This document shows positions 1-64,000 of a stretch of DNA of 64,000 nucleotides, in pieces. How positions within the stretch are numbered: the stretch's first letter is position 1; each line of letters starts with the position of its first letter. A program made the translations under genes and the position numbers. Source of the stretch: Corallococcus macrosporus DSM 14697 (GTDB taxonomy: Bacteria > Myxococcota > Myxococcia > Myxococcales > Myxococcaceae); contig NZ_CP022203.1 of the NCBI RefSeq assembly GCF_002305895.1, positions 908,501 to 972,500 on the forward strand. The letters are read 5' to 3'. The notes below the pieces were generated by a model that saw only the letters and a program-made list of their open reading frames with translations, did not search any database and was not told where the DNA came from.

Positions 1-201
1 ACGCATCACCGTGAGCACGTCGGAGCCGTTCATGTCCGGCATGTTGTAGTCGCAGAGGATGGCGCAGATGCTGGACAGGTCCAGGTTGAACGCCTCCGAG
101 GGGGACTGCACCGTCACGACCCCGTAGCCCGCGCTCTGGAGGATGTCCCGCACCACCGAGAGCACGAAGGCATCGTCGTCAATCACCAGCACGTTCTGCA
201 T
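1..201 (-). CDS. Response regulator receiver domain protein (3' part outside window)
   Basis: The first 67 residues of a CheY-like receiver are present, starting with an ATG at 199-201; the rest lies beyond the left edge. The acidic pocket DDD is at residues 8-10 and the likely phospho-acceptor is Asp51 in the motif LCDYNMPDMNG. Receivers of this kind take a phosphoryl group from a histidine kinase. Whether an output domain follows cannot be seen. The fold call is firm; the partner and output are unknown. Confidence 0.85.
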   Translation of the reverse strand, partial: MQNVLVIDDDAFVLSVVRDILQSAGYGVVTVQSPSEAFNLDLSSICAILCDYNMPDMNGSDVLTVMR

Positions 202-274
202 CGGGCCATCTCCGCGAGCGGTTCAGCGCATCCTACCCGAGCTTCCCCCACGGGACTGTCACGTGACACATGTC

Positions 275-1609
275 TCAGGGCACGGGGCGGGAAGGACCCG
301 GGGAGGGGATGAGCACCAGGTCCTCCTGCGGTGGGGTGAGGTACTCCGCACCCGTCTCGGTGACGACGGCCATCTCCTCCACGGAGATGATGCGCTGGGC
401 GCCCGCGTCGCCGTCCGGCCACGCGTAGAACCCGTCGAAGGCGAAGACCTGCCCCGGCCGGACGATGCGCGCCGCCTGGCCCGCGGCGGGCTTGCCCTGC
501 TGCGCGCCGGAGAGCGCCGGGCCCACGTCATGCGCCCAGTAGCCCACCGGGTGCCCCGTTCCCCACATGACGGGCGCCGAGCCCGCCTCGCGCATCCAGT
601 CGCGCTGGGCCTTGTCCACGTCCCAGCCGCGCACGCCGGGTTTCAGCGTGGCCAGCGCAATCCGGCTGCCCTTCTTGCCCTTCTCCCACTTCTCCAGGGC
701 CTCCTTGGGCGGCTTTGTCTCACCCGGCGCCAGCACGTAGGCGAAGCGCTGGATGTCCGTCACCCACATGCCACCCACCCGGATGCCGAAGTCCGTCTGG
801 ATGAAGTCCCCGGGCTGGATGACGCGCTCGGTGGCGTGCGAGTGGCCACGCGTGGGGCCGCTCTGGACGTTGGGGTTCTGGTCCGGGGCCCAGGCGTCGC
901 CCACGCCCAGCTCCGCCATGCGCCCGCGGAGGAAGCGGGCCACGTCCACGTCGCGCGTCTTGCCTGGCACCACCGCGCGGTAGGCCTCCTCCTGCATCTG
1001 GGACGTCAGCGCGGCGGCCTCGCGGAGGATGTCCACCTCCTCGGGCAGCTTCACGGAGAGCCACTCGGAGACGAGGTCCTCGGAGGACACCAGCTTCTTG
1101 CGCAGCGCGGGCGTCAGGGCCTTCTCCAGTGCCGCGCGCTGCGTGGCGGACAGGCCATCCGCCACTGTCACCGACGTGGACGAGTTGACGGCGATGCGCT
1201 TCGGCTTCGCCGCCGCCAGACGCGAGGCCACCTGCGCGTAGAGATTCGTGCCGCGCGCGAGCGGCACCACCTCGTCGAGCGGGCCCACGTCCCGGAGCGC
1301 GGTGGCCTCGCCCGCCGGGGACAGCGCCACGCCGCGCACGGCCGCACCCTGCTTGAAGAACAGGAAGGCGGCCGTGCCGCCGGCGTTCTCACAGCCGACA
1401 TGGATGGCCAGCGGGTCGTTGTCGTTCTCCCGGCAGATGACCACCCACGCGTCCACCTTGGCGCGGGCCATGGCCTGGGGCAGCAGCTTCTGGATGCGCT
1501 CCTTGCGGATGCGCGGCCATGCGTCCTCGGACGCGATGGGGCCGGCGGCGCTGGCGAGGGGGGCGGCGAGGAGCAGGGCGGAGAGCAGGGCGTGCCGGAC
1601 GCGAGTCAT
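275..1609 (-). CDS. Exported M24-family (Xaa-Pro aminopeptidase-like) metallopeptidase
   Basis: A 444-residue protein with an N-terminal signal peptide (hydrophobic core ALLSALLLAAPLASA), so probably periplasmic or secreted. The C-terminal half has the creatinase/aminopeptidase (pita-bread) pattern. Metal-ligand candidates are the Asp residues in QTDFGI and WVTDIQR, the His in GTGHPVGYWAHDVG, and the Glu pair in ISVEEMAVV. The usual Glu in the EPG-type motif appears as Asp (AFDGFYAW), so the metal site or substrate range may differ from classical M24 enzymes. The ATG chosen places the signal peptide at the N-terminus; the frame stays open further upstream but without export features. It is divergent from the TPR gene that follows. 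Confidence 0.85.
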   Translation of the reverse strand: MTRVRHALLSALLLAAPLASAAGPIASEDAWPRIRKERIQKLLPQAMARAKVDAWVVICRENDNDPLAIHVGCENAGGTAAFLFFKQGAAVRGVALSPAGEATALRDVGPLDEVVPLARGTNLYAQVASRLAAAKPKRIAVNSSTSVTVADGLSATQRAALEKALTPALRKKLVSSEDLVSEWLSVKLPEEVDILREAAALTSQMQEEAYRAVVPGKTRDVDVARFLRGRMAELGVGDAWAPDQNPNVQSGPTRGHSHATERVIQPGDFIQTDFGIRVGGMWVTDIQRFAYVLAPGETKPPKEALEKWEKGKKGSRIALATLKPGVRGWDVDKAQRDWMREAGSAPVMWGTGHPVGYWAHDVGPALSGAQQGKPAAGQAARIVRPGQVFAFDGFYAWPDGDAGAQRIISVEEMAVVTETGAEYLTPPQEDLVLIPSPGPSRPVP

Positions 1610-1753
1610 GCGGGGGCCTTTCGGGAAGAGGCCCCATCTTCCCCGAGCCCCGGGCGGGAGGGGACGTGCGCGGCGTGAAGTCGCCGCGTTTCCGGTAACG
1701 GTCGGACCGCGCCGTGCAAGCGTTGCCGCCGTGGCTCGTTTAAGGTGATGTCC

Positions 1754-2527
1754 ATGGCCAAGCGCACCTCCCAGAAGCGTCCGTCGAAGGCGAAGAAGCC
1801 CGCCGCGTCGAAGGCAGCGGCGAAGAAGGCCGCTGCCCCGAAGAAGGCCGCCTCCCGGTCGTCCCGTGCCGCGCCACGACGCGTCAGCGCGCCGGCGTCC
1901 GAGCCCGTCATCGAGGCGCCCCGGCCCCCCGTGCTGGAAGCCGAGCCCGTGCTCGCCGACGAGCCCACCCCGGGCTCCAGGGCGCTGCCGTCCGGCGAGC
2001 CCGCGGGCCGCGTGATGCCCTTTGAAATCGACCCCAAGCGCCTGGAAGAGGGGCTGCGCAAGCTCCAGGGGGAGATGGCCCACTGGGCCAACAAGGGCCG
2101 CTACACGCGGGTGCGCTTCAAGTTCCGGGGCAAGCAGCTCCTGCCGGACCTGCCGCTCGCCGCCGTGGTGGCCGCGGAGGGGCTCACGTTCTACTGGGGC
2201 GGCATCCTGCGCGTGCTCATCGCCAACGTGGTGGGCGGCAGCGTGTTCCAGGTGGAGCTCGTCAACGACGCGGAGAAGCGCGTCCAGGCAGGCAAGGAGG
2301 CCCTGCTGTCGGGCGACGTGGACCAGGCCCTGGAGCTCTTCCGGGAGGCCGTGTCCATGGACCGCGACCTGGCCTCCGCGCACCTCAACGTGGGCGTGGC
2401 GTTGAAGCTCCGGGGGGACCGGGACGGGGCCCTGGCGTCGTTCGAAAAAGCGAAGGAGAAGGACCCCGAAGGGCCGGTGGGCGCCGAGGCCGAGCGCCTG
2501 GCCGCTCCCCTGCGTCCGCAGGGCTGA
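1754..2527 (+). CDS. TPR-repeat protein with Lys/Ala-rich N-terminus
   Basis: A 257-residue cytoplasmic protein. Residues 1-45 are very rich in Lys and Ala, resembling histone-H1-like tails. A Pro/Glu linker follows, then a compact domain containing RVRFKFRGKQLLPDLP (about residues 110-180), and two TPR-like helix pairs at the end (KRVQAGKEALLSGDVDQALE and LASAHLNVGVALKLRGDRDG). The ATG at 1754 is preferred over 1748 because the AAGGTG at 1742-1747 lies at a suitable distance. TPRs usually mediate protein contacts, and the basic tail might bind nucleic acid or membrane. The exact function is unknown. Confidence 0.75.
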   Translation: MAKRTSQKRPSKAKKPAASKAAAKKAAAPKKAASRSSRAAPRRVSAPASEPVIEAPRPPVLEAEPVLADEPTPGSRALPSGEPAGRVMPFEIDPKRLEEGLRKLQGEMAHWANKGRYTRVRFKFRGKQLLPDLPLAAVVAAEGLTFYWGGILRVLIANVVGGSVFQVELVNDAEKRVQAGKEALLSGDVDQALELFREAVSMDRDLASAHLNVGVALKLRGDRDGALASFEKAKEKDPEGPVGAEAERLAAPLRPQG

Positions 2528-2607
2528 AAAAGGCCCGCTCAAGCGTTCAAAAAAGAGTCCCTTTCCGGCATCCCGCCGTTCGGGGTGAAGGCCCCCTGTT
2601 TCCCCTG

Positions 2608-2636
2608 TTGACGCTGGGAAATCCAGGGGTTACGAA
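2608..2636 (+). promoter_or_regulatory. Candidate sigma-70 promoter of gyrA
   Basis: A -35 element TTGACG (2608-2613) and a -10 element TACGAA (2631-2636) are separated by 17 bases. Transcription would begin near 2643. That leaves about 50 bases before the ATG at 2696 but almost no leader before the alternative ATG at 2651, so it supports the later start. Confidence 0.45.
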
Positions 2637-2695
2637 CGCTCACTCACTGGATGGCGGCCCCCTGTGGCGGGCTCCTCCGCAGACTTCCAGAGCTC

Positions 2696-5521
<2,826 letters not shown>

Positions 5522-5552
5522 GTTGCTGGCTGAATCGCGAGAGGTTGACTGA

Positions 5553-5580
5553 CGGGGACGCGGCGGAAGTCGCGTCCCCG
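5553..5580. terminator. Bidirectional hairpin terminator between gyrA and the DUSAM gene
   Basis: A perfect 10-bp stem (CGGGGACGCG / CGCGTCCCCG) with an 8-base loop lies between two convergent genes. It starts 32 bases after the gyrA stop and 8 bases beyond the stop of the minus-strand gene, so it can serve both. Confidence 0.75.
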
Positions 5581-5587
5581 TTGTCAT

Positions 5588-5968
5588 TCAAGGCTCGTCA
5601 TCCAATAGGTTGAGCTGGCCTTGTGCAACGGCGCGGTAATGGGGGACCACTTCAGCGGCCAACACGTCACGCATTTCCTGGCGGGCGCTGTCGAGGTCTC
5701 CGGCGCGCTTGTGTTGGTACATCCGGTGAAGCGCGTTCACCATGCGGCTGGACCCCTCGCTGATGCGACTCGAGCATTCGCGGAGGAGTTCCAGTGCGCT
5801 CGTGCTCGACACGAGGGCAGATGCCGCATCGGCTTGGCTGAGGCCCACTTCGAGAGCCGTTCGCACCAGGAGGTCTCGCACCTCGGCGGTGAGCGCCAGG
5901 GGTTCTCCATCGCGCAGCACTCGTCGTGCCAGAGCGCGAATCGGGTCCCAATCGAGGTCGTCAGCCAT
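5588..5968 (-). CDS. DUSAM domain-containing protein
   Basis: A 126-residue soluble protein. The opening DWDPIRALARRVLRDG, the central EVRDLLVRTA segment and the later ALHRMYQHKRAGDLDSARQ segment match my memory of the DUSAM family, small proteins expanded in Myxococcus and Stigmatella whose biochemical role is not established. No signal peptide or membrane segment is present. The start ATG lies 3 bases after the stop of the upstream lipoprotein gene, so the two are almost certainly co-transcribed and probably translationally coupled. This pairing suggests a functional partnership, perhaps effector and protector (inference). Confidence 0.8.
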   Translation of the reverse strand: MADDLDWDPIRALARRVLRDGEPLALTAEVRDLLVRTALEVGLSQADAASALVSSTSALELLRECSSRISEGSSRMVNALHRMYQHKRAGDLDSARQEMRDVLAAEVVPHYRAVAQGQLNLLDDEP

Positions 5969-5971
5969 GCG

Positions 5972-6385
5972 TTACTTTCCCACGGGATAGCACTTGTCGC
6001 CGGGCCATTCGTGCTGACCCTCGCAGAGCTGGAAGCAGGCGTAGCATGGGCCCTTCCAACCTTCCTGTTTGCAGTCGCCATACGCACGAATGCATGTTCG
6101 CTTCCATTCTGGGAGGTTCGCGTTGTGCGAGTCGTCCCACGCGACGGGCGCGGTATCCGTCGCGGCTTGGGCACCTGTCATGAGCACGGCAGCCTCGGCC
6201 GCGGAAAGGCCACATGCTTCGGGCATGCCGGGAAACCGTTGGAGGCAACACGACACGGTGTCGGAGCAGGATGTAAGTGCGTAGGGCGTGCTCCTTTTCA
6301 CGGTGGACCGCGTGCCACTGGAGCAACCCAATGCCAGGCTTGCGAACGCACACAACAGGGAAGTGGCTATATGCCCGTTTGTCAT
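5972..6385 (-). CDS. Cys-rich lipoprotein of a myxobacterial paralogous family (SitA-like candidate)
   Basis: A 137-residue protein with a lipoprotein signal peptide; lipidation is expected at Cys21 in SLALGC. The mature part is Cys-rich: an N-terminal SCSDTVSCC cluster, then a C-terminal domain with PEWKRTCIRAYGDCKQ, CYACFQLCEG and WPGDKCYP. This C-terminal pattern resembles paralogous lipoproteins of Myxococcus, some of which (Sit type) are toxins passed between cells by TraA/B outer-membrane exchange. Assignment to that group is from memory and is tentative. The ATG at 6385 is chosen because it places the signal peptide at the N-terminus. It is the first gene of a two-gene operon with the DUSAM gene. 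Confidence 0.7.
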   Translation of the reverse strand: MTNGHIATSLLCAFASLALGCSSGTRSTVKRSTPYALTSCSDTVSCCLQRFPGMPEACGLSAAEAAVLMTGAQAATDTAPVAWDDSHNANLPEWKRTCIRAYGDCKQEGWKGPCYACFQLCEGQHEWPGDKCYPVGK

Positions 6386-6395
6386 TGTGGGCTGC

Positions 6396-7232
6396 TTAGC
6401 GCAGTTCCACCGGAAGCTGGCTGACATCCAGCTTCGGCACACCGACCTGCGTCACCGCCTGCGCGCCAAACCAGTTCGCCAGCGAGGCGCAGCGCTCCAG
6501 CGGCAGTCCTCGCAGCAGCCCCAACGTGAAGCCCGCCAGGAAGCAGTCCCCCGCGCCCGTGGCATCCACTGCCTCCACGGCCACCGTGGGCACATCGATG
6601 CGCGCCTCCGCCGTGAGCACCGTGCAGCCCCGCGCCCCGCGCGTCACCACCAGGCACGTGCGCTGACGCACCCGTTCGATGTCCATCGCCTGGGCCTCCT
6701 CCTCGCTGGCCTTCAGCACCCGGAGTCGCTCCAGCAGCCCTTCAAACGGCGTGTCCTCCAAGCGCAGATTGAGCACCCGTCCGTCGTCATCCAGCGCCCG
6801 CAGCAGCCCCTGCGCGTCCGCCAGCACATGCCGCGCCCGCTCGGCGGCGCGGAGCAGCGTCTCCGGCAGCACCTCGCCCGCGACGCCACACGCCAGTGCC
6901 ACACGCGCGTCCACGGTGATGTCCTCCGGGAGAATCGGCGCAGCCTTCGCGCTCACGCGAAGTGTCCGCGCCTCACCGTCGAAGTCCGCGATGAACTGCG
7001 TGGTGCGCGTCCCCGGAACGATGCGCGGCGGATGCCGGACCTGGTCCGCGTACCGGAAGTCCTCGCCCGCCACCGCGGCCACCGCGTAGTCCAGCCCCAT
7101 CGCATCCAACACGGAAGCGATGTACGCCGCCGACCCGCCGAGCGCGTGCGTCTCCCGCCCGGGGCCGAGCCGGAGCAGGTCATGGCAATAGCTGCCCACG
7201 ACCAGCACATCACGCAGGGGCGCGTCACCCAT
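6396..7232 (-). CDS. PfkB-family carbohydrate kinase
   Basis: A 278-residue ribokinase-fold sugar or nucleoside kinase. The N-terminal PfkB signature is seen as HALGGSAAYIASVLDAMG, and the C-terminal signature DATGAGDCFLAGF contains the anion-hole GAGD with the catalytic Asp. The length fits the shorter PfkB members. The substrate cannot be told from the sequence; the GGSAAYIA segment is somewhat like inositol- or ribokinase-type enzymes. The start lies 10 bases from the stop of the upstream gene on the same strand, so the two form an operon. It ends 10 bases before the lipoprotein start and may read into it. Confidence 0.85.
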   Translation of the reverse strand: MGDAPLRDVLVVGSYCHDLLRLGPGRETHALGGSAAYIASVLDAMGLDYAVAAVAGEDFRYADQVRHPPRIVPGTRTTQFIADFDGEARTLRVSAKAAPILPEDITVDARVALACGVAGEVLPETLLRAAERARHVLADAQGLLRALDDDGRVLNLRLEDTPFEGLLERLRVLKASEEEAQAMDIERVRQRTCLVVTRGARGCTVLTAEARIDVPTVAVEAVDATGAGDCFLAGFTLGLLRGLPLERCASLANWFGAQAVTQVGVPKLDVSQLPVELR

Positions 7233-7242
7233 GGCGCGCGTT

Positions 7243-7860
7243 CTACTTCCGCGTGAAGACCTTCGGCACGGGAACCCCGGCGGCCTTGTCGTCCGTCCAG
7301 GCGATGTTGAGAATCCACCAGCGCTGCCCGTCAAAGACGAGCTGCAGGCTGTTGACGCCCGTGGCCATCACCGGCCCGCTGGCGACTTCACGCGTCTCAT
7401 ACGCGCTCAGCACCTGGACCATGTCCCCATAGCCAGACACCTCCCGGCGCGTCTCCTTCTCGAAGAAGCCCCGCTTGTCGAACGCCACCGCGGCGGAGGT
7501 GGCGTAGTCATCCGGCGTGAAGGGCGTGGCCGCCGCTCCCTTGCCGTCCTTCGGGCGGCGGATGGGAATCATCTGCGCGCCGGGGTGGAAGAGGGAGCGG
7601 AAGCGCGTCCAGTCCCGCGCCTGTCCCGCCGGGCCGCTGATGACGTCGTACAGCGCGCCGATGAGGGAGTCGATGGAGCGCACGTCCTCGGGACGAGCCG
7701 CGGGCGCGAGCTGCAGCGCGCTCCGGGTGCGCTCGGCGGCGTCCTTCATCGGGTTGGGCGTGGTGACGGCGGGCTTCGGGGCTGACTGCGCCTGCGCGAC
7801 GGCCGCGGGCGCGGCGAGCAGGGCGGCGGCACAGCAGGCGGCGAGGAGCGGGCGCGGCAT
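7243..7860 (-). CDS. Secreted SnoaL/NTF2-like protein
   Basis: A 205-residue protein with a signal peptide (LLAACCAAALLAAPAAVAQAQ). The mature region looks like an NTF2/SnoaL alpha-beta cone: an initial helix (IDSLIGALYDVISG), a DWTRFRSLFHPGAQMIP segment, and the closing strand pair WWILNIAW. Such folds act as small hydrolases, isomerases or binding pockets, and no catalytic residues can be assigned. The ATG at 7860 has GGAG five bases upstream. It lies 10 bases upstream of the PfkB gene and is divergent from the iron transport operon. Confidence 0.75.
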   Translation of the reverse strand: MPRPLLAACCAAALLAAPAAVAQAQSAPKPAVTTPNPMKDAAERTRSALQLAPAARPEDVRSIDSLIGALYDVISGPAGQARDWTRFRSLFHPGAQMIPIRRPKDGKGAAATPFTPDDYATSAAVAFDKRGFFEKETRREVSGYGDMVQVLSAYETREVASGPVMATGVNSLQLVFDGQRWWILNIAWTDDKAAGVPVPKVFTRK

Positions 7861-8011
7861 GGTGTCTCCACGAGGCGGGAGGTGGCGGCCCATGACGCTA
7901 CTCCGGACCGCGAAGGAACGCTGGCATCCCCTGTCCCGCGCTTCACAAGGCGCCCGCCGCGCAATCGCAATCGGTGGAAGCCGGGGAGGCCGTCCGTTAG
8001 GGTGCCGACCC

Positions 8012-8995
8012 ATGGTACGACTCCTCCTGACCTCCCTGGTCCTGACCCTGGCCTCCCCCGCGCTCGCGGCGGAGACGCTCACCCTCTACTCCGGTCGCAA
8101 CGAGAAGCTCGTCGGCCCGCTCTTCAAGAAGTTCACCGAGAAGACGGGCGTCGAGGTGAAGGTGCGCTACGGCGGAACGTCGCAGCTCGCCGCCACGCTG
8201 ATGGAGGAGGGCGCGAAGACGCCGGCCGACGTGTTCTTCTCACAGGACGCGGGGGCGCTCGGCGCGCTGGCGAAGGCCGGCCAGCTTCAGGCGCTGCCAA
8301 AGGAGACGCTGGACAAGGTGGACGCGCGCTTCCGCTCGCCGCAGGGCGTGTGGGTGGGCACCAGCGGCCGTGCGCGCGTGGTGGCCTACAACACGAAGAA
8401 GGTGAAGGCGGACACGCTGCCCAAGAGCATCCTGGGCTTCACGGACGCGAAGTGGAAGGGCCGCCTGGGCTGGGCGCCCACCAACGCCTCGTTCCAGTCC
8501 TTCGTCACCGCGCTGCGGCTGCTCAAGGGCGACGAGGCCGCGACGCAGTGGCTCAAGGGCATCCAGGCCAACTCGCCGCGCGTCTACAAGAACAACTCGG
8601 CCATCATCGAGGCGCTGGGACGCGGTGAAATCGACGCGGGCTTCGTGAACCACTACTACTTGTTCTCCGCGAAGAAGAACAACCCGAGCCTGCCCGTGGC
8701 CAACTACTTCGTCGCGGCGGGGGACCCGGGCGCGCTGGTGAACGTGGCGGGCGTGGCCATCCTCAAGGGCTCGAAGAACCCGGCGGCGGCGAAGAAGCTG
8801 GCCGCGTACCTGCTGGACACCGAGGCGCAGGCGTACTTCGCGAAGGAGACGTCCGAGTTCCCGCTGGTGGCCGGCGCGAAGCTGGCGGAAGGCCTGCCCC
8901 CGCTCGACAAGGTGGGCTCGCCCGACCTGGACCTGTCCAGGCTGGATGACCTGCGCGGCACCGTGAAGCTGCTCCAGGACACCGGCGTCCTCTGA
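8012..8995 (+). CDS. Iron(III)-type ABC transporter substrate-binding protein
   Basis: A 327-residue periplasmic binding protein of the FbpA/SfuA/FutA type. The signal peptide ends at SPALAAE, and the mature protein opens with TLTLYSGRNEKLVGPL, which is typical of ferric-binding members. Tyrosines near the C-terminal lobe (VNHYYLFSAKKNN) match the paired Tyr ligands used for Fe(III) in this family. It is the first gene of a three-gene importer operon, and its TGA overlaps the permease ATG by one base. I see no convincing Fur box upstream. Spermidine or phosphonate specificity is less likely given the YY motif. Confidence 0.88.
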   Translation: MVRLLLTSLVLTLASPALAAETLTLYSGRNEKLVGPLFKKFTEKTGVEVKVRYGGTSQLAATLMEEGAKTPADVFFSQDAGALGALAKAGQLQALPKETLDKVDARFRSPQGVWVGTSGRARVVAYNTKKVKADTLPKSILGFTDAKWKGRLGWAPTNASFQSFVTALRLLKGDEAATQWLKGIQANSPRVYKNNSAIIEALGRGEIDAGFVNHYYLFSAKKNNPSLPVANYFVAAGDPGALVNVAGVAILKGSKNPAAAKKLAAYLLDTEAQAYFAKETSEFPLVAGAKLAEGLPPLDKVGSPDLDLSRLDDLRGTVKLLQDTGVL

Positions 8996-10560
8996 TGCAG
9001 CGTCGTGCCCCGGTGGGATTGTGGGTGGCCGGCGTGGCCATGGCCGCGCTGGCGCTGGTGCCCGCGGTGTACCTGTGCGTGCGCGCCGCGGAGGCGGACG
9101 CGGACGCATGGGGCCTGCTGCTGCGAGCCAGGACGTGGGGCCTGCTGGGCCGCACGTTGGGGCTCGCCGCGGCGGTGACGGGCTGCGCGGCGCTGGTGTC
9201 GCTGCCGTTGGCCTGGCTCACCGCGCGCACGGACCTGCCGGGGCGCCGTCTGTGGACGGTGTTGTTGTGTGTGCCATTGGCGGTGCCCACGTTCGTCAGC
9301 GGCTACGTGCTGCTGGCGGCGTTCGGAGTGGGCGGCGCGCTGGAGGCGCCCCTGACGCGCTGGGGCCTCCCCGTGCCGCCCGTGTATGGCTTCCCGGGCG
9401 CGCTGCTGGCGCTGTCGGTGTCGACGTACCCGTACTTCTTCCTCGCCCTGCGCGCCGGGCTGCTGTCCCAGGACCCCGCGTGGCTGGAGGGCGCCAGGAG
9501 CCTGGGGCTCTCGCCCACCCGGGCCTTCTTCCGCGTCTCCGTGCCCCTGCTGCGCCCCGCCTTCGCGTCCGGCGCGCTGCTCGTGGGGCTGTACGTCCTC
9601 TCCGACTTCGGCGCGGTGGCCTTGCTGCAGTACGACGCCTTCTCGCGCGCCATCTTCGTGCAGTACGAGGGCGCGTATGACCGCAGCTACGCGGCGCTGC
9701 TCGGGCTGGCGCTGGTCTCCGTGACGGTGGGCGTGCTCGCCCTGGAGCTGTGGCTGCGCGGCCGCGCGGGCTACCACCGCAGCGCGAAGGGCGCGGCCCG
9801 GGCCGCGGCGCTCGTCACGCTGGGCCGCTGGCGCGTGCCGGCGCTGCTCCTGTGCGGCGCGGTGGTGGCGGTGGGCGTGGGCCTGCCGGTGGGCGTGCTC
9901 GTCTACTGGGGCGTGCAGGGGCTGGCGGTGGACACGGGGCCGATGATGGGCCCCTCGTGGAACTCGGTGAGCGCCTCCATGCTGGGCGCGGTGGCGGCGG
10001 TGGTGGGCGCGCTGCCGCTGGCCTTCCTCGCGGTGCGCTACCCGAGCCGCCTCACGGTGGCGCTGGAGCGCGTGTCCTATGCGGGCTATGCGCTGCCGCC
10101 CATCGTGCTGGCGCTGTCGCTCGTCTTCCTGGGCGTGCAGGCGGTGCCCTTCCTCTACGGCACCCTGGGCATGCTGGTGCTGGCCTACGTGGTGCGCTTC
10201 CTGCCGCAGGCGGTGGGCGTGGTGCGCGCCTCGCTGCTCCAGCTCAACCCGCACCTGCCGGAGGCCGCGGCGTCGCTGGGGCATCCTCCGTCGGGCGTGC
10301 TGCGCCGCGTGACGGGGCCGCTGCTGCGGCCGGGGCTGCTGGCGGGCGGGGCGCTCGTCTTCCTCACGGCGATGAAGGAGCTGCCCGCCACGCTGCTGCT
10401 GGCCCCCATTGGCTTCGAGACGCTCGCCACGCGCGTCTGGAGCGCCACCGCCGAGGGCCTCTTCGCCGAGGCCGCGTTGCCGGCGCTGGTGCTGATGGCC
10501 GTCTCCACGCTGGGGGTGGGGCTGCTCGTGTCGCAAGAGGGCGGCGCGTCTTCGGGTTGA
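8995..10560 (+). CDS. Iron(III)-type ABC transporter permease
   Basis: A 521-residue inner-membrane permease with two tandem binding-protein-dependent transport domains and about 12 hydrophobic helices, the usual FbpB/SfuB layout. ATPase-coupling (EAA-type) loops are seen twice, as WLEGARSLGLSPTRAFFRV and LPEAAASLGHPPSGVLRRV. The start codon overlaps the preceding stop in a TGATG arrangement, so translation is probably coupled to the binding protein. It should move ferric iron, or a similar oxyanion-bound cation, inward with the ATPase encoded next. Confidence 0.92.
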   Translation: MQRRAPVGLWVAGVAMAALALVPAVYLCVRAAEADADAWGLLLRARTWGLLGRTLGLAAAVTGCAALVSLPLAWLTARTDLPGRRLWTVLLCVPLAVPTFVSGYVLLAAFGVGGALEAPLTRWGLPVPPVYGFPGALLALSVSTYPYFFLALRAGLLSQDPAWLEGARSLGLSPTRAFFRVSVPLLRPAFASGALLVGLYVLSDFGAVALLQYDAFSRAIFVQYEGAYDRSYAALLGLALVSVTVGVLALELWLRGRAGYHRSAKGAARAAALVTLGRWRVPALLLCGAVVAVGVGLPVGVLVYWGVQGLAVDTGPMMGPSWNSVSASMLGAVAAVVGALPLAFLAVRYPSRLTVALERVSYAGYALPPIVLALSLVFLGVQAVPFLYGTLGMLVLAYVVRFLPQAVGVVRASLLQLNPHLPEAAASLGHPPSGVLRRVTGPLLRPGLLAGGALVFLTAMKELPATLLLAPIGFETLATRVWSATAEGLFAEAALPALVLMAVSTLGVGLLVSQEGGASSG

Positions 10561-10608
10561 GCCAAAGCGCCCGGGCCCGCGGGAACGCGGTAGGGTGCGC
10601 CGCCTGTC

Positions 10609-11667
10609 ATGCCTCTGCTTTCGCTTGAAGACGTCACCCTTCGTTACGCCTCCAGCGGCACCGCCGCGGTGGACCACCTGTCCCTGTCGGTGGAGCCCGG
10701 CGAGGTGCTGGCGCTGCTGGGCCCGTCAGGGTGCGGCAAGACGACGACGCTGCGGCTGGTGGCGGGCTTCGAGCGCCCCAACGCAGGCGCCGTGACGCTG
10801 GAGGGCCGCACCCTGGCCGGCCCGGGCGCCTTCGTGCCACCCGAGCAGCGCAGCGTGGGCATGGTGTTCCAGGACTACGCGCTCTTCCCGCACCTGTCGG
10901 TGGTGGAGAACGTGGCCTTCGGCCTCACGGCGATGTCGCGCCAGGAGGCCCGCGCCCGCGCGACCAACATGCTGAAGCTCTTCGGCCTGGAGGGCTTCGA
11001 GTCGCGCATGCCGCACGCGCTCTCGGGTGGGCAGCAGCAGCGCGTGGCGCTGGCCCGGGCGCTGGCGCCGGGGCCTCGCGTCCTCCTGTTGGACGAGCCC
11101 TTCTCCAGCCTGGACAGCGCGCTGCGCGCCTCCACGCGGATGGAGGTCCGGCGCGTGCTCAAGTCGCTGGGGGCCACGGTGATGCTCGTCACGCATGATC
11201 AGCAGGAGGCCATGGCCTTCGCGGACCGGCTGGCGGTGATGCGAGCAGGCAAGGTGGAGCAGGTGGGCACGCCGGAGGCCGTCTACGCCACGCCGCGCAC
11301 CGCCTTCGTGGCGTACTTCCTGGGCGGCACCAACCTGCTGCCGGGCGTGGGCTTCGGCAACGGGGCCCGGACGCTGCTCGGCATCCTCCCGGTGGCGGGC
11401 GCGCCAGCGAAGGGCAACGTGCTGCTGTCGCTGCGGCCGGAGGCGATGAGGCTGGTGCCGGACACGGACGGCGTCGCGGTGGGCGGCGCGCTGCGAGCGG
11501 AGGTGCTGGCGCGCGAGTTCCAGGGCCCCGCCGCCGAGTTCACCGTGGCCTGCAACGGGCTGGAGCTCACCGTGCGCGGCGCGCCGGAGCTGCCCTTGCG
11601 CGCGGGCGACCGGGCGAGGCTGGAGGTGGTGGGCCGCGCGATGGTGCTGGAAGACACGCCGGACTGA
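10609..11667 (+). CDS. Iron(III)-type ABC transporter ATP-binding protein
   Basis: A 352-residue ABC ATPase. Walker A is GPSGCGKTT, the Q-loop lies in VFQDYALFPH, the signature is LSGGQQQRVALARAL, Walker B is VLLLDEPFSSLD, and the H-loop is in VTHDQQEA. The C-terminal 110 residues form a TOBE-like regulatory domain, as in FbpC and PotA. It follows the permease by 48 bases with no terminator between, so it completes the importer operon. Confidence 0.93.
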   Translation: MPLLSLEDVTLRYASSGTAAVDHLSLSVEPGEVLALLGPSGCGKTTTLRLVAGFERPNAGAVTLEGRTLAGPGAFVPPEQRSVGMVFQDYALFPHLSVVENVAFGLTAMSRQEARARATNMLKLFGLEGFESRMPHALSGGQQQRVALARALAPGPRVLLLDEPFSSLDSALRASTRMEVRRVLKSLGATVMLVTHDQQEAMAFADRLAVMRAGKVEQVGTPEAVYATPRTAFVAYFLGGTNLLPGVGFGNGARTLLGILPVAGAPAKGNVLLSLRPEAMRLVPDTDGVAVGGALRAEVLAREFQGPAAEFTVACNGLELTVRGAPELPLRAGDRARLEVVGRAMVLEDTPD

Positions 11668-11756
11668 GCCTGGCTGTCCCTCGGGCGGCCGGACGGCATA
11701 CGCTGGGTGTGGGCTGGGGCCGCAATCACCCGGGCCCCTCATCCGTAGAGGTAGGT

Positions 11757-12047
11757 ATGAACATCGCAGGCCTTCGTGGAATGGGGAGCCGTTTCTTCCG
11801 GTACGTCCGCGACCCGCACGTGGCGCTCTGGCGGAAGCTCGCTGGCGTCCTGGCGGTGGTCTACTTCCTGTCGCCCGTGGACGCGATTCCGGACGTGCTA
11901 CCGCTGCTCGGCTGGTTGGATGACCTGGGCGTGCTGTCCGCCGCCGCCTTCTTCATGGTGCGCGAGGTGCAGCGCCACCAGGTCGTCATCCCCGGAGAGG
12001 ACGCGCGGCCGGGCGTCGCGGCACCGGCTCGCAAGACGGTTGTCTGA
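11757..12047 (+). CDS. DUF1232 (YkvA-like) small membrane protein
   Basis: A 96-residue protein. The DUF1232 hallmark is the hydrophobic segment VYFLSPVDAIPDVLPLLGWLDDLG, which holds the conserved SPxDxIPD motif, followed by a second hydrophobic stretch (LSAAAFFMV). The function of the family is not established. The ATG at 11757 follows a good purine-rich site (AGAGGTAGG). It stands alone, in the same direction as its neighbours. Confidence 0.85.
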   Translation: MNIAGLRGMGSRFFRYVRDPHVALWRKLAGVLAVVYFLSPVDAIPDVLPLLGWLDDLGVLSAAAFFMVREVQRHQVVIPGEDARPGVAAPARKTVV

Positions 12048-12143
12048 GTCACCGGGCACCCTCGTGACGCGGGGTGTGAGTCTCTTGTCGGGCCCCGGGC
12101 AGCCATGGTTTGTGCGCCAGGAAGACTGTCGCACGGAGCATGG

Positions 12144-12971
12144 ATGTCCGGTTCGCAGGGAAGTGTCGTTCTCATCACCGGTGCGTCGTCTGGCATCGGC
12201 AAGGCGTGCGCGGAGCTGCTGAGCGCGCGCGGCCACACCGTCTACGGCACCAGCCGCCGCCCCGTGGAGCCCGCGCCGGCGGGCTACCGGATGCTGGCGC
12301 TGGACGTCACCCGGGATGACTCCGTGCAGCGGGCCGTGGAGACGGTGCTGTCGCGAGAGGGCCGCATCGACGTGGTGGTGAACAACGCGGGCCATGCGCT
12401 CGCGGGGGCCGCCGAGGACACCTCCATCGAGGAAGCGCGCGCGCAGCTCGACGCCAACTTCCTGGGCGTGCTTCGCGTGTGCAAGGCGGTGCTGCCGTCG
12501 ATGCGCGAGCGGCGCTCCGGCCGCATCATCCAGGTCAGCTCCCTGGGCGGGCAGGTGGGCTTGCCCTTCCAGTCGCTCTACAGCGCCAGCAAGTTCGCCC
12601 TGGAGGGCTTCACCGAGGCGCTGCGCCAGGAGGTGGCGGAGTTTGGCATCGAGGCCACGCTGGTGCAGCCCGGAGACGTGCGGACACACATCACCCAGAA
12701 CCGCGTGTGCGTCGCCAAGGCGGGAGAGGGCTCCGCGTACCGGGAGCGCTTCGAGGCCGTGCTGAGGGCCATCGAGAGCGGCGAGCGCGAGGGCCTGGCC
12801 GCCGAGGCCGTGGCGAAGAAGGTACTGGAGGTGATGGAGCGCGGCGCCCCGCGCGTGCGCTACCCGGTGGCCCAGCTGGCGCAGCGGGTGGCCGTGGTGG
12901 CGAAGGCGGTGTTGCCCTCGCGCACCTTCGAGCAGCTCGTCATGTCCCTCTACGGCCTGCGCCGCCGTTGA
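12144..12971 (+). CDS. Short-chain dehydrogenase/reductase (SDR)
   Basis: A 275-residue classical SDR oxidoreductase. The cofactor motif is TGASSGIG, the structural motif is NNAG, the catalytic serine lies in QVSSLGG, and the catalytic YxxxK is YSASK. The Arg residues after the second strand (TSRRPVEP) hint at NADP(H) preference. The long, variable C-terminus (AVAKKVLEVMERG and after) resembles retinol- or ketosteroid-type reductases. The substrate is unknown. The ATG at 12144 has GGAG five bases upstream, and an upstream in-frame ATG at 12105 lacks a site. Confidence 0.9.
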   Translation: MSGSQGSVVLITGASSGIGKACAELLSARGHTVYGTSRRPVEPAPAGYRMLALDVTRDDSVQRAVETVLSREGRIDVVVNNAGHALAGAAEDTSIEEARAQLDANFLGVLRVCKAVLPSMRERRSGRIIQVSSLGGQVGLPFQSLYSASKFALEGFTEALRQEVAEFGIEATLVQPGDVRTHITQNRVCVAKAGEGSAYRERFEAVLRAIESGEREGLAAEAVAKKVLEVMERGAPRVRYPVAQLAQRVAVVAKAVLPSRTFEQLVMSLYGLRRR

Positions 12972-12978
12972 GCGCGGG

Positions 12979-14091
12979 TTAGAAGCGGCCCACCATCGAA
13001 ACGCCTTTGCCGCCCTGCGGCGTCGTGAGCGGCGCCAGCGCCACCTGGGGCGCATCCGGCGCGTCGAAGTTCCGGGTGAGGTACGTGGTGAGGGCCAGGC
13101 CGCCGAGTACGCCGAAGCCGCTGCCCACGAGGATGGCGTCGCCCGCGTCGTTGCCCGCGGTGAGGTAGACGGCGCTCGCGCCCACCAGCCCGCCGAGGAT
13201 GCCGCCCGCGTCGATGATGAGCATGCGGCCCCGGGACACCGGCACGTACTTCGACAGGATGGCCATCGACAGGATGCCCGCGGCGGTAGCGCCCAGCTCG
13301 ACGGCGAAGAAGTCCTGGGTGTCACCCCCGTCCGCAGCGGCGAGGAACAGCGCCGTCACCGCGCCCGCCCAGAGGCCGCCCGAGTTGGCCAGGGACACCT
13401 GCCCCGACGTGGGGTTCACCAGGTGCGCCAGCAGGACGCCCACGCCGGTGAAGCCCGCGCCGCCGAGCACGGCGGCGCCGAGCGCGTTGTCTCCGTCCAG
13501 GTCGAAGGCGAGCAGGGACGCGACGCCGAACCAGAAGCCCCACACGGTGCCGGAGTTGATGACGGCGGCCTGGCCGTCCGTCACACCGCCCCGGGTGAGC
13601 AGCAGCGAGCTGGCGGCGCCCGCGCCCGCGCCCAGCAGGGACACCGCTGCGAAGCCCTGGCCGCTGCAATCGCCGATGGCGCACAGGAGGATGCCTTGCG
13701 CCGCGCCGTGCAGCGTCTGCACCACGACGAGCGAGGCCCGCGCGGCGCTGGAGTGGGGCTCGCGTCCCACCTCGCTCGCGGCGGCGTTGGCCAGCCGTCC
13801 CCCGGGCGTGAGCCGGGTTCGGGAGAGGCGGGCCATCTCGGTGGCATAGGGGTGCTGCGGACAGGCCACGAGCACCCGCTCGAACAGCGCCAGCGCCTTC
13901 GCGTCGTCGCCGCTCACGAGCGCATCGAAGCCCGCCGAATAGTCCGCCTCGGAGCCCGGCGCGCAGGCCTCGGGCGTGGACACCAGGGGCGGCGCGGTGA
14001 CCGTCTCCGGTGTGGTGGCCTCGGAAGGGGGAGGAGCCTCCGGGGACTGCGCGGCGAGCGTGGCGAGCAGGAGGAGCGTGGCGGGCGTCAT
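12979..14091 (-). CDS. Glycine/alanine-rich multi-pass membrane protein, function unknown
   Basis: A 370-residue protein with a signal peptide (MTPATLLLLATLAAQ), a Pro/Glu/Thr-rich linker, a single TPR-like helix pair (residues about 50-90: YSAGFDALVSGDDAKALALF), and then a long run of weakly hydrophobic Gly/Ala/Leu segments (about residues 115-340). These could be 8-9 membrane helices or an unusual beta-structure. No enzyme motif is seen. It converges with the SDR gene only 7 bases away, with no obvious terminator. I do not recognise the family. Confidence 0.7.
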   Translation of the reverse strand: MTPATLLLLATLAAQSPEAPPPSEATTPETVTAPPLVSTPEACAPGSEADYSAGFDALVSGDDAKALALFERVLVACPQHPYATEMARLSRTRLTPGGRLANAAASEVGREPHSSAARASLVVVQTLHGAAQGILLCAIGDCSGQGFAAVSLLGAGAGAASSLLLTRGGVTDGQAAVINSGTVWGFWFGVASLLAFDLDGDNALGAAVLGGAGFTGVGVLLAHLVNPTSGQVSLANSGGLWAGAVTALFLAAADGGDTQDFFAVELGATAAGILSMAILSKYVPVSRGRMLIIDAGGILGGLVGASAVYLTAGNDAGDAILVGSGFGVLGGLALTTYLTRNFDAPDAPQVALAPLTTPQGGKGVSMVGRF

Positions 14092-14161
14092 GGCGCACGC
14101 CACTGTATGCGAAGCGCGGCGGTGGCATGTGCCGGTCATGCCACCACCTGTTCGCCGTGCG

Positions 14162-16711
14162 TCAGCGCGCGGCCAGCGTGTCGACGTGCTCGCGCAGGGC
14201 CACTTCATTGCCCAGCCGGCCGTTGAGTCCGGTCAGCGGCTTCGCGGCCTGCTCGATGCGGCCCCGGGTGCGCGGGCCCGCCGCGGCCAGCCACGCCACG
14301 CCCAGCGCCAGCTCCGCCACCCGCGCATCCCCGCCGAGGCTCGCCGCCAGGGACAGCAGGGCCTCCACCGCCTTCTTCACCTGCGCGCCGTGCAGCGGGT
14401 GGCTGCTGGTGATGCCCTCGCGCAGCAACGTCAGCAGGGCCAGCGCCGTGGCGCGCGCCTGGCGCACGGGCTCTGCGCCCTCGCCGGTGCCTTCCCAGAG
14501 CCCGTTGGCGAGCTGCCGCGACAGCAGGCTCTCCGCGCCCGTGTCGACACCGCCCTCGGCCGCCGGCGCCTCCGCGAGGTACGCGTCGGATTCCTCGGCC
14601 TCCGAATCCGCCATCACCTTCGACGGTGGCGCATCGCGGAAGAAGCTGGAGAGGATTCCTCCCTTCTCGCGCTTCTTCTTGGCGGCCTTGCCCTGCTCGC
14701 GCGACTCGACCCTCATCACCATCCAGTCCGTGGTGCCGTCATCGTCATCCATGGAGGAAGCCCACTGTGTGGGGGCGGGTGGAGGCGCTCCCGGGGTGAT
14801 GCGCCGCAATGGGACCTGCGGCCGAGGCACGGCGCCACTCGCCGCCAGCCGTCCGCGGCGAGGCGCTGCGCCACCGAATGCGCCTTCCTCCTTGTTCTTC
14901 GCGCCGAACATGTCCCAGCCCGCGGGCGCATTCACGGGGATGACGCGCGTCTTCGCCTGCCCCGAGTTCCGCCGTTCGCCCTTGCGCTCCTCCACCACGA
15001 CGAACGAGGTGTACCGGGTGACAAGCTGGTGCGCGACGGCCAGCTCGACGATGCGCTGCTTCATGGACTCCGCGCGGCGTCCGGTGAGCTGCGCGGCCTC
15101 CCAGCCTCGGATGCGCTCGGCGGCCCACAACTTCTCCACCGCCGGCCGGTCCGACGCCGCCGGAAGGTCCACGCGAACGGTGAGCGAGAAGGGCTCCCGC
15201 CCCGAGCGCCCGCGCAGCGTCACCGTACCCGTCCCAGGCGAGGCATAGCGGCCCAGCAGCGTCCAGGGCACGCCATCCACCAGGGGCGGCAGCTCGGCGG
15301 GCGCCAGCTCCACGCACTCCACGCCGTCGAAGTGCGCCTCCAGCTCGGTGACACGCGGGGCCAGCGCGCGGGAGAACTGCGCCACCACCTTGTCGTCGAT
15401 TCGCTCGCCCGGGTGGATGAACTCCACGTCTCCGCCCGTCTGCTTCGCCAGGTCCCGCAGCAGCACGTCGCTGACGTTGGTGCCAATGCCAAACGAGTAC
15501 ACCCGCGCCGTCTTCCGAGCTTCGAGCACCGCGCGCAGAATCTCCGACTCGTTCCCCACCTGGCCGTCCGTGAGCAGCACGATGACGCCGTCGGGCGCCG
15601 CCTGCACCGCGGCGCGCATGGGCGCGAGCAGCTCCGTGCCACCGTTCGCGTTCAGCGCGGCCACCCAGCGGTCCGCCTCTTCGAGCGTGCGCTGCGTGAA
15701 GGGCACGGGCTGGGGCTGGAATGTCTGGAAGCGATTCTCGAACGCGATGACGTTGAAGCGGTCGCCCTCGCGCAGGTGGCGCAGGCACAGCCGGAGCGCG
15801 GCCTGGGCCTGGGGCAGGCTGCCGCCGGCCATGGAGCCGGAGACGTCCACGACGAACACCACCTCCTGCTTGGGCGGCGCGGAGGCCAGGGCCAGCAGGT
15901 CCGGCACCACGGTGAGCGCGAAGGTGCCCGGGCCCGTATCGCCGTTGCGGTGCGTGACGAGCGGGGTGAACACCGCGCTCGTGTCCGGGCTGCGCAGGCT
16001 GAGCACCAGGTCGCGGTCCAGGGCCACCTCGCCGCGCGAGAAGCCCACGCGCACGCGGGTGCCTTCCTCCCGGGTGACGGTGACGGCGTGGGACGGGCTC
16101 TCCACCACCACCTCGCGGCCCAGGTCCACGAGCAGGTCCATGCGCAGGCCGTAGTGCACCTCCCCCACGGGCGGGGTGATGCGGTCCGCGTCCGGCACCT
16201 GCGTGGTGGGCTCGTCACGGCCATGTCCGGTGCGGTCGCCCGTGGTCGCGCCGGGGATGTAGCGAGGCGCCACCAGCGTGGGCAGCATCCAGCGCACGCT
16301 GCCTTCCTCGGCGGTGACGGGCTGGAGGAACTCCACCTCCACCACCGTCTCCTCATAGGGCAGCAGGTTGCCCACCTGGGCGGTGAAGACGTTTCGGCGC
16401 TCCTCGTCGAGCAGCGCGGCGCCGTGGCCGGCCGTGACGGCGTCGTCGTAGGCGCGGAAGGCCTCCTCGCGCTCCCGCACCACGCCTTCGATGCGCCGCC
16501 CCGCGCACGTCATGGAGAAGGCGGAGAGGGTGGCATCCGAGGGGAGGGGGAAGGTGTAGATGGCCTCCACCGGTTGGTACTCCTCGTTGCGGTAGCGCTG
16601 GCGAACGCGGACGCGCGCGTGGCCGCCGAGGAGCTCGCCCGTGACTTCGACACCCTGGAGGGGGACCTGCGTGCCGTTGCGCGTGTACAGCCCAGTCTTC
16701 TCGTTGGTCAT
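14162..16711 (-). CDS. VIT and von Willebrand factor A domain protein
   Basis: An 849-residue protein. A VIT domain (about residues 8-135: VEVTGELLGGHARVRVRQRY, YTFPLPSDA, EREEAFRAYDDAV) precedes a VWA domain with a complete MIDAS motif, DVSGS at residues 289-293, plus LLTDGQVGNES. The second half has a Gln/Arg helical part (MKQRIVELAVAHQLVTRYTSF), a Pro-rich linker, a Lys-rich patch and a C-terminal helical region. This matches bacterial relatives of inter-alpha-trypsin-inhibitor heavy chains. No signal peptide is visible, so it is probably cytoplasmic. Its ATG overlaps the stop of the MerR gene (ATGA) and has a strong GGGAGAAG site, which indicates a two-gene operon under MerR control. Confidence 0.9.
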   Translation of the reverse strand: MTNEKTGLYTRNGTQVPLQGVEVTGELLGGHARVRVRQRYRNEEYQPVEAIYTFPLPSDATLSAFSMTCAGRRIEGVVREREEAFRAYDDAVTAGHGAALLDEERRNVFTAQVGNLLPYEETVVEVEFLQPVTAEEGSVRWMLPTLVAPRYIPGATTGDRTGHGRDEPTTQVPDADRITPPVGEVHYGLRMDLLVDLGREVVVESPSHAVTVTREEGTRVRVGFSRGEVALDRDLVLSLRSPDTSAVFTPLVTHRNGDTGPGTFALTVVPDLLALASAPPKQEVVFVVDVSGSMAGGSLPQAQAALRLCLRHLREGDRFNVIAFENRFQTFQPQPVPFTQRTLEEADRWVAALNANGGTELLAPMRAAVQAAPDGVIVLLTDGQVGNESEILRAVLEARKTARVYSFGIGTNVSDVLLRDLAKQTGGDVEFIHPGERIDDKVVAQFSRALAPRVTELEAHFDGVECVELAPAELPPLVDGVPWTLLGRYASPGTGTVTLRGRSGREPFSLTVRVDLPAASDRPAVEKLWAAERIRGWEAAQLTGRRAESMKQRIVELAVAHQLVTRYTSFVVVEERKGERRNSGQAKTRVIPVNAPAGWDMFGAKNKEEGAFGGAAPRRGRLAASGAVPRPQVPLRRITPGAPPPAPTQWASSMDDDDGTTDWMVMRVESREQGKAAKKKREKGGILSSFFRDAPPSKVMADSEAEESDAYLAEAPAAEGGVDTGAESLLSRQLANGLWEGTGEGAEPVRQARATALALLTLLREGITSSHPLHGAQVKKAVEALLSLAASLGGDARVAELALGVAWLAAAGPRTRGRIEQAAKPLTGLNGRLGNEVALREHVDTLAAR

Positions 16712-17202
16712 GGCTTCTCCCTTTCCTGGAACTCCGCGATGAGGGCGCGAACGCGTTCCGCGAGCGCCCGGGTCTTCGTGTCCGCTGCTTCCGAGACGTG
16801 CAGCTCCAGCCCCGGGAGCAGCTCCCAGCGCTCGTAACGATTCAGGCCCGTGGCCGGTCTTCGCGGCGCTTGCGGCGCCACCGTGGCGGGCCCCGGCGCG
16901 GGCTGCGCGTACACCGGGGGCGTGGGTGTCGCGTCCGAGTCGGCGAGCTGTCGCAGCTCCTCCAGGCTCAGCCGCTGCAGCTCCGCCTGGATGGCATCCA
17001 GGGGAAGGAACCGCGCCTGCAGGACGCGGATGGCCTTGAGCCGCACCAGGTGCTCTTCCCCGTACACGGTGTCGGGGCCCCGGAAGGGGGGCGCGGGGAG
17101 CAGTCCGCGTTGGACGTAGTAGCGCACCGTCCGCGGCGAGACGCCCACCGCCTCGGCCAGCTCCGCCAGCTTCCATTCGCTCTGTGTCTTCGGCGTGCTC
17201 AC
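16708..17202 (-). CDS. MerR-family transcriptional regulator
   Basis: A 164-residue regulator. The N-terminal winged helix-turn-helix spans about residues 10-75 (LAELAEAVGVSPRTVRYYVQ), followed by the MerR coiled helix (RLKAIRVLQARFLPLDAIQ). The C-terminal part has a Pro/Ala linker and no cluster of metal-binding cysteines, so a metal sensor is unlikely. The start is GTG at 17200-17202. A good promoter ends only 7 bases upstream, so the transcript may be leaderless. It is the first gene of the operon with the VIT/VWA gene and is likely to regulate itself. Confidence 0.9.
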   Translation of the reverse strand: MSTPKTQSEWKLAELAEAVGVSPRTVRYYVQRGLLPAPPFRGPDTVYGEEHLVRLKAIRVLQARFLPLDAIQAELQRLSLEELRQLADSDATPTPPVYAQPAPGPATVAPQAPRRPATGLNRYERWELLPGLELHVSEAADTKTRALAERVRALIAEFQEREKP

Positions 17203-17209
17203 GGTTCAG

Positions 17210-17238
17210 ACAGTACGACTCGACATTGATGGTGTCAA
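17210..17238 (-). promoter_or_regulatory. Promoter of the merR-VIT/VWA operon, probably leaderless
   Basis: On the minus strand, TTGACA (17233-17238) and TACTGT (17210-17215) are spaced exactly 17 bases apart. Seven bases separate the -10 box from the GTG start codon, so transcription would begin at or next to the start codon. Confidence 0.6.
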
Positions 17239-17282
17239 GTTGCCACTGGCTGGTTCGCGACAGTTCCTCGACAGCGGGCAGC

Positions 17283-17320
17283 CTCGGCAGTGGACCTGTC
17301 TCGACAGTGCCACTGCCGAG
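17283..17320. repeat. Large inverted repeat with nested inner palindrome, likely operator
   Basis: Two perfect 11-base arms, CTCGGCAGTGG (17283-17293) and CCACTGCCGAG (17310-17320), flank a 16-base centre that itself contains CTGTC-TC-GACAG. The motif CGACAG recurs at two further places just to its left. The element sits upstream of the MerR operon promoter and in front of the divergent DUF2721 gene, as expected for a regulator-binding site. Confidence 0.55.
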
Positions 17321-17421
17321 TCCTGACACCGGGCGTTTGCTTGTTCGCTGTCATGAACTGGGGGCGAGGGAGGGGCACGGAGGTGTTGCGCCGGCCGGTG
17401 CGGGGTGGAACAGAGGAGGGC

Positions 17422-17883
17422 ATGAATGGCGTCGCGGAAGGCATGGACCTCTCCTCCATCCGGCTCATCGGCACGGCGGTGACGCCCGCGGTGATGGTGT
17501 CGGCGTGTGGCATCGTGGCGACGGGGTTGGACAACCAGATTGCGCGGATGACGTCGCGCATCCGGGAGATGGTGCGGGAGTGGCGCCTGCTGCCGGAGGA
17601 GCACGCCCGGCGCGCGGTGCTGCGTCAGGAGGTCGCCATCCTGGACCGGCGGCACGCCATCCTCGCCCGGGCCATTGGCTTCACGTACACGGCGCTGCTG
17701 GCCTTCGTGGTGACGTCGCTGCTGTACCTGACGAAGCGGCAGACGCAGATTCCAGAGGTGCTGCCGGTGGTGTCCTTCTCGGTGGGCGTGGTGCTGCTGG
17801 GCGCGACGGCGCTGCTCGTGCTGGCGTCGCTGCGGCTGAGCCGGCGGGCCATCAAGCTGGAGCGGCGGGAGCTCTTCGAGTAG
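17422..17883 (+). CDS. DUF2721 family membrane protein
   Basis: A 153-residue protein of the DUF2721 type. A first hydrophobic segment (LIGTAVTPAVMVSACGIVATGL) runs into NQIARMTSRIREMVREWR, a charged helix typical of the family. Two further membrane segments (FTYTALLAFVVTSLLYL and VVSFSVGVVLLGATALLVLASL) follow. No function is established for the family. The ATG at 17422 has GAGGAGGG just upstream and is preferred over upstream in-frame starts. It converges with the slipin gene, with 6 bases between the stops. Confidence 0.8.
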   Translation: MNGVAEGMDLSSIRLIGTAVTPAVMVSACGIVATGLDNQIARMTSRIREMVREWRLLPEEHARRAVLRQEVAILDRRHAILARAIGFTYTALLAFVVTSLLYLTKRQTQIPEVLPVVSFSVGVVLLGATALLVLASLRLSRRAIKLERRELFE

Positions 17884-17889
17884 CGGGCG

Positions 17890-18738
17890 TCAGGACAGGC
17901 CGCCCGCGGGAGGCCCTTCGTCCTCCCCGGCCTCGGCGTAGCGCCGGTCCTCGTCGTGGCCGTCGTCGGCCTGCTCCCAGCCGGCCTTCACGCCGCTGAG
18001 CGTGCGCAGCAGGTCCAGCGGGATGGGCAGGATGGTGTGGTTGCCGCCGGTGGTGATCTCCACCAGCGTCTGGAGGTAGCGGAGCTGGAGGGTGGCCGGG
18101 TAGCGGCCGAGGACCTTGGCGGCCATGGAGAGCTTCTCGGCGGCCTGATGTTCGCCCTCGGCGGCGATGATCTTCGCGCGGCGCTCGCGCTCGGCCTCGG
18201 CCTGCCGCGCGATGGCCCGTTGCATCTCCACCGGCAGGTCGATGTGCTTCACCTCCACGTTGGACACCTTCACGCCCCACGGGTCGGTGCGCGAGTCGAG
18301 CACCTGCTGAATCTCCTGGTTGACGCGCTCGCGCTCGGTGAGGAGCTGGTCCAGGTCCACCTGGCCCAGGATGGAGCGCAGGGTCGTCTGGGCGAGCTGG
18401 CTGGTGGCGTAGAGGTAGTCCTCCACCTGGAGCACGGCCTTGTCCGCCTGGATGACGCGGAAGTAGACGACGGCGTTCACCTTCACGCTGACGTTGTCGC
18501 GGGTGATGACGTCCTGCGGGGGCACGTCGCGCGCGATGGTGCGCAGGTCGATGATGACCATGCGCTCCACGAAGGGGATGAGCCAGCGGAAGCCCGCGCG
18601 CTTGAGGCCCACGAAGCGCCCGAGCCGGAACACCACGCCGTTCTGGTACTCGTTGACGATTCGCACCCCGGACAGGAAGAGCATGAACAGGATGGCGACG
18701 GGGATGAGCAGTCCGAGCAGTCCGGTCAGTTGCATCAT
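17890..18738 (-). CDS. Slipin / stomatin-like SPFH (band 7) protein
   Basis: A 282-residue membrane-anchored SPFH protein. An N-terminal hydrophobic hairpin ([18 protein letters not shown]) is followed by [17 protein letters not shown], the conserved [21 protein letters not shown], and [21 protein letters not shown], all typical of slipins. The Ala/Glu-rich coiled coil after residue 180 drives oligomerisation. Slipins form rings in membrane microdomains and are commonly partnered with an NfeD-type protease, as here. Its ATG overlaps the stop of the NfeD gene by 4 bases. Confidence 0.93.
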
Positions 18739-20090
18739 GTCGGTACCTCGTCGACGAAGAGGGTGAGTCCTTCCATGCCGCGCACCACCACGTGCGCGCC
18801 GGAGCGGATGGGGGTGGTGGAGGTGGCGCGCCAGCGCTCTCCATGGACGAACACCTCGCCGCGCTCCGGGGTCACCGGCGCCAGGGCGGTGCCTCGCTCC
18901 CCCACGAGCCCCAGGTCACCCACCCGCTGGGGGAGCCGCCGGGTCTGCGCGCTCCGGTAGGCGACGTAGGCCGCGGCGCCCGCCAGCGCCACCGTGGTGG
19001 GCACCAGCCACGTCCATGACACCTGGAAGGAGCGGTCCACGAACCACTCCGGGTCGAAGCGGTCCATCAGGAACAGGCCCCCCAGGCCCAGCAGCACCAC
19101 GCCCGCCGCGCCGAGCAGGCCACTGGTGACGAACAGCTCCGCGATGATGAGGGCCGCGCCCGCCAGCATCAGCAGCACCGCGCCGGCGCGGACCGGCAGC
19201 GCGGAGGACGCCACCAGCGCGAGCACGAGCGCCACCGCGCCGATGAGCCCTGGGACGATGGCGCCCGGGTGTGACAGCTCCACCACCAGCCCCAGCGCGG
19301 CCACCAGGAACAGCAGGTACACGATGGCCGGGTTGGCGAGCGCGTGCACGGCGCGCTGGGACAGCGTGGGCTCCAGCGTGACGAGGTGCGCGTCCAGGGT
19401 GGAGAGCCGCACGATTTCACCCTCCGCCACCGTCACGCGCCGCCCGTCCGCCTGGGCGAGGAAGTCCGCCTCGGTGGGCGCCACGTACTCCACCACGCGC
19501 AGCGCGCGCGCGGCGTCCGCGGGGACGCTGACGCTGTCGCGCACGGCGGAGGCCGCCCACTCCGCGTTGCGGCCCCGCTGCTGGGCGACGCTCTGCGCGA
19601 ACGCGACGGTGTCGTTCTCCACCTTGCGGGCCAGGTGCTCTCCGCCCACGGCTTCCGGGGACTGGCCGGAGGGGCCCACCACGGGGTGCGCGGCGCCGAT
19701 GTTGGTGCCTGGCGCCATGGCCGCGACGTTGGAGGCCAGGGTGATGAACACGCCCGCGCTGCCCGCGCGTGCGCCGGAGGGGCCCACCCAGACGAGCACG
19801 GGGATGTCCGACGCCAGGAAGGCCCGGACGATGTGGCGCGTGGCCTCCAACGAGCCGCCGGGCGTGTCCAGCCGCACGAGGAGCGCGTCATGGCCCGCGG
19901 CCTCGGCGCGCGCGACGCAGTCGGACAGGTAGCCGCTGGTGCCCGTGTCGACCACGCCCTCCAGCTCGCAGCGCGCGACGGTGGGGACGCCCTCCGGTGG
20001 AGGCGCCTGGGCCGCGGACGCGAGCAGGGCGGCCGTGAGGACACAGAGGAGCGCCGGGCCCGCGAGTCTCCATCGTGCCCGTTGGCGCAT
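18735..20090 (-). CDS. NfeD family membrane serine protease (long form)
   Basis: A 451-residue NfeD1b-type protein. After a signal segment comes a ClpP-like protease domain (residues about 37-220). The probable catalytic dyad is Ser111 in ARAGSAGVF and Lys156 in HLARKVEND. Four or five membrane helices follow (about residues 240-370), and the C-terminal soluble OB-like NfeD domain begins near [15 protein letters not shown]. The archaeal homologue cleaves a hydrophobic stretch of its slipin partner. It sits between treT (one base away) and the slipin gene (4-base overlap), so the three are one transcription unit. Confidence 0.92.
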
Positions 20091-20091
20091 C

Positions 20092-21405
20092 TCACGCCCC
20101 CTTCTGGAGCTGGGCGGGGTTGAAGGAGACGGGGACGATGCCGCGCGGAGGCAGGGGCCGCACGGAGGCCAGGTGCTTCAGCAGGCGCAGGTGGTCCCTG
20201 AGCATCCGGGGCATGAGGAAGTGCTCGCGCACATGGGCATGGCCGCGTTCACCCAGCAGGTGGGCCTCGTCGGGGCGGCGCAGCAGGTGGAGCATGGCCT
20301 CGGCGCACTCCTCCACGGTGTCCACCAGGACGCCGCCGGTGCCCTCGGGGAGCTGCATGGGGATGCCGCCCGCGCGGCCACCGACGACCGGGGTGCCCTT
20401 CCACAGGGTCTCCGAGACGACGAGCCCGAAGCCCTCCCGGAGGGACTTCTGGACGACGACGTCGGAGACGGACTGGAGCGCGTTGACCTCGATGTTCCCC
20501 ACGCCGACCAGGTTGGTGAGGATGTGGATGAGGCTGTCACCGGCGGTGGCGTCGCGCAGCTCCTCGTACACCTCCCAGCCCTCGGGGTCGTCCATGGCCA
20601 GGGAGCCCGCGAGCGCGAGCTGGAGGTCGGGGACGTGGGGCCGCACGCGCTGGTAGGCGCGGATGACGCCGAGCGGGTCCTTCCACCGGTCGAAGCGGCT
20701 GACCTGGGTGACGAGGGGGCGGTGGGTGCGAATGCCAATCCACTCCAGCACGTCACGGGCGAGCGGCTCCGGCAGCGAGTGGTTCTTCGGGCTGAGCGGG
20801 TCGATGGCGGGCGGGTAGAGGCGGACGTCCTGGATGGGGAGCCGGGGGGGGATGAACTCCCGCATCGTGAAGATGGCGGCGTCGTAGGCGTGGAGGTAGG
20901 GCGACAGGAAGTCCCAGAAGGAGGGGTTGGGGTGCGAGGTGTCGATGTGGCAGCGCCATATCCACCGCGCGTCGAGATGCGGGCTCAGCGCGGCGAGGAC
21001 GGCGGGCTGCGGGTCGTGGACGAAGATGAAGTCGTAGTTCTCCGAGTCGGTGACGAGCCGGTGGGCGTTGAGCTGGGCGTTGGCCAGATACGTGGCCTTC
21101 TCGGATTCGGTCAGCTCGCCGGGCGCGCCCTGCAGGCCGTTGTGGATGCGCTTGGTGACCTGGAAGAAGGTGTCATCGCCGTGGATGAGCTTCCAATCCG
21201 TGGCGAGGCCCAGGTCGTTGTAGAGAGGAATCAGGGAGCGGAGGATTTCAGAGACGCCGCCGCCATAGGGCGTGGAGCTCAGGTGCATGCAGCGGGCGCC
21301 GCGCAGGTCCTCGGAGAGGTGGTGCAGCTCGTCGAGGATTTCGCCGGGGGCAATCCCGCGATAGGTGGCAAGCGAACGCTTGCCGACATCCACGACGTCC
21401 AGCAT
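20092..21405 (-). CDS. treT: Trehalose synthase, GT4 glycosyltransferase (TreT type)
   Basis: A 437-residue retaining GT4 enzyme resembling TreT, which joins NDP-glucose and glucose into trehalose reversibly. The N-terminal motif HLSSTPYGGGVSEIL and the later NAQLNAHRL are characteristic. The donor-binding end of the C-terminal domain reads SLREGFGLVVSETLWKGTPV, with the two Glu residues of the E-x7-E motif. The ATG at 21405 is preferred to an in-frame TTG at 21438 because GGGAGG lies 8 bases upstream. Trehalose is a stress and spore protectant in myxobacteria. It is the first gene of the treT-nfeD-slipin operon. Confidence 0.88.
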   Translation of the reverse strand: MLDVVDVGKRSLATYRGIAPGEILDELHHLSEDLRGARCMHLSSTPYGGGVSEILRSLIPLYNDLGLATDWKLIHGDDTFFQVTKRIHNGLQGAPGELTESEKATYLANAQLNAHRLVTDSENYDFIFVHDPQPAVLAALSPHLDARWIWRCHIDTSHPNPSFWDFLSPYLHAYDAAIFTMREFIPPRLPIQDVRLYPPAIDPLSPKNHSLPEPLARDVLEWIGIRTHRPLVTQVSRFDRWKDPLGVIRAYQRVRPHVPDLQLALAGSLAMDDPEGWEVYEELRDATAGDSLIHILTNLVGVGNIEVNALQSVSDVVVQKSLREGFGLVVSETLWKGTPVVGGRAGGIPMQLPEGTGGVLVDTVEECAEAMLHLLRRPDEAHLLGERGHAHVREHFLMPRMLRDHLRLLKHLASVRPLPPRGIVPVSFNPAQLQKGA

Positions 21406-21619
21406 GGCCTCGGCCTCCCAGGTGGGCGCTCCATCCAAGGGTGCGCATGGGGCGCGGGGACAACCGGCGGCTTCCGCCTGCCCGGCTGCTGCGCGGCGCC
21501 AGGGACGAGCGCCCGGCCGCGGGCCCGGGCATCCGCTGGTGGACGTTCGAGGTCGTCGGCAGATTGTCGATGAAGGGCGCGCTCCCTAGGGTCCGTCCGC
21601 AGCTCGATAAGGAGGCTCC

Positions 21620-21847
21620 ATGCGTCGTGCCGTACTCCTCGCCCTGGGCGTGGCCGTTGCCGCGCTCGCTTGCAAGACCACGCAGCCCTCGGGCGCGGAG
21701 GAACAACAGCCCTTGATGGGGCCGGACCAGATTCGTGAGCCCGTGCAGACGGTGCCAGACTCGCCGGCCGGCCCCGCGACGCCCCTGCCGGAGACCGACG
21801 CGGGGACGCCGGAGTCGCAGACCGCGCCGGAGTCGCAGCCGGAGTAG
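21620..21847 (+). CDS. Small lipoprotein, function unknown
   Basis: A 75-residue lipoprotein. The signal peptide has the lipobox ALAC with lipidation expected at Cys18, and the mature part is Pro/Glu/Thr/Gln-rich and probably disordered. A purine-rich AAGGAGG precedes the ATG at a good distance. No domain is seen. It is divergent from treT; the 214 bases between them carry no other gene. Confidence 0.75.
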   Translation: MRRAVLLALGVAVAALACKTTQPSGAEEQQPLMGPDQIREPVQTVPDSPAGPATPLPETDAGTPESQTAPESQPE

Positions 21848-21949
21848 GCGAAGCACCCGGCCAGCGGTGGTCGCCACGCATGGGTCCGTGACAGCGCATC
21901 CTGCCTCGCGCGCAGTTCGCGTCCGAGGTGGCACGCGGGAGGAGTCACG

Positions 21950-22160
21950 GTGCTGGCGACAGTCTACCGGGCGCAGCGGGTGTGGACGTTGGATGGGGCG
22001 CGGCAGGCTGGCGCCGGGGCTGGACGCCGACTTCGTGGCCCTGTCGGAGGACCCGCTGGAGGGGCCCGCCTCGGCGTTGGTGGAGGCGCGGGCCCTGGCC
22101 ACCGTGGTCGCGGGCGCGGAGGTGCACCGCGCGGCGCCTCGAGGCGCGCTCACTCGTTGA
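21950..22160 (+). pseudogene. Collapsed amidohydrolase remnant (N- and C-terminal ends only)
   Basis: A GTG at 21950 opens VLATVYRAQRVWTLDG, the usual first strand pair of amidohydrolases. Within about 50 bases a second frame takes over with GRLAPGLDADFVALSEDP and ends EARALATVVAGAEVHRA, the standard closing segment of the same superfamily. The whole catalytic barrel (about 450 residues) is missing and the two ends are in different frames, so this looks like an internal deletion with a frameshift. The remnant runs into the 3' end of the nhaR-like gene on the opposite strand. Confidence 0.65.
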
Positions 22161-23055
22161 AGATATGGGAGCGCGCCGCCTCGGCGATGGTGACGACGGC
22201 GGGGTGGCGAATCTTGCGCTCCACGGTGATGGCGTAGAAGCACGTCTCGATTTCGTGGGTGCGCCCGATAACGGAGCAGTTGAACTGGCGCTCCACCTCC
22301 GCCTCGATGGCGCTGGGCATGGCGAACACGCCGTGCCCGCGCTGCCCGAAGGCCTGGAGCAGCGCGCTGTCGTCGAAGTCCCCCGCGATGACGGGGCGCA
22401 GGCCCTTGCGCTCGAACCACAGGTCCATGGAGCGGCGCGCGGAGGACTCGTCAGAAGGCAGCAGCACCGGCGCACCGTCCAGGGACTGGGGGAAGTTCTC
22501 CTTGAGCTCCAGCAGCTTGCCGGCCGCGAAGAAGGACACGCCGCACTTGCCCAGCAAGTGGTTGAAGGAGCGCACGCTCACCGGCTCCGAGCTGGGCGCG
22601 TCCGCGAGCACCACGTCCAGCTCGTGCAGCGCCAGCGAGGCGAGCAACTGCGGCAGAGGGCCCTCGCGGCAGATGATGCGCAGTGACGGGCCGGCGTCGA
22701 GCGCGGGCTTGAGGAGTTGCTCCGCCACCAGCTTGGGGATGACGTCGACCACGCCGACGTTGAGCCGCAACTGCTGCCCGGGCGGCAGGCCGGAGACCAC
22801 GTTCTTCAGCTCATTGCCCAGGCGGAAGATTTCATCCGCGTAGCGCATCACCGTGCGGCCCACGTCCGTGAGCACCAGCTTGCGGCCCTGGCGCTCGAAC
22901 AGCTTGTGGCCCAGCGACTCCTCCAGGAGCTTGAGCTGGCTGCTGATGGTGGGCTGCGCCAGGTGCAGCTCCTCGCCCGCCTTGGCGATGCTGCCCGCCC
23001 TCGCAACCGTCCAGAAGTACAGGAGGTGATGATAGTTGAGCCAGCTCATGCCCAT
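22150..23055 (-). CDS. LysR-family regulator, NhaR type
   Basis: A 301-residue LysR-type activator. The start SWLNYHHLLYFWTVARAGSI and the DNA-binding helix AQPTISSQLKLLEESLG match NhaR, which in enteric bacteria activates the Na+/H+ antiporter gene nhaA. The effector domain keeps GKCGVSFFA and the GDFDDSALLQAFG segment typical of NhaR. No antiporter gene is adjacent, so its target is elsewhere or different. Two starts (23055 and 23049) are possible and neither has a clear ribosome site. It is divergent from the sigma factor gene and shares its upstream region. Confidence 0.88.
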   Translation of the reverse strand: MGMSWLNYHHLLYFWTVARAGSIAKAGEELHLAQPTISSQLKLLEESLGHKLFERQGRKLVLTDVGRTVMRYADEIFRLGNELKNVVSGLPPGQQLRLNVGVVDVIPKLVAEQLLKPALDAGPSLRIICREGPLPQLLASLALHELDVVLADAPSSEPVSVRSFNHLLGKCGVSFFAAGKLLELKENFPQSLDGAPVLLPSDESSARRSMDLWFERKGLRPVIAGDFDDSALLQAFGQRGHGVFAMPSAIEAEVERQFNCSVIGRTHEIETCFYAITVERKIRHPAVVTIAEAARSHIFNE

Positions 23056-23067
23056 AGAGATAATCGA

Positions 23068-23084
23068 AGTTTCGCCGCCAAACT
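23068..23084. promoter_or_regulatory. Candidate LysR-type operator between nhaR-like and sigma genes
   Basis: A perfect 5-base inverted repeat, AGTTT-N7-AAACT, lies in an AT-rich patch of a GC-rich genome, 13 bases upstream of the LysR gene start and within the shared divergent region. The form fits a T-N11-A-like LysR box. Confidence 0.45.
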
Positions 23085-23166
23085 ATCTAATTTTCTTATT
23101 GGGGCCCGACCTTTAACTTCCTCTGCGTCGCGCCGTCGTGTGGGCGCGTCCAACCGGAGGAGGTCC

Positions 23167-23961
23167 ATGGAAGCCATCAACCTGAACATGTCCTGTGAGT
23201 CCCCTGAGCTCGTGGTTTCGGCCGAGGTCGTGGAAGCGCGCGTCCGTGGACACCTGGAGCTGGTGCGGCGGCTGGCGTGGAAATACCGGTGGACCGGCCT
23301 GTCGATGGAAGAGCTGGTGGCGGAGGGCAACGTCGGGTTGATGGAGGCCGCGGGGCGGTTCGAGGAGCGAGGGGTGCCGTTCGCGGCGTACGCCAACCAG
23401 TGGATTCGTGCGCGCATCCGCGCCTACGTGGGGCGCAACTGGAGCATGGCGGGCGGCCGGGCGCCGTGGGTGGTGTTCCAACTCCGCCGGGAGCGGGCGC
23501 GGCTGGAGGCCCGGTGGGGGGAGGGGCACCCGGAGGTGGAGAAGCGCCTGGCCGAGGCCCTGGGGAAGCGGGAGGACGAGGTGGCCCGCGCCATGGAGGC
23601 GCTGTCTCGGGACGTGTCGCTGGACGCGCCGGTGTCGCCGGACTCGGAGTCCACGCGCCTGGAGGGGCTGACGGCGGAGGCGGACTCGCAGGAGGACCTG
23701 GTGGACCGGGCGCGGTGGGCGCGGCGGCTCCGGGACAGCGTGGACGCGGCCTGGCCGGAGCTGGATGCCCGCGAGCGGGCGCTGGTGGAGGAGCGGATGC
23801 TGGCGGAGGACGGGGTGAGCGCGGAGCTGCTGGCGCGCCGCTTCGGGGTGACGGCGGTGCGCATCCGGCAGATCGAACAGGGCCTGCGGGTGAAGCTGCG
23901 CCACAGGCTGACGGCCGGTCTCACGGCCTGGGACGGAGAGGCAGTGTCCCTGGCGGCCTGA
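23167..23961 (+). CDS. RpoH-like sigma-70 family factor (divergent)
   Basis: A 264-residue sigma factor with regions 2, 3 and 4 and no region 1. Region 2 is seen as LVRRLAWKYRWTGLSMEELV with AYANQWIRARIRAYV; region 4 ends in RFGVTAVRIRQIEQGLR. The position of the RpoH box reads WVVFQLRRERARLEA, unlike the classic Q-R/K-KLFFNLR, so it is a divergent RpoH-like member, possibly for development or stress. The GGAGGAGG site at 23156-23163 supports the ATG at 23167. No anti-sigma factor is adjacent. Confidence 0.87.
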   Translation: MEAINLNMSCESPELVVSAEVVEARVRGHLELVRRLAWKYRWTGLSMEELVAEGNVGLMEAAGRFEERGVPFAAYANQWIRARIRAYVGRNWSMAGGRAPWVVFQLRRERARLEARWGEGHPEVEKRLAEALGKREDEVARAMEALSRDVSLDAPVSPDSESTRLEGLTAEADSQEDLVDRARWARRLRDSVDAAWPELDARERALVEERMLAEDGVSAELLARRFGVTAVRIRQIEQGLRVKLRHRLTAGLTAWDGEAVSLAA

Positions 23962-23992
23962 CGCCTGACCGCCCGGGTGGCGGAGAATGCTG

Positions 23993-24022
23993 TTGACGGA
24001 GGAGGGAGGGGCTCGCTATGAA
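23993..24022 (+). promoter_or_regulatory. Promoter of tRNA-Phe
   Basis: TTGACG (23993-23998) and TATGAA (24017-24022) are separated by 18 bases and lie 27 bases before the mature tRNA. Confidence 0.6.
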
Positions 24023-24049
24023 GGCGCCGTTCCGCGCGGTGCCCCTTAC

Positions 24050-24122
24050 GCCCAGGTAGCTCAGTCGGTAGAGCAGGGGATTGAAAATCCCCGTGTCGGT
24101 GGTTCGATTCCGCCCCTGGGCA
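24050..24122 (+). tRNA. tRNA-Phe (GAA anticodon)
   Basis: A 73-base tRNA. The acceptor arms GCCCAGG (24050-24056) and CCTGGGC (24115-24121) pair fully, and the anticodon loop TTGAAAA carries GAA at 24083-24085. The D-loop GGTAG and T-arm GGTTCGATTCC are normal. The 3' CCA is not encoded; the next bases are CTC. Confidence 0.97.
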
Positions 24123-24138
24123 CTCAGCGGAGATGAAG

Positions 24139-24169
24139 GCCTCTGGACTCCTGGTCCAGAGGCTTTTTT
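24139..24169 (+). terminator. Rho-independent terminator of tRNA-Phe
   Basis: A perfect 10-bp stem (GCCTCTGGAC / GTCCAGAGGC) with a 5-base loop is followed by six Ts, 16 bases after the tRNA. Confidence 0.92.
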
Positions 24170-24300
24170 CGTTTCGGGCCCCTTGCGTTCCCGGGCCTGC
24201 TCGCGGGGGCGGCGGCCGTGCAACCCAGGGGTGCGCCCAGTCCGCGTGGCTTCGAGGAAAGGCGCGGGCACGACCTGCCAAGTGGGGCTAGTTTTCCCAG

Positions 24301-27300
24301 ATGTCCGACGTAGCGACAGTGGATGTGCGCTCCTCGCTGGAGAAGTGGTTGACGGATGCCCTGCTCCGCGAGGAGGCGGGCGAGGGCCTCTACGAACAGG
24401 GCGCGGACCTGCTCGCCCGGAAGCGGGTGCGGACCGTCCAGACCCGCGGTGACGTCGTCGAAGGCACTGTCGCCGCGGGGAGCCTGGGGCCTTACTCGGT
24501 GCGACTCTCGGCGAGCGGCGAGGGGGAGGTCTTCTCCTGCGCGTGCGCTGACTTCGATGAGGCGTTGTTCTGCAAGCACGTCGTGGCGGTGGGGCTCGCC
24601 TGGCTGCGCCAGTCCGCCGACGCGCCCGCCGCCGGGCGTCCCTCCACCAGCGACGCGCTGCGTGCCTGGATGGAGGCGCACCAGGTCGCGCACGCGGGGC
24701 AGGTCCCCATCAGCGCGCTCATTCCGCACCTGCCCGGCGAGCTCTTGCGGCATGGCGCGCTCCAGCGCCTGTCGAGCACCTCCTTGTGGAGCGTCCTGGC
24801 GACAGAGGCTCTCAAGCGGAACCTCAACGCCCATCACCGGGCTCTGCTGGAAGACGCGGCCTGGGACTACCTGAACAGGGAGGCGGAGCGGGTGCGGCGA
24901 GGCGTGGCGCGGGAGCAGGACGCGGCGCCGCGTCCGCCGCCCACGGACCTCCGGTTGAAGCCGCTGATGGAAGCGCTTGTCCGGGAGCGTGGACGCCTCC
25001 GCGCGAGGGTGCCGCCCCGCGTGCTGGAGGCCCCACCGGCCATCCTCCTCCGGGAACGTCCCGCGCGGCTGCTTGTCTCGGAGGCCGACGCGTCGAAGGT
25101 CGCCCACCTGCTCACCGACGCGCAATTCGGCGGGGTCGTCCTGGAACTCCATCCGCTGCTGGATGGCGGGGCGGGGGTCCACTGCCGGTGTGCGCGCGAC
25201 GGCGCCGGGGCCTGCGTCCACGCGCTCACGGCGCTGGATGCGGTGCTGGACTCGCTCACCCAGAAGTCCGAGGCGGCGCGCAACGCGCGCCTGGCGGAGC
25301 TGCTGTACGACGTCCCCGGGCAGCACATCCTCCAGGCGCTGGAGGTGGCCTCGCTCCCTGCGCGCGAGGATGACGCGCCCGCGCTCGAGTCGCAGGTGAG
25401 CTTCCGGCTGGAGCGAGGCAGCCTTCTCCCCTACTCGCTCCGCGCCTACCTGCATCGGCCGACGAAGACGGGGAGGCTCTCCAAGGGGACCCAGGTGGGG
25501 TGGCGGGAGCGGCAAGACGCGCTCGCCCAGCTCACCGCTCCCGGAGAGCGAGAGGCGCTCGCGTTGACGGAGGCGAGCGCCTCCCTGGCGTCCTCGGGGT
25601 TCAGCTTCAACCCCGCCGCCGAGGAGGGGCACTGGGTGTTGATGCTCCAGGCGCTGCGGGCGCTGGCCCAGAGCGCGCGGCTGCACCTGGCGGAGCGCCC
25701 GGACGTGCCGCTCCAGGTCCGCGAAGCGCCGCTGGGCTTCCTCTTCGAGGAAGAGGGCGATGAAGGCACGTTGTGGGTGCGCCCCGCCGTCGAAGGCGCG
25801 CCTGTCCAGGTGGCGGACCTGCACCCGCCCACGTCCGCGGCGCGGACCACCCACCCATGGCTGTTGGTGGAGCGCGAGCTTCCGCGCGTCACCCTGCTCA
25901 CCGTGTCGCCGGAGGCCGGCGCGTTGCTCTCGACGTTGCGCGAGGTGGGGGCGCGGCTCCCCTCCGCCACGCGGGGCGACTTGCTGACGCGCCTGTCCGG
26001 GCTGGAGGCCCGCGTGCCGCTGACGCTGCCTCCGTCCATGGAGGGGACGGAGGTCGCGCCCGAGCGCGGGCTGTGGGTCCGGCTGAGGCCCGTGGGCGAG
26101 GAGGCGCTGGAGGGCACGGTGCTGGTGCGGCCGCTCCGCGAGGGGCCCTTGCTGGCGCCAGGGGAGGGCGCGCCCGTGGTGCGCGGCGTGCGGGGCCGCG
26201 AGCGCGTCCGGGTGGCGCGGGACCTGGAGGCCGAGCGCGCCGAGGCCGCCGGCCTGCTCGAGCGCCTGGGGCTGCCTCCCGGGGCGCACCGCTTCACGCG
26301 GGGCGACGTGGCGTCCAGCCTGGCCCTGCTGGAGGCGCTGGAGCCCCTGGCCGGGGAGGAGGTGCGGGTGGAGTGGGCGCAGCAGCCCTGGCGGGTGTCC
26401 GGCACGCCCGGCGCGGCGGCGCTGCGGGTGCGGGTGGCGAGCGGGCGGGACTGGTTTGGCGTGGAGGGCGAGCTGAAGGTGGACGGCGAGCGCGTGGCGC
26501 TGGCGGTGCTGCTGGAGGCCGTGCGCCGGCGCAGCCAGTATGTCCGGCTCGGGCCGGGGCACTGGATGCGCCTCACCGACGCGCTGCGCGAGCGGCTCGC
26601 GCCGCTGGCCGACCTGAGCCACCCCACGCGCAAGGGGTTGGAGGTGAGCACGGCGGCCGCGCCCGTGCTGGACGGACTGGCGGAGGCGGGCGCGCGGGTG
26701 CAGGCGCCACCGGACTGGCGCAAGCTGGCCACCCGCATCCGGGAGGCGCAGGCGACGAAGGTGGCTGTCCCCCGGAAGTTGAAGGCCGGGCTGCGGGACT
26801 ACCAGCGAGAGGGCTTCGTGTGGCTGTCGCGGCTCGCCGCGTGGGGCGGGGGCGCGTGCCTGGCGGATGACATGGGCCTGGGGAAGACGCTCCAGGCGCT
26901 GGCGCTCCTGCTGCACCGGGCGGCCGAGGGGCCGGCGCTGGTGGTGGCGCCCACCTCCGTGTGCTTCAACTGGGAGCGCGAGGCGGCGCGCTTCGCCCCC
27001 GCGCTGCGCGTGCATGCCTACCGCGAGTCGGACCGCGAGGCGCTGCTGGAGGCGCTGGGGCCCGGGGACGTGCTCGTCGCCAGCTACGGCCTGGTCGTCC
27101 AGGACGCGAAGCGCTTCGCGAAGGTGGACTTCGCCACCCTGGTGGTGGACGAGGCCCAGGCGGTGAAGAACCCGGACACCGCGCGGGCTCGGGCCCTGCG
27201 CGCGGTGAAGGCCAGCGCGCGCGTCGCGCTGACGGGCACGCCGGTGGAGAACCGCCTGTCGGAGCTCTGGAGCCTCTACGCCTTGCTCTTCCCGGGGCTG

Positions 27301-28170
27301 CTCGGCAGCCGCGAGTCCTTCCGCGCGCGCTTCGCTGCCCCCATCGAGCGGGACAAGGACGCGGGGGCGCGGGACTCGCTCGCGCGGGTGGTCCGGCCCT
27401 TCCTCCTGCGCCGCACCAAGGCGGAGGTGGCGCGCGAGCTGCCCGCGCGAATCGAGACGGTGGTGCCCGTGGCCCTGAGCGCGGGCGAGCGCCGGCTCTA
27501 CGACGACGTGCGGCTGGCCGCGCTGGCGCAGGTGGGGGACTCCCCCGCGGGGGACCAGCGCTTCGCGCTCCTGGCCGCGCTCACCCGGCTGCGGCTGGCG
27601 GCGTGCCATCCCCGGCTGGTCGACGCGGACTCCGTCCTGCCGTCCTCCAAGCTGGAGCGGCTGCTGGAGCTGGTGGACACGGTGCGCGCCTCGGGGAGCC
27701 GGGCGCTCGTCTTCAGCCAGTTCGTGAAGCACCTGGCGCTGGCGCGCGAGGCCCTGGAGGCCAGGGGCGTGGCCATGCAGTACCTGGATGGCCAGACGCC
27801 CCCGGCCGAGCGGCAGGCGCGCGTGGAGGCCTTCCAGCAGGGGCAGGGGGAGCTGTTCCTCATCTCGTTGAAGGCGGGCGGCACCGGCCTCAACCTCACC
27901 GCCGCGGACCACGTCATCCACCTGGACCCCTGGTGGAACCCCGCGGTGGAGGACCAGGCCACGGACCGGGCGCACCGCATCGGCCAGACGCGCCCCGTCA
28001 CCGTGTCCCGGCTCGTCTCCCAGGGGACGCTGGAGGAGGCCATCCTCGCCCTCCACGCGGAGAAGCGCGAGCTGGCGGACAGCCTCCTCTCCGGAGCGGA
28101 CGGCGGCGCCGCGCTGTCGCCCGAGCAACTGCTGGCGCTGCTGCGCTTCGGTGCGGCGGGCGGTGCGTGA
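24301..28170 (+). CDS. SWIM zinc-finger SNF2-family helicase
   Basis: A 1289-residue Swi2/Snf2 ATPase. An N-terminal SWIM zinc finger has ligands Cys80, Cys82, Cys91 and His93 (CxCx8CxH). A long middle region lacks clear motifs. The helicase core has DDMGLGKT (Lys862), VVDEAQAVKN (DEAQ at about 950), ALTGTPVENR, the LFSQ-like segment VFSQFVK, GGTGLNL and DRAHRIGQ (about 1219-1229). Bacterial SWIM-SNF2 proteins are thought to remodel nucleoprotein complexes, for example clearing stalled RNA polymerase. It lies downstream of the tRNA-Phe terminator and converges with a nuclease-like gene. Confidence 0.93.
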   Translation: MSDVATVDVRSSLEKWLTDALLREEAGEGLYEQGADLLARKRVRTVQTRGDVVEGTVAAGSLGPYSVRLSASGEGEVFSCACADFDEALFCKHVVAVGLAWLRQSADAPAAGRPSTSDALRAWMEAHQVAHAGQVPISALIPHLPGELLRHGALQRLSSTSLWSVLATEALKRNLNAHHRALLEDAAWDYLNREAERVRRGVAREQDAAPRPPPTDLRLKPLMEALVRERGRLRARVPPRVLEAPPAILLRERPARLLVSEADASKVAHLLTDAQFGGVVLELHPLLDGGAGVHCRCARDGAGACVHALTALDAVLDSLTQKSEAARNARLAELLYDVPGQHILQALEVASLPAREDDAPALESQVSFRLERGSLLPYSLRAYLHRPTKTGRLSKGTQVGWRERQDALAQLTAPGEREALALTEASASLASSGFSFNPAAEEGHWVLMLQALRALAQSARLHLAERPDVPLQVREAPLGFLFEEEGDEGTLWVRPAVEGAPVQVADLHPPTSAARTTHPWLLVERELPRVTLLTVSPEAGALLSTLREVGARLPSATRGDLLTRLSGLEARVPLTLPPSMEGTEVAPERGLWVRLRPVGEEALEGTVLVRPLREGPLLAPGEGAPVVRGVRGRERVRVARDLEAERAEAAGLLERLGLPPGAHRFTRGDVASSLALLEALEPLAGEEVRVEWAQQPWRVSGTPGAAALRVRVASGRDWFGVEGELKVDGERVALAVLLEAVRRRSQYVRLGPGHWMRLTDALRERLAPLADLSHPTRKGLEVSTAAAPVLDGLAEAGARVQAPPDWRKLATRIREAQATKVAVPRKLKAGLRDYQREGFVWLSRLAAWGGGACLADDMGLGKTLQALALLLHRAAEGPALVVAPTSVCFNWEREAARFAPALRVHAYRESDREALLEALGPGDVLVASYGLVVQDAKRFAKVDFATLVVDEAQAVKNPDTARARALRAVKASARVALTGTPVENRLSELWSLYALLFPGLLGSRESFRARFAAPIERDKDAGARDSLARVVRPFLLRRTKAEVARELPARIETVVPVALSAGERRLYDDVRLAALAQVGDSPAGDQRFALLAALTRLRLAACHPRLVDADSVLPSSKLERLLELVDTVRASGSRALVFSQFVKHLALAREALEARGVAMQYLDGQTPPAERQARVEAFQQGQGELFLISLKAGGTGLNLTAADHVIHLDPWWNPAVEDQATDRAHRIGQTRPVTVSRLVSQGTLEEAILALHAEKRELADSLLSGADGGAALSPEQLLALLRFGAAGGA

Positions 28171-28204
28171 GGGGGCGTCCGCTGGCGGCGCGCGCGCTGA
28201 ACGC

Positions 28205-29362
28205 TCAAGTCAAGACGAGCGCCCTGGCTCGAAGGGGCTCACGTGCCTCCAGCGTCCAGACGTCCGCGTCTGGCTGATAGCCAGTGGCGCGCTTGCCTGC
28301 GGAGGCGTGGGCTTTCGTCGCGAGGAGTCCGGCGTGCCAGAGGTTCTGCTTCAGCTTGAACACCGTGGAGGGGTTGTAGGCTGCGTTGGGAAGGCGGGGC
28401 CCTATCTCTCCCGACGGGTCCGTCAGGAAGAGCGCGCCCGCGAGCGCCGAGTCCAATCGGGCGGCTTCGCAGGCCAGCTCCGGAAGCAGCAGGGGTTTCT
28501 CTCGTTCCGCCAATGCCCGGAGCACCAGCCGCACCGCGGGTTGCCGCAGGAGGACGAAGCGCGCGACGGCGGCGAGCCCCGCGTCCACCTCCGCCAGGCG
28601 GCTCCGTTTGTCGTAGGTACGGGCCGGGGTGAACCGCAAGGCATCGAGGAGATCCGCCACCGTCTTGCCTTCCAGGGTCGGCGCGCCGTCCAGGTCGATG
28701 AGCCCCAGCGTCATCGCCCCCGCGATGGCGAGTCGCCGTGAGTCCGGTGAAGCGAGGTCGCGCCAGCGCCGCGTGAGGGCATCTGTGAGTGACAGGGACG
28801 CGCTCTTCCGGTCCGAGATGAAGGCCACCGCCAGATAGTTGAGCGGGTGGTTGAGCTGCAGGCTGCGCGCGACGGGGGCCCCCTCCAGCATCGCCGCGGC
28901 ATGACTGACGACTTGTGGATGCGGTCGAGGGTCGGTGGGGAGGAGCGCCTCGCTCCAGCGCCCCGATTCGCGCACGAGGAGTCCGACGCCGTTGTCCCTG
29001 GCCATCCTGGTGGCCGCGCGTGTGACGTCGCCATTCAGGTCCGGGACCGCGAGCCAGGCATGGTGGACGCCTGTTTGATACCGGTGGGCTTGTCCCAGGC
29101 CTTTGACCCAGTCCCCGCCGGAGGCTTTCACCTCGATTCCGGCGATGAGCCTGCCGCCCGCGACCTCGAGATTGCAGAGCACGTCCGGCCGGGTGTCGTC
29201 GAGCGAGAGCCGGGTCATGGGCTCGAGCTTGTGCTTGAAAGCGCTGCGCAGGTAGCTCGGGTCGGCGTCCACGAGGATGCGGCTGACGCGCGCGCCGCGG
29301 AGCCCATGCTCAAGCAGGTGCTGCTTCAAGGAGTGGACGACGCTGGCTTCTGGGCTGGCCAT
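28205..29362 (-). CDS. PD-(D/E)XK nuclease-like protein, possible restriction or repair enzyme
   Basis: A 385-residue protein of no certain family. Its N-terminal third resembles a PD-(D/E)XK nuclease core: Asp60 in TRPDVLCNLEV, then GIEVKASGG with Glu77 and Lys79, then QAHRYQ at 91-96, which is like the Q-x3-Y motif of restriction-type nucleases. The rest is helical with two winged-helix-like segments (RFVLLRQPAVRLVLRALAER and YNPSTVFKLKQNLWHAGLLA). No methyltransferase or helicase partner is on the same strand; the SNF2 helicase is convergent, 34 bases away. The ATG at 29362 is chosen because coding character starts there. Confidence 0.6.
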   Translation of the reverse strand: MASPEASVVHSLKQHLLEHGLRGARVSRILVDADPSYLRSAFKHKLEPMTRLSLDDTRPDVLCNLEVAGGRLIAGIEVKASGGDWVKGLGQAHRYQTGVHHAWLAVPDLNGDVTRAATRMARDNGVGLLVRESGRWSEALLPTDPRPHPQVVSHAAAMLEGAPVARSLQLNHPLNYLAVAFISDRKSASLSLTDALTRRWRDLASPDSRRLAIAGAMTLGLIDLDGAPTLEGKTVADLLDALRFTPARTYDKRSRLAEVDAGLAAVARFVLLRQPAVRLVLRALAEREKPLLLPELACEAARLDSALAGALFLTDPSGEIGPRLPNAAYNPSTVFKLKQNLWHAGLLATKAHASAGKRATGYQPDADVWTLEAREPLRARALVLT

Positions 29363-29616
29363 GCCGGGCAAGCGTACCGCCTGGGGGGGCAGGCCGGCAC
29401 GCCTGTCGCGTCCTCGATGCTCGTGACGCCTGGGGCGGAGGGCGCGGCGGTTCCGGCCCCGCTGGCCCCGGATGCTCGGGGCGCGCATCTGGCGGACGGG
29501 TTTGCCCCGGAGTGTGATACCCGTACCCGAGTCCAGCACCTGACTCGCTGCGTGGTACCGCATGGCGGTCCGGGGGCGCCCCTGGTACGGACAGGTTGTC
29601 GGAGGAACGAAACACG

Positions 29617-30162
29617 ATGGACGCGAACGCAGTGGCGGAGCTCGAGAAGGCGGGCGTGAAGGTGGACCAGCCCGAGCGCCTGTACGTGGCGGTGGAGTGG
29701 GACGAGGACGGCAAGCACGTGCGTCCGGTGGGAGAGCGCGTCCAGGTTCGCGCGGGCGAGCAGCTCGCCCACGTGACGCTCAAGCCCATCTCCCAGCTCT
29801 TCACCGGCGACGCGAAGCCCCCCAGCTTCGCCAAGGCGCCGCCCATGGAGTACCAGCCCTTCTTCCTCCTCATCGAGGCCACCGCCGCCGGCTACTGCCG
29901 CGCCGTGCGCAACACCGAGACGGACCAGGAGTTCGAGCGGCTCTACCGCCACCTCCTGCGCCGCCCCGACGGCACCGACCGCAACCCGCTCTTCTCGCAC
30001 CTGCAGGGCGCCGTCCGCCTCTACATGTCCCTGCGCGACGTCAGCCAGGCGGAGTTCGAGGCCGTCATCCACCGCCTCCACCAGTCCGCCCGTCACTTCC
30101 AGACGCACACCGGGAGCATCAACTACTTCCAGGAAGTGCTCCGCGAAGTGCTCGGCGCCTGA
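29617..30162 (+). CDS. Conserved hypothetical cytoplasmic protein
   Basis: A 181-residue protein with no signal peptide or membrane segment and no domain that I recognise. It starts acidic (MDANAVAELEKAGVKVD) and includes a hydrophobic core strand (YQPFFLLIEAT) and an amphipathic C-terminal half (LYRHLLRRPDG, SLRDVSQAEFEAVIHRLHQ). GGAGGA lies 10 bases before the ATG; an in-frame TTG at 29596 sits before that site and is less likely. Codon bias fits its neighbours. Confidence 0.65.
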   Translation: MDANAVAELEKAGVKVDQPERLYVAVEWDEDGKHVRPVGERVQVRAGEQLAHVTLKPISQLFTGDAKPPSFAKAPPMEYQPFFLLIEATAAGYCRAVRNTETDQEFERLYRHLLRRPDGTDRNPLFSHLQGAVRLYMSLRDVSQAEFEAVIHRLHQSARHFQTHTGSINYFQEVLREVLGA

Positions 30163-30186
30163 GCCTCCGCGCCATCCAGCGCCGCG

Positions 30187-30213
30187 CGCCCTCCTGGTCA
30201 ACCCGGGAGGGCG
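30187..30213 (+). terminator. GC-rich hairpin downstream of the hypothetical gene
   Basis: An 8-bp stem (CGCCCTCC / GGAGGGCG) with an 11-base loop lies 24 bases after the stop. There is no T-run, so termination strength is uncertain. Confidence 0.35.
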
Positions 30214-30273
30214 GCAGGTGGAATATCGTGCGCCGCCGCCCGTTCCCGGGCGTCCCTCCCGACAGGAGCACGG

Positions 30274-31680
30274 ATGTTCCGTCAGTCGTTACTCTGGACC
30301 TCGTGTCTGGCCCTGCTTACCGGCCCCGTGGCCTGTGCGCAGACGCAGGCCAAGGCGGTGGCGAAGCCCGCCGTGGCCGCCGCGCCGAAGCTGGCCACCG
30401 GCATCGAGTCCCGCACCCTCAAGAACGGGCTCAAGGTCATCGTCTGGCCCAACCACGACATCCCCAGTGTCGTCCTCTACAACTGGTTCCGCGTCGGCGG
30501 CCGGAACGAGTACCCGGGCATCACCGGCCTGTCCCACTTCTTCGAGCACATGATGTTCAACGGCGCGAAGAAGTACGGCCCCGGTGAGTTCGACCGCGTC
30601 ATGGAGGCCAACGGCGGCGCCAACAACGCCTTCACCTCCGAGGACGTCACCGTCTACATGGACTGGTTCCCGCGCTCCGCGCTCGACGTCATCTTCGACC
30701 TCGAGGCCGACCGGCTCCAGCACCTGGCCATCGACCCCAAGGTCACCGAGTCCGAGCGCGGCGTCGTCTACTCGGAGCGCCGCTCCGCCATCGACAATGA
30801 CAACATGGGCGCCCTCATGGAGCAGGTGCAGGCCACCGCCTTCGTGGCCCACCCGTACCAGTTCCCCGTCATCGGCTGGCCGTCCGACATCGAGTCGTGG
30901 CGCATCGAGGATCTCCAGCGCTTCTACAAGACGTACTACGCGCCCAACAACGCCACGCTCATCTTCACCGGCGCCGTGACGCCCGCCGAAATCTTCGCGC
31001 TCGCGGAGAAGTACCTGGAGCCCATCCCCTCGCAGCCCGCCCCCGAGCCCGTCCGCACCCAGGAGCCCGAGCAGCAGGGCGAGCGCCGCGTCGTCGTGCG
31101 CAAGCAGGCCCAGGCCCCGCTCATCCAGCTCGCCTACCACGGCATCTCCGGCAAGGACGCGGACGTGGAGGCGCTCACGCTGCTCCTGAGCATCCTCACC
31201 AACGGCGACTCCTCGCGCCTGCACCGCCGCCTCGTGGAGGAGGAGCGCGCCGCCCTGCGCGTCAACTCTCACTACAGCCCCGGCTTCGACCCGTCGCTCG
31301 TCTGGGTCTTCGCGGACTTGCCCCCCGGCGCCGACCTGTCCAGGGTGGAGGGCCTGCTCACCGAGGAGCTGGACCGCGTCGTCAAGGAGGGCGTCAGCGA
31401 CGCCGAGCTCCAGAAGGCGCGCAACATCACCCTGTCCCAGTACTGGCGCGGCCTCGAGACGAACAACGGCCGGGGCCGCGCGCTGGGCGCCGCGGAGACG
31501 TTCCGCGGGGACTACCGCCAGCTCTTCGACGCGCCCGCCCGCTATGAGCGCGTGACGCGTGACGATGTCCGAAAGGTCGCCGCGCGCATCTTCAATTCGC
31601 AGCGCCGCACCGTGGGCTGGCTCGTGCCCGCCGACGCGCAGGCCGCCACCCCCGATTCCCGCAAGGAGGCCTCGCGATGA
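30274..31680 (+). CDS. M16-family zinc peptidase, active subunit
   Basis: A 468-residue exported protease. The N-terminus is a signal peptide that may be lipidated (TGPVAC). The inverted zinc motif HxxEH is present as HFFEH at residues 88-92, and the distal Glu is expected in the [12 protein letters not shown] region. The mature protein has two M16 domains of about 200 residues. It is active as one half of a heterodimer with the next gene, which lacks the motif. The pair overlaps by 4 bases (ATGA), so the two subunits are translated together. Confidence 0.93.
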
Positions 31681-33161
31681 GCGCCCCGCTCACCTGGAAG
31701 GCCGCGTTCACCACGCTGGTGTTGTCCTCCGTCCCCGCCGCGGCGCAAGGCTCCGCCGCCGCGGCGCAAGGCTCCGCCGCCGCGCCCAGGGCCGCCGCCA
31801 CCGCGGCGCCGGCGCAGCAGGGCGTGACGCTCCCCAAGGCCACCACCGTCACGCTGAAGAACGGCGCGAAGCTGCTGCTCGTGGAGCGCAAGGAGCTGCC
31901 GCTCGTCTCGTTCAGCGCGTGGGTGCGCGGCGGCGCCCTGGGCGACCCCGCTGGCAAGGAAGGCCTGGCCTCGCTCACCGGCGAGCTGCTCCAGAAGGGC
32001 GCCGGCGCCCGTGACGCGCGCCAGTTCGCCGAGGCCGTGGACGGCGTGGGCGGCGCGATTCAGGTGGCCGCCACCCTGGAGGCCCTGGTCATCAGCGGCC
32101 AGTTCATGTCGCGCGACACCGGGCTGATGGTGGAGCTGCTCACCGACATGCTCACCCGGCCGCGCTTCGACGCGAAGGAGCTGGAGAAGGTCCGCGCGCG
32201 CAAGGCTTCCGAAATCGCCGCCGCGAAGGATGGCGACCCGCGCGGGCTGATTGGCGCGTACTTCCAGGCCTTCCACTTCGCCGGGCACCCGTACGGCACG
32301 CCCGTCAACGGCAGCGAGGCGTCCCTGCCCGGCCTGTCGCGCGAGGACGTGCTCGCGTACGCGAAGAACCACCTGGGGGGAGATCGGCTCATCGTCTCCG
32401 TGGTGGGTGACTTCGACGCGAAGGCGCTCGCGAAGAAGCTGGAGTCCTCGCTCGGTGGCTGGGCGCGCGCCGCCACGCCCGCGCCCACGGTGTCCGCCAC
32501 GGCCGCCTCCAAGGGCCGGCGCGTGCTGCTGGTGGACAAGCCGGACGCCACCCAGACGTACTTCTGGATTGGCAACACCGGCATCTCCCGCACAGACGCG
32601 GACCGCGCCTCGGTGCGGCTCGCGGAGACGGTGTTCGGCGGGCGCTTCACCTCGCTGCTCAACACGGAGCTGCGCGTGAAGTCCGGCCTCAGCTATGGCG
32701 CCAGCTCCGTGTTCATCCGCAACACGCAGCCGGGCCCCGTCGTCATCGCGTCGTACACGAAGACGGAGTCCACGGGCCGCGCCATCGACCTGGCGCTGGA
32801 GACGCTCGCGGGCTACCGGAAGTCCGGCATGGATGACGCCATGCTCGCCTCCGCCAAATCGTACGTGCTGGGGCAGTTCCCGCCCACGCTGGAGACGGGC
32901 GCGCAGGTGGCGGGCAAGCTGTCGGAGCTGGCCTTCTACGGGCTGGACGCCAGCGACGTGGACGGCTTCGCCAGCGCGGTCTCCGCCACCACGCGCGCGG
33001 GGGTGAATGGCATCATCCAGCGCAAGCTCCCCGCGCCGGAGGACCTCACCTTCGTCCTCATCGGCAACGCGTCGGAGATTCGCGACATGGCTCGCAAGTA
33101 CGGCCCCGTCACGGAGATGAGCATCTCCGACAAGCACTTCGCGCCGCCCGCGAAGCGCTGA
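31677..33161 (+). CDS. M16-family peptidase-like protein, non-catalytic subunit
   Basis: A 494-residue exported partner. A signal peptide is followed by an Ala-rich stretch containing the direct repeat AAAQGSAA. In place of HxxEH the sequence reads [12 protein letters not shown], so the zinc site is lost, while the substrate-side R/Y region is kept ([10 protein letters not shown]). This is the usual PqqF/Mpp-type arrangement in which the second subunit binds substrate. It begins inside the stop of the active subunit. Confidence 0.9.
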
Positions 33162-33178
33162 AGCCCGCCCGCCGCCGC

Positions 33179-33215
33179 GCACCGCCGGTCCTCGACGAAG
33201 TCGGGCCGGCGGTGC
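33179..33215. terminator. Hairpin between convergent M16 and DUF1615 genes
   Basis: A perfect 10-bp stem (GCACCGCCGG / CCGGCGGTGC) with a 17-base loop lies between two convergent stops. It lacks a T-run on either side and could act in both directions. Confidence 0.45.
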
Positions 33216-33230
33216 CAGGGGCCTTCCGCG

Positions 33231-34577
33231 CTACTTCGCCTTCTGCGCCTGGTAGCGCTTCATGCACTTCTGGAAGCGCCGGTCCACCGAGCGCGCGAAC
33301 CACGCGGTGGTGAGCTCGCGCTTCAGCTTCGGGCTCCGGAGCGTCACCCGGGGGAGCTGGGCGTACGACGGTGCCTCGCCCGTCTCCCGCTGGTAGACGC
33401 GCTTCACCGCGCGGAACGTGTCGGTGGATTCGAACACCGCCTCCTTCTCCTTGCGCACGTCGCGGCGGACCGTCCGCTCGCTGAGCTCCGGGGCGAAGCG
33501 CCGGCGGAAGGCGAGCATCGCCCGCAGCGACTTGCTGTCCTCGCTGCGCGGCTCGCCCTGCTTGTCATAGAGCTGGAGGTCTCCATCCGGCGCCAGGGGA
33601 TGCCCGGTGAGGCGGCTCACCTGCGACTGGAGCGCGGCGTTGCGTGACGCATAGACGCCCGCGTTGTAGTCCGCGAAGCGGAAGAGGGGCTCGGGGTACG
33701 CGGCCTCGTAGCCCAACAGCCGCGCGGTGCCGTAACGCACGCCGCCCGCGCGGGTGTACATCGACTCGCGCACCTCGGCCGGGTCCGCGTCCTCGCCCGC
33801 CTTCTGGAGTGCGTAGCGCACGCTCACCTGCATGGAGCCAGCGGTGGTGACGGGGTTGAACTCGTGCAGGTTTCCCGAGGCGAAGAGGCCGCTGGTGAAG
33901 TCCACGACCTTGAAGGTGTTCGGGTACTCGACCTCGTAGTACGCGAGCATGTCGCGGAAGAGCCGGTCCAGGTCGCGCTCGGTGCGCAGCGCGCGCAGCC
34001 GCGCGTCGAAGGTCTTCCTGCTGCCCTTCGCGCGGCCTTCCAGCACCGACGCCAGGACCTTGCGGCCCAGCGGCCCCAGCTTGTCCGCGTGCTCCTCCAG
34101 GCGGGCCCGCACCATCTTCGGCAACCCCGGGACGGCCGGGTCGACCTTGTAGCCGGACTCCTGTTCGATGACGGCCAGCACCGAGCACACCGCGGGCGGC
34201 GACGGGGCGAGCTCCTCCACCTCCAGCGCGGCCAGCACGTCGCGGGCCCAGCCCTCACGCTCCTGGAGCTTCGGCGGCATCAGCTTCGCCACCTCCGACA
34301 CGGAGAGCCGGGGCGGTGGCGGAATGGTCGGCTGGGCCGGGCCTGCTCCGCGCGACGCGCACGCGGTCAGAACGCCCGACGCCAACAGGGCCCCCAGCCA
34401 CAGGCCGAGACGCCGGCTGGCGGCCAGCGGCGCATCGGCCCTCGTGCGGGCGCCCAGGTTCGCGCCACGCGGGGCCGCCAGTGTCGAATCGCGCCACCGC
34501 GCGAGCGCCACCCACAAGCCGCGCCACGCGCTGCGCCAGCCGTGCGGATGGGACTGCGGTGCAATGGGCTCCGGCAT
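33231..34577 (-). CDS. DUF1615 lipoprotein with long N-terminal extension
   Basis: A 448-residue protein. The DUF1615 part covers about residues 90-430 (SVLAVIEQESGYKVDPAVPG, EFNPVTTAGSMQVSVRYAL, YRFADYNAG-like FRFADYNAGVYASRN). Its ESGY and GSMQV segments resemble lytic transglycosylases, so a peptidoglycan-related role is plausible. A lipobox (GVLTAC) occurs only after about 55 Arg/Trp/Ala-rich residues. The start is nevertheless supported by a TGGAGG site 7 bases upstream, and I find no better in-frame start nearer the lipobox, so the extension appears real. Confidence 0.8.
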   Translation of the reverse strand: MPEPIAPQSHPHGWRSAWRGLWVALARWRDSTLAAPRGANLGARTRADAPLAASRRLGLWLGALLASGVLTACASRGAGPAQPTIPPPPRLSVSEVAKLMPPKLQEREGWARDVLAALEVEELAPSPPAVCSVLAVIEQESGYKVDPAVPGLPKMVRARLEEHADKLGPLGRKVLASVLEGRAKGSRKTFDARLRALRTERDLDRLFRDMLAYYEVEYPNTFKVVDFTSGLFASGNLHEFNPVTTAGSMQVSVRYALQKAGEDADPAEVRESMYTRAGGVRYGTARLLGYEAAYPEPLFRFADYNAGVYASRNAALQSQVSRLTGHPLAPDGDLQLYDKQGEPRSEDSKSLRAMLAFRRRFAPELSERTVRRDVRKEKEAVFESTDTFRAVKRVYQRETGEAPSYAQLPRVTLRSPKLKRELTTAWFARSVDRRFQKCMKRYQAQKAK

Positions 34578-34736
34578 GCGCTCGCCTCCAGGGGCTTGGG
34601 CCCTGATATCTCAAGAGGCGCGCCGCGCAGGCGAAAGCCGAGGGTCCGCCGCCTGCCCGGTGTGGGGGCGAGCGGGCCCCCGTGACGCCGGGTGGAGCCT
34701 CCCAGGTGGGAGGCCCTACCACGGCCCGGGCCCGGC

Positions 34737-35459
34737 TCAGCGGCGGATCTGCACGTCGCGCGCGACGGTGCGCCCACCCATGAGCACGAACTGCGCGCGC
34801 ACCGGCGTGCCTTCCTCGAGCTGACGCAGCGGCACCTTCCGGCCCTGGCGCAGGCCCCGGCTGCGGCGGTCCAGCTCCAGCTCGTAGACGCCGCCCTCGC
34901 GGTCCTTCACGGTGATGGCGTGCTGCTTCACCCGCGTGACGCGCCCGTTCACCGAGCTGGTGGCGATGACGACGTCCTCCAGGCCCGCGCTCCCCGAGCC
35001 GCCCTGGCCCGTCCCCGCCGTGGCGTCCTGCGCCGCGCGCGCCGCGCCCAGGTACCAGTCCTCGTCCTCTCGGGCCTGGACGGCCTCGGAGCCAATCATC
35101 ACCCGGCCCGCGGTCGCCTGCTGCTGCGTCTGCGGCTCGGCGGGCTCCGTCACCGGGGCCGGTGCGCGCACGGGAGCGCCTTGCAGCGGCGCCACGGTGC
35201 TGTCGCTCAAGGCCGTCGGTGCTCGCGCCGGAGCGCTCTGCGCCGGCGCGGGCTCCGAGACCGCCGTCGCGGGGCGGAGCGCTCCCGTCTCTGTCGGGCG
35301 CTCCACGTCCGCCGCGGGCTCGCGTTCAATGGCCCCGGCCGGGGTGTCCGCTTCCACGCCTCCGGGCGCGACGACGCCCGCCCGAGGCTCCCGCTCACGG
35401 CACCCCGACGCCAACACGCAGAGGCCCAGCATTCCCACCCACGCCCATCCCTTTCCCAT
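34737..35459 (-). CDS. Lipoprotein, function unknown
   Basis: A 240-residue lipoprotein with lipobox LASGC (Cys20). A Pro/Ala/Thr-rich linker covers about residues 25-115, followed by a basic domain with SVNGRVTRVKQHAITVKDREG and VPLRQLEEGTPVRAQF, which suggests a small OB- or PRC-like beta-barrel. The function is not known. It has its own intergenic spaces on both sides. Confidence 0.75.
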   Translation of the reverse strand: MGKGWAWVGMLGLCVLASGCREREPRAGVVAPGGVEADTPAGAIEREPAADVERPTETGALRPATAVSEPAPAQSAPARAPTALSDSTVAPLQGAPVRAPAPVTEPAEPQTQQQATAGRVMIGSEAVQAREDEDWYLGAARAAQDATAGTGQGGSGSAGLEDVVIATSSVNGRVTRVKQHAITVKDREGGVYELELDRRSRGLRQGRKVPLRQLEEGTPVRAQFVLMGGRTVARDVQIRR

Positions 35460-35624
35460 ACCGTTCCCCTCGAGTTCCCACTCGCTCCGTTTCGCGGCTT
35501 CCTTTGCAAGCTGTGTGCGCTGGCCCTCCGGTGGGAGCCGCGCGTTGGGAACCGGCGCTGACGGGTGGACACTCGTCGCGGCCGGTGTGCGGCGGCGGAC
35601 GAAAGGCGCGGGGCGCCGGCCGCT

Positions 35625-36434
35625 TCACGCCGCCAGCGCGCGGGCCACGGCCTTCACGTGTGAGCGCACCAGCTCGCGAGCGCCCATCAACTCCGTGGCG
35701 TTCTCCGGCACGTAGCCCAGGCACAGCACCACGTCGTCCTCCGGCGCGGTGCGCACGCCCAGCTTCACGTAGTCCACCGTGCGCGGCACGGGCTCGCCGT
35801 CGGCGTCCCGGTTGAAGCGGCCGAACACCGTGGCATTCGCGCCCCGCCGCGGCGCCGTCTCCTTCAAGGCGAACAGCCGGCGAACGGCGGCGAGCGCCTC
35901 CGGCTGCTCCAGCAGCGCCTCCGGCCGCGCGGGGCCGGCCAGCTCCCACTCCAACAGGCGCAGGCAGCCGCGGACGAACTCCACGTCGGTGATGACCAGC
36001 CCGTACAGGTACCAGTCCGCGCAGGCCGCCTGCACCAGCCTCGCCTGGGCGTCCGTCAGCCAACCGAAGGAGGGGCAGGTGAATGTCTCGCAGACGGCGG
36101 AGCGGTACACGCCGCAGTCGCGCAGGTCCGCGCCGCCCGTCACCAGCGGGTGGGCGAGGCAGCCCACCTGCTTGCGCTCGTTGTCGAGGAAGCCGAGCAG
36201 CGGACACACCCGCACCGCGGAGAACATGGGCTCGGCGCGACGGGCCGCGAGCAGCTCACGCGCGGCCTCGTGCCATGCCGAGGCTTCCCAGGGCACGCGG
36301 CGAAGCCGCTCCGTCTGCATGGAGAGCTGCTCCGCCACGGCCAGGCGGGAATGGTCCCTGAAGTTGTAGAGGCCGCAGCAAGCACCACACGACGCGCCTC
36401 CACCGGGCTGGCACAGGTGGAAAGAAACAGTCAC
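35625..36434 (-). CDS. Cys-rich cytoplasmic protein (YkgJ-like cluster candidate)
   Basis: A 269-residue protein with many conserved-looking Cys: CGACCGLYNF near the N-terminus, VRVCPLLG, QVGCLAHP, DCGVYRSAVCETFTCP. This spacing resembles the zinc/iron-binding cysteine cluster family (YkgJ), where CxxCC is typical. There is no membrane segment. The start is GTG at 36432-36434, in a spot without a strong ribosome site. Function is unknown; a metal-binding role is inferred from the Cys pattern. Confidence 0.65.
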   Translation of the reverse strand: MTVSFHLCQPGGGASCGACCGLYNFRDHSRLAVAEQLSMQTERLRRVPWEASAWHEAARELLAARRAEPMFSAVRVCPLLGFLDNERKQVGCLAHPLVTGGADLRDCGVYRSAVCETFTCPSFGWLTDAQARLVQAACADWYLYGLVITDVEFVRGCLRLLEWELAGPARPEALLEQPEALAAVRRLFALKETAPRRGANATVFGRFNRDADGEPVPRTVDYVKLGVRTAPEDDVVLCLGYVPENATELMGARELVRSHVKAVARALAA

Positions 36435-36491
36435 CTTTCACATCTTACGGGCTCCAACGATTCATGCAGGAGAATCGTCGGGGCCGTCTTC

Positions 36492-38300
<1,809 letters not shown>

Positions 38301-38322
38301 GCGCCCGGTGTTAACAGGCGCG

Positions 38323-38829
38323 CTAGTAGGACGCGAACGCCGCCTCGAAGTCGAGGTCATCCAGGTCATCCCCGGCGTCCACGGCCGGACGCTCGTCCCG
38401 CGTCTCGGGGAGCGCGTCGGGCCGGGCGGACCACTCCGGAGACGCGGCGTCGGCGACCAGGGGGAGCACGGACACGCCGAGCAGCGCCATGGTCAACGCC
38501 GTCTCCATGGACTCCATCAGCGGCTCCTGGGAGCGGTGCCACCAGCGGTGGTGTCCCCGCTTCCGCCGCCGCAGCCGGTCCAGGCACGAGGTGCCCAGCA
38601 CCTGGATGCCGGCGCCTCCCAGCGTCGCGAGCGCCAGTCCACAGGCCATGGAGGAGACGCCGTGTGGCCGTCCCCGGAAGGGCCTCGTCGGCGCGTGTGG
38701 ATCCGTGGGCCTGGACGTCGCGGCCGAGGCCGCCGTCAGGCCGGGTCCCAGGGGCCGCGCTGGCGCGCGCGTGCCGCCGCGCAGGCGCCACGGCGCGGGG
38801 CGGACTCGACGGGGAGATGGGCTCCACAT
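38323..38829 (-). CDS. Small Arg-rich membrane protein, function unknown
   Basis: A 168-residue predicted protein. A basic N-terminal third is followed by two hydrophobic stretches ([21 protein letters not shown] and [18 protein letters not shown]) separated by [10 protein letters not shown], and an acidic end ([14 protein letters not shown]). The start is uncertain because the GAGGAG site lies 13 bases upstream. It is likely co-directional with the acyl-CoA dehydrogenase. Evidence is weaker than for its neighbours because overlapping frames are also open. Confidence 0.5.
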
Positions 38830-39319
38830 GGGGGTGTCACGCTCCTCACGCGGCCTATCCCTCACAGGTGATATCCGCTGGCGGAAGGTGGTGCGCGTTG
38901 CTCGAACCCGCCATGTGGGAGTTGCTCGCGCCCTGGCAGGAGGGTGGCAGGGGAGGAGAGGTGAGAGGGGGCCGCCCGCCCGCCTGCCCAACGTCGTGTG
39001 ATGCGTGGCTGACATTGCCCGCGTCCTCCCTGGCCTCTCAGCTCGCCGAGGCGACTGGCATTGGCGGCTGCCCGCCCAGGCGCTGGGAGGCCAGGTCATC
39101 CTGCTGAAAACCCTTGTCGTGGTGAAGGGTGCGTCTGTCTGTTTTGTCCGCGCAAAGACAGACGTCTCGTGCCGCCGGGTGTTGACAGGTGTGTCCGGGT
39201 CCCGGCTCCCCGGCTGCCCGGGGTGGGGCCGGCCCGGGTCCGGCACTGTCGGCTGTTGAAAAGCCGCCTCCGCCCAGGAGGGCGCATCCGGGGCGGGCTG
39301 TTATGGTCGGGTGCCTTCC
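38830..39319. other. Long intergenic region upstream of sensor kinase operon
   Basis: About 490 bases without a convincing gene. It is GC-rich with purine-rich tracts around 38930-38970. It contains the 9-bp inverted repeat at 39132-39164 and a TTGACA at 39183-39188 with no clear -10 partner. No RNA gene is recognised. Confidence 0.5.
39132..39164. repeat. Inverted repeat upstream of the sensor kinase operon
   Basis: Perfect 9-base arms, CGTCTGTCT (39132-39140) and AGACAGACG (39156-39164), flank a 15-base spacer of lower GC content. It could be an operator or a transcript hairpin; no T-run follows. Confidence 0.4.
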
Positions 39320-41890
39320 ATGACGCACCCCCTCAGCAGTCCTCCGGAGGCGGCCCCGGAGTCCCCCTCGCGCCCGAGCCCGGTGCCGGCGCTCCCCGGA
39401 GTGGACGCCTTCCCGCAGCTCGTCTGGGTCGCCCGGGCGGACGGCCATCACGAGTACTACAACGCGCGTTGGTACGCCTACACGGGCCTCACGCCCGAGG
39501 CGTCGCGGGGCGGGGGCTGGCGGCGGGCCTTCCACCCGGAGGACCTGGAGGAGGCGGATCGCCGCTGGGCGCACGCCCTGCGCACCGGTGAACCCTATGA
39601 GGTGGAGTACCGCTGCCGCCGCCATGACGGGGTGTGGCGCTGGCACCTGGGGCGGGCGCACCCGCTGCGGGACGACAGCGGACGCATCATCCAGTGGTTC
39701 GGCACCTGCACGGACATCGAGGAGCAGAAGCGAGCCACGGAGTCCATGCGCCTGCTGGCCGAGGCGGGCGCGCTGCTGTCCTCGTCCTCGCTGGACTACG
39801 CGTCCACGCTCGCGGCGCTGACGCGGCTGGTGGTGCCGTCGCTCGCGGACTGGTGCGCCATTGAAATCGCCTACGAGGACGGCTCCACGCGCCAGGTGGG
39901 CGTGGCGCATGTGGACCCGGAGAAGGCGCGCTACGCGGAGGAGCTGCGCGTGCGCTACCCGCCGCGCCACGAGGACCCCTCGGGCGTGCTGTCCGTCATC
40001 CGCACCGGTGAGCCCGTGGTGATGCCGGACATCCCGGACGCGGTGCTGGTGGCCGGCGCGCGCGACGCGGAGCACCTGCGCATCGCGCGGGAGCTGGGCC
40101 TGCGCTCGGCCCTGCTGCTGCCGCTGAAGGCGCGCGGGCGCACCATTGGCGCGCTGTCGTTGGTGCAGGCGGAGTCCGGCCGGCGCTTCTCGCAAGCGGA
40201 CGTCCTGCTGGGCACGCAGCTCGCCGAGCGCGCCGCAGTGGCGTTGGACAACGCCCGGCTCATCAAGGAGGCGCAGCGCCTGGAGCTGCGCTTCCGCTCG
40301 GTGGTCACCGCCTCCACCCAGGCCATCTGGGTGACGCGGCCGGACGGCGACATCTCGGAGGACAGTCCGTCCTGGCGCGCCTTCACCGGAATGACGTACG
40401 CGCAGTGGCGGGGCCACGGCTGGCTGTCGGCCGTGCACCCGGAGGACCGGGACGCGGCGGCGCGGGGCTGGTTCGCCGCGGTGGAGCAGCGCCGCCCCTA
40501 CGAAGCGGAGTACCGCCTCATCCGCCCGGACGGCCACTACACCCCGGTGCGCGTGCGCGGGGTGCCGGTGCTCAACCCGGACGGCGGCGTGCGGGAGTGG
40601 GTGGGCACCACCACGGACATCTCCGCCCAGCGCGAGGTGGAGGCCGCCGCCCGCCGCGTGGAGCGCGAGGCGGCCGCCCGCCGGCTGGAGGCGCTGCGCG
40701 CGGAGGTGAGCCTGGCCCTGGCGCGCGAGGGCAGCGTCCCGGAGATTCTCCAGGACTGCGCCAGCGCCCTGGTGACCCACCTGGGCGCGAAGACGGCGCG
40801 GCTGTGGCTGTACGCGCGTGACACCAACACCCTGGAGCTGGCGGGCAACGCGGGCCCCACCGCGCCCCCGCGCGACAAGTGGATGCGGGTCCGGGTGGAC
40901 GGCCTGGGCATGGTGAGCGAGGTCGCGCGCCTGCGCGCCCAGCTCCGCGTGGACGACCTGCGGGACGACCCTCGCGTCCTGGACCGGGCCTGGTTGGACG
41001 CGACGGGCGTCCGCTCGTTCGCGGGCATGCCGCTGATGGTGGGCGGGCAGCTCGTGGGGGTGCTGGGCGTCTACCGCGGCGCCCCCCTGGGCGAGGACGC
41101 GGTGGCGGCGCTGGCGGCGGTGTCGGACGCCATCGCCCAGGGCGTGGAGCGGCGGCGCGCCGAGGAGGTCCTCCAGCAGCACGCCCAGGAGCTGGCCCGC
41201 TCCAACGAGGAGCTCCAGCAGTTCGCCTACGTGGCCTCGCATGACCTGCAGGAGCCGCTGCGCATGGTGGCCAGCTACACCCAGCTCCTGGGCCGGCGCT
41301 ACAAGGGCAGGCTGGACGCGGACGCGGATGAGTTCATCCATTACGCCGTGGACGGCGTGAACCGCATGCAGCGGCTCATCCAGGACCTGCTGGCCTATTC
41401 GCGGGTGGGCACGCGGGGCCGGGACGCGCGCCCCTGTGACGCGGGCAGGGCGTTGGACAGGGCGGCCGCCAATCTCCGGGTCGCCATCCAGGAGACACAC
41501 GCCTCGGTGGAGTACGGGCCGCTGCCGGTGGTGCTGGCGGACGAGACGCAGCTCACCCAGTTGTTCCAGAATCTGGTGGGCAACGCGCTCAAGTTCCACG
41601 GGGCCGCGCCGCCCCGGGTCCGGGTGAGCGCGGCGCCCCAGGGAGACGAGGTCCGCTTCACGGTGCGCGACTCGGGCATTGGCATTGCCCCCGAGTATTT
41701 CGAGCGCATCTTCGTCATCTTCCAGCGGCTTCACGGTAAGGAGGAGTACCCGGGCACGGGGATTGGCCTGGCCATCTGCAAGAAGATCGTCGAGCGCCAT
41801 GGAGGCCGTATCGGCGTGGAATCCCAGCCTGGCGAAGGCACGGCCTTCTGGTTCACCTTGCCCGCCGCGCCGTCCCATCCGGAGTCTTGA
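39320..41890 (+). CDS. PAS-GAF-PAS-GAF sensor histidine kinase
   Basis: An 856-residue cytoplasmic sensor kinase. Two PAS domains (about residues 30-140 and 310-430: AFPQLVWVARADG, TQAIWVTRPDG) alternate with two GAF domains (about 150-305 and 440-600). HisKA follows with the phospho-acceptor His641 in YVASHDLQEPLRM, then a HATPase domain with N-box QLFQNLVGNALKFHG and G-boxes DSGIGIAP and GTGIGLAI. The layout resembles phytochrome-like kinases that signal to small Rcp1-type receivers, and such a receiver is encoded three bases after the stop. No membrane segment is seen, so the cue is internal. The ATG at 39320 is preferred to a GTG at 39311. Confidence 0.93.
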   Translation: MTHPLSSPPEAAPESPSRPSPVPALPGVDAFPQLVWVARADGHHEYYNARWYAYTGLTPEASRGGGWRRAFHPEDLEEADRRWAHALRTGEPYEVEYRCRRHDGVWRWHLGRAHPLRDDSGRIIQWFGTCTDIEEQKRATESMRLLAEAGALLSSSSLDYASTLAALTRLVVPSLADWCAIEIAYEDGSTRQVGVAHVDPEKARYAEELRVRYPPRHEDPSGVLSVIRTGEPVVMPDIPDAVLVAGARDAEHLRIARELGLRSALLLPLKARGRTIGALSLVQAESGRRFSQADVLLGTQLAERAAVALDNARLIKEAQRLELRFRSVVTASTQAIWVTRPDGDISEDSPSWRAFTGMTYAQWRGHGWLSAVHPEDRDAAARGWFAAVEQRRPYEAEYRLIRPDGHYTPVRVRGVPVLNPDGGVREWVGTTTDISAQREVEAAARRVEREAAARRLEALRAEVSLALAREGSVPEILQDCASALVTHLGAKTARLWLYARDTNTLELAGNAGPTAPPRDKWMRVRVDGLGMVSEVARLRAQLRVDDLRDDPRVLDRAWLDATGVRSFAGMPLMVGGQLVGVLGVYRGAPLGEDAVAALAAVSDAIAQGVERRRAEEVLQQHAQELARSNEELQQFAYVASHDLQEPLRMVASYTQLLGRRYKGRLDADADEFIHYAVDGVNRMQRLIQDLLAYSRVGTRGRDARPCDAGRALDRAAANLRVAIQETHASVEYGPLPVVLADETQLTQLFQNLVGNALKFHGAAPPRVRVSAAPQGDEVRFTVRDSGIGIAPEYFERIFVIFQRLHGKEEYPGTGIGLAICKKIVERHGGRIGVESQPGEGTAFWFTLPAAPSHPES

Positions 41891-41893
41891 GAC

Positions 41894-42352
41894 ATGAGCC
41901 ACGACGCGACTGGCAGCCCGATTGAAATCCTCCTGGTGGAAGACAACCCGGGCGACGTGCGGCTGACCATCGAGGCACTCAAGGAGGGCAAGGTGCACAA
42001 CCGCCTGTCGGTGGCGCGTGACGGCGTGGAGGCGCTGGCCTTCCTCCGCCGCGAAGGCGTGCACGCGGGCGCGGCCCGGCCCGACCTCATCCTGCTGGAC
42101 CTCAACCTGCCCCGGAAGGACGGGCGCGAGGTGCTGGCGGAAATCAAGGAGGACCCGGGCCTGCGCCGCATCCCCGTGGTGGTGCTCACCACCTCCAAGG
42201 CGGAGGAGGACATCGTGCGCACCTATGACTTGCACGCCAACTGCTACATCGCCAAGCCGGTGGACCTGGAGCAGTTCATCTCCGTGGTGCGCTCCATCGA
42301 CGACTTCTGGCTGTCCGTCGTCAGGCTGCCCCCCAAGCCCGAGGCTTCATGA
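41894..42352 (+). CDS. Stand-alone response regulator, Rcp1 type
   Basis: A 152-residue single receiver domain. [13 protein letters not shown] gives the acidic pocket, Asp69 in [11 protein letters not shown] is the phospho-acceptor, and the Lys in [10 protein letters not shown] closes the site. The long C-terminal helix is typical of Rcp1 partners of phytochrome-like kinases. It has no output domain. It lies between two kinase genes and overlaps the next by 4 bases (ATGA), so it probably carries phosphoryl groups between them. Confidence 0.92.
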
Positions 42353-43485
42353 GCGACCGGGGCATGGACGGGCGCCCGCTGCGGCTGCTGCTGGTGGAGG
42401 ACAACCCCGGCGACGCGCGGCTGCTTCAGGAAGAACTGAAGGAGATGACCACCGGGCGCTTCGACGTCCTCCACGTGGAGCGGCTGGCGGACGCGGTGCG
42501 CGTGCTGGCTGGCGCGGGCGTGGACGCGGTGCTGCTCGACTTGTCGCTGCCGGACGGGCAGGGGCTGGCCAACATCCCCCGCCTGCTCAACGCCGCGCCG
42601 TCGGTGCCGCTGGTGGTGCTCACCGGGACGGACGATGAGCAGCTCGCGGTGCAGGCGGTGCACGAGGGCGCGCAGGACTACCTGGTGAAGGGGCAGGTGA
42701 CGGGGGCGCTGCTGGTGCGGGCCCTGCGCTACGCCATCGAGCGCAAGCGGGTGGAGGAGGGGCTCAAGCGCGAGGAGGCGGCGCGGCAGACGGCGGTGTT
42801 CCGCGAGCAGTTCCTGGGCATCCTCGGGCATGACCTGCGCAATCCGTTGCAAGCCATCTCCGGCAACGCGGCCCTGCTGCTGCGCTATGGCGGCCTGGCG
42901 GAGCCGCAGCGCAAGGCCGTCAACCGCATCTCCATCTCCGCGGACCGGATGGCGCGGATGATCAACGACCTGCTGGACTTCACGCGCACCCGGCTGGGCG
43001 GCGGCTACGCGCTGACGCGCGCCCGGGTGAACCTGCACGACGTCTTGCGGCAGGTGGTGGAGGAGCTGGAGGTGGCGCACCCGATGCGCCGCTTCGAGCT
43101 GGTCATGTCCGGCAATGGCTGGGGGGAGTGGGACGCGGACCGCATCGCGCAGGCGGCCTCCAACCTGGTGGGCAACGCCGTGCAGTACTCGCCCGAGGAC
43201 ACGCCCGTCTGCGTGTCCGTGCGCGACGAGGACGGCGGCGTCCGGCTGGAGGTGCACAACTGGGGGCTGCCCATCCCCTCGGAGCGGCTGCCCCACATCT
43301 TCGACCCCTTCGTGCGCGCCCAGGACATGCGCAGCGCGCAGCGCAACGGGCTGGGGCTGGGGCTCTACATCACCCACGAAATCGTGCGGGCCCACGGCGG
43401 CCTGCTGCAGGTGACGTCCACGACGGACGAGGGCACGCGCTTCTGGCTGTACCTGCCGCGCTTCGAGGCGGCTGCGGCGCGCTAG
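42349..43485 (+). CDS. Receiver-histidine kinase hybrid
   Basis: A 378-residue protein with the domains in reverse of the usual order: an N-terminal receiver ([13 protein letters not shown]; Asp64 in [10 protein letters not shown]), then HisKA with His161 in [11 protein letters not shown], then HATPase ([20 protein letters not shown]). A receiver-first kinase can be switched by phosphorylation from another kinase, here plausibly the first gene of the operon through the Rcp1-like protein. The final output is not encoded nearby. Confidence 0.92.
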
Positions 43486-43487
43486 CC

Positions 43488-43510
43488 GCCCGCCTGCTGC
43501 ATGGGCGGGC
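43488..43510 (+). terminator. GC-rich hairpin after the sensor kinase operon
   Basis: A 7-bp stem (GCCCGCC / GGCGGGC) with a 9-base loop begins 3 bases after the stop; no T-run follows. Confidence 0.35.
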
Positions 43511-43638
43511 GTCCTGGAGACAGGCTCCCGAGGGAGCGGCGCCGCGAGCGGCGGGACGACCCATCTTGATGGGGTGAAGCCAACGCGGCCGCGCCCGCCT
43601 TTCGTGGCGCGCGGCCCCAGCAAGCGAGGGGTCAGCTC

Positions 43639-43845
43639 ATGGAAATCCTTGGCGCCGCCATCCTGGGAGTCGTCATCTTCGCCGTCCTCATCATGGCCGT
43701 GATTCTGGGCGGCGCGTTCGGCAACAAACAGGCGCGCAACCTGCGAGAGATTACCGAGCGCGAGCAGGCCGCTGGACTGACGGGGGACGTCACCATGAAC
43801 GACGGCGGGCTGGGCGGCTCGTCGGACCGGACGGTGCGCGCGTAG
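43639..43845 (+). CDS. Small single-pass membrane protein
   Basis: A 68-residue protein with one N-terminal membrane helix (AAILGVVIFAVLIMAVILGGAF) and a charged cytoplasmic tail (ARNLREITEREQAAGL). AGCGAGGGG precedes the ATG. The function is unknown; it is independent of the kinase operon. Confidence 0.65.
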   Translation: MEILGAAILGVVIFAVLIMAVILGGAFGNKQARNLREITEREQAAGLTGDVTMNDGGLGGSSDRTVRA

Positions 43846-43862
43846 CGCGAACGCCGGTCGGC

Positions 43863-44762
43863 TCAGGCCAGGACGTCCACTGGGAAGTGGGCGGCCACCA
43901 GGACCTCGAGCTGCCCGCGCACCGCCGGCGCCAGGCGCAGGTGTCCCAGCCAGCGCAGGTGCTCGGGCCGCAGGTGCGCGAGCATCCGGGCCACCTGGCG
44001 GCGGTGGTGCTCCGGCGGGGCCTCGCGGAAGTAGCTGGAGGACTGCCGGGAGAAGAACGACAGCGCGCCCGCGGTGCGCAGCAGCGACACGTCCCGTTCG
44101 CTGCCCGGGCGCTCGCCGCGCGTCACCAGCTCCCGGACGCGCCGGCAGGTCGCGTCGTCCGCGCCCGCCTCCTCCAGCAACCGCACCGCGCGGTCCGCGC
44201 CGCGCGCCGGCTGGACGCGGTCGAAGGCCCGGAGCGGCAGCGGCCCGTGGGCGGGCTGCTCCACGTCATGGAAGAGGGCCGCGGCCTGCGGCGGGAGGTC
44301 CACCTCTGGACGCAGGCGCAGCGTCCATTGCCAGGCGTCCACCGCGCGGTGGAACTCCGCTCGCACCTGGGGTTGCTTCAAGTCGTGCAGGGAGCGGTGG
44401 CGCGCCAGCAGCCGGTTGAAGAGCGGCGTGGCGGAGGCCGCGTTGCGGCGCCCCACCAGACACTGGTAGCGGGTGAGGATTTCGAGCGCGGCCACGACGA
44501 GCGCCTCGCGGCTGGCGCCTTCCAGGTGGAGGGCCAACCATTCGGTGCGCTCCCCCGCATCGAAGACGCGCGCGTCCCAGGCGACGGGGTCGAAGGCCGG
44601 CGCGTTCCATTCGGACACATCCAGCCGGAGGACGTGCGCGCCACGTCCGGCGGACAGCGGCGCGAGCTGCACGGTGGGGAACGCCTGCTGCACCAGCGGC
44701 CAGCCATGTCCGGCGGCGGGGCCCTCGGCGCGGAAGTCGGAGAGCAGGAGCTGACGGAGCAT
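43863..44762 (-). CDS. Conserved hypothetical protein, possible HD-like fold
   Basis: A 299-residue soluble protein. The middle is helical with ALFHDVEQPAHG and LLARHRSLHD, which resembles degenerate HD-type metal sites, but no complete HD motif is present. The C-terminus (EHHRRQVARMLAHLRPEHLRW) is His/Arg-rich. GGGAGG lies 6 bases before the ATG. I do not recognise the family; the HD suggestion is tentative. Confidence 0.6.
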   Translation of the reverse strand: MLRQLLLSDFRAEGPAAGHGWPLVQQAFPTVQLAPLSAGRGAHVLRLDVSEWNAPAFDPVAWDARVFDAGERTEWLALHLEGASREALVVAALEILTRYQCLVGRRNAASATPLFNRLLARHRSLHDLKQPQVRAEFHRAVDAWQWTLRLRPEVDLPPQAAALFHDVEQPAHGPLPLRAFDRVQPARGADRAVRLLEEAGADDATCRRVRELVTRGERPGSERDVSLLRTAGALSFFSRQSSSYFREAPPEHHRRQVARMLAHLRPEHLRWLGHLRLAPAVRGQLEVLVAAHFPVDVLA

Positions 44763-44881
44763 GGGGTGCCTCCCTTCAGGCGGAGGAGTCGCCCGTGCAG
44801 GTTGGGCCCCAAGCTGGCGTCAGGTGCCTCGCGTGCCTACTCCCTCCAGGAGTCCCGGCTCCGCGTGGGCGGGTCAACGAA

Positions 44882-44936
44882 AGGCTCCAGCGGCGGCGGG
44901 CGCTCCTCGTCCCGTGGAGGCGCGCGCCGCCGGAGC
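44882..44936 (-). terminator. GC-rich hairpin downstream of the small Cys protein
   Basis: Thirteen-base arms (GGCTCC-A-GCGGCG and CGCCGC-C-GGAGCC, one mismatch) enclose about 29 bases, 21 bases past the stop of the minus-strand gene. No T-run is present. Confidence 0.3.
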
Positions 44937-44957
44937 CCGTGTGCCTGCTCGCCCGGA

Positions 44958-45194
44958 CTAGGGCCGGCCCGGGTCCGCGGGCTGGTTGTAGGCGTAGGCG
45001 CTGGCGCCCGGCGCCCGGTCCTCGTGGAAGAGGGGGCACTTGGCGCAGGTGAAGCTATCCCAGTCCTTCTTCACGGCCACGTCGATGCAGCCGCCGTAGA
45101 AGCGGCAGTGCACGTTGCGGTGCTCGTCGATGGAGAAGGACTCGGCCCGCAGCGGAAGGCGGAACTCGGTGGGTCGTGGCTGTGGACAGGACAT
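44958..45194 (-). CDS. Small Cys-containing protein, function unknown
   Basis: A 78-residue protein. Its four Cys in VHCRFYGGC and FTCAKCPLF could bind a metal, and WDSFTCAKCPLFHED looks like a short zinc-ribbon half. GAGAGG precedes the ATG. No domain can be assigned; the size and Cys pattern are all that can be said. Confidence 0.65.
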   Translation of the reverse strand: MSCPQPRPTEFRLPLRAESFSIDEHRNVHCRFYGGCIDVAVKKDWDSFTCAKCPLFHEDRAPGASAYAYNQPADPGRP

Positions 45195-45437
45195 GGTGCC
45201 TCTCTTGCCCCCCTCATGGGACGTGTCACTCCACTACCTGCCGTTGCGCCGCGTCATTCCCGGCGCGTCCGGGGCCACCCGCGCCGTGCGTCGCACGGGC
45301 CTCATGGGGGCCAGCAGGAAGGGTGTGTACCCTGTAACGGGGAGGGGGCCCGGCGCGCATCCGTCCGGGCGCGTCCGGAGCGGGGTGGGGCGCGCCGCCC
45401 GGAGGGCGGGCGGGCGCTCATCCACCTGGGGGACGGC

Positions 45438-46304
45438 TCACACCTGCAGCGACTTCTCGACCTCGGACAGCTTGTAGCGGGCCATGGCCAGGTTGGCGCT
45501 GGAGCGGTGCAGGGCCACGTACAGGAACAGGCCCTCCTTGCCCGCCAGCGGACGGATGAGGTGGTACTGCTCGCCCAGCGTGATGAGGATGTCCTCGATG
45601 CGGTCCTTGATGCCCAGCATCGTCATGGCCTTCATCTTGGAACGCACGACCTCGGTGTTGGCCGCGGCCGCCGTTTCAATGTTGAACGCCGGGCTGCCGC
45701 CAATGCTGCCCAGGCACATGCCGCTCTTCGAGTCCGCCAGACAGGCCGCGAAGGCCCCTTCAATCTTCAGCGTCTCTTCCAGGGACTGCTTCACGTTCGC
45801 CATGACTTCGCTTTCGACCAGGGGGTGGGTGGGAGGCTTCGCGGCGGTGGAGATCAGCTCATCCAGGCCGTACGTCAATTGACTGGAATAGGTGCGCGGC
45901 TGGGGAACGAACATGGCCTGGGCGTCCGTCAACGACAGCAAGGCCTCCAGCTGCTCCGACATGTGGCGGCGCAGCAGGTCCCGCATCGTGTCCCGGGGCA
46001 CCAGCCCCCACGCCACCAGCGTCTCGCAGAAGTTGCCGCCGCTCTGCCGGCACTCCGCCACGACCTGCTCCACGTCCTCGCGGCTGACCACCTGCTCCCG
46101 GATGAGCACCGACGAGAAGTTGAGCGCGCCAGGCCCGTTCAGGACCGCCCAGGCCACCTTCCGCGCCACCACGAAGATGCGCCCGGAGACGGTGGTGGAC
46201 CGGACGACCACCTCCCCACCGAGTTTGCTCTCCAGGGCCTCGTGGAGCACGGTCCGTACGACCTGGCGGGGCGCAGAAGTCTGGGGTCGGAGTGCGGGTT
46301 CCAT
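45438..46304 (-). CDS. Roadblock/LC7-type regulatory protein with PATAN-like N-terminus
   Basis: A 288-residue protein. The first 130 residues have the DUF4388/PATAN feel (GRIFVVARKVAWAVLNGPGA, VVSREDVEQVVAECRQSGGN), and the C-terminal half is a roadblock/LC7 fold (KIEGAFAACLADSKSGMCLG, YHLIRPLAGKEGLFLYVAL). Roadblock proteins in myxobacteria, MglB being the best known, regulate small Ras-like GTPases of polarity. No GTPase gene is adjacent, so the partner is unknown. An AT-rich promoter region lies upstream. Confidence 0.75.
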   Translation of the reverse strand: MEPALRPQTSAPRQVVRTVLHEALESKLGGEVVVRSTTVSGRIFVVARKVAWAVLNGPGALNFSSVLIREQVVSREDVEQVVAECRQSGGNFCETLVAWGLVPRDTMRDLLRRHMSEQLEALLSLTDAQAMFVPQPRTYSSQLTYGLDELISTAAKPPTHPLVESEVMANVKQSLEETLKIEGAFAACLADSKSGMCLGSIGGSPAFNIETAAAANTEVVRSKMKAMTMLGIKDRIEDILITLGEQYHLIRPLAGKEGLFLYVALHRSSANLAMARYKLSEVEKSLQV

Positions 46305-46364
46305 GAGGGCGGGTCCAGAGTGCTCCAGGAGGCAATGCGACGCGGAGGCGATGGATGGGTTGAA

Positions 46365-46392
46365 TATATACAGTCGGGATGCATCATCGCAA
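46365..46392 (-). promoter_or_regulatory. Candidate promoter of the roadblock gene with overlapping operator
   Basis: On the minus strand, TTGCGA (46387-46392) and TATATA (46365-46370) are 16 bases apart. The inverted repeat TACAGT / ACTGTA brackets the -35 element, as a repressor site would. Confidence 0.4.
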
Positions 46393-46501
46393 CTGCACTG
46401 TAAAATATCAGGGTTCCCAGTGGGGTGGGGCTATATAGACTCATTCTGGGCTATTGCAACCCAGGTCGCAAGAATCCACGCCTGTTGAAAAGCCCACAGC
46501 G

Positions 46502-46548
46502 CAATCCCTGTCACGCGGAGTGGGGGTTGTCAGGGAGGACAGGGATTG
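46502..46548. repeat. 11-bp inverted repeat upstream of TPR lipoprotein
   Basis: Perfect arms CAATCCCTGTC (46502-46512) and GACAGGGATTG (46538-46548) flank a 25-base GC-rich spacer. The element lies 118 bases before the start of the next gene and could be an operator or a 5' leader hairpin. Confidence 0.4.
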
Positions 46549-46666
46549 AGTCCGCCGCGCGCGTCTTGCGGATGCGCCCCGGTGTCCGGTGAGTGCCCGG
46601 AAGGTGGCCTGCCGAGACGACGTCCTGAGTCTTCACCCGGTGGAGGCTTTCCTCGAAGATGCGGGT

Positions 46667-48481
46667 GTGAACGCGTCCGTCCGAGGCCCTTGTCCCGCTC
46701 CCGCTTCCTCTCGTCGTTGGCTGGGGGCGCTGGCCCTGGCCCTGGCGCTCGCCCTGACGGGGTGCTCCGCCTTCTCCCGCGCGGTGAAGGAGGGAGACCT
46801 GGCCAGCCAGGAGCAGCAGTGGGCGGAGGCGGAGGCGGCGTACCTGCGCGCGCTGGCCGCCGACCCGGAGGCCTCCGAGGTCAAGGTGAAGCTGGGCAAG
46901 GTGCGCCAGGCCTGGAGCGAGGTGGTGCTGGCGGAGGCGCGCTCCGTGCATTCCACGGGGGAGTTGGATGCGGCGATGAAGCTGCTGGTGCGCGCGTTGG
47001 AGCTCAACGCGGACAACGTGTCGGCGCGCGAGCTGCTGAGCGAGGTGTTGAATGCGCGGGTGGCCAAGGGCCACGCGGCCTTGAAGGCCGAGCGGCTCCA
47101 GGACGCGCGCGCCGAGTTCGACGCGGTGTTGTCGGTGGCGCCGGACCACGCGGCCGCGAAGCGGGGCGTGGACGGCGTGCAGGTGGCCTGGGCGAGGCGC
47201 TGGTTCGGCACCGGTGAGGGACTGGAGAAGGCCGGCAAGCTGGGCAACGCGCTGGTGGCCTACGTCCGCGCGGACCAGGAGCGCGTGGGGGCCACGGCGG
47301 CGCGGGAGCGGGCCGAGGCCGTGCGCCAGAAGCTGCGGGACGAGGTGGCCTTCCTGGTGGTGGCCTCGCCGGTGGAGGACCGGGCCGGTGCGCCGGACGT
47401 GGCGCAGCGGCTGGCCGCCGGGCGGCTGGCGGCCATGCTGCCCACGAAGCTGCCCCTGCGCGTGGTGACGGAGGCCCCGGAGGGCCGCGAGGGCGTGCGG
47501 CTGGACCTGGCCCTGGAGCGGGTGTTGCCGCTGCAGGTGGTGGAGGAGTCGCAGCGCACGCAGCGCTATCTGGCTGGAAACCGCTCCGTGCCCAACCCGC
47601 GCCGCTCGGGCTTCGAGGGCAAGCTGTTGCAGGCCGAGCGCGCCCTGGAGGACGTGGAGCGCAAGCAGGCCGCGGCGCTGCGCGAGTACCTGCGGATGCA
47701 GGCGGAGCTGGGCATGGTGCGGGTGTCCGCCGAGCGCTGCCGTGAGCGCGAGCGCCGTGAGTGCCGCGAGGCGCTCCATGAATGCGGCGAGGCGGCGCGC
47801 GAGGTCAGCGGGCCGGGCCAGTTCCCCAGCGAGTGCAACCCGAAGCGCTGCGACACCAAGGCGTGCGTCGCCGAGGAGGTGCTGCTGGTGGCCAAGGCCG
47901 CCGCGTCCCTGGAGAAGGAGAAGGCGCTGGAGGCCGCGCTGGACAAGGCGGAGGCCCAGCGCACCCAGGTGCAGCGCCACCGGGACACCACCTTCCGGGA
48001 GCCCATCACCGTGGAGGAGCCCATGTATTCGGACTTCGTGTTCGACGTGCAGCTCCACCGCCTCACCGTGACGGCCACCGTCACCGCGGTGATGAGGGAC
48101 CTGCTCAAGGCGCAGCAGGTGCCGGCCCCCAACACGCAGGACTACGCGGTGGCGCACGAGGACACGGCCCACAAGGGGTATGACCGGTACGGCGTGCTCG
48201 CCGACCCCGTGCAGCTCCGCAACGAGCTGGAGCTGCGCGTGGAGGCGGGTGACAAGGCGGCGGCGGACCTCGCCCTCCGCGTGAAGGAGCGCTTCGACGC
48301 CTACCGCGGCAAGCGCGTGGAGGACGCCCGCCGCGGCATGGTCCGCCCCGGCGCCGAGGACGTGGTGGAGACCGCCGTGCGCGCGCTGTTGCTCACCGCG
48401 GACGCGCCGCCGCAGGACATCCTCCAGCCGCTGGGCCGCGCGCGCGGCCTGAACCGCCCGGAGACCCTGGTGGGCCTCTAA
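46667..48481 (+). CDS. TPR-containing lipoprotein
   Basis: A 604-residue lipoprotein. The signal peptide (ALALALALALTGC) puts the lipidated Cys at residue 33. Several TPR-like helix pairs follow (EAEAAYLRALAADPEASE, LDAAMKLLVRALELNADN), then a long Ala/Glu/Arg-rich coiled coil with a Cys-rich segment (RCREREREC-like region, CNPKRCDTKAC). The start is uncertain: GTG at 46667 gives the most usual signal peptide, while in-frame upstream codons at 46589 and 46640 are also possible. The function is unknown; the TPRs suggest a scaffold at the membrane. Confidence 0.65.
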   Translation: MNASVRGPCPAPASSRRWLGALALALALALTGCSAFSRAVKEGDLASQEQQWAEAEAAYLRALAADPEASEVKVKLGKVRQAWSEVVLAEARSVHSTGELDAAMKLLVRALELNADNVSARELLSEVLNARVAKGHAALKAERLQDARAEFDAVLSVAPDHAAAKRGVDGVQVAWARRWFGTGEGLEKAGKLGNALVAYVRADQERVGATAARERAEAVRQKLRDEVAFLVVASPVEDRAGAPDVAQRLAAGRLAAMLPTKLPLRVVTEAPEGREGVRLDLALERVLPLQVVEESQRTQRYLAGNRSVPNPRRSGFEGKLLQAERALEDVERKQAAALREYLRMQAELGMVRVSAERCRERERRECREALHECGEAAREVSGPGQFPSECNPKRCDTKACVAEEVLLVAKAAASLEKEKALEAALDKAEAQRTQVQRHRDTTFREPITVEEPMYSDFVFDVQLHRLTVTATVTAVMRDLLKAQQVPAPNTQDYAVAHEDTAHKGYDRYGVLADPVQLRNELELRVEAGDKAAADLALRVKERFDAYRGKRVEDARRGMVRPGAEDVVETAVRALLLTADAPPQDILQPLGRARGLNRPETLVGL

Positions 48482-48786
48482 GGGGTTTCCACCGGTAGCG
48501 TCGCATTCAAGGACAGGTGAAACTGCGCAAAATGCGGCGGGTGTCTTTTCTCAGGACACTCTGTCTTGTTTCGGGTCAGTCCTGTTTGTGTGGATAACCC
48601 CTTATAAATACTGGTTTTCGATCGTTGTTTGTCAAGGCTGCTTACGAAAATGCCCCGACACCTGGAGCCCCTGCGCACCGCGTTGTCCCCGGAGTCGATC
48701 AAAAATCTGAATAACACCAATGACTTGGATTCTGGCACGGCGGCTGCTTGGTCGGCTGCGAACCACTCATCCCAACAAGGATGTCC
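48482..48786. other. AT-richer intergenic region upstream of the metzincin gene
   Basis: About 305 bases. A TATAAA at 48603-48608 could be a -10 box but has no convincing -35 partner at normal spacing. A short repeat, GTGTC-N9-GACAC, lies at 48541-48559. No gene is seen. Confidence 0.4.
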
Positions 48787-50265
48787 ATGTCACAGTCCAA
48801 GTTCGTCGGCGCCCTCACGGGCCTGGCGTTGCTCGCCGGTTGCGGCGGCAACGATGGCTCCACCACCACTCCCGAGGAGAACCTCGGCCAGGGGATGTCG
48901 TGGGAGGAGTTCCTCGCTCAGGTGTACCAGGAGCCGGAGACGGGCATCTTCATCGCCGACGGTGACACGCCGTTCGCGTCCGAGAAGCACCTGCGTGAGT
49001 TCTACGACAACAACGTCAAGAACGGGCAGCTCATCGTCCACCGCGTGGGCGGCCAGGACGCGGCGTGGAGCGCCACCCAGAAGCTGAACCTCACCTACTG
49101 TGTGAGCACCACCTTCGGGAGCAACTACAACCGCATGGTCCAGGCGATGGCGTCTGCGACCGCGACGTGGGAGGCCGCTGGCCACGTGGACTTCATCCAC
49201 GTGAGCGCGCAGGACTCCAACTGCAACGCCAGCAACAACAACGTGCTGTTCGACGTGAGCCCCATCAACGCGGGTGGCCAGTACCTGGCGCGCGCGTTCT
49301 TCCCGGGTGACAGCCGCTCGAACCGCAACGTCGTGTTCGACCCCAGCTCCTTCCAGCCCCTGGGCGTCTGGACGCTGGAGGGCATCACCCGCCACGAGCT
49401 GGGCCACGTGCTCGGCTTCCGTCACGAGCACACCCGCCCCGAGTCCGGCGCCTGCTTCGAGGACAACAACTGGCGCGCGCTGACCACCTACGACGGTTCG
49501 TCCGTCATGCACTACCCGCAGTGCAACGGCACCCAGAACGGCGACCTGGTGCTGACCACGAAGGACGTCCAGGGCATCCAGGCGCTCTACGGTACGCCGA
49601 ACGGTGAGCCGCCCCCGCCGCCCCCGCCGCCGCCGGAAGGCGACGAGGTGACGGAGACGCGCACGGGCTCCGTCGCGACGGGCGCGAGCGTCAACTACGG
49701 CCCCTTCAACGTCGTCCCTGGCTCCACCTTCACCGTGCGGATGACCGGCTCGGGTGACCCGGACCTCTACGTCCGCGCGGGCGCGGCGCCCACCACGACG
49801 GCGTACACCTGCCGTCCGTACCTCAGCGGCGCCACGGAGAGCTGCTCCATCGAGATTCCGGCGGGCGTGACCACCGCGTACATCATGGTGCGTGGCTACT
49901 CGTCCGCGAACTTCAACCTGACCATCGACTACCTCACGCCCTCCGGCGGCGGCAACGGTGGCACGCCCACCAGCGAGACGCGCTCCGGCTCCGTGGCGCG
50001 CAACCAGAACGTGCAGGTCGGCTCCTTCAGCGTGAAGGCCGGCACCAACTTCAAGGTCGTGATGTCGGGCTCGGGTGACCCGGACCTCTACGTCCGCTTC
50101 GGCGCGCAGCCCACCACCAGCGCGTACACCTGCCGCCCCTACCTCAGCGGCGCCAACGAGACGTGCGACATCCCGGTGCCCGCGGGCCAGACCACCGCGT
50201 ACATCATGGTGCGTGGCTACTCGGCCGCCACCTACAACCTGGCCATCAACTACACCAAGCCGTAG
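48787..50265 (+). CDS. Metzincin metalloprotease lipoprotein with two PPC domains
   Basis: A 492-residue secreted or outer-membrane protease. The lipobox is LLAGC. The metzincin zinc motif HExxHxxGxxH appears as HELGHVLGFRH (His203, Glu204, His207, His213), and the Met-turn is at Met241 in SSVMHYP, as in M57/astacin-like enzymes of myxobacteria. A poly-Pro hinge leads to two nearly identical pre-peptidase C-terminal (PPC) domains of about 95 residues (both with GSGDPDLYVR and TAYTCRPYLSGA). PPC domains aid secretion or substrate binding. The ATG at 48787 has AAGGA at the right distance, and 48781 is also in frame. It probably acts in prey or peptide digestion. Confidence 0.9.
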   Translation: MSQSKFVGALTGLALLAGCGGNDGSTTTPEENLGQGMSWEEFLAQVYQEPETGIFIADGDTPFASEKHLREFYDNNVKNGQLIVHRVGGQDAAWSATQKLNLTYCVSTTFGSNYNRMVQAMASATATWEAAGHVDFIHVSAQDSNCNASNNNVLFDVSPINAGGQYLARAFFPGDSRSNRNVVFDPSSFQPLGVWTLEGITRHELGHVLGFRHEHTRPESGACFEDNNWRALTTYDGSSVMHYPQCNGTQNGDLVLTTKDVQGIQALYGTPNGEPPPPPPPPPEGDEVTETRTGSVATGASVNYGPFNVVPGSTFTVRMTGSGDPDLYVRAGAAPTTTAYTCRPYLSGATESCSIEIPAGVTTAYIMVRGYSSANFNLTIDYLTPSGGGNGGTPTSETRSGSVARNQNVQVGSFSVKAGTNFKVVMSGSGDPDLYVRFGAQPTTSAYTCRPYLSGANETCDIPVPAGQTTAYIMVRGYSAATYNLAINYTKP

Positions 50266-50290
50266 TCCAGGGCTCGGCGTAGCGTGAACG

Positions 50291-50331
50291 ACGGGCGGTC
50301 TTCCCACCAGGGAAGGCCGCCCGTTGCTTTT
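50291..50331 (+). terminator. Rho-independent terminator of the metzincin gene
   Basis: A 15-bp stem (50291-50305 with 50310-50324, one G-T pair) and a 4-base loop are followed by TGCTTTT. It begins 25 bases after the stop. Confidence 0.75.
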
Positions 50332-50381
50332 GGGGCATGTCGCTGGAGTTCCTGGCGGTGGGCTGAGACGCTGCGCCCGCC

Positions 50382-51287
50382 ATGGGGAACGTCATCGGGC
50401 TCTTGGGGGTGTGCATGGTGCTGGGCGTCCTGGCCCGGCACAGCGGGAGGTTCCCGGAGGGCTCCGCCGGGGCGTTCAACACCTTCCTCCTGTACGTGGC
50501 GCTGCCCGCGCTGGTGCTGCGCGCCATGCACCAGTTGGTCTTCGTGCCGGAGCTGCTGGTCGCCGCCGCGGTGCCGTGGCTCTACTACCTGGGCGCGGTG
50601 CCCTTCTTCCGGTGGCTGGGCCCCCGGCTGGGGCTGTCCGGGCCGTCCGTCATGGCGCTGGTGCTGACCGCGGGCCTGGGCAACACCGCCTTCGTGGGGC
50701 TGCCCATGGCGGAGGCCCTGCTGGGGCCCGAGGGCCTGCCGGTGGCGGTGGTGGTGGATCAGCTCGGCTCCTTCCTGGTGCTGTCCTCGCTGGCGACGCT
50801 GGCGGCGGCCCGGGCGGGCTCGGACACGCCGCTGTCCTTGCGGCAGCTCGTGCGCAAGGTGGCGACCTTCCCTCCGTTCCTGGCGCTGGTGGTGGCGCTG
50901 GTGACGCGGCCCTGGGCCTACCCGGTGTGGCTGGACAGCGTGCTGGAGCGGCTGGGCTCGCTGCTGACGCCGCTGGCGCTGTTCGCCATTGGCCTGCAAC
51001 TGCGTCTGTCGGGCATCCGGCCCCGGCTGCCCGCGGTGGCCCTGGGCCTGTCCTACAAGCTGCTGCTGGTGCCGGCGCTGACGGCCGTGGGCCTGCTGGC
51101 CCTGCCGGGACTGGCGCCGGTGGTGGTGCAGGCCACGCTGCTCCAGGCGGCCATGGGCCCCATGGTGAGCGCGGCCATCCTGGCCGCCGAGCATGACTTG
51201 GACCCGGACCTGGCCGTGCTGATGGTGGGGGTGGGCGTGCCGCTCTCCTTCGCGACGGCGCCGCTGATGTTGGCGTTCGTGCGCTGA
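50382..51287 (+). CDS. AEC-family transporter
   Basis: A 301-residue inner-membrane protein of the auxin efflux carrier family. About ten hydrophobic helices are seen in the usual 5+5 arrangement. AFNTFLLYVALPALVLRAM holds the conserved Asn/Pro of the family, and GLGNTAFVGLPMAEALLG the helix-break motif. Members move carboxylates such as malate or auxin-like acids; the substrate here is unknown. Confidence 0.87.
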   Translation: MGNVIGLLGVCMVLGVLARHSGRFPEGSAGAFNTFLLYVALPALVLRAMHQLVFVPELLVAAAVPWLYYLGAVPFFRWLGPRLGLSGPSVMALVLTAGLGNTAFVGLPMAEALLGPEGLPVAVVVDQLGSFLVLSSLATLAAARAGSDTPLSLRQLVRKVATFPPFLALVVALVTRPWAYPVWLDSVLERLGSLLTPLALFAIGLQLRLSGIRPRLPAVALGLSYKLLLVPALTAVGLLALPGLAPVVVQATLLQAAMGPMVSAAILAAEHDLDPDLAVLMVGVGVPLSFATAPLMLAFVR

Positions 51288-51364
51288 AGCACGCCCGGCT
51301 GCCCCGCGGCCTGTCACGCGGCCGGACCGCTGTCATCCCGGCAGCGCGCTCCTATTTTTGGCGC

Positions 51365-52219
51365 ATGGCTGAGCAACCACCGAAGGCCTCGGGTGCGCCC
51401 GGGGGAGACCCACGGCGGATGGAGGTCCGACGGCCGGTCGCCGAGCTGGGCGCCCGGGCCTACGCCATCCAGCTGCTGTCCGATGCGCGAATCCCCTTCC
51501 TCGTCGGCGGCGCCTACGCGTTCGCCCACTACACCGGCATCTACCGCGACACGAAGGACCTGGACCTCTTCATCCGCAAGGACGACGCGGACCGCGCGCT
51601 GAAGGTCCTGGCCAGCAACGGCTGGGACACGCAGAGCGACGTCCACGGCTGGCTGCACAAGGCCTTCTGGGACGACTTCCTCGTCGACCTCATCTTCGCG
51701 TCGGGCAATGGCATCACCGTCGTGGACGACGGCTGGTTCGAGCACGCCGTCTGCGCCCGGCTGCTGAACTGCGAGTGCAACGTGCCTCCGGCGGAGGAAA
51801 TCTACTGGAGCAAGGCCTTCGTCCTGGAGCGCGAGCGCTTCGACGGCCACGAGCTCACGCACCTGCTCCTGAAGGCGGGGCGCGCGTTCGACTGGCCACG
51901 GCTGCTCGCGCGCTTCGACCGGTACTGGGAGGTGCTGCTCGCGCACCTGATGTTCTTCCGCTTCGCGTACCCCGCCGACCGGGACATCGTCCCCGAGTGG
52001 GTGATGCGCGACCTGCTGTCCCGCGCGAACAGCTCGCTCGCCGAGGGCGACTGGGACTCGAAGCTGTGCCGTGGCCGGCTGCTGTCGCAGGTCAGCTACC
52101 AGGTGGACGTCGACGAGTGGGGCTACGAGGACGGCCGCGCCTGGGATGAGTCCGAGCGTGAGCGCGAGCGCGAGCAGGAGGCCGTGCCCGCCGCGAGCGG
52201 CTCGTACGGCGCGCACTGA
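51365..52219 (+). CDS. Nucleotidyltransferase-fold protein
   Basis: A 284-residue protein. LVGGAYAFAHYTGIYRDTKDLDLF contains the GG of the DNA polymerase beta-like fold (Gly48, Gly49) and the paired acidic residues Asp65 and Asp67. This resembles MNT/AbiEii-type nucleotidyltransferases. A third acidic residue is expected in DFLVDLIFASGNG. The end is a Ser/Glu/Arg-rich charged tail. There is no cognate partner (AbiEi- or HEPN-like) beside it, so a classical toxin-antitoxin pair is not evident. Confidence 0.75.
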   Translation: MAEQPPKASGAPGGDPRRMEVRRPVAELGARAYAIQLLSDARIPFLVGGAYAFAHYTGIYRDTKDLDLFIRKDDADRALKVLASNGWDTQSDVHGWLHKAFWDDFLVDLIFASGNGITVVDDGWFEHAVCARLLNCECNVPPAEEIYWSKAFVLERERFDGHELTHLLLKAGRAFDWPRLLARFDRYWEVLLAHLMFFRFAYPADRDIVPEWVMRDLLSRANSSLAEGDWDSKLCRGRLLSQVSYQVDVDEWGYEDGRAWDESEREREREQEAVPAASGSYGAH

Positions 52220-52362
52220 GCGCGCGCGAAGCGGCGGCGCGCCGGCGCCTGTTGGCCGCCTCCCCACCCGCCCGTCATGAGGGCGCCGGGGCCGTGGGCC
52301 ATGCCTCCGGCCGTGGCGGAGGCGCACCTTGCCGCGGAGGACGCGCGGAAGGCAGGTGCCAC

Positions 52363-52956
52363 GTGACGCAGACAGGAGTTCGCAGGTGCGGTGTCGCCCT
52401 GGGCCTCATGGGCGCGGTGGGGTTGACGCTCGCGCCCGCTGCCCAGGCGCAGGTGTCCGTCACCGGCGGGGGCGGCCCCATCCGGCTGGAGGCGGGCGAG
52501 CAGTCCGTGGCGCTCTCCCTGGACGGGGACACGCTGCGGGGCCCGGGCATCGAGCTGCGCCAGCGCGGCGCCGCCTGGGTGGGCCAGGTGCGCGGCAGCG
52601 ACGTGGACGTGGGCTGGAGCTCCGGAGGCCTGCGGGGCCGCGTGGGAGACGGCACGGTCGCGCTCCAGGTGTTGGAGCGCACGCCGGAGCCCGGGCTGCG
52701 CCTGGAGGGAGACTTCGCCAGCCATCCGTCGAGCCTCATCGTCGCGCCCTTCGCCATCGCGGGGGCCGTGGGCGGCTGCGACTACACGCTGTCGGTGACG
52801 GGGGGGCGCTACGCCGGCTGGCGCACGTGCCAGCCCGGGACGACGCTCCAGCCGGGGCCCGTCTCGCTGACGCTGCCGGAGGAGGTGCTGGCCCTGGACA
52901 CGGGAGAGAAGGCGGCCCTGCTGGCGCTGTTGCTGTCGGAGGAGGTGCTGCCGTGA
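52363..52956 (+). CDS. Secreted hypothetical protein
   Basis: A 197-residue protein starting at GTG 52363, with AAGGCAGG upstream and a signal peptide (LMGAVGLTLAPAAQAQ). The mature part is Gly-rich beta-structure (RLEAGEQSVALSLDG, LRGRVGDGTVALQVLERT). No known domain. The upstream open frame reaches 52252 but lacks export features. Confidence 0.65.
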   Translation: MTQTGVRRCGVALGLMGAVGLTLAPAAQAQVSVTGGGGPIRLEAGEQSVALSLDGDTLRGPGIELRQRGAAWVGQVRGSDVDVGWSSGGLRGRVGDGTVALQVLERTPEPGLRLEGDFASHPSSLIVAPFAIAGAVGGCDYTLSVTGGRYAGWRTCQPGTTLQPGPVSLTLPEEVLALDTGEKAALLALLLSEEVLP

Positions 52957-53020
52957 GGCGGCCCACGCGGACACGGCGCGCACGCGCCTGTCCGGTGGCC
53001 CGTGGAAGGAGTGCGCGCGT

Positions 53021-53230
53021 TCAGGCGAGCGCCGTGGTGGCGAACGACAGCTCCACGCCGTTGTCGCGCACGCGCATGCTGGGCTTGGACAGCCAGTGGC
53101 AATGCGGGCAGTAGCTGTGCGCACCCGCCTGCGAGGCACGCACAGTCACCTCGCCGCCGCAGAGCACGCAGCCGTCGGGGAGGACGAATTCGGCGAACCG
53201 CTCGCCGGTGTTGCTCTCGAATTGAGTCAT
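53021..53230 (-). CDS. Small zinc-ribbon protein
   Basis: A 69-residue protein with two Cys knuckles, CVLCGG and CPHCHW, that should bind one zinc. The rest is short beta-strands. Many myxobacterial proteins of this size are unassigned; a nucleic-acid or protein-contact role is possible. Confidence 0.75.
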   Translation of the reverse strand: MTQFESNTGERFAEFVLPDGCVLCGGEVTVRASQAGAHSYCPHCHWLSKPSMRVRDNGVELSFATTALA

Positions 53231-53426
53231 GCTCCTGAGTTAACGCAGGAATCGCGGGGCACAAGGCGACCTGCGGTGTCCCCCGGTCGGGCATGGCCGC
53301 GAGCAGGCAGGCGGCCGAGCCCTCCTGCATTCCTTACGGGCCCGCCGCCCTCTGATGGATGGCGGACACCCCAACCCGGTGATGTCGCGTGTTCGCCCTG
53401 GCACGGGGATTTCAAGGGCCGGGGGC

Positions 53427-53657
53427 ATGGACGCACAGGGCGGGGGTGAGGGCATGGGTGGGGTGCTGCGGGTGGAGCTCCTCCATGACCGGCGGGGCTG
53501 GGGCGTGGAGGTGGAGACGTGGGAGGGGGCGGTGCGCCGGTACCGGTACGGCAGCGAGGCGCAGGCCCGCTACTTCGCCGCGGTGTTCGAGCTGGGCCCC
53601 CGCGTGCTGCCGCCGGTGAGCGCGGGGCGCCGCAGGCGGACCCGCCGGGCGGCCTGA
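53427..53657 (+). CDS. Small hypothetical protein
   Basis: A 76-residue basic protein (VLRVELLHDRRGWGVEVETW, GSEAQARYFAAVFELGP, Arg-rich end). The ATG at 53427 and another at 53454 are both possible, each with purine-rich sequence upstream. The conserved-looking WGVEVETWEG core suggests a real gene; the function is unknown. Confidence 0.55.
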   Translation: MDAQGGGEGMGGVLRVELLHDRRGWGVEVETWEGAVRRYRYGSEAQARYFAAVFELGPRVLPPVSAGRRRRTRRAA

Positions 53658-53711
53658 GGCTCCGCGTCTTCTCTCTACACACGCGGGCTGCTTTCGGAGA
53701 GGCTACGGGCC

Positions 53712-54005
53712 ATGAGTGACGCACCCAAGCCCTTCCTTCACCGCCCCAACCGCCAGCTCATCACCAAGGAGCCGGACCCCGCGGGCCGTTGGTCCAAGCA
53801 GTTCCCGGACATGATTGGCTACGCCAGCCAGGGCGGTGGCAAGGTGCCGGCCGACTTCGGCTGGAACACCAACCCCAAGCAGTGGCAGGAGGAGCTGACG
53901 CCGGAGACGCTGGCGGCGCGCTACGACGAGCTGCGCATCCTCCCGCCCAGGCCCGCCGCGCCGGCGCTGCCCGAGGGCGCCAAGGCCGAAGGCACCAAGC
54001 CGTAG
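53712..54005 (+). CDS. Small hypothetical protein
   Basis: A 97-residue soluble protein (FLHRPNRQLITKEPDPAGRW, DMIGYASQGGGKVPADFGWN, then an Ala/Pro-rich tail). CGGAGAGG lies before the ATG. No domain recognised. It converges with the 54016-55209 gene, 10 bases away. Confidence 0.65.
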   Translation: MSDAPKPFLHRPNRQLITKEPDPAGRWSKQFPDMIGYASQGGGKVPADFGWNTNPKQWQEELTPETLAARYDELRILPPRPAAPALPEGAKAEGTKP

Positions 54006-54015
54006 TCCGCTGCCT

Positions 54016-55209
54016 TCAACTGAAGGGCAGGGCCGCGAGCCGCTCCCGGAACCGGCCGAGCAGCTCCCGCGCCCCTGCCTCCTCCAGGCCGTCCCCCGCC
54101 TCCTGACGCGCCTTGCGCAGGAAGGTGTCGAAGGGGGGCGAGCGTCCCAGGAGCGCGCCCGCCGCCTCCACCGCCTCCGCCAGCACGCGCTCCGCGCCGC
54201 GTGAGCCCAGCGTGAGGTGCATGTCCGCCTGCTCCAGCTTCAGGCCGCAGGTGGCCCACACCGAGCGGTCGTGGACGACGAGCCAGGCGCGGGTCACCTC
54301 CTCCATCTGCTCCTCCAGCGCCGCCAGGTAGGGCTCCACCAGCCCCGGCAGCGCGTCCGGCGCCAGCTCCGCCAGGGCCGCCGCGTCCAGCAGGCGCGCG
54401 CGCACCTCCAGCACCTGCTGCTTCTGCGGCGTGCGCAGCGCCACCGCGGCCGGCAGGGACACGAAGGCGGACAGGCTCTCCGCCACCTGCCGCGCCATGG
54501 CCGGCCGCGCGCGGGCCTCCGCCCTGGCCGCGCGCTCCAGCCGGCCTTGCAGGGAGCGGCGCAGGTCCGCCGCCGCCGCGCGCAGCGCCGCCCGGGCGCC
54601 CACCTGGTTCGCGTAGCCGGGCACCACGTCCTCGCGGCGCACGTCGTCGAACGCCGCGGCGGTGAGGTACACGAGGTCGCCGATGGTGACGCGGAAGTCG
54701 GCGCGGAAGGCCTGCAGCTCGGCCATCAGCGTCCAGCGGTCGCTCACCACCTCGGGGCGGCGCATCTGCTGGCCCAGCTCCGCCACGCGCCGGGCCAGCC
54801 GGTCCGCGACGGCGTGCAGCACCGCCTCCACCTCCTGCGCCAGCCGCTCGTCCGAGCTGGCCGGAGGCGGGGCCCAGCCGCCATCGCCGAGCCCGGTGGG
54901 GCGCGAGGGCGGCGGGAACTCCTGGTGGACGGCGGCGATGAGCTGGTTGACGCCCACCAGCGTGTCGCCAATGGCCGGCGCCATCGTCTCCCACAGCGAC
55001 AGGTCCGCGCCGCCGTCCGCTTCCAGCGACGTGGGCTCGTACTTCGCGATGCTCAGGTGCCCCAGCCGGTCAATGGCCACGGCGGCGGCGCGGTGCACCC
55101 GCTCCAGCCGGTCCGCGAGGTGCCGGTCCGTGAGGGCTTCCAGGAGGGATTCCAGGCGCGCGGGGAGCGCGTCCTGGGGCGGGCGGGGCTTGGGCGTCGG
55201 CGCGGGCAT
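54016..55209 (-). CDS. Conserved hypothetical protein, helical
   Basis: A 397-residue protein, mostly amphipathic helix (RLESLLEALTDRHLADRLER, RVAELGQQMRRPEVVSDRW, ALRAAAADLRRSLQGRLER), without signal peptide, membrane segment or recognised motif. The high Ala/Arg/Leu content suggests coiled coil or a helical bundle. It is divergent from the A2M-like operon. Confidence 0.7.
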   Translation of the reverse strand: MPAPTPKPRPPQDALPARLESLLEALTDRHLADRLERVHRAAAVAIDRLGHLSIAKYEPTSLEADGGADLSLWETMAPAIGDTLVGVNQLIAAVHQEFPPPSRPTGLGDGGWAPPPASSDERLAQEVEAVLHAVADRLARRVAELGQQMRRPEVVSDRWTLMAELQAFRADFRVTIGDLVYLTAAAFDDVRREDVVPGYANQVGARAALRAAAADLRRSLQGRLERAARAEARARPAMARQVAESLSAFVSLPAAVALRTPQKQQVLEVRARLLDAAALAELAPDALPGLVEPYLAALEEQMEEVTRAWLVVHDRSVWATCGLKLEQADMHLTLGSRGAERVLAEAVEAAGALLGRSPPFDTFLRKARQEAGDGLEEAGARELLGRFRERLAALPFS

Positions 55210-55326
55210 GTCGAGGCGGGGAACCGCGAAGGGACGCAGACCCTAGCGCACCGCCATCAGTCATGCGACGGAGGGGGGCTCGTCAGGGCCCCGCCTTCCC
55301 GGCATAGAGTGGAGAGAAGGGGAGGA

Positions 55327-58300
55327 ATGATGACAATCCGCTTCCGGCGACGCCGGCTGCTGGGGGGAGGGCTGGCCGCGTTGCTCGTGGGAGGCGCGGT
55401 GGCCTACGCCACCTGGGACGTCTGCGTCTCCGCCTGGGTCCTGCAAGGCGTGAAGGTGCCGAGCTGTCCGGACGGACAGTTCCGCCAGGTGGTGGAGGTC
55501 CACGGCTCCGCCCTGGCGCGCGGCAGCACGGGGCGGGTGGTGGTCCTGGCGCAGGCGCTCGCGCCGCACCCGGAGACGGGGCGGATGATGCGGGCGCCGG
55601 TGACGCAGGGCTCGGCCGCTGTGTTCCTGGTGGACGCGGAGGGGAAGGAGACGCCGCTCCCGCTGGCGAAGGACACGGACTGGGAGCGCATCGACGAGGA
55701 CCGGAGGCTGGCGGCCGAGGTGGTGCTGCCCGAGGTGCCGGACGGGGACTACCAGCTCCGGGCGAAGGTGACGTCGCCGCTGGGCACGGACTCCGTGGAC
55801 GCGGCGCTGCCGCTGTACGCCACCGCCCTGGCGCACGTGCTCACGGACCGTCCCCTGTACGAGCCGGGCCACGAGGTCCTCTTCCGCGCGGTGGCGCTGC
55901 GGGCCAAGGACCTGGCGCCGCTGGACGGGCGGCCCGGGACGTGGCGGGTGACGGACCCCTCCGGCGAGGTGGTGCTGGAGGAGCGCGCGCCCGCCGGGCC
56001 CTGGGGCGTGGTGCCCGGGCGCTTCCCGCTGGACCGGGGCGCGCCGCGAGGCACGTGGACGGTGAGCTGGGTGAGCGGTGGGGCGCGGGGGGCGGCCACC
56101 TTCGAGGTGAAGCCCTTCACCCTGCCGCGCTTCCGCGTGGAGGCCAGCAGCGCCCGCCCCTTCTGGCGCGCGGACGAGGTGCCGGTGGTGGACGGGCAGG
56201 TGACGTACGCGTCCGGCGCGCCGGTGGCCGACGTGGAGGTGGCGCTGACGTGGGACCTGGACGGCGACTGGCCCGCGCCGACGGAGTGGTTCCACGGGGG
56301 GCTGCCCGAGCGCGCGCGCACCGACGCGGCGGGCCGCTTCCGGCTGGTGTTGCCGCGCGTGCCCATGGACCTGCGCGGCCAGGCCCGGCTGGTGGCGCGC
56401 GTGGTGGCGCGGGACGCGGCGGGGGACCGCGTCGAGGGCGGCGTGTCGCTGCTGCTGTCGGAGGACGCGCTCAGCGTGTCGGCGGTGACGGAGCTGGAGG
56501 GCGGGCTGGCGCCGGGCTTCAACAACCGCGTCTACCTGCGCGCGACGACGGCCGCGGGGCAGGTGCTGCCGGGCGCGGAGCTGACGGTGAAGCGCGCCTG
56601 GGACCCGCGGGACGAAGGCGTGCGCGCGGTGGCGGACGAGGACGGCGTGGCCGTCTTCCAGCTCGACCCGGGGCCCCCCGTCAACGTCGTGGTGCCGCCC
56701 ATGCCCGTGCGGCCTCCGCCGCTCGAGCCCACCGTGCGGCTGAACCAGGCGCGCGACCTGCTGGCGCCGGGCACGGAGGCCTCGCTGGAGGACCTGCTCG
56801 CGCTGGAGAAGCTGCTGCCCGCGGTCGAGCCCTGCGCGCGCTTCGTGACGCGGGACCAGGTGGAGCTCGACGTGGAGCTTGGCCTGCGCGTGAGCGCTTC
56901 GGGCGCGGTGCTGGACGTGGCCTCCGACGCGCAGCCGCTGTCCGCCTGTGTGGCCACGGCGCTGCGCTCGCGCACGCTGCCCGCCGGGCGCGAGCGCGTC
57001 CTCCAGGTGGGCCTGAGCCTGGCGGACCCGGGGCTCCCGGAGCTGGAGGTGGAGGTGGAGTCGGCCTTCGGCCGGCCAGAGTCGCTGGTGAGCGCGCTGG
57101 GCGACGCGGCCCGTGACGCGCGCGTGTGCCTGCCTCGGGCGCTGAGCGTGGAGACGCCCCTGCCCGCGGCGGTGAGCTGGCGGCTGGGGAAGCGGGGCCT
57201 GGAGTCGCTGACGTGGGTGTCCTCGCCGAGGCAGCCCGTTTCGCTGGCCGCGTCGGTGATGCCCTGCATCCAGGAGCGCTTCGCGCGCGTCCGGCTGCCC
57301 GACGCCGAGCGGCCTCAGGGCGCACTGGGCGTGGCGCGCCTCACCGCGCGGCCGGCGGGACAGACGGGGGAGCGGGTCGTGCCGCAGGCCACCACCTTCC
57401 TGGGCTACGAGCTGAGGGTGAGCGCCACGCTGGGCGGCGAAGCCGTGGGCGAGACGAAGCTGGTGCAGCGTCCCGCGGAGGTGCCTCCCACGCGCCTGCG
57501 TGCCACGCCCGTGCTGGCGCGCGGCGGCGACGAGGTCCGCATCGAGCTGTTGCGCGGGCCCCAGTACTCCGGCGCGCTGCCCGAGCGCCTGGTGCTCCAG
57601 GCGGGCGACGCGCGGCTGGAAGGGAAGGTGGACCAGGCGACGCGCTCGGTCCGCTTCAAGCTGCCCGAGGACTTCGAGGGCTGGGCGATGACGTACTGGG
57701 AGGGCGCGCAAGGCCGCGTGTACGTGGCGCCGCGCGCGCAGCTCTCCGTGGAGGTGACGCCGGACAAGCAGCGCTACGCGCCCGGCGAGCTGGCCCGGCT
57801 CCAGGTGCACACGCGCGTGGATGGCCAGGACGGTCCGGCGGCGGTGGGCCTCTTCGGTGTGGATGAGACGCTGGCGCAGCTCGCGCCGCTGCCCGGGGCG
57901 GATGCGCTGGGGACGCTGCGGCCCGTGCCCAGCGTGTCCTCGCCCGCCTTCGGCGTCCTGGACGGACAGGCGCTGGCCATGGGCCGCATCCGGGGCGCGA
58001 ACGCGGCCTCGGCGGCGGTGCTGCGGGTGAGCGACGTGCCCCGGCGTGAGCACGCGGAGCCCCGGCTGACGGTGAGCGCGGCGACCTCCTTCGAGCCGGA
58101 GTCGGAGCTGACCGAGCCCTTCTACGCCGTGCTGTCGGAGCTGCACGCGCAGGTGCGCGCGTGGGAGGAGCAGGCGCCTCAGGGCCAGACGCTGGACCCG
58201 GCGGGCATGGCCCGGCTGTGGGAGGGCGCGCTGGCGGCGTGTGAGAAGCGCGGCGAGAAGGTGACGGATGCCTTTGGCCGCCGGCTGAAGCTGTCCCGGC

Positions 58301-58413
58301 TGCCCGTGGACCTGCTGGCCCTCACCGACCCTCGGGCGGTGGTGTCCAGCGGCACGCGGCTGCCGGAGGACGTGGAGAACTGGAACGCATGGGTTGCCCG
58401 GGAGGCGCCATGA
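55327..58413 (+). CDS. Alpha-2-macroglobulin-like protein, N-terminal half, with AgmX-like inserts
   Basis: A 1028-residue exported protein. An Arg-rich signal anchor (RFRRRRLLGGGLAALLVGGAVA) is followed by macroglobulin domains; the MG2 segment reads HVLTDRPLYEPGHEVLFRAVA. Between about residues 495 and 665 are two repeats with Cys-x-x pairs and G-x-L/V strands (ELGLRVSASGAVLDV; KRGLESLTWVSS), resembling AgmX/PglI C-terminal domains of myxobacterial gliding proteins. MG domains resume after them. Two adjacent ATGs (55327 and 55330) follow GGAGGA. Its end overlaps the next gene by 4 bases, so the macroglobulin is split in two polypeptides. Confidence 0.8.
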   Translation: MMTIRFRRRRLLGGGLAALLVGGAVAYATWDVCVSAWVLQGVKVPSCPDGQFRQVVEVHGSALARGSTGRVVVLAQALAPHPETGRMMRAPVTQGSAAVFLVDAEGKETPLPLAKDTDWERIDEDRRLAAEVVLPEVPDGDYQLRAKVTSPLGTDSVDAALPLYATALAHVLTDRPLYEPGHEVLFRAVALRAKDLAPLDGRPGTWRVTDPSGEVVLEERAPAGPWGVVPGRFPLDRGAPRGTWTVSWVSGGARGAATFEVKPFTLPRFRVEASSARPFWRADEVPVVDGQVTYASGAPVADVEVALTWDLDGDWPAPTEWFHGGLPERARTDAAGRFRLVLPRVPMDLRGQARLVARVVARDAAGDRVEGGVSLLLSEDALSVSAVTELEGGLAPGFNNRVYLRATTAAGQVLPGAELTVKRAWDPRDEGVRAVADEDGVAVFQLDPGPPVNVVVPPMPVRPPPLEPTVRLNQARDLLAPGTEASLEDLLALEKLLPAVEPCARFVTRDQVELDVELGLRVSASGAVLDVASDAQPLSACVATALRSRTLPAGRERVLQVGLSLADPGLPELEVEVESAFGRPESLVSALGDAARDARVCLPRALSVETPLPAAVSWRLGKRGLESLTWVSSPRQPVSLAASVMPCIQERFARVRLPDAERPQGALGVARLTARPAGQTGERVVPQATTFLGYELRVSATLGGEAVGETKLVQRPAEVPPTRLRATPVLARGGDEVRIELLRGPQYSGALPERLVLQAGDARLEGKVDQATRSVRFKLPEDFEGWAMTYWEGAQGRVYVAPRAQLSVEVTPDKQRYAPGELARLQVHTRVDGQDGPAAVGLFGVDETLAQLAPLPGADALGTLRPVPSVSSPAFGVLDGQALAMGRIRGANAASAAVLRVSDVPRREHAEPRLTVSAATSFEPESELTEPFYAVLSELHAQVRAWEEQAPQGQTLDPAGMARLWEGALAACEKRGEKVTDAFGRRLKLSRLPVDLLALTDPRAVVSSGTRLPEDVENWNAWVAREAP

Positions 58414-60821
58414 ATCGCTCGTTCTTCGCCGGGGTGGGGTGCTCCCTGGCGGGCCTGGTGGGCTTGCTGTTGGTCGTGACGCTCTTCGGCGACAACATCC
58501 GGCGCCTGTTCGGCGCATCCGCGGAGGCGCTGGCCGGTGAGCCCGCGCGTCAGGTGGCCCGCCTCATGCCCCCGTCCCAGGACTCGGCCTTCGGCGGCGA
58601 TGTGCAAGGCGTGGCGGAGGCGCCAGCGCCCGAGATGGAGATGGAGCTGGACGCGTCCGCGCGCGAGGTCCTCGGCGAACGCGCCCAGGTGCTGAAGGCG
58701 GAGAGGAGCAAGAAGCGTGCGGGCGCCGCGGAGACGGACGCCGCGCCTGGCCGCGCCTGGTTCCCGGAGACCTTCCTCTTCGAGCCCCTGGTGGTGACGG
58801 ACGCGGCCGGCGCGGCGACGGTGCCGGTGCGCGTACCGGACCGCCTCACCCGGTGGCGGGTGCTGGCGCTGGCGCACTCGCGCTCGGGCGCGCAGTCCGG
58901 CGCGGTGACGACCTTCACGGGCACGCTGCCCACGTACGTGGACCCGGTGCTCCCGGCCTTCCTCCGCGCGGGTGACGCGGTGCGGATGCCGGTGCAGGTG
59001 ATGAACACCACGGACGCGGCGGTGGAGGCGCCCTTGAAGGTGGAGGTGCCGGGCGCCGTGGTGGAGGGCGGCAGCCGCACCGTGCGGGTGCCCGCGCGCG
59101 GCAGCGTGGTGGAGTACGTGACGGTGCGGGTGGCCACGCCGGGGCAGGTGGCGGTGCGCGCGGCGCTGGGCGCCACCGACGCGGTGGTGCGGGACTTCCC
59201 CGTGTGGGCCACCGGGCGGCCCGTGCTCCAGACGCGCGGCGGCACGCTGGCCGCGCCGCGCACGCTGTCCCTCACCGGCGAGCAGGACGCGCAGCCGGGC
59301 AGCGAGCGGGTCCGGCTGCGGGTGTACCCCGGCGGCCTGGGCGTGCTGCGCTCGGAGCTGCTGAACGCGGGCGGACGCGAGGACGCCGCGGGCGTGGCGT
59401 ATTCACTGCTGCTGGCCGGCCGCGCGTCGGAGCTGCTGGCCGCGCTGGGTGAGACGCGCTCCGCTGAAGCGCTGAAGTCGCTGAGCACGCCGGGGCGGAA
59501 GCTGACGGCGCCCACGCCTCCTGAGCCTGGCGAGGTGGACGTGGAGGCGGTGCGGACCGGGCTGCTGCGGTCCACCCAGCGCGCGCTGCGGTGGAGCCGG
59601 GCGCCGGACGTGGCCACGGCGGCGCTGCTGGCGGAGGGCGCGCTGGCGCACCCGGACAACCCCGTGCTGGCCCGCCTGGGCGAGCGGCTGGCCGCGCAGG
59701 TGGCGGCGGCGCAGCTCCCGGACGGCACCTGCCAGGGCGGCGAGGGGTGGACGCTCCAGCGGCTGCTGGTGGCCACCGCGGACTGCACGCGCGCGGTGAA
59801 CGCGGCGGCGGGGACGCCGGAGGGCAAGCGCCGCGCGGCCTTCTTCACCGCGCGGGCCTCGGGCGCGCTGGAGCGCAACCGGGCGCACGTCAAGGACGGC
59901 TACACCGCGGCGGCGCTGCTGGCGAGCGGCGCGGTGACGGGCTCGCCGCGGGATTCGCTGCGCGAGCAGGTGCGCGAGGCGGTGAAGCGGCGCGACGAGG
60001 GCGCCGCGTACCTGCCCGTGGAGGAGGGCGTGGTGGACGCCGCGGGCAACACGCCGACGGAGGCCGAGGCCACCGCGCTGGCGGTGCTGGCCCTGGAAGG
60101 CGACGCGAAGGCGCCCGTGGCGGACCTGGGCGCCGCGTTGCTCGCCAGCTATGAGCCGGCGTCCGGCTGGGGCAGCGGGCGCGCCAACCGGCTGGCGTTG
60201 CAGGCGGTGGTGGCCCTCTTCCGCGAGCCGCTGCCCGCCCAGGTGCGGGTGGTGCTGGAGCGGGACGGCCAGGTCCTCACCGAGGGCACCTTCGACGCCA
60301 AGGCCCTGCGGGAGGTGCTGTCCCTGGAGGCGGCGGCGCCGGGCTCGGGTGGCACGCACGCCTGGACGGTGCGCGCGGAGCCCGCGGTGCCGGGGCTGGG
60401 CTTCGCCCTGGCGCTGAGCGCCGCGGTGCCGTGGAAGCAGGCGTCACAGGCCGGGCTGGAGCTGGCGGTGCAGGTGCCCTCGGACGCCAAGGTGGGGCAG
60501 CCGTCGGAGGTGGCGTTCCAGGCGTCCACGCCGTCGGGCATGCCCCTGGTGCTGCGCCACGGGCTGCCCGCCGGGGTGCAGGTGGACGCCGGCAGCCTGG
60601 AGGCGCTCCTGCGCGAAGGGAAGGTGTCCGCCTGGAGCGCGGAGGATGGCGCGCTGACGCTGAGTCTTCCGCCCCGAGGGCCGGGCGAGCCCTTCCAGGT
60701 GCGCTTCCGCGTCATCCCGACGCTGGCGGGCACACTCCAGGGCGGGGCGTCGTCGCTGACGTCCCCGTCGCGCCCTGACCTCGTGTCCTACGTACCTCCC
60801 GCTACGTGGGCGGTGCGCTGA
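58410..60821 (+). CDS. Alpha-2-macroglobulin-like protein, C-terminal half, without thioester
   Basis: An 803-residue protein with its own membrane anchor (LAGLVGLLLVVTLFG). The A2M domain is WFPETFLFEPLVVTDAAGAA followed by LTRWRVLALAHS. A helical region typical of the thioester domain follows (about residues 340-600), but the CGEQ thioester motif is not present; only DGTCQGGEGW is seen. The thioester-containing bacterial macroglobulins trap proteases; a form without it might be structural. The start ATG lies inside the previous stop, so the halves are made together. Confidence 0.8.
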   Translation: MNRSFFAGVGCSLAGLVGLLLVVTLFGDNIRRLFGASAEALAGEPARQVARLMPPSQDSAFGGDVQGVAEAPAPEMEMELDASAREVLGERAQVLKAERSKKRAGAAETDAAPGRAWFPETFLFEPLVVTDAAGAATVPVRVPDRLTRWRVLALAHSRSGAQSGAVTTFTGTLPTYVDPVLPAFLRAGDAVRMPVQVMNTTDAAVEAPLKVEVPGAVVEGGSRTVRVPARGSVVEYVTVRVATPGQVAVRAALGATDAVVRDFPVWATGRPVLQTRGGTLAAPRTLSLTGEQDAQPGSERVRLRVYPGGLGVLRSELLNAGGREDAAGVAYSLLLAGRASELLAALGETRSAEALKSLSTPGRKLTAPTPPEPGEVDVEAVRTGLLRSTQRALRWSRAPDVATAALLAEGALAHPDNPVLARLGERLAAQVAAAQLPDGTCQGGEGWTLQRLLVATADCTRAVNAAAGTPEGKRRAAFFTARASGALERNRAHVKDGYTAAALLASGAVTGSPRDSLREQVREAVKRRDEGAAYLPVEEGVVDAAGNTPTEAEATALAVLALEGDAKAPVADLGAALLASYEPASGWGSGRANRLALQAVVALFREPLPAQVRVVLERDGQVLTEGTFDAKALREVLSLEAAAPGSGGTHAWTVRAEPAVPGLGFALALSAAVPWKQASQAGLELAVQVPSDAKVGQPSEVAFQASTPSGMPLVLRHGLPAGVQVDAGSLEALLREGKVSAWSAEDGALTLSLPPRGPGEPFQVRFRVIPTLAGTLQGGASSLTSPSRPDLVSYVPPATWAVR

Positions 60822-61028
60822 GCGGAAGTCGCCGCCGCGTCCTGCCCCCGGGGCCACTGCCTGGGTTTCCGGGGGCGCGTTATGTGTCGACTCGTGGTGA
60901 CTTCACGGGCCTCCAGGAAATGTAGTCCGCGCTCCCCGCTGGGCATCGACGCGGGGGATGCACAGGTTTCTCCCCGGCATCACGCAGTCACAACCGCTCC
61001 CAGGGTTGTTTCGTCGTGGGTGGCAAGC

Positions 61029-62066
61029 ATGGAACTCGACGGCGCGGAGAGGGACGAGCTACAGCGGGCGCTGACCAGCGCGTTTGCCTCGGTGGAGCAC
61101 CTTCGCCGGGTCGTGGCCGCCACCTGCCGCAGGGACATGGAGGCGCTGGGCATCTCCGGCGGGCTGCGTGAGCGCGTCTTCACGCTCGTCCACCTGGCGG
61201 AAGCGGAGGGCTGGCTGCGTGAGTTGATCCGCGGCGCGTACCTGGCCCTGCCCCGCCACCCACGCCTCCACCGCTTCGTGCAGGGGTACCTCGCCTCCGT
61301 CCAGCGCAGCATTCCCCGTGTCGGGCTGGAGCGCATCTTCGGCACCAGCCGGGAGAGCGCGGAGCGCGAGCGCTGGCGCAAGCGCCTGACCTCCATCGAG
61401 CGACAGGTGTGCCGGGTGGAGCCGGAGGTGGGCGCGGCCCTGGGCACCGGCTTCCTGGTGTCCCCCAACGTGGTGCTCACCAACTACCACGTCATCGAGA
61501 ACCGGCTGCTGGAGTCGCTGCGCGTGCGCTTCGGCCGCAAGGTGCTCCATGACGGGACGCTGCTGCACCCCGGCACGGTGTACCGCGTGACGCGCTGCCT
61601 GGCGCGCAGCCCCTACAGCCCCGCGGACCTGATGCACCCCCGCCCCCGGGACGCCACGCCGGGCGAGCTGGACTACGCCTTCCTGGAAGTGGCGGGGGCC
61701 CCGGGCGATGACCGGGTGGAAGTCGAGCCCCGGGGCTGGCTGGAGCTGCCGGACTCGCGGGAGCCCTTCACCCCGGGCAGCCTGGTGCTCATCGTCCAAC
61801 ACCCGGCGGGCCAGCCGATGAGCGTGGCGCTCGACGAGTTCCTCGGCGTCAACCCGGGCCGCACGCGCGTGGCGTACCGCGCGTGCACGGGGCCGGGCTC
61901 GTCGGGCGCGCCCTGCTTCACCCAGGACCTGCGGCTGGCCGCGCTGCACCACAGCGGTGGGCCGCGCATCCCCTCCGTGTCGGTGGGGCACAACGAGGGC
62001 ATCCCCATCGACACCATCCGCGGCAGCCTGTCCCGGAGCATGCTGGGGCAGCTCGGCTGGGGCTGA
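61029..62066 (+). CDS. EAD1-type domain fused to trypsin-like serine protease
   Basis: A 345-residue cytoplasmic protein. Residues 7-90 (DELQRALTSAFASVEHLRRV, HLAEAEGWLRELIRGAYLAL, PRHPRLHRFV) form a helical domain that resembles effector-associated domain 1 (EAD1), an adaptor in prokaryotic NLR-like conflict systems. A trypsin-like protease follows, with candidate triad His154 (TNYHVIE), Asp215 (LDYAFLE) and Ser292 (GPGSSGAP). EAD-protease proteins are thought to be cut loose or recruited by a partner that shares an EAD. There is no signal peptide. The ATG at 61029 starts the conserved part. The next gene begins 45 bases later. Confidence 0.8.
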   Translation: MELDGAERDELQRALTSAFASVEHLRRVVAATCRRDMEALGISGGLRERVFTLVHLAEAEGWLRELIRGAYLALPRHPRLHRFVQGYLASVQRSIPRVGLERIFGTSRESAERERWRKRLTSIERQVCRVEPEVGAALGTGFLVSPNVVLTNYHVIENRLLESLRVRFGRKVLHDGTLLHPGTVYRVTRCLARSPYSPADLMHPRPRDATPGELDYAFLEVAGAPGDDRVEVEPRGWLELPDSREPFTPGSLVLIVQHPAGQPMSVALDEFLGVNPGRTRVAYRACTGPGSSGAPCFTQDLRLAALHHSGGPRIPSVSVGHNEGIPIDTIRGSLSRSMLGQLGWG

Positions 62067-62111
62067 CGGGCGCGAAGTGGAGGCAGGGGGGGCGCCTGAT
62101 ACAGTCAGTGA

Positions 62112-64000
62112 ATGCATCTGACTTGCGCCCGTCCCGCCGTCATCCACGCCGCGTGGGGGCTCGTGCGTCTTCCGGCCCTGCTCCTGCTGCTCGTCCTCCC
62201 CTGGAGGGCGGGGGCTGAACCCGCGCTGCGCGTGGCGGGCGCCTCCGCCAGCAACGAGGTGAAGCTGCGGACGGCGTCCGAGGACTTCCGGCACGTGCTG
62301 CGCGTGGACCTGCTGAGCGCACCGCAGGCGGCCAGCGACGTGGCCGTGGCTGGCGGCGTGGCGGCCGGCGGCGCGGCGGACGGCGAGCTGCCCGGGGGCG
62401 TGACGGTGCTGGTGGACCCGCTCCAGTCCCAGGACGGCGCGCAGGTGGCGCTGCGAGCGGTGGTGCAGGACGCGGAGGCGGGGAGCGCCACGGCGCCCAT
62501 CTCCACGCGGCGGCCCATCCACGTCGAGCTGACCGGACGGCTGCCCGTCACGGGAGACTACACGGGCCAGGTGGTGCTGGTGCACGCGGGAGGGCGGGAG
62601 ACCACCGCGCTCATCGTCACGCGCCTCCAGGCGGTGCCCACGGTGCAGTTCGTCGCCACCTCGCCCGCGGTGACGTCGGCGGGTTGGGGCTGGAGCTCCA
62701 TCGACGCCACCGTGCGGCTGCCGTTCAAGGAGACGGCGGGCGTGGGCGGGTACGTGTCGGTGCCCCAGTTGCTGCAGCTCCAGCGCAAGGCGCCGGACAT
62801 GGACTCGGCGCTCATCCAGCCGCGCTTCCAGCGCGTGCGCTTCTCCCTGGAGGGCGGCAAGCCGGATGGTGGCGACCTGGACGTCACGGCGACGGACGGC
62901 GGCATCCCCGTGAGCGCGCACGGCAGCGGCGCGTTGCTGGTGCACCTGCAGGGCCTGGAAGGGCCGGGCGAGTACACCGGCAGCGTGCGCCTGGCGGTGC
63001 GCTCGGGCCTGCCGGTGGAGCAGCCCTTCACCTTGTGGGTGGGCTCGCCCTGGCTGTGGGGCGCGTTGCTCATCGCGGCGGGGGCCGTGTCGTCGTTCGG
63101 CGTGCGCCTGTACTCGCAGCGCATCCGGCCGCGCACGCTGCGCTTGCAGCGGGCCATGGAGCTGCACCGCCGGATTCAGGCCCTGGTGAGCGGCCAGGCC
63201 GCGCGGGCGCGCGAGGTGGGGCAGGCGCTGCTGGGGCAGGTGGCGGGGCTCGCGTCGGAGATTCGCCGGCCGGTGCGCGGCATCCGCGTGGGCGACGACG
63301 CGCTGGCCGCGATGGAGCCGCGCATGCGCCTGTACGGCGCGTGGTGTGACGCCTCCCGCAAGCTGGAGGCGCTCCCGCAGGAGCTGCGTCCGCAGCAGGC
63401 GAGCGCGCTCCTGGCCGAGGTGGAGGGCGCGCTGCGCGCCGAGGACACGGCGACGGAGCAGATGGATGGCTCGCTCGCCAGGGTGCGGGAGCTGGACGTG
63501 GACGGCCTGGCGCGCGCGGGGCTGGAGGCGCGGCTCCAGGACATCGACCGGCAGGCGCACACGCTGATGGAGCAGCACGGGGACGACTCCCTGAGCTTCC
63601 GGCTCAAGTACGAGCTGGTGCCCCTGCTGACGAGCGTGCGCCACGAGCTGGCGCGGGGGGCGCTGGAGGCGGGCCGTCACCAGCTCGAGTTCGCCCGCCG
63701 CTCGTACTTCGACATCCTGTGCGAGGAGCTCGCCGCCGCGGTGGCCTCGCGCAACCTGCCGCGCGGCTTCACCGAGGAGGAGTGGGAGGCCCTCTCCCGG
63801 CAGGTGAAGACGCTGCTGGAGCGGGCCCGGGAGCGCGCGAGCACCAGCGTGGATGACGCCGTCCGCATGTACCAGGGCGCGCACGCCGCCTACGTGCGCC
63901 AGCTCATCGTGGAGCTGCGCGGCGCGGTCGACGATGCGCGGCAGGTGAGTGAGTCCGAGGCCCAGACGCAGGCGCTCGACGAGGTGGAGGAGCGGCTGCG
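62112..64000 (+). CDS. Large single-pass membrane protein (3' end outside window)
   Basis: At least 629 residues, running off the right edge in an open frame. A signal peptide (LPALLLLLVLPWRAGA) leads to about 280 residues of beta-rich exported sequence without recognised domain. One membrane helix follows at about residues 313-333 (WLWGALLIAAGAVSSFGVRLY), and then a long cytoplasmic helical, coiled-coil-like region (LHRRIQALVSGQAARAREVG, ELDVDGLARAGLEARLQDIDRQ). Such a receptor-like layout next to an EAD1 protease suggests a partner role, but this is inference. Confidence 0.75.
   Translation, partial: MHLTCARPAVIHAAWGLVRLPALLLLLVLPWRAGAEPALRVAGASASNEVKLRTASEDFRHVLRVDLLSAPQAASDVAVAGGVAAGGAADGELPGGVTVLVDPLQSQDGAQVALRAVVQDAEAGSATAPISTRRPIHVELTGRLPVTGDYTGQVVLVHAGGRETTALIVTRLQAVPTVQFVATSPAVTSAGWGWSSIDATVRLPFKETAGVGGYVSVPQLLQLQRKAPDMDSALIQPRFQRVRFSLEGGKPDGGDLDVTATDGGIPVSAHGSGALLVHLQGLEGPGEYTGSVRLAVRSGLPVEQPFTLWVGSPWLWGALLIAAGAVSSFGVRLYSQRIRPRTLRLQRAMELHRRIQALVSGQAARAREVGQALLGQVAGLASEIRRPVRGIRVGDDALAAMEPRMRLYGAWCDASRKLEALPQELRPQQASALLAEVEGALRAEDTATEQMDGSLARVRELDVDGLARAGLEARLQDIDRQAHTLMEQHGDDSLSFRLKYELVPLLTSVRHELARGALEAGRHQLEFARRSYFDILCEELAAAVASRNLPRGFTEEEWEALSRQVKTLLERARERASTSVDDAVRMYQGAHAAYVRQLIVELRGAVDDARQVSESEAQTQALDEVEERL

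Follow-up and report, generated by a model that had tools for sequence, protein, structure and literature searches.

A putative self-regulating leaderless promoter of a merR-VIT/VWA operon in Corallococcus macrosporus DSM 14697 and related bacteria

A stretch of 64,000 nucleotides from the 8.97-Mb genome of Corallococcus macrosporus DSM 14697 (the window) was analysed around a merR gene and the gene of a VIT/VWA protein that follows it. Promoter-like boxes, their spacing, the merR start codon, an inverted repeat and the gene order were found to be conserved by comparison of sequences. It is proposed that the merR-VIT/VWA operon is transcribed from a leaderless promoter and regulates itself, with MerR probably acting as a repressor that covers the -35 box and the spacer. 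The genes and promoter elements are as follows.

14162-16711, minus strand: VIT/VWA protein gene, 849 aa, ATGA overlap with the merR stop (Pfam VIT 1.3e-30, VWA_3 4.5e-22)
16708-17202, minus strand: merR, 164 aa (Pfam MerR_1 5.6e-16); in the model a MerR winged helix, a low-confidence linker and a C-terminal beta-beta-alpha unit
17200-17202, minus strand: GTG start codon of merR and predicted 5' end of the transcript; GTG or ATG exactly 7 bases past TACTGT in 28/28 loci
17203-17209, minus strand: 7-base gap CTGAACC between the -10 box and GTG
17210-17215, minus strand: -10 box TACTGT, invariant in 28/28 loci; with the next base it reads ACTGTC, a possible outer half-site
17216-17232, minus strand: 17-base spacer
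17233-17238, minus strand: -35 box TTGACA, invariant in 28/28 orthologous loci
17422-17883, plus strand: divergent DUF2721 gene (Pfam DUF2721 2.1e-23), with GAGGAGG at 17413-17419

Two samples of loci were used. With the MerR protein as query, matches were obtained in 41 of 61 genomes, and after exclusion of L029 and L030 (39-40% identity) from 30 loci, 28 clear orthologues with a locus were retained (67-100% identity, own locus included). In addition, public genomes were scanned for MerR relatives with two search patterns, one of which was the peptide RTVRYYVQ, and the best 80 of 162 loci were used. Removal of 11 repeats (L031-L039, L053 and L054, whose contigs have the same lengths as those of L004, L006, L007, L008, L019, L025, L012, L010, L011, L028 and L018) left 69 distant loci. 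Group 1 consists of 13 further Myxococcaceae/Archangiaceae loci (L040-L052) and group 2 of 27 other Myxococcota-like loci (L055-L062 and L064-L082), among them some bins titled Myxococcaceae. Group 3 holds the remaining 29 loci, mostly from other phyla by title, some titles being doubtful, and includes six titled Myxococcota, Myxococcales or Deltaproteobacteria (L083, L086, L089, L090, L102, L103). Two further labels attracted attention: L034 (BNCN01000008.1), titled 'Comamonas sp. KCTC 72670', is a Myxococcus-type locus (merR 84%, DUF2721 93% identity) and looks mislabelled, and L100 (CAMAVY010000287.1), from a bin titled 'Klebsiella pneumoniae', carries merR and VIT/VWA genes that are only distantly related (33% and 37% identity), its label being doubtful.

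Promoter boxes and the leaderless start

The initial annotation had described TTGACA and TACTGT with a 17-base spacer, 7 bases before the GTG, and both letters and coordinates were confirmed on the minus strand. When the upstream regions were aligned, 28/28 orthologous loci had the same two hexamers 17 bases apart and a gap of 7 bases to the start codon, and TTGACA-N17-TACTGT occurs a single time in the whole genome. Since TACTGT shares only 3 of its 6 bases with TATAAT, a consensus promoter scan listed no promoter before merR; the case for the promoter therefore rests on conservation. On that basis TTGACA-N17-TACTGT-N7-GTG (17238-17200, minus strand) is taken to be a real promoter.

Among the best 80 of 162 loci, the -10 box of group 1 is TACTGT in 11 and TAGTGT in 2 of the 13 loci, and in the other Myxococcota-like loci (L056-L082) it begins with C in 23/25, for example CAGGAT or CATCTT. 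The relaxed pattern TTGACA-N17-YANNNT-N5..10-start could be identified there in 13/13, 25/27 and 8/29 loci of groups 1-3, compared with a background of 51/14370 RTG codons in which the true cases are counted.

That the message is leaderless, as the initial annotation had suggested, is strongly supported by the comparison. In the distant loci, again from the best 80 of 162, TTGACA ends 28-33 bases upstream of an in-frame start in 51/69 (13/13, 25/27 and 13/29 by group), and in 40 of these 51 the distance is 30 or 29; these counts and those of the relaxed pattern accept whichever in-frame start lies close to the predicted position, which favours a match, but the 28/28 result is independent of that. 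As background, TTGACA ends 26-34 bases upstream of 60/14096 RTG codons in the distant loci (0.4%, true cases counted in). Of the 13 group 3 matches, two come from records titled Myxococcales; the titles of the other eleven are Acidobacteria, Gemmatimonadetes, Armatimonadetes, Latescibacterota, Puniceicoccales or Hyphomonadaceae. The Puniceicoccales match was counted solely through a TTG start, the kind of start on which L105 depends. No TTGACA at 28-33 bases from an in-frame start was found in 18/69 distant loci, and in L090 and L091 it lies at 42 and 66 bases.

With the -35 box some 30 bases upstream of the start codon, the transcript is expected to begin at that codon itself. In the C. macrosporus locus an in-frame TGA lies two codons upstream of the GTG, so that the MerR protein cannot begin farther upstream; this applies to 9/28 loci in all (L001-L007, L009 and L010, own locus included). 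The reading frame is open farther upstream in 18/28 orthologous loci (L019 was read by hand), so that no nearby stop speaks against an earlier start in those. Between promoter and merR start, where only 7 bases follow the -10 box (CTGAACC in the own locus), a Shine-Dalgarno site is absent; AGGAG one base from the start in 2/28 orthologous loci (L025, L028) was judged too close. Overall, a leaderless merR message is well supported by these comparisons. Unlike merR, the DUF2721 gene has a Shine-Dalgarno-like GAGGAGG 2 bases upstream of its ATG.

MerR, its partner and the operator candidate

The N-terminal winged helix of MerR matched PF13411 with 58.9 bits compared to a cut-off of 21.6, which places the protein in the MerR family. 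RTVRYYVQ is invariant in 58 alignment rows, an invariance that is partly selection because the peptide served as a search pattern. In members of the MerR family a long antiparallel dimer helix directly follows the DNA-binding domain. The monomer model obtained here (mean pLDDT 80.5, pTM 0.51) shows a short helix at residues 80-88, a low-confidence proline-rich linker, strands at 123-129 and 132-137 and a helix at 142-161. The C-terminal beta-beta-alpha unit carries RWELxPGLELH, which is conserved in close orthologues, with a consensus of LAPGLELHV in the wider alignment. A Foldseek search with this model gave no match at E 0.001, and the best matches were MerR-family chains.

On the evidence of gene order, the VIT/VWA protein is the usual partner of MerR: among the best 80 of 162 loci a VIT/VWA relative was identified at 73/80, in L084 by its VWA part only. 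In the 61 non-repeat loci of that set with a strong match, the gap between merR and the partner gene is at most 60 bases in 55/61, and the D-x-S-x-S motif is present in 61/61. In one genome (L026/G015) the two genes are fused in a single open frame of 1162 codons and the usual stop/start overlap is lost; no further fusion was found among the best 80 of 162, nor another frame of that length among those listed. A 953-codon plus-strand frame at 13976-16837 lies over the VIT/VWA gene, lacks a Pfam match at E 0.001 and was rejected as a gene. In some loci without a VIT match the neighbours are a VWA protein without VIT (L084, L086, L089), a GSDH-type protein near L095 and an M16 peptidase at L104. 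L095 and L104, both alphaproteobacterial MerR relatives, keep GACAGT/ACTGTC half-sites despite the non-VIT/VWA downstream gene.

The following elements were identified upstream of merR.

17218-17240, no strand assigned: core operator candidate ACTTGACA-N7-TGTCGAGT, an inverted repeat over the -35 box and spacer; GACA in 28/28, TGTC in 26/28
17244-17250, minus strand: upstream half-site with consensus GACAsTG, degenerate GCCAGTG in the own locus; CA and TG invariant in 28/28
17255-17309, no strand assigned: array of extra half-sites, CGACAG at 17258, 17269 and 17302 and CTGTC at 17296
17283-17320, no strand assigned: 38-base nested inverted repeat, above chance in the own locus and apparently lineage-specific
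17299-17328, plus strand: partly conserved block, including one half of the 38-base element, from an alignment of 9 close loci

Apart from the two promoter boxes, ACTTGACA-N7-TGTCGAGT is the most conserved stretch in the 28 orthologous loci. The GACA of the upstream half-site is not invariant (A at the second position in 19/28), and ACTGTC at the -10 box forms a fourth half-site, with TGTC in 23/28. CGACAG had been noted three times, and three copies were indeed observed on the plus strand compared to a shuffle mean of 0.27 for both strands. Upstream of the core, YGACAS/STGTCR was counted 84 times in the 28 orthologous loci (shuffle mean 14.2, maximum 25), at positions that vary by lineage. 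In the distant loci, taken from the best 80 of 162, GACAS/STGTC was counted in about 96 bases upstream of merR: 52 compared with 18.5 in shuffles for the 13 group 1 loci, 73 compared with 19.1 for the 27 group 2 loci and 67 compared with 13.6 (maximum 24) for 28 group 3 loci, L094 being left out. GACA-N3..9-TGTC was present in 13/13, 20/27 and 17/28 of these loci, with shuffle means of at most 1. The promoter-operator layout seems to be kept in most of the related bacteria compared and in some from other phyla.

When same-genus genomes were searched with a 44-base composite site (150 first-look candidates scored per genome), 23/23 had a single strong match, which lay at merR; the remaining matches were weak or fell on the opposite strand of the merR site. 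Likewise, the exact ACTTGACA-N7-TGTCGAGT pattern has a single match in the own genome, at merR. A wider regulon was rejected, as the next match among the 150 first-look candidates scored in the own genome reached 15 bits (E 0.2). A repeat with one mismatch at 7092996 was rejected as a second site: long frames are open on both strands there, and the position is therefore probably coding. The eight loci without a VIT domain match among the best 80 of 162 contain 20 half-sites (shuffle mean 4.3, maximum 10), this set including L110, which ends just past merR with the partner unseen; the GACA-N3..9-TGTC pair is missing in 3/8 of them (L084, L086, L089). Since half-sites are still enriched in these loci, the site appears to follow merR and not the partner, which together with its uniqueness points to binding by MerR itself. 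Autoregulation by MerR, as had been suggested, is plausible through the inverted repeat inside the promoter, although not to the point of being called tight; the 38-base repeat that had been assigned to it hardly holds as its element (see below).

Proposed regulation and alternative explanations

In the preferred explanation, sigma-A RNA polymerase would use TTGACA-N17-TACTGT and start at the first base of the GTG, and the message, beginning with its start codon, would be translated without a Shine-Dalgarno site. A MerR dimer would bind ACTTGACA-N7-TGTCGAGT, sharing bases with the -35 box and filling the spacer, and so block the polymerase. The extra half-sites (GACAsTG, ACTGTC at the -10 box and the variable upstream array) may add cooperative binding. 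Translation of the VIT/VWA protein would be coupled to that of MerR through the ATGA overlap, and the VIT/VWA protein could sense a signal or relay it to MerR. The reasons for preferring repression to activation are the length of the spacer, 17 bases, and the perfect -35 box. Only tentatively, and with some doubt, this is extended to a two-protein module of MerR and VIT/VWA across several phyla, in which the VIT/VWA protein is the signal-dependent partner and selection has favoured the leaderless start as a means of control in its own right; if true, the leaderless start would let ribosomes read the operon even when Shine-Dalgarno initiation fails.

It is unlikely that MerR instead activates its own operon, by binding the same repeat and, like classical MerR proteins, reshaping a weak promoter. 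The repeat does overlap the -35 box and spacer, near the classical MerR position, and the weak, mostly CANNNT -10 boxes of the other Myxococcota-like loci (23/25, best 80 of 162) could mean that an activator is needed. However, classical metal-responsive MerR promoters have, according to the available part of PMC5045206, a spacer of 19-20 bases and a dyad between the -35 and -10 boxes with its centre 7-8 bases from the -35 end, whereas here the spacer is 17 bases in 28/28 loci, the GACA-N7-TGTC dyad overlaps the -35 box with its centre 4 bases from the -35 end, and the -35 box is a perfect TTGACA.

Binding of the repeats by another regulator, with a leaderless promoter but MerR acting elsewhere, is improbable. 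This is the situation of CvkR, a protein reported, in the available part of PMC9938897, to leave its own promoter core unbound. The composite site, however, was found only once in each genome, at merR, and the same half-sites precede distant merR relatives, also where the neighbour genes differ.

There is equally little chance that the 38-base element and the half-site array are the control region of the divergent DUF2721 gene. The block at 17299-17328 does lie between both genes and, followed in the direction of DUF2721, looks by eye like the merR operator; read on its minus strand, GAC, GGCA, ACTGTC and AGA are invariant in the 9 close loci. However, no -10 box could be seen at the block by eye and none was given there by the consensus scan. 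Among the best 80 of 162 loci, a DUF2721 relative adjoins merR in L032-L054 save L042, L044, L048, L050 and L053, whose sequence ends near merR; none was found next to the merR-VIT/VWA pair in L055-L110, where the half-sites before merR are still enriched. The DUF2721 gene is probably a neighbour outside the merR system.

The 38-base nested inverted repeat is present exactly at 17283-17320, where, with a score of 12, it ranks above every other inverted repeat in the 225 intergenic bases; this score was reached in 0/500 dinucleotide shuffles and in 2/563 other windows of the 64-kb sequence. Contrary to the expectation that the same repeat precedes the operon in relatives, a finder that counts ungapped repeats detected one as strong in 1/28 loci, the own genome only, with upstream stretches in L004 and L028 of 186 and 82 bases, both shorter than 225. 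The close relative L005 has by eye an interrupted version, CTCGGCAGCAG with CTGCTG-AG-CCGAG, which this finder does not count, and the element may therefore be somewhat older than one genome. Although it exceeds chance in its own locus and holds conserved half-sites, it is very unlikely to be the main operator and was rejected as such, given the single locus in 28 and a right arm without ungapped pairing in the other 8 of the 9 close loci. It is best seen as a local arrangement of half-sites.

Comparison with known systems

MerR regulators are known, as are leaderless messages and spacer operators; their deeply kept combination with a VIT/VWA partner was not found in the literature searched. 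Titles and abstract beginnings in the open-licence literature on MerR with VIT/VWA, leaderless MerR and Myxococcus start-site maps contained no account of the operon or promoter, and PMC9430717 and PMC7694542, in the parts available, had no bearing on either.

The metal-responsive activators MerR, CueR, CadR/PbrR and ZntR share with the present system the N-terminal domain family and an operator in or beside the promoter spacer. They differ in spacer length, in the position of the dyad centre and by the C-terminal beta-beta-alpha unit of the model obtained here, and none of the NCBIfam metal-regulator models matched the protein above cut-off.

CarA/CarH of Myxococcus xanthus and relatives have a C-terminal B12-binding domain and an operator of tandem 11-base direct repeats, for which the available part of PMC8156234 reports the half-site nAnnTnnACAn. 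They resemble the present system in the MerR-type DNA-binding domain and, on the explanation preferred here, in repression through a large operator over a sigma-A promoter, and their half-site loosely fits CAACTTGACAC of the merR operator. In the -35 half-site the T and ACA are fixed and the A is present in 14/28; the upstream direct copy lies 14 and not 11 bases away. The merR operator candidate is an inverted repeat with scattered half-sites and not a series of tandem direct repeats. A CarH-type B12 regulator was rejected, since no B12-binding Pfam match was obtained at E up to 1 and the protein has only 164 aa.

For the partner, TIGR03788 (marine proteobacterial sortase target, VIT/VWA) matched residues 26-604 with 400.7 bits, below the cut-off of 551.65, so that the protein is not a member by that test. 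To our knowledge, bacterial VIT/VWA proteins are mostly without a known role. A promoter-operator common to the whole family, and partly to other phyla, would tie a large VIT/VWA group to a dedicated MerR regulator, and could serve as a simple reporter for finding the VIT/VWA signal. The leaderless start seems to have been retained by selection over long times and not by accident.

The nearest published leaderless MerR gene, within the literature as available, is CvkR (Alr3614), a MerR-type repressor of type V-K CRISPR-associated transposons with 150 residues and a leaderless mRNA (PMC9938897). It represses cas12k and tnsB through the motif AnnACATnATGTnnT, and the available part of the report mentions no VIT/VWA partner for it (PMC9938897). 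CvkR ranked 8 among the fold matches to the MerR model (prob 1.00, E 5.7e-3), and, as far as that part of the report goes, it shares with the system described here a MerR-type protein, a leaderless mRNA, predicted in the present case, and an inverted-repeat motif at the promoters that it represses.

Follow-up and report, generated by a model that had tools for sequence, protein, structure and literature searches.

Two adjacent genes of Corallococcus macrosporus DSM 14697 encode an EAD1-trypsin protease and a receptor-like membrane protein, and they form a fixed, vertically inherited pair in three genera of myxobacteria. The EAD principle leads one to expect a cognate EAD on an NTPase-type core component, as set out in PMC7159879 and PMC8195603. 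In this case that cognate EAD is missing. The explanation put forward below, tentatively and at somewhat less than even confidence, is a two-gene membrane-tethered protease switch, in which a protease from a conflict system sits in the slot held elsewhere by CHAT/caspase-like proteases.

The genes lie at the end of the 64,000-nucleotide stretch that was analysed, here called the window. The features are, in window positions unless a locus is named:

61029..62066, + strand: EAD1-trypsin protein, 345 aa, with Pfam EAD1 and Trypsin_2 and without a membrane segment; orthologues in 45 genomes
61029..61292, + strand: EAD1 domain, aa 1-88, by Pfam profile; the sole EAD1 above the cut-off in its own genome
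61443..61943, + strand: Trypsin_2 protease domain, aa 139-305, by Pfam profile
61488-61490, 61671-61673 and 61902-61904, + strand: triad codons His154, Asp215 and Ser292, invariant in alignment A1
62112..64000, continuing beyond the window end to G000:C1:973008, + strand: receptor-like membrane protein, 798 aa in full (ORF L005:4613-7009)
62112..62216, + strand: predicted signal segment, aa 1-35, hydrophobic at 10-28, modelled helix at 19-32
62217..63047, + strand: ectodomain of two Ig-like beta sandwiches, aa 36-312, from the AlphaFold2 (AF2) model with Foldseek and VIA
63051..63119, + strand: membrane helix, aa 314-336, followed by the Arg-rich flank RLYSQRIRPR (positive-inside), from hydrophobicity and the AF2 model
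63129..64000, end outside the window, + strand: cytoplasmic helical bundle, aa 340-668, from the AF2 model
L005:6773-6967, outside the window: TM hairpin, aa 721-785, from the AF2 model and hydrophobicity

The first gene runs from an ATG at 61029 to a stop at 62066. A first-pass annotation had read its product as an EAD1-like adaptor joined to a trypsin-like protease with a complete triad, and this is borne out. Residues 1-87 match the Pfam profile PF19955 (EAD1) with E=5.4e-16 and 59.3 bits against a curated cut-off of 24.2, and residues 139-305 match PF13365 (Trypsin_2) with E=3.8e-17 and 63.8 bits against a cut-off of 27.6. In an alignment of diverse orthologues and relatives, His154, Asp215 and Ser292 are unchanged in 15/15. 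A hydrophobic or membrane segment was sought across all 345 residues and none was found.

The median dN/dS is 0.365 for EAD1 versus 0.314 for the protease; absolute values are inflated in GC-rich genomes, so that these numbers serve for comparison only. By this comparison the constraint on EAD1 almost equals that on the protease domain, and EAD1 is still under purifying selection. In one genome of the Myxococcus group (G114; L018:3922-4746), around 70 residues of EAD1 have been deleted while the protease and the membrane partner are kept, which means that EAD1 may be dispensable. A relative of the protease domain at 42% identity (G061; L086:10150-11247) carries an N-terminal hydrophobic, signal-like segment in place of EAD1.

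A genome-wide profile search found one EAD1 above the cut-off in the genome of C. macrosporus itself, and exactly one is present in 44/45 genomes, the exception being G114 with its truncated copy. An extra weak match in the C. macrosporus genome was rejected as a second EAD1; it is a histidine kinase helix. VMAP-C profiles gave no match above the cut-off in any of the 45 genomes of the three genera. An NTPase/VMAP core was not found at the locus either; what stands next to the protease gene there is the macroglobulin genes on one side and the membrane-protein gene on the other.

Other orphans of this kind exist. The related genome G047 has a single EAD1-trypsin and lacks the membrane partner, and single EAD5-trypsins with no other EAD5 in the genome occur at G048:C1:6757808, G074:C18:102808 and G120:C4:740244. 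An orphan EAD-protease can thus exist without this membrane partner. Judging from the single EAD5-trypsins in other myxobacteria, proteases with an orphan EAD may be less rare than has been assumed.

The nearest relative of the EAD1-trypsin, at 50% identity, is found in G046, in a locus that also encodes an EAD1-VMAP-C protein, an AAA ATPase and an EAD1-TIR protein. In a tree rooted at its midpoint, the clade studied here is sister to the G046 protein with support 99/99. EAD1-trypsins of VMAP-type systems, from another myxobacterial genus and from a Nostoc plasmid, branch outside these two. On the Nostoc plasmid, pNsp_j, the EAD1-trypsin gene stands beside MoxR and vWA genes; plasmid-borne EAD1-trypsins, this MoxR-vWA-EAD1 locus included, are 30-36% identical and have other contexts. 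Given the sister position of G046 and the VMAP-type outgroups, the most likely origin of the protease is an EAD1 VMAP-type ternary conflict system that it has since left.

The membrane-protein gene starts at 62112 on the same strand, with a gap of 45 bp to the protease stop at 62066, as had been noted before, and its ORF reaches 798 aa outside the window. Of the layout first described for it, the beta-rich exported part and the membrane helix at aa 314-336 stand. The supposed coiled-coil tail does not: in the models it is a compact bundle of several helices, with a pLDDT of 90 in an AlphaFold2 run on this part by itself. Nor does the single helix, as the helix is not the only one, since two more lie in the C-terminal hairpin beyond the window. 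The full-length model has a mean pLDDT of 80. In it the ectodomain resembles tandem Ig-like/ASH folds according to Foldseek and VIA. By the Arg-rich flank that follows the first membrane helix, the helical domain is cytoplasmic and faces the same compartment as the protease. It is the topology that suggests membrane sensing.

No family in Pfam (E up to 1) or NCBIfam matches the 798-aa protein, and PADLOC gave no family match for the part inside the window. A fold search of the PDB with the cytoplasmic bundle reached a best Foldseek E of 6e-3 and VIA Z scores up to 12, to helical bundles; a clear structural relative of this domain was not found with either program. The earlier statement that no EAD is seen in the neighbour also holds, as hhalign gives a probability below 1% for EAD1 similarity over the whole protein and over its parts.

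Co-occurrence in other myxobacteria had been proposed as a way to check the pair. Both genes are in fact present in 45/45 genomes of Myxococcus, Corallococcus and Citreicoccus: the genome studied here, 26/26 other species of the Myxococcus group, 2/2 Citreicoccus and 16/16 Corallococcus. This excludes chance. The genes are adjacent on one contig in 44/45; in G115 they are on separate contigs. Homologues of the membrane protein occur in 54 genomes, a count for which the best few candidates per genome were scored. In G083 there is a clean empty site, where the flank k4-k2-k3-A2Ma-A2Mb runs straight on into the flank k16-k5-k17 and the pair is absent. In Corallococcus the same flanks enclose both genes together with a single additional one, k12. 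Since the same flanks hold both genes or neither, these would seem to be gained or lost jointly, as a unit of two. That they are adjacent in three related genera reflects, for the most part, a single event that was inherited.

Fixed vertical inheritance favours a stable cellular role over anti-phage defence. The first-pass suggestion that the locus is still a conflict module is not supported: conflict neighbourhoods are patchy and variable, whereas this pair is fixed and vertically inherited in three genera. Just past the window, L005:7319-13484 holds downstream ORFs that by eye look SUKH-like, transposase-like, DUF4150/PAAR-like and DUF2169-like, as in a polymorphic-toxin neighbourhood.

Distant members of the membrane-protein family, with roughly 25-30% identity, have other neighbours. 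The gene right after them encodes a CHAT protein of some 1,040 aa in G048 and G108, and likewise in an alphaproteobacterial MAG, where a few bp separate the two genes. In G110 and G081 the relative precedes a MoxR/ChlI-type AAA gene; further on in the G110 locus there is a weak CHAT match (E=1e-4), and in that of G081 a Pfam search for CHAT found none. The locus of G081 (L187:8512-17529) and G110 (L186) is itself undescribed, and besides the membrane protein of this family and the AAA gene it encodes a 630-aa protein without a Pfam match, a 448-aa protein and an 804-aa AAA_35 protein. In G062 the gene of the relative and a C25-like gene are arranged head-to-head, and a SAVED_CHAT-like gene lies nearby. 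There is no protease neighbour in G077, G079, G080, G083 or G045; the relatives in the first three are near a TonB receptor and that of G083 is near an NRPS gene.

Homologues are also found in two Anaerolineae and, in part, in Saccharothrix. Public genomes were scanned with two short peptide patterns, so the resulting count is a lower bound. Among 249 genomes from the class of the L171 organism there were the known case and partial weak matches only. No plasmid-borne copy of the membrane protein was found. In its tree, the EAD1-trypsin clade, the CHAT/C25 clade and the MoxR clade are separate, and the deep branching order is without resolution.

The switch could work as follows. The periplasmic Ig-like region of the membrane protein would be a sensor, and its cytoplasmic helical domain a docking platform to which the EAD1-trypsin would be recruited. 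There EAD1 probably binds itself, copy to copy, because the cell holds no second EAD1. A periplasmic signal would cluster the membrane proteins, the protease domains would be brought together, and the protease would be switched on. The EAD1-trypsin would then fill the slot that CHAT/caspase-like proteases have beside other members of the membrane-protein family. Physical contact, self-association of EAD1, activation from the periplasm and a substrate are all inferred parts of this proposal. So is a biological purpose; in a multicellular predator, the likeliest would be to respond to envelope damage or to lyse the cell in a regulated way.

A serious rival to the switch makes the membrane protein the effector: the protease would cut the disordered linker and thereby free or unlock the C-terminal hairpin, which would perturb the inner membrane. 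The linker (aa 664-718, past the window end, pLDDT below 50 in AlphaFold2) carries the motif AP-x-GG-S-L/I-P-x-LP-x-AP at aa 690-703, kept in all three genera amid variable sequence, with a mean column conservation of 0.76 versus 0.44 directly before it. A PLP at aa 717-719 stands ahead of the hairpin. The hairpin itself is under stronger constraint than any other part of the protein (median dN/dS of 0.16 for the hairpin and 0.53-0.60 elsewhere, as relative values only), and its residues WGG and WG...H are invariant family-wide in the alignment. Two-helix membrane effectors are, moreover, common in bacterial conflict systems. The motif could, however, be a docking site or a flexible proline-rich spacer, and the CHAT-associated relatives of the membrane protein do not have it in exact form. 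On the whole this effector reading is judged unlikely. Somewhat less probable again is that the pair still acts against invaders, the membrane protein having taken over the sensor role from the NTPase core. The descent of the protease from EAD1 ternary conflict systems would fit this, as would the relatives of the membrane protein beside MoxR-type AAA and CHAT genes, with the SAVED_CHAT-like gene nearby in G062. Against it, the pair occupies one site in every species of the three genera, with no turnover of effectors, and PADLOC has no match for the membrane-protein part in the window.

The two genes might also be unrelated, kept adjacent by slow rearrangement of the genome, with EAD1 as a relic. 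Local synteny is indeed broadly conserved, EAD1 has been deleted in G114, and some relatives of either gene occur without the other. But the genes are present or absent jointly between the same flanks, their spacing is close, EAD1 is under purifying selection, and related membrane proteins recur next to other proteases, all of which makes mere proximity improbable. Very improbable, finally, is a four-gene system that takes in the genes directly upstream. These encode an alpha-2-macroglobulin-like protein split over two adjacent genes, an MG2 half and an A2M half (window 54217-60821, + strand; L067:11581-17105), on the same strand as the pair in all three genera, and the macroglobulin would restrain the protease. 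However, the C-terminal (A2M) half is matched in 114/145 genomes of the order, mostly without EAD1-trypsin, and each half has an N-terminal membrane or export segment where the protease has none. This distribution, together with the empty site in G083, led to the macroglobulin genes being rejected as part of the system.

The switch can be compared with what is known. The EAD1-coupled MoxR-vWA-VMAP ternary conflict systems, as treated in Kaur et al. 2020 (PMC7159879), have a homologous EAD1-trypsin, and such loci are present in G046, where the nearest relative of the protease lies, and on the Nostoc plasmid pNsp_j. Measured against that account, the genomes studied here have no VMAP-C and no second EAD1, the partner is a membrane protein, and the locus is fixed rather than patchy. 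The EACC1 membrane-associated two-gene system, from the same paper, likewise consists of a membrane and a protease component, and relatives of the membrane protein accompany caspase-like CHAT proteins. The EACC1 domain was, however, not found in the membrane protein at Pfam E up to 1, and the protease here is trypsin-like with an EAD1, not a caspase with a variable tail. The first-pass view that the arrangement is unlike known EAD systems is strengthened by the lack of a second EAD1 and of VMAP-C, and by the CHAT/caspase-like proteases beside relatives of the partner. By analogy, animal death-receptor signalling (receptor, death-fold adaptor, protease) would have its parts in the same order: extracellular Ig-like region, membrane helix, adaptor, protease. 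Common descent is not suggested, and unlike in that pathway no adaptor domain was found in the membrane protein.

It is possible, if doubtful, that the previously undescribed membrane-protein family serves exchangeable proteases, either CHAT/caspase-like or EAD1-trypsin, as their general arm at the membrane, with the EAD acting by self-association alone. As proposed, and with the same doubt, this family would have an Ig-like ectodomain, a helical platform and a two-helix C-terminal hairpin, and would span Myxococcaceae, Anaerolineae, an alphaproteobacterial MAG and, partly, Saccharothrix. If true, it would be a bacterial transmembrane receptor-protease pathway with a death-fold-like EAD.

What gives the pair its importance is an EAD1 that is under selection in three genera without a matching copy, beside a membrane protein with caspase-associated relatives. 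If the parts cooperate, these social predators, which are genetically tractable, would have a bacterial pathway that leads from receptor to protease with no NTPase in it, and the conversion of conflict-system parts into stable cell signalling would become testable here.
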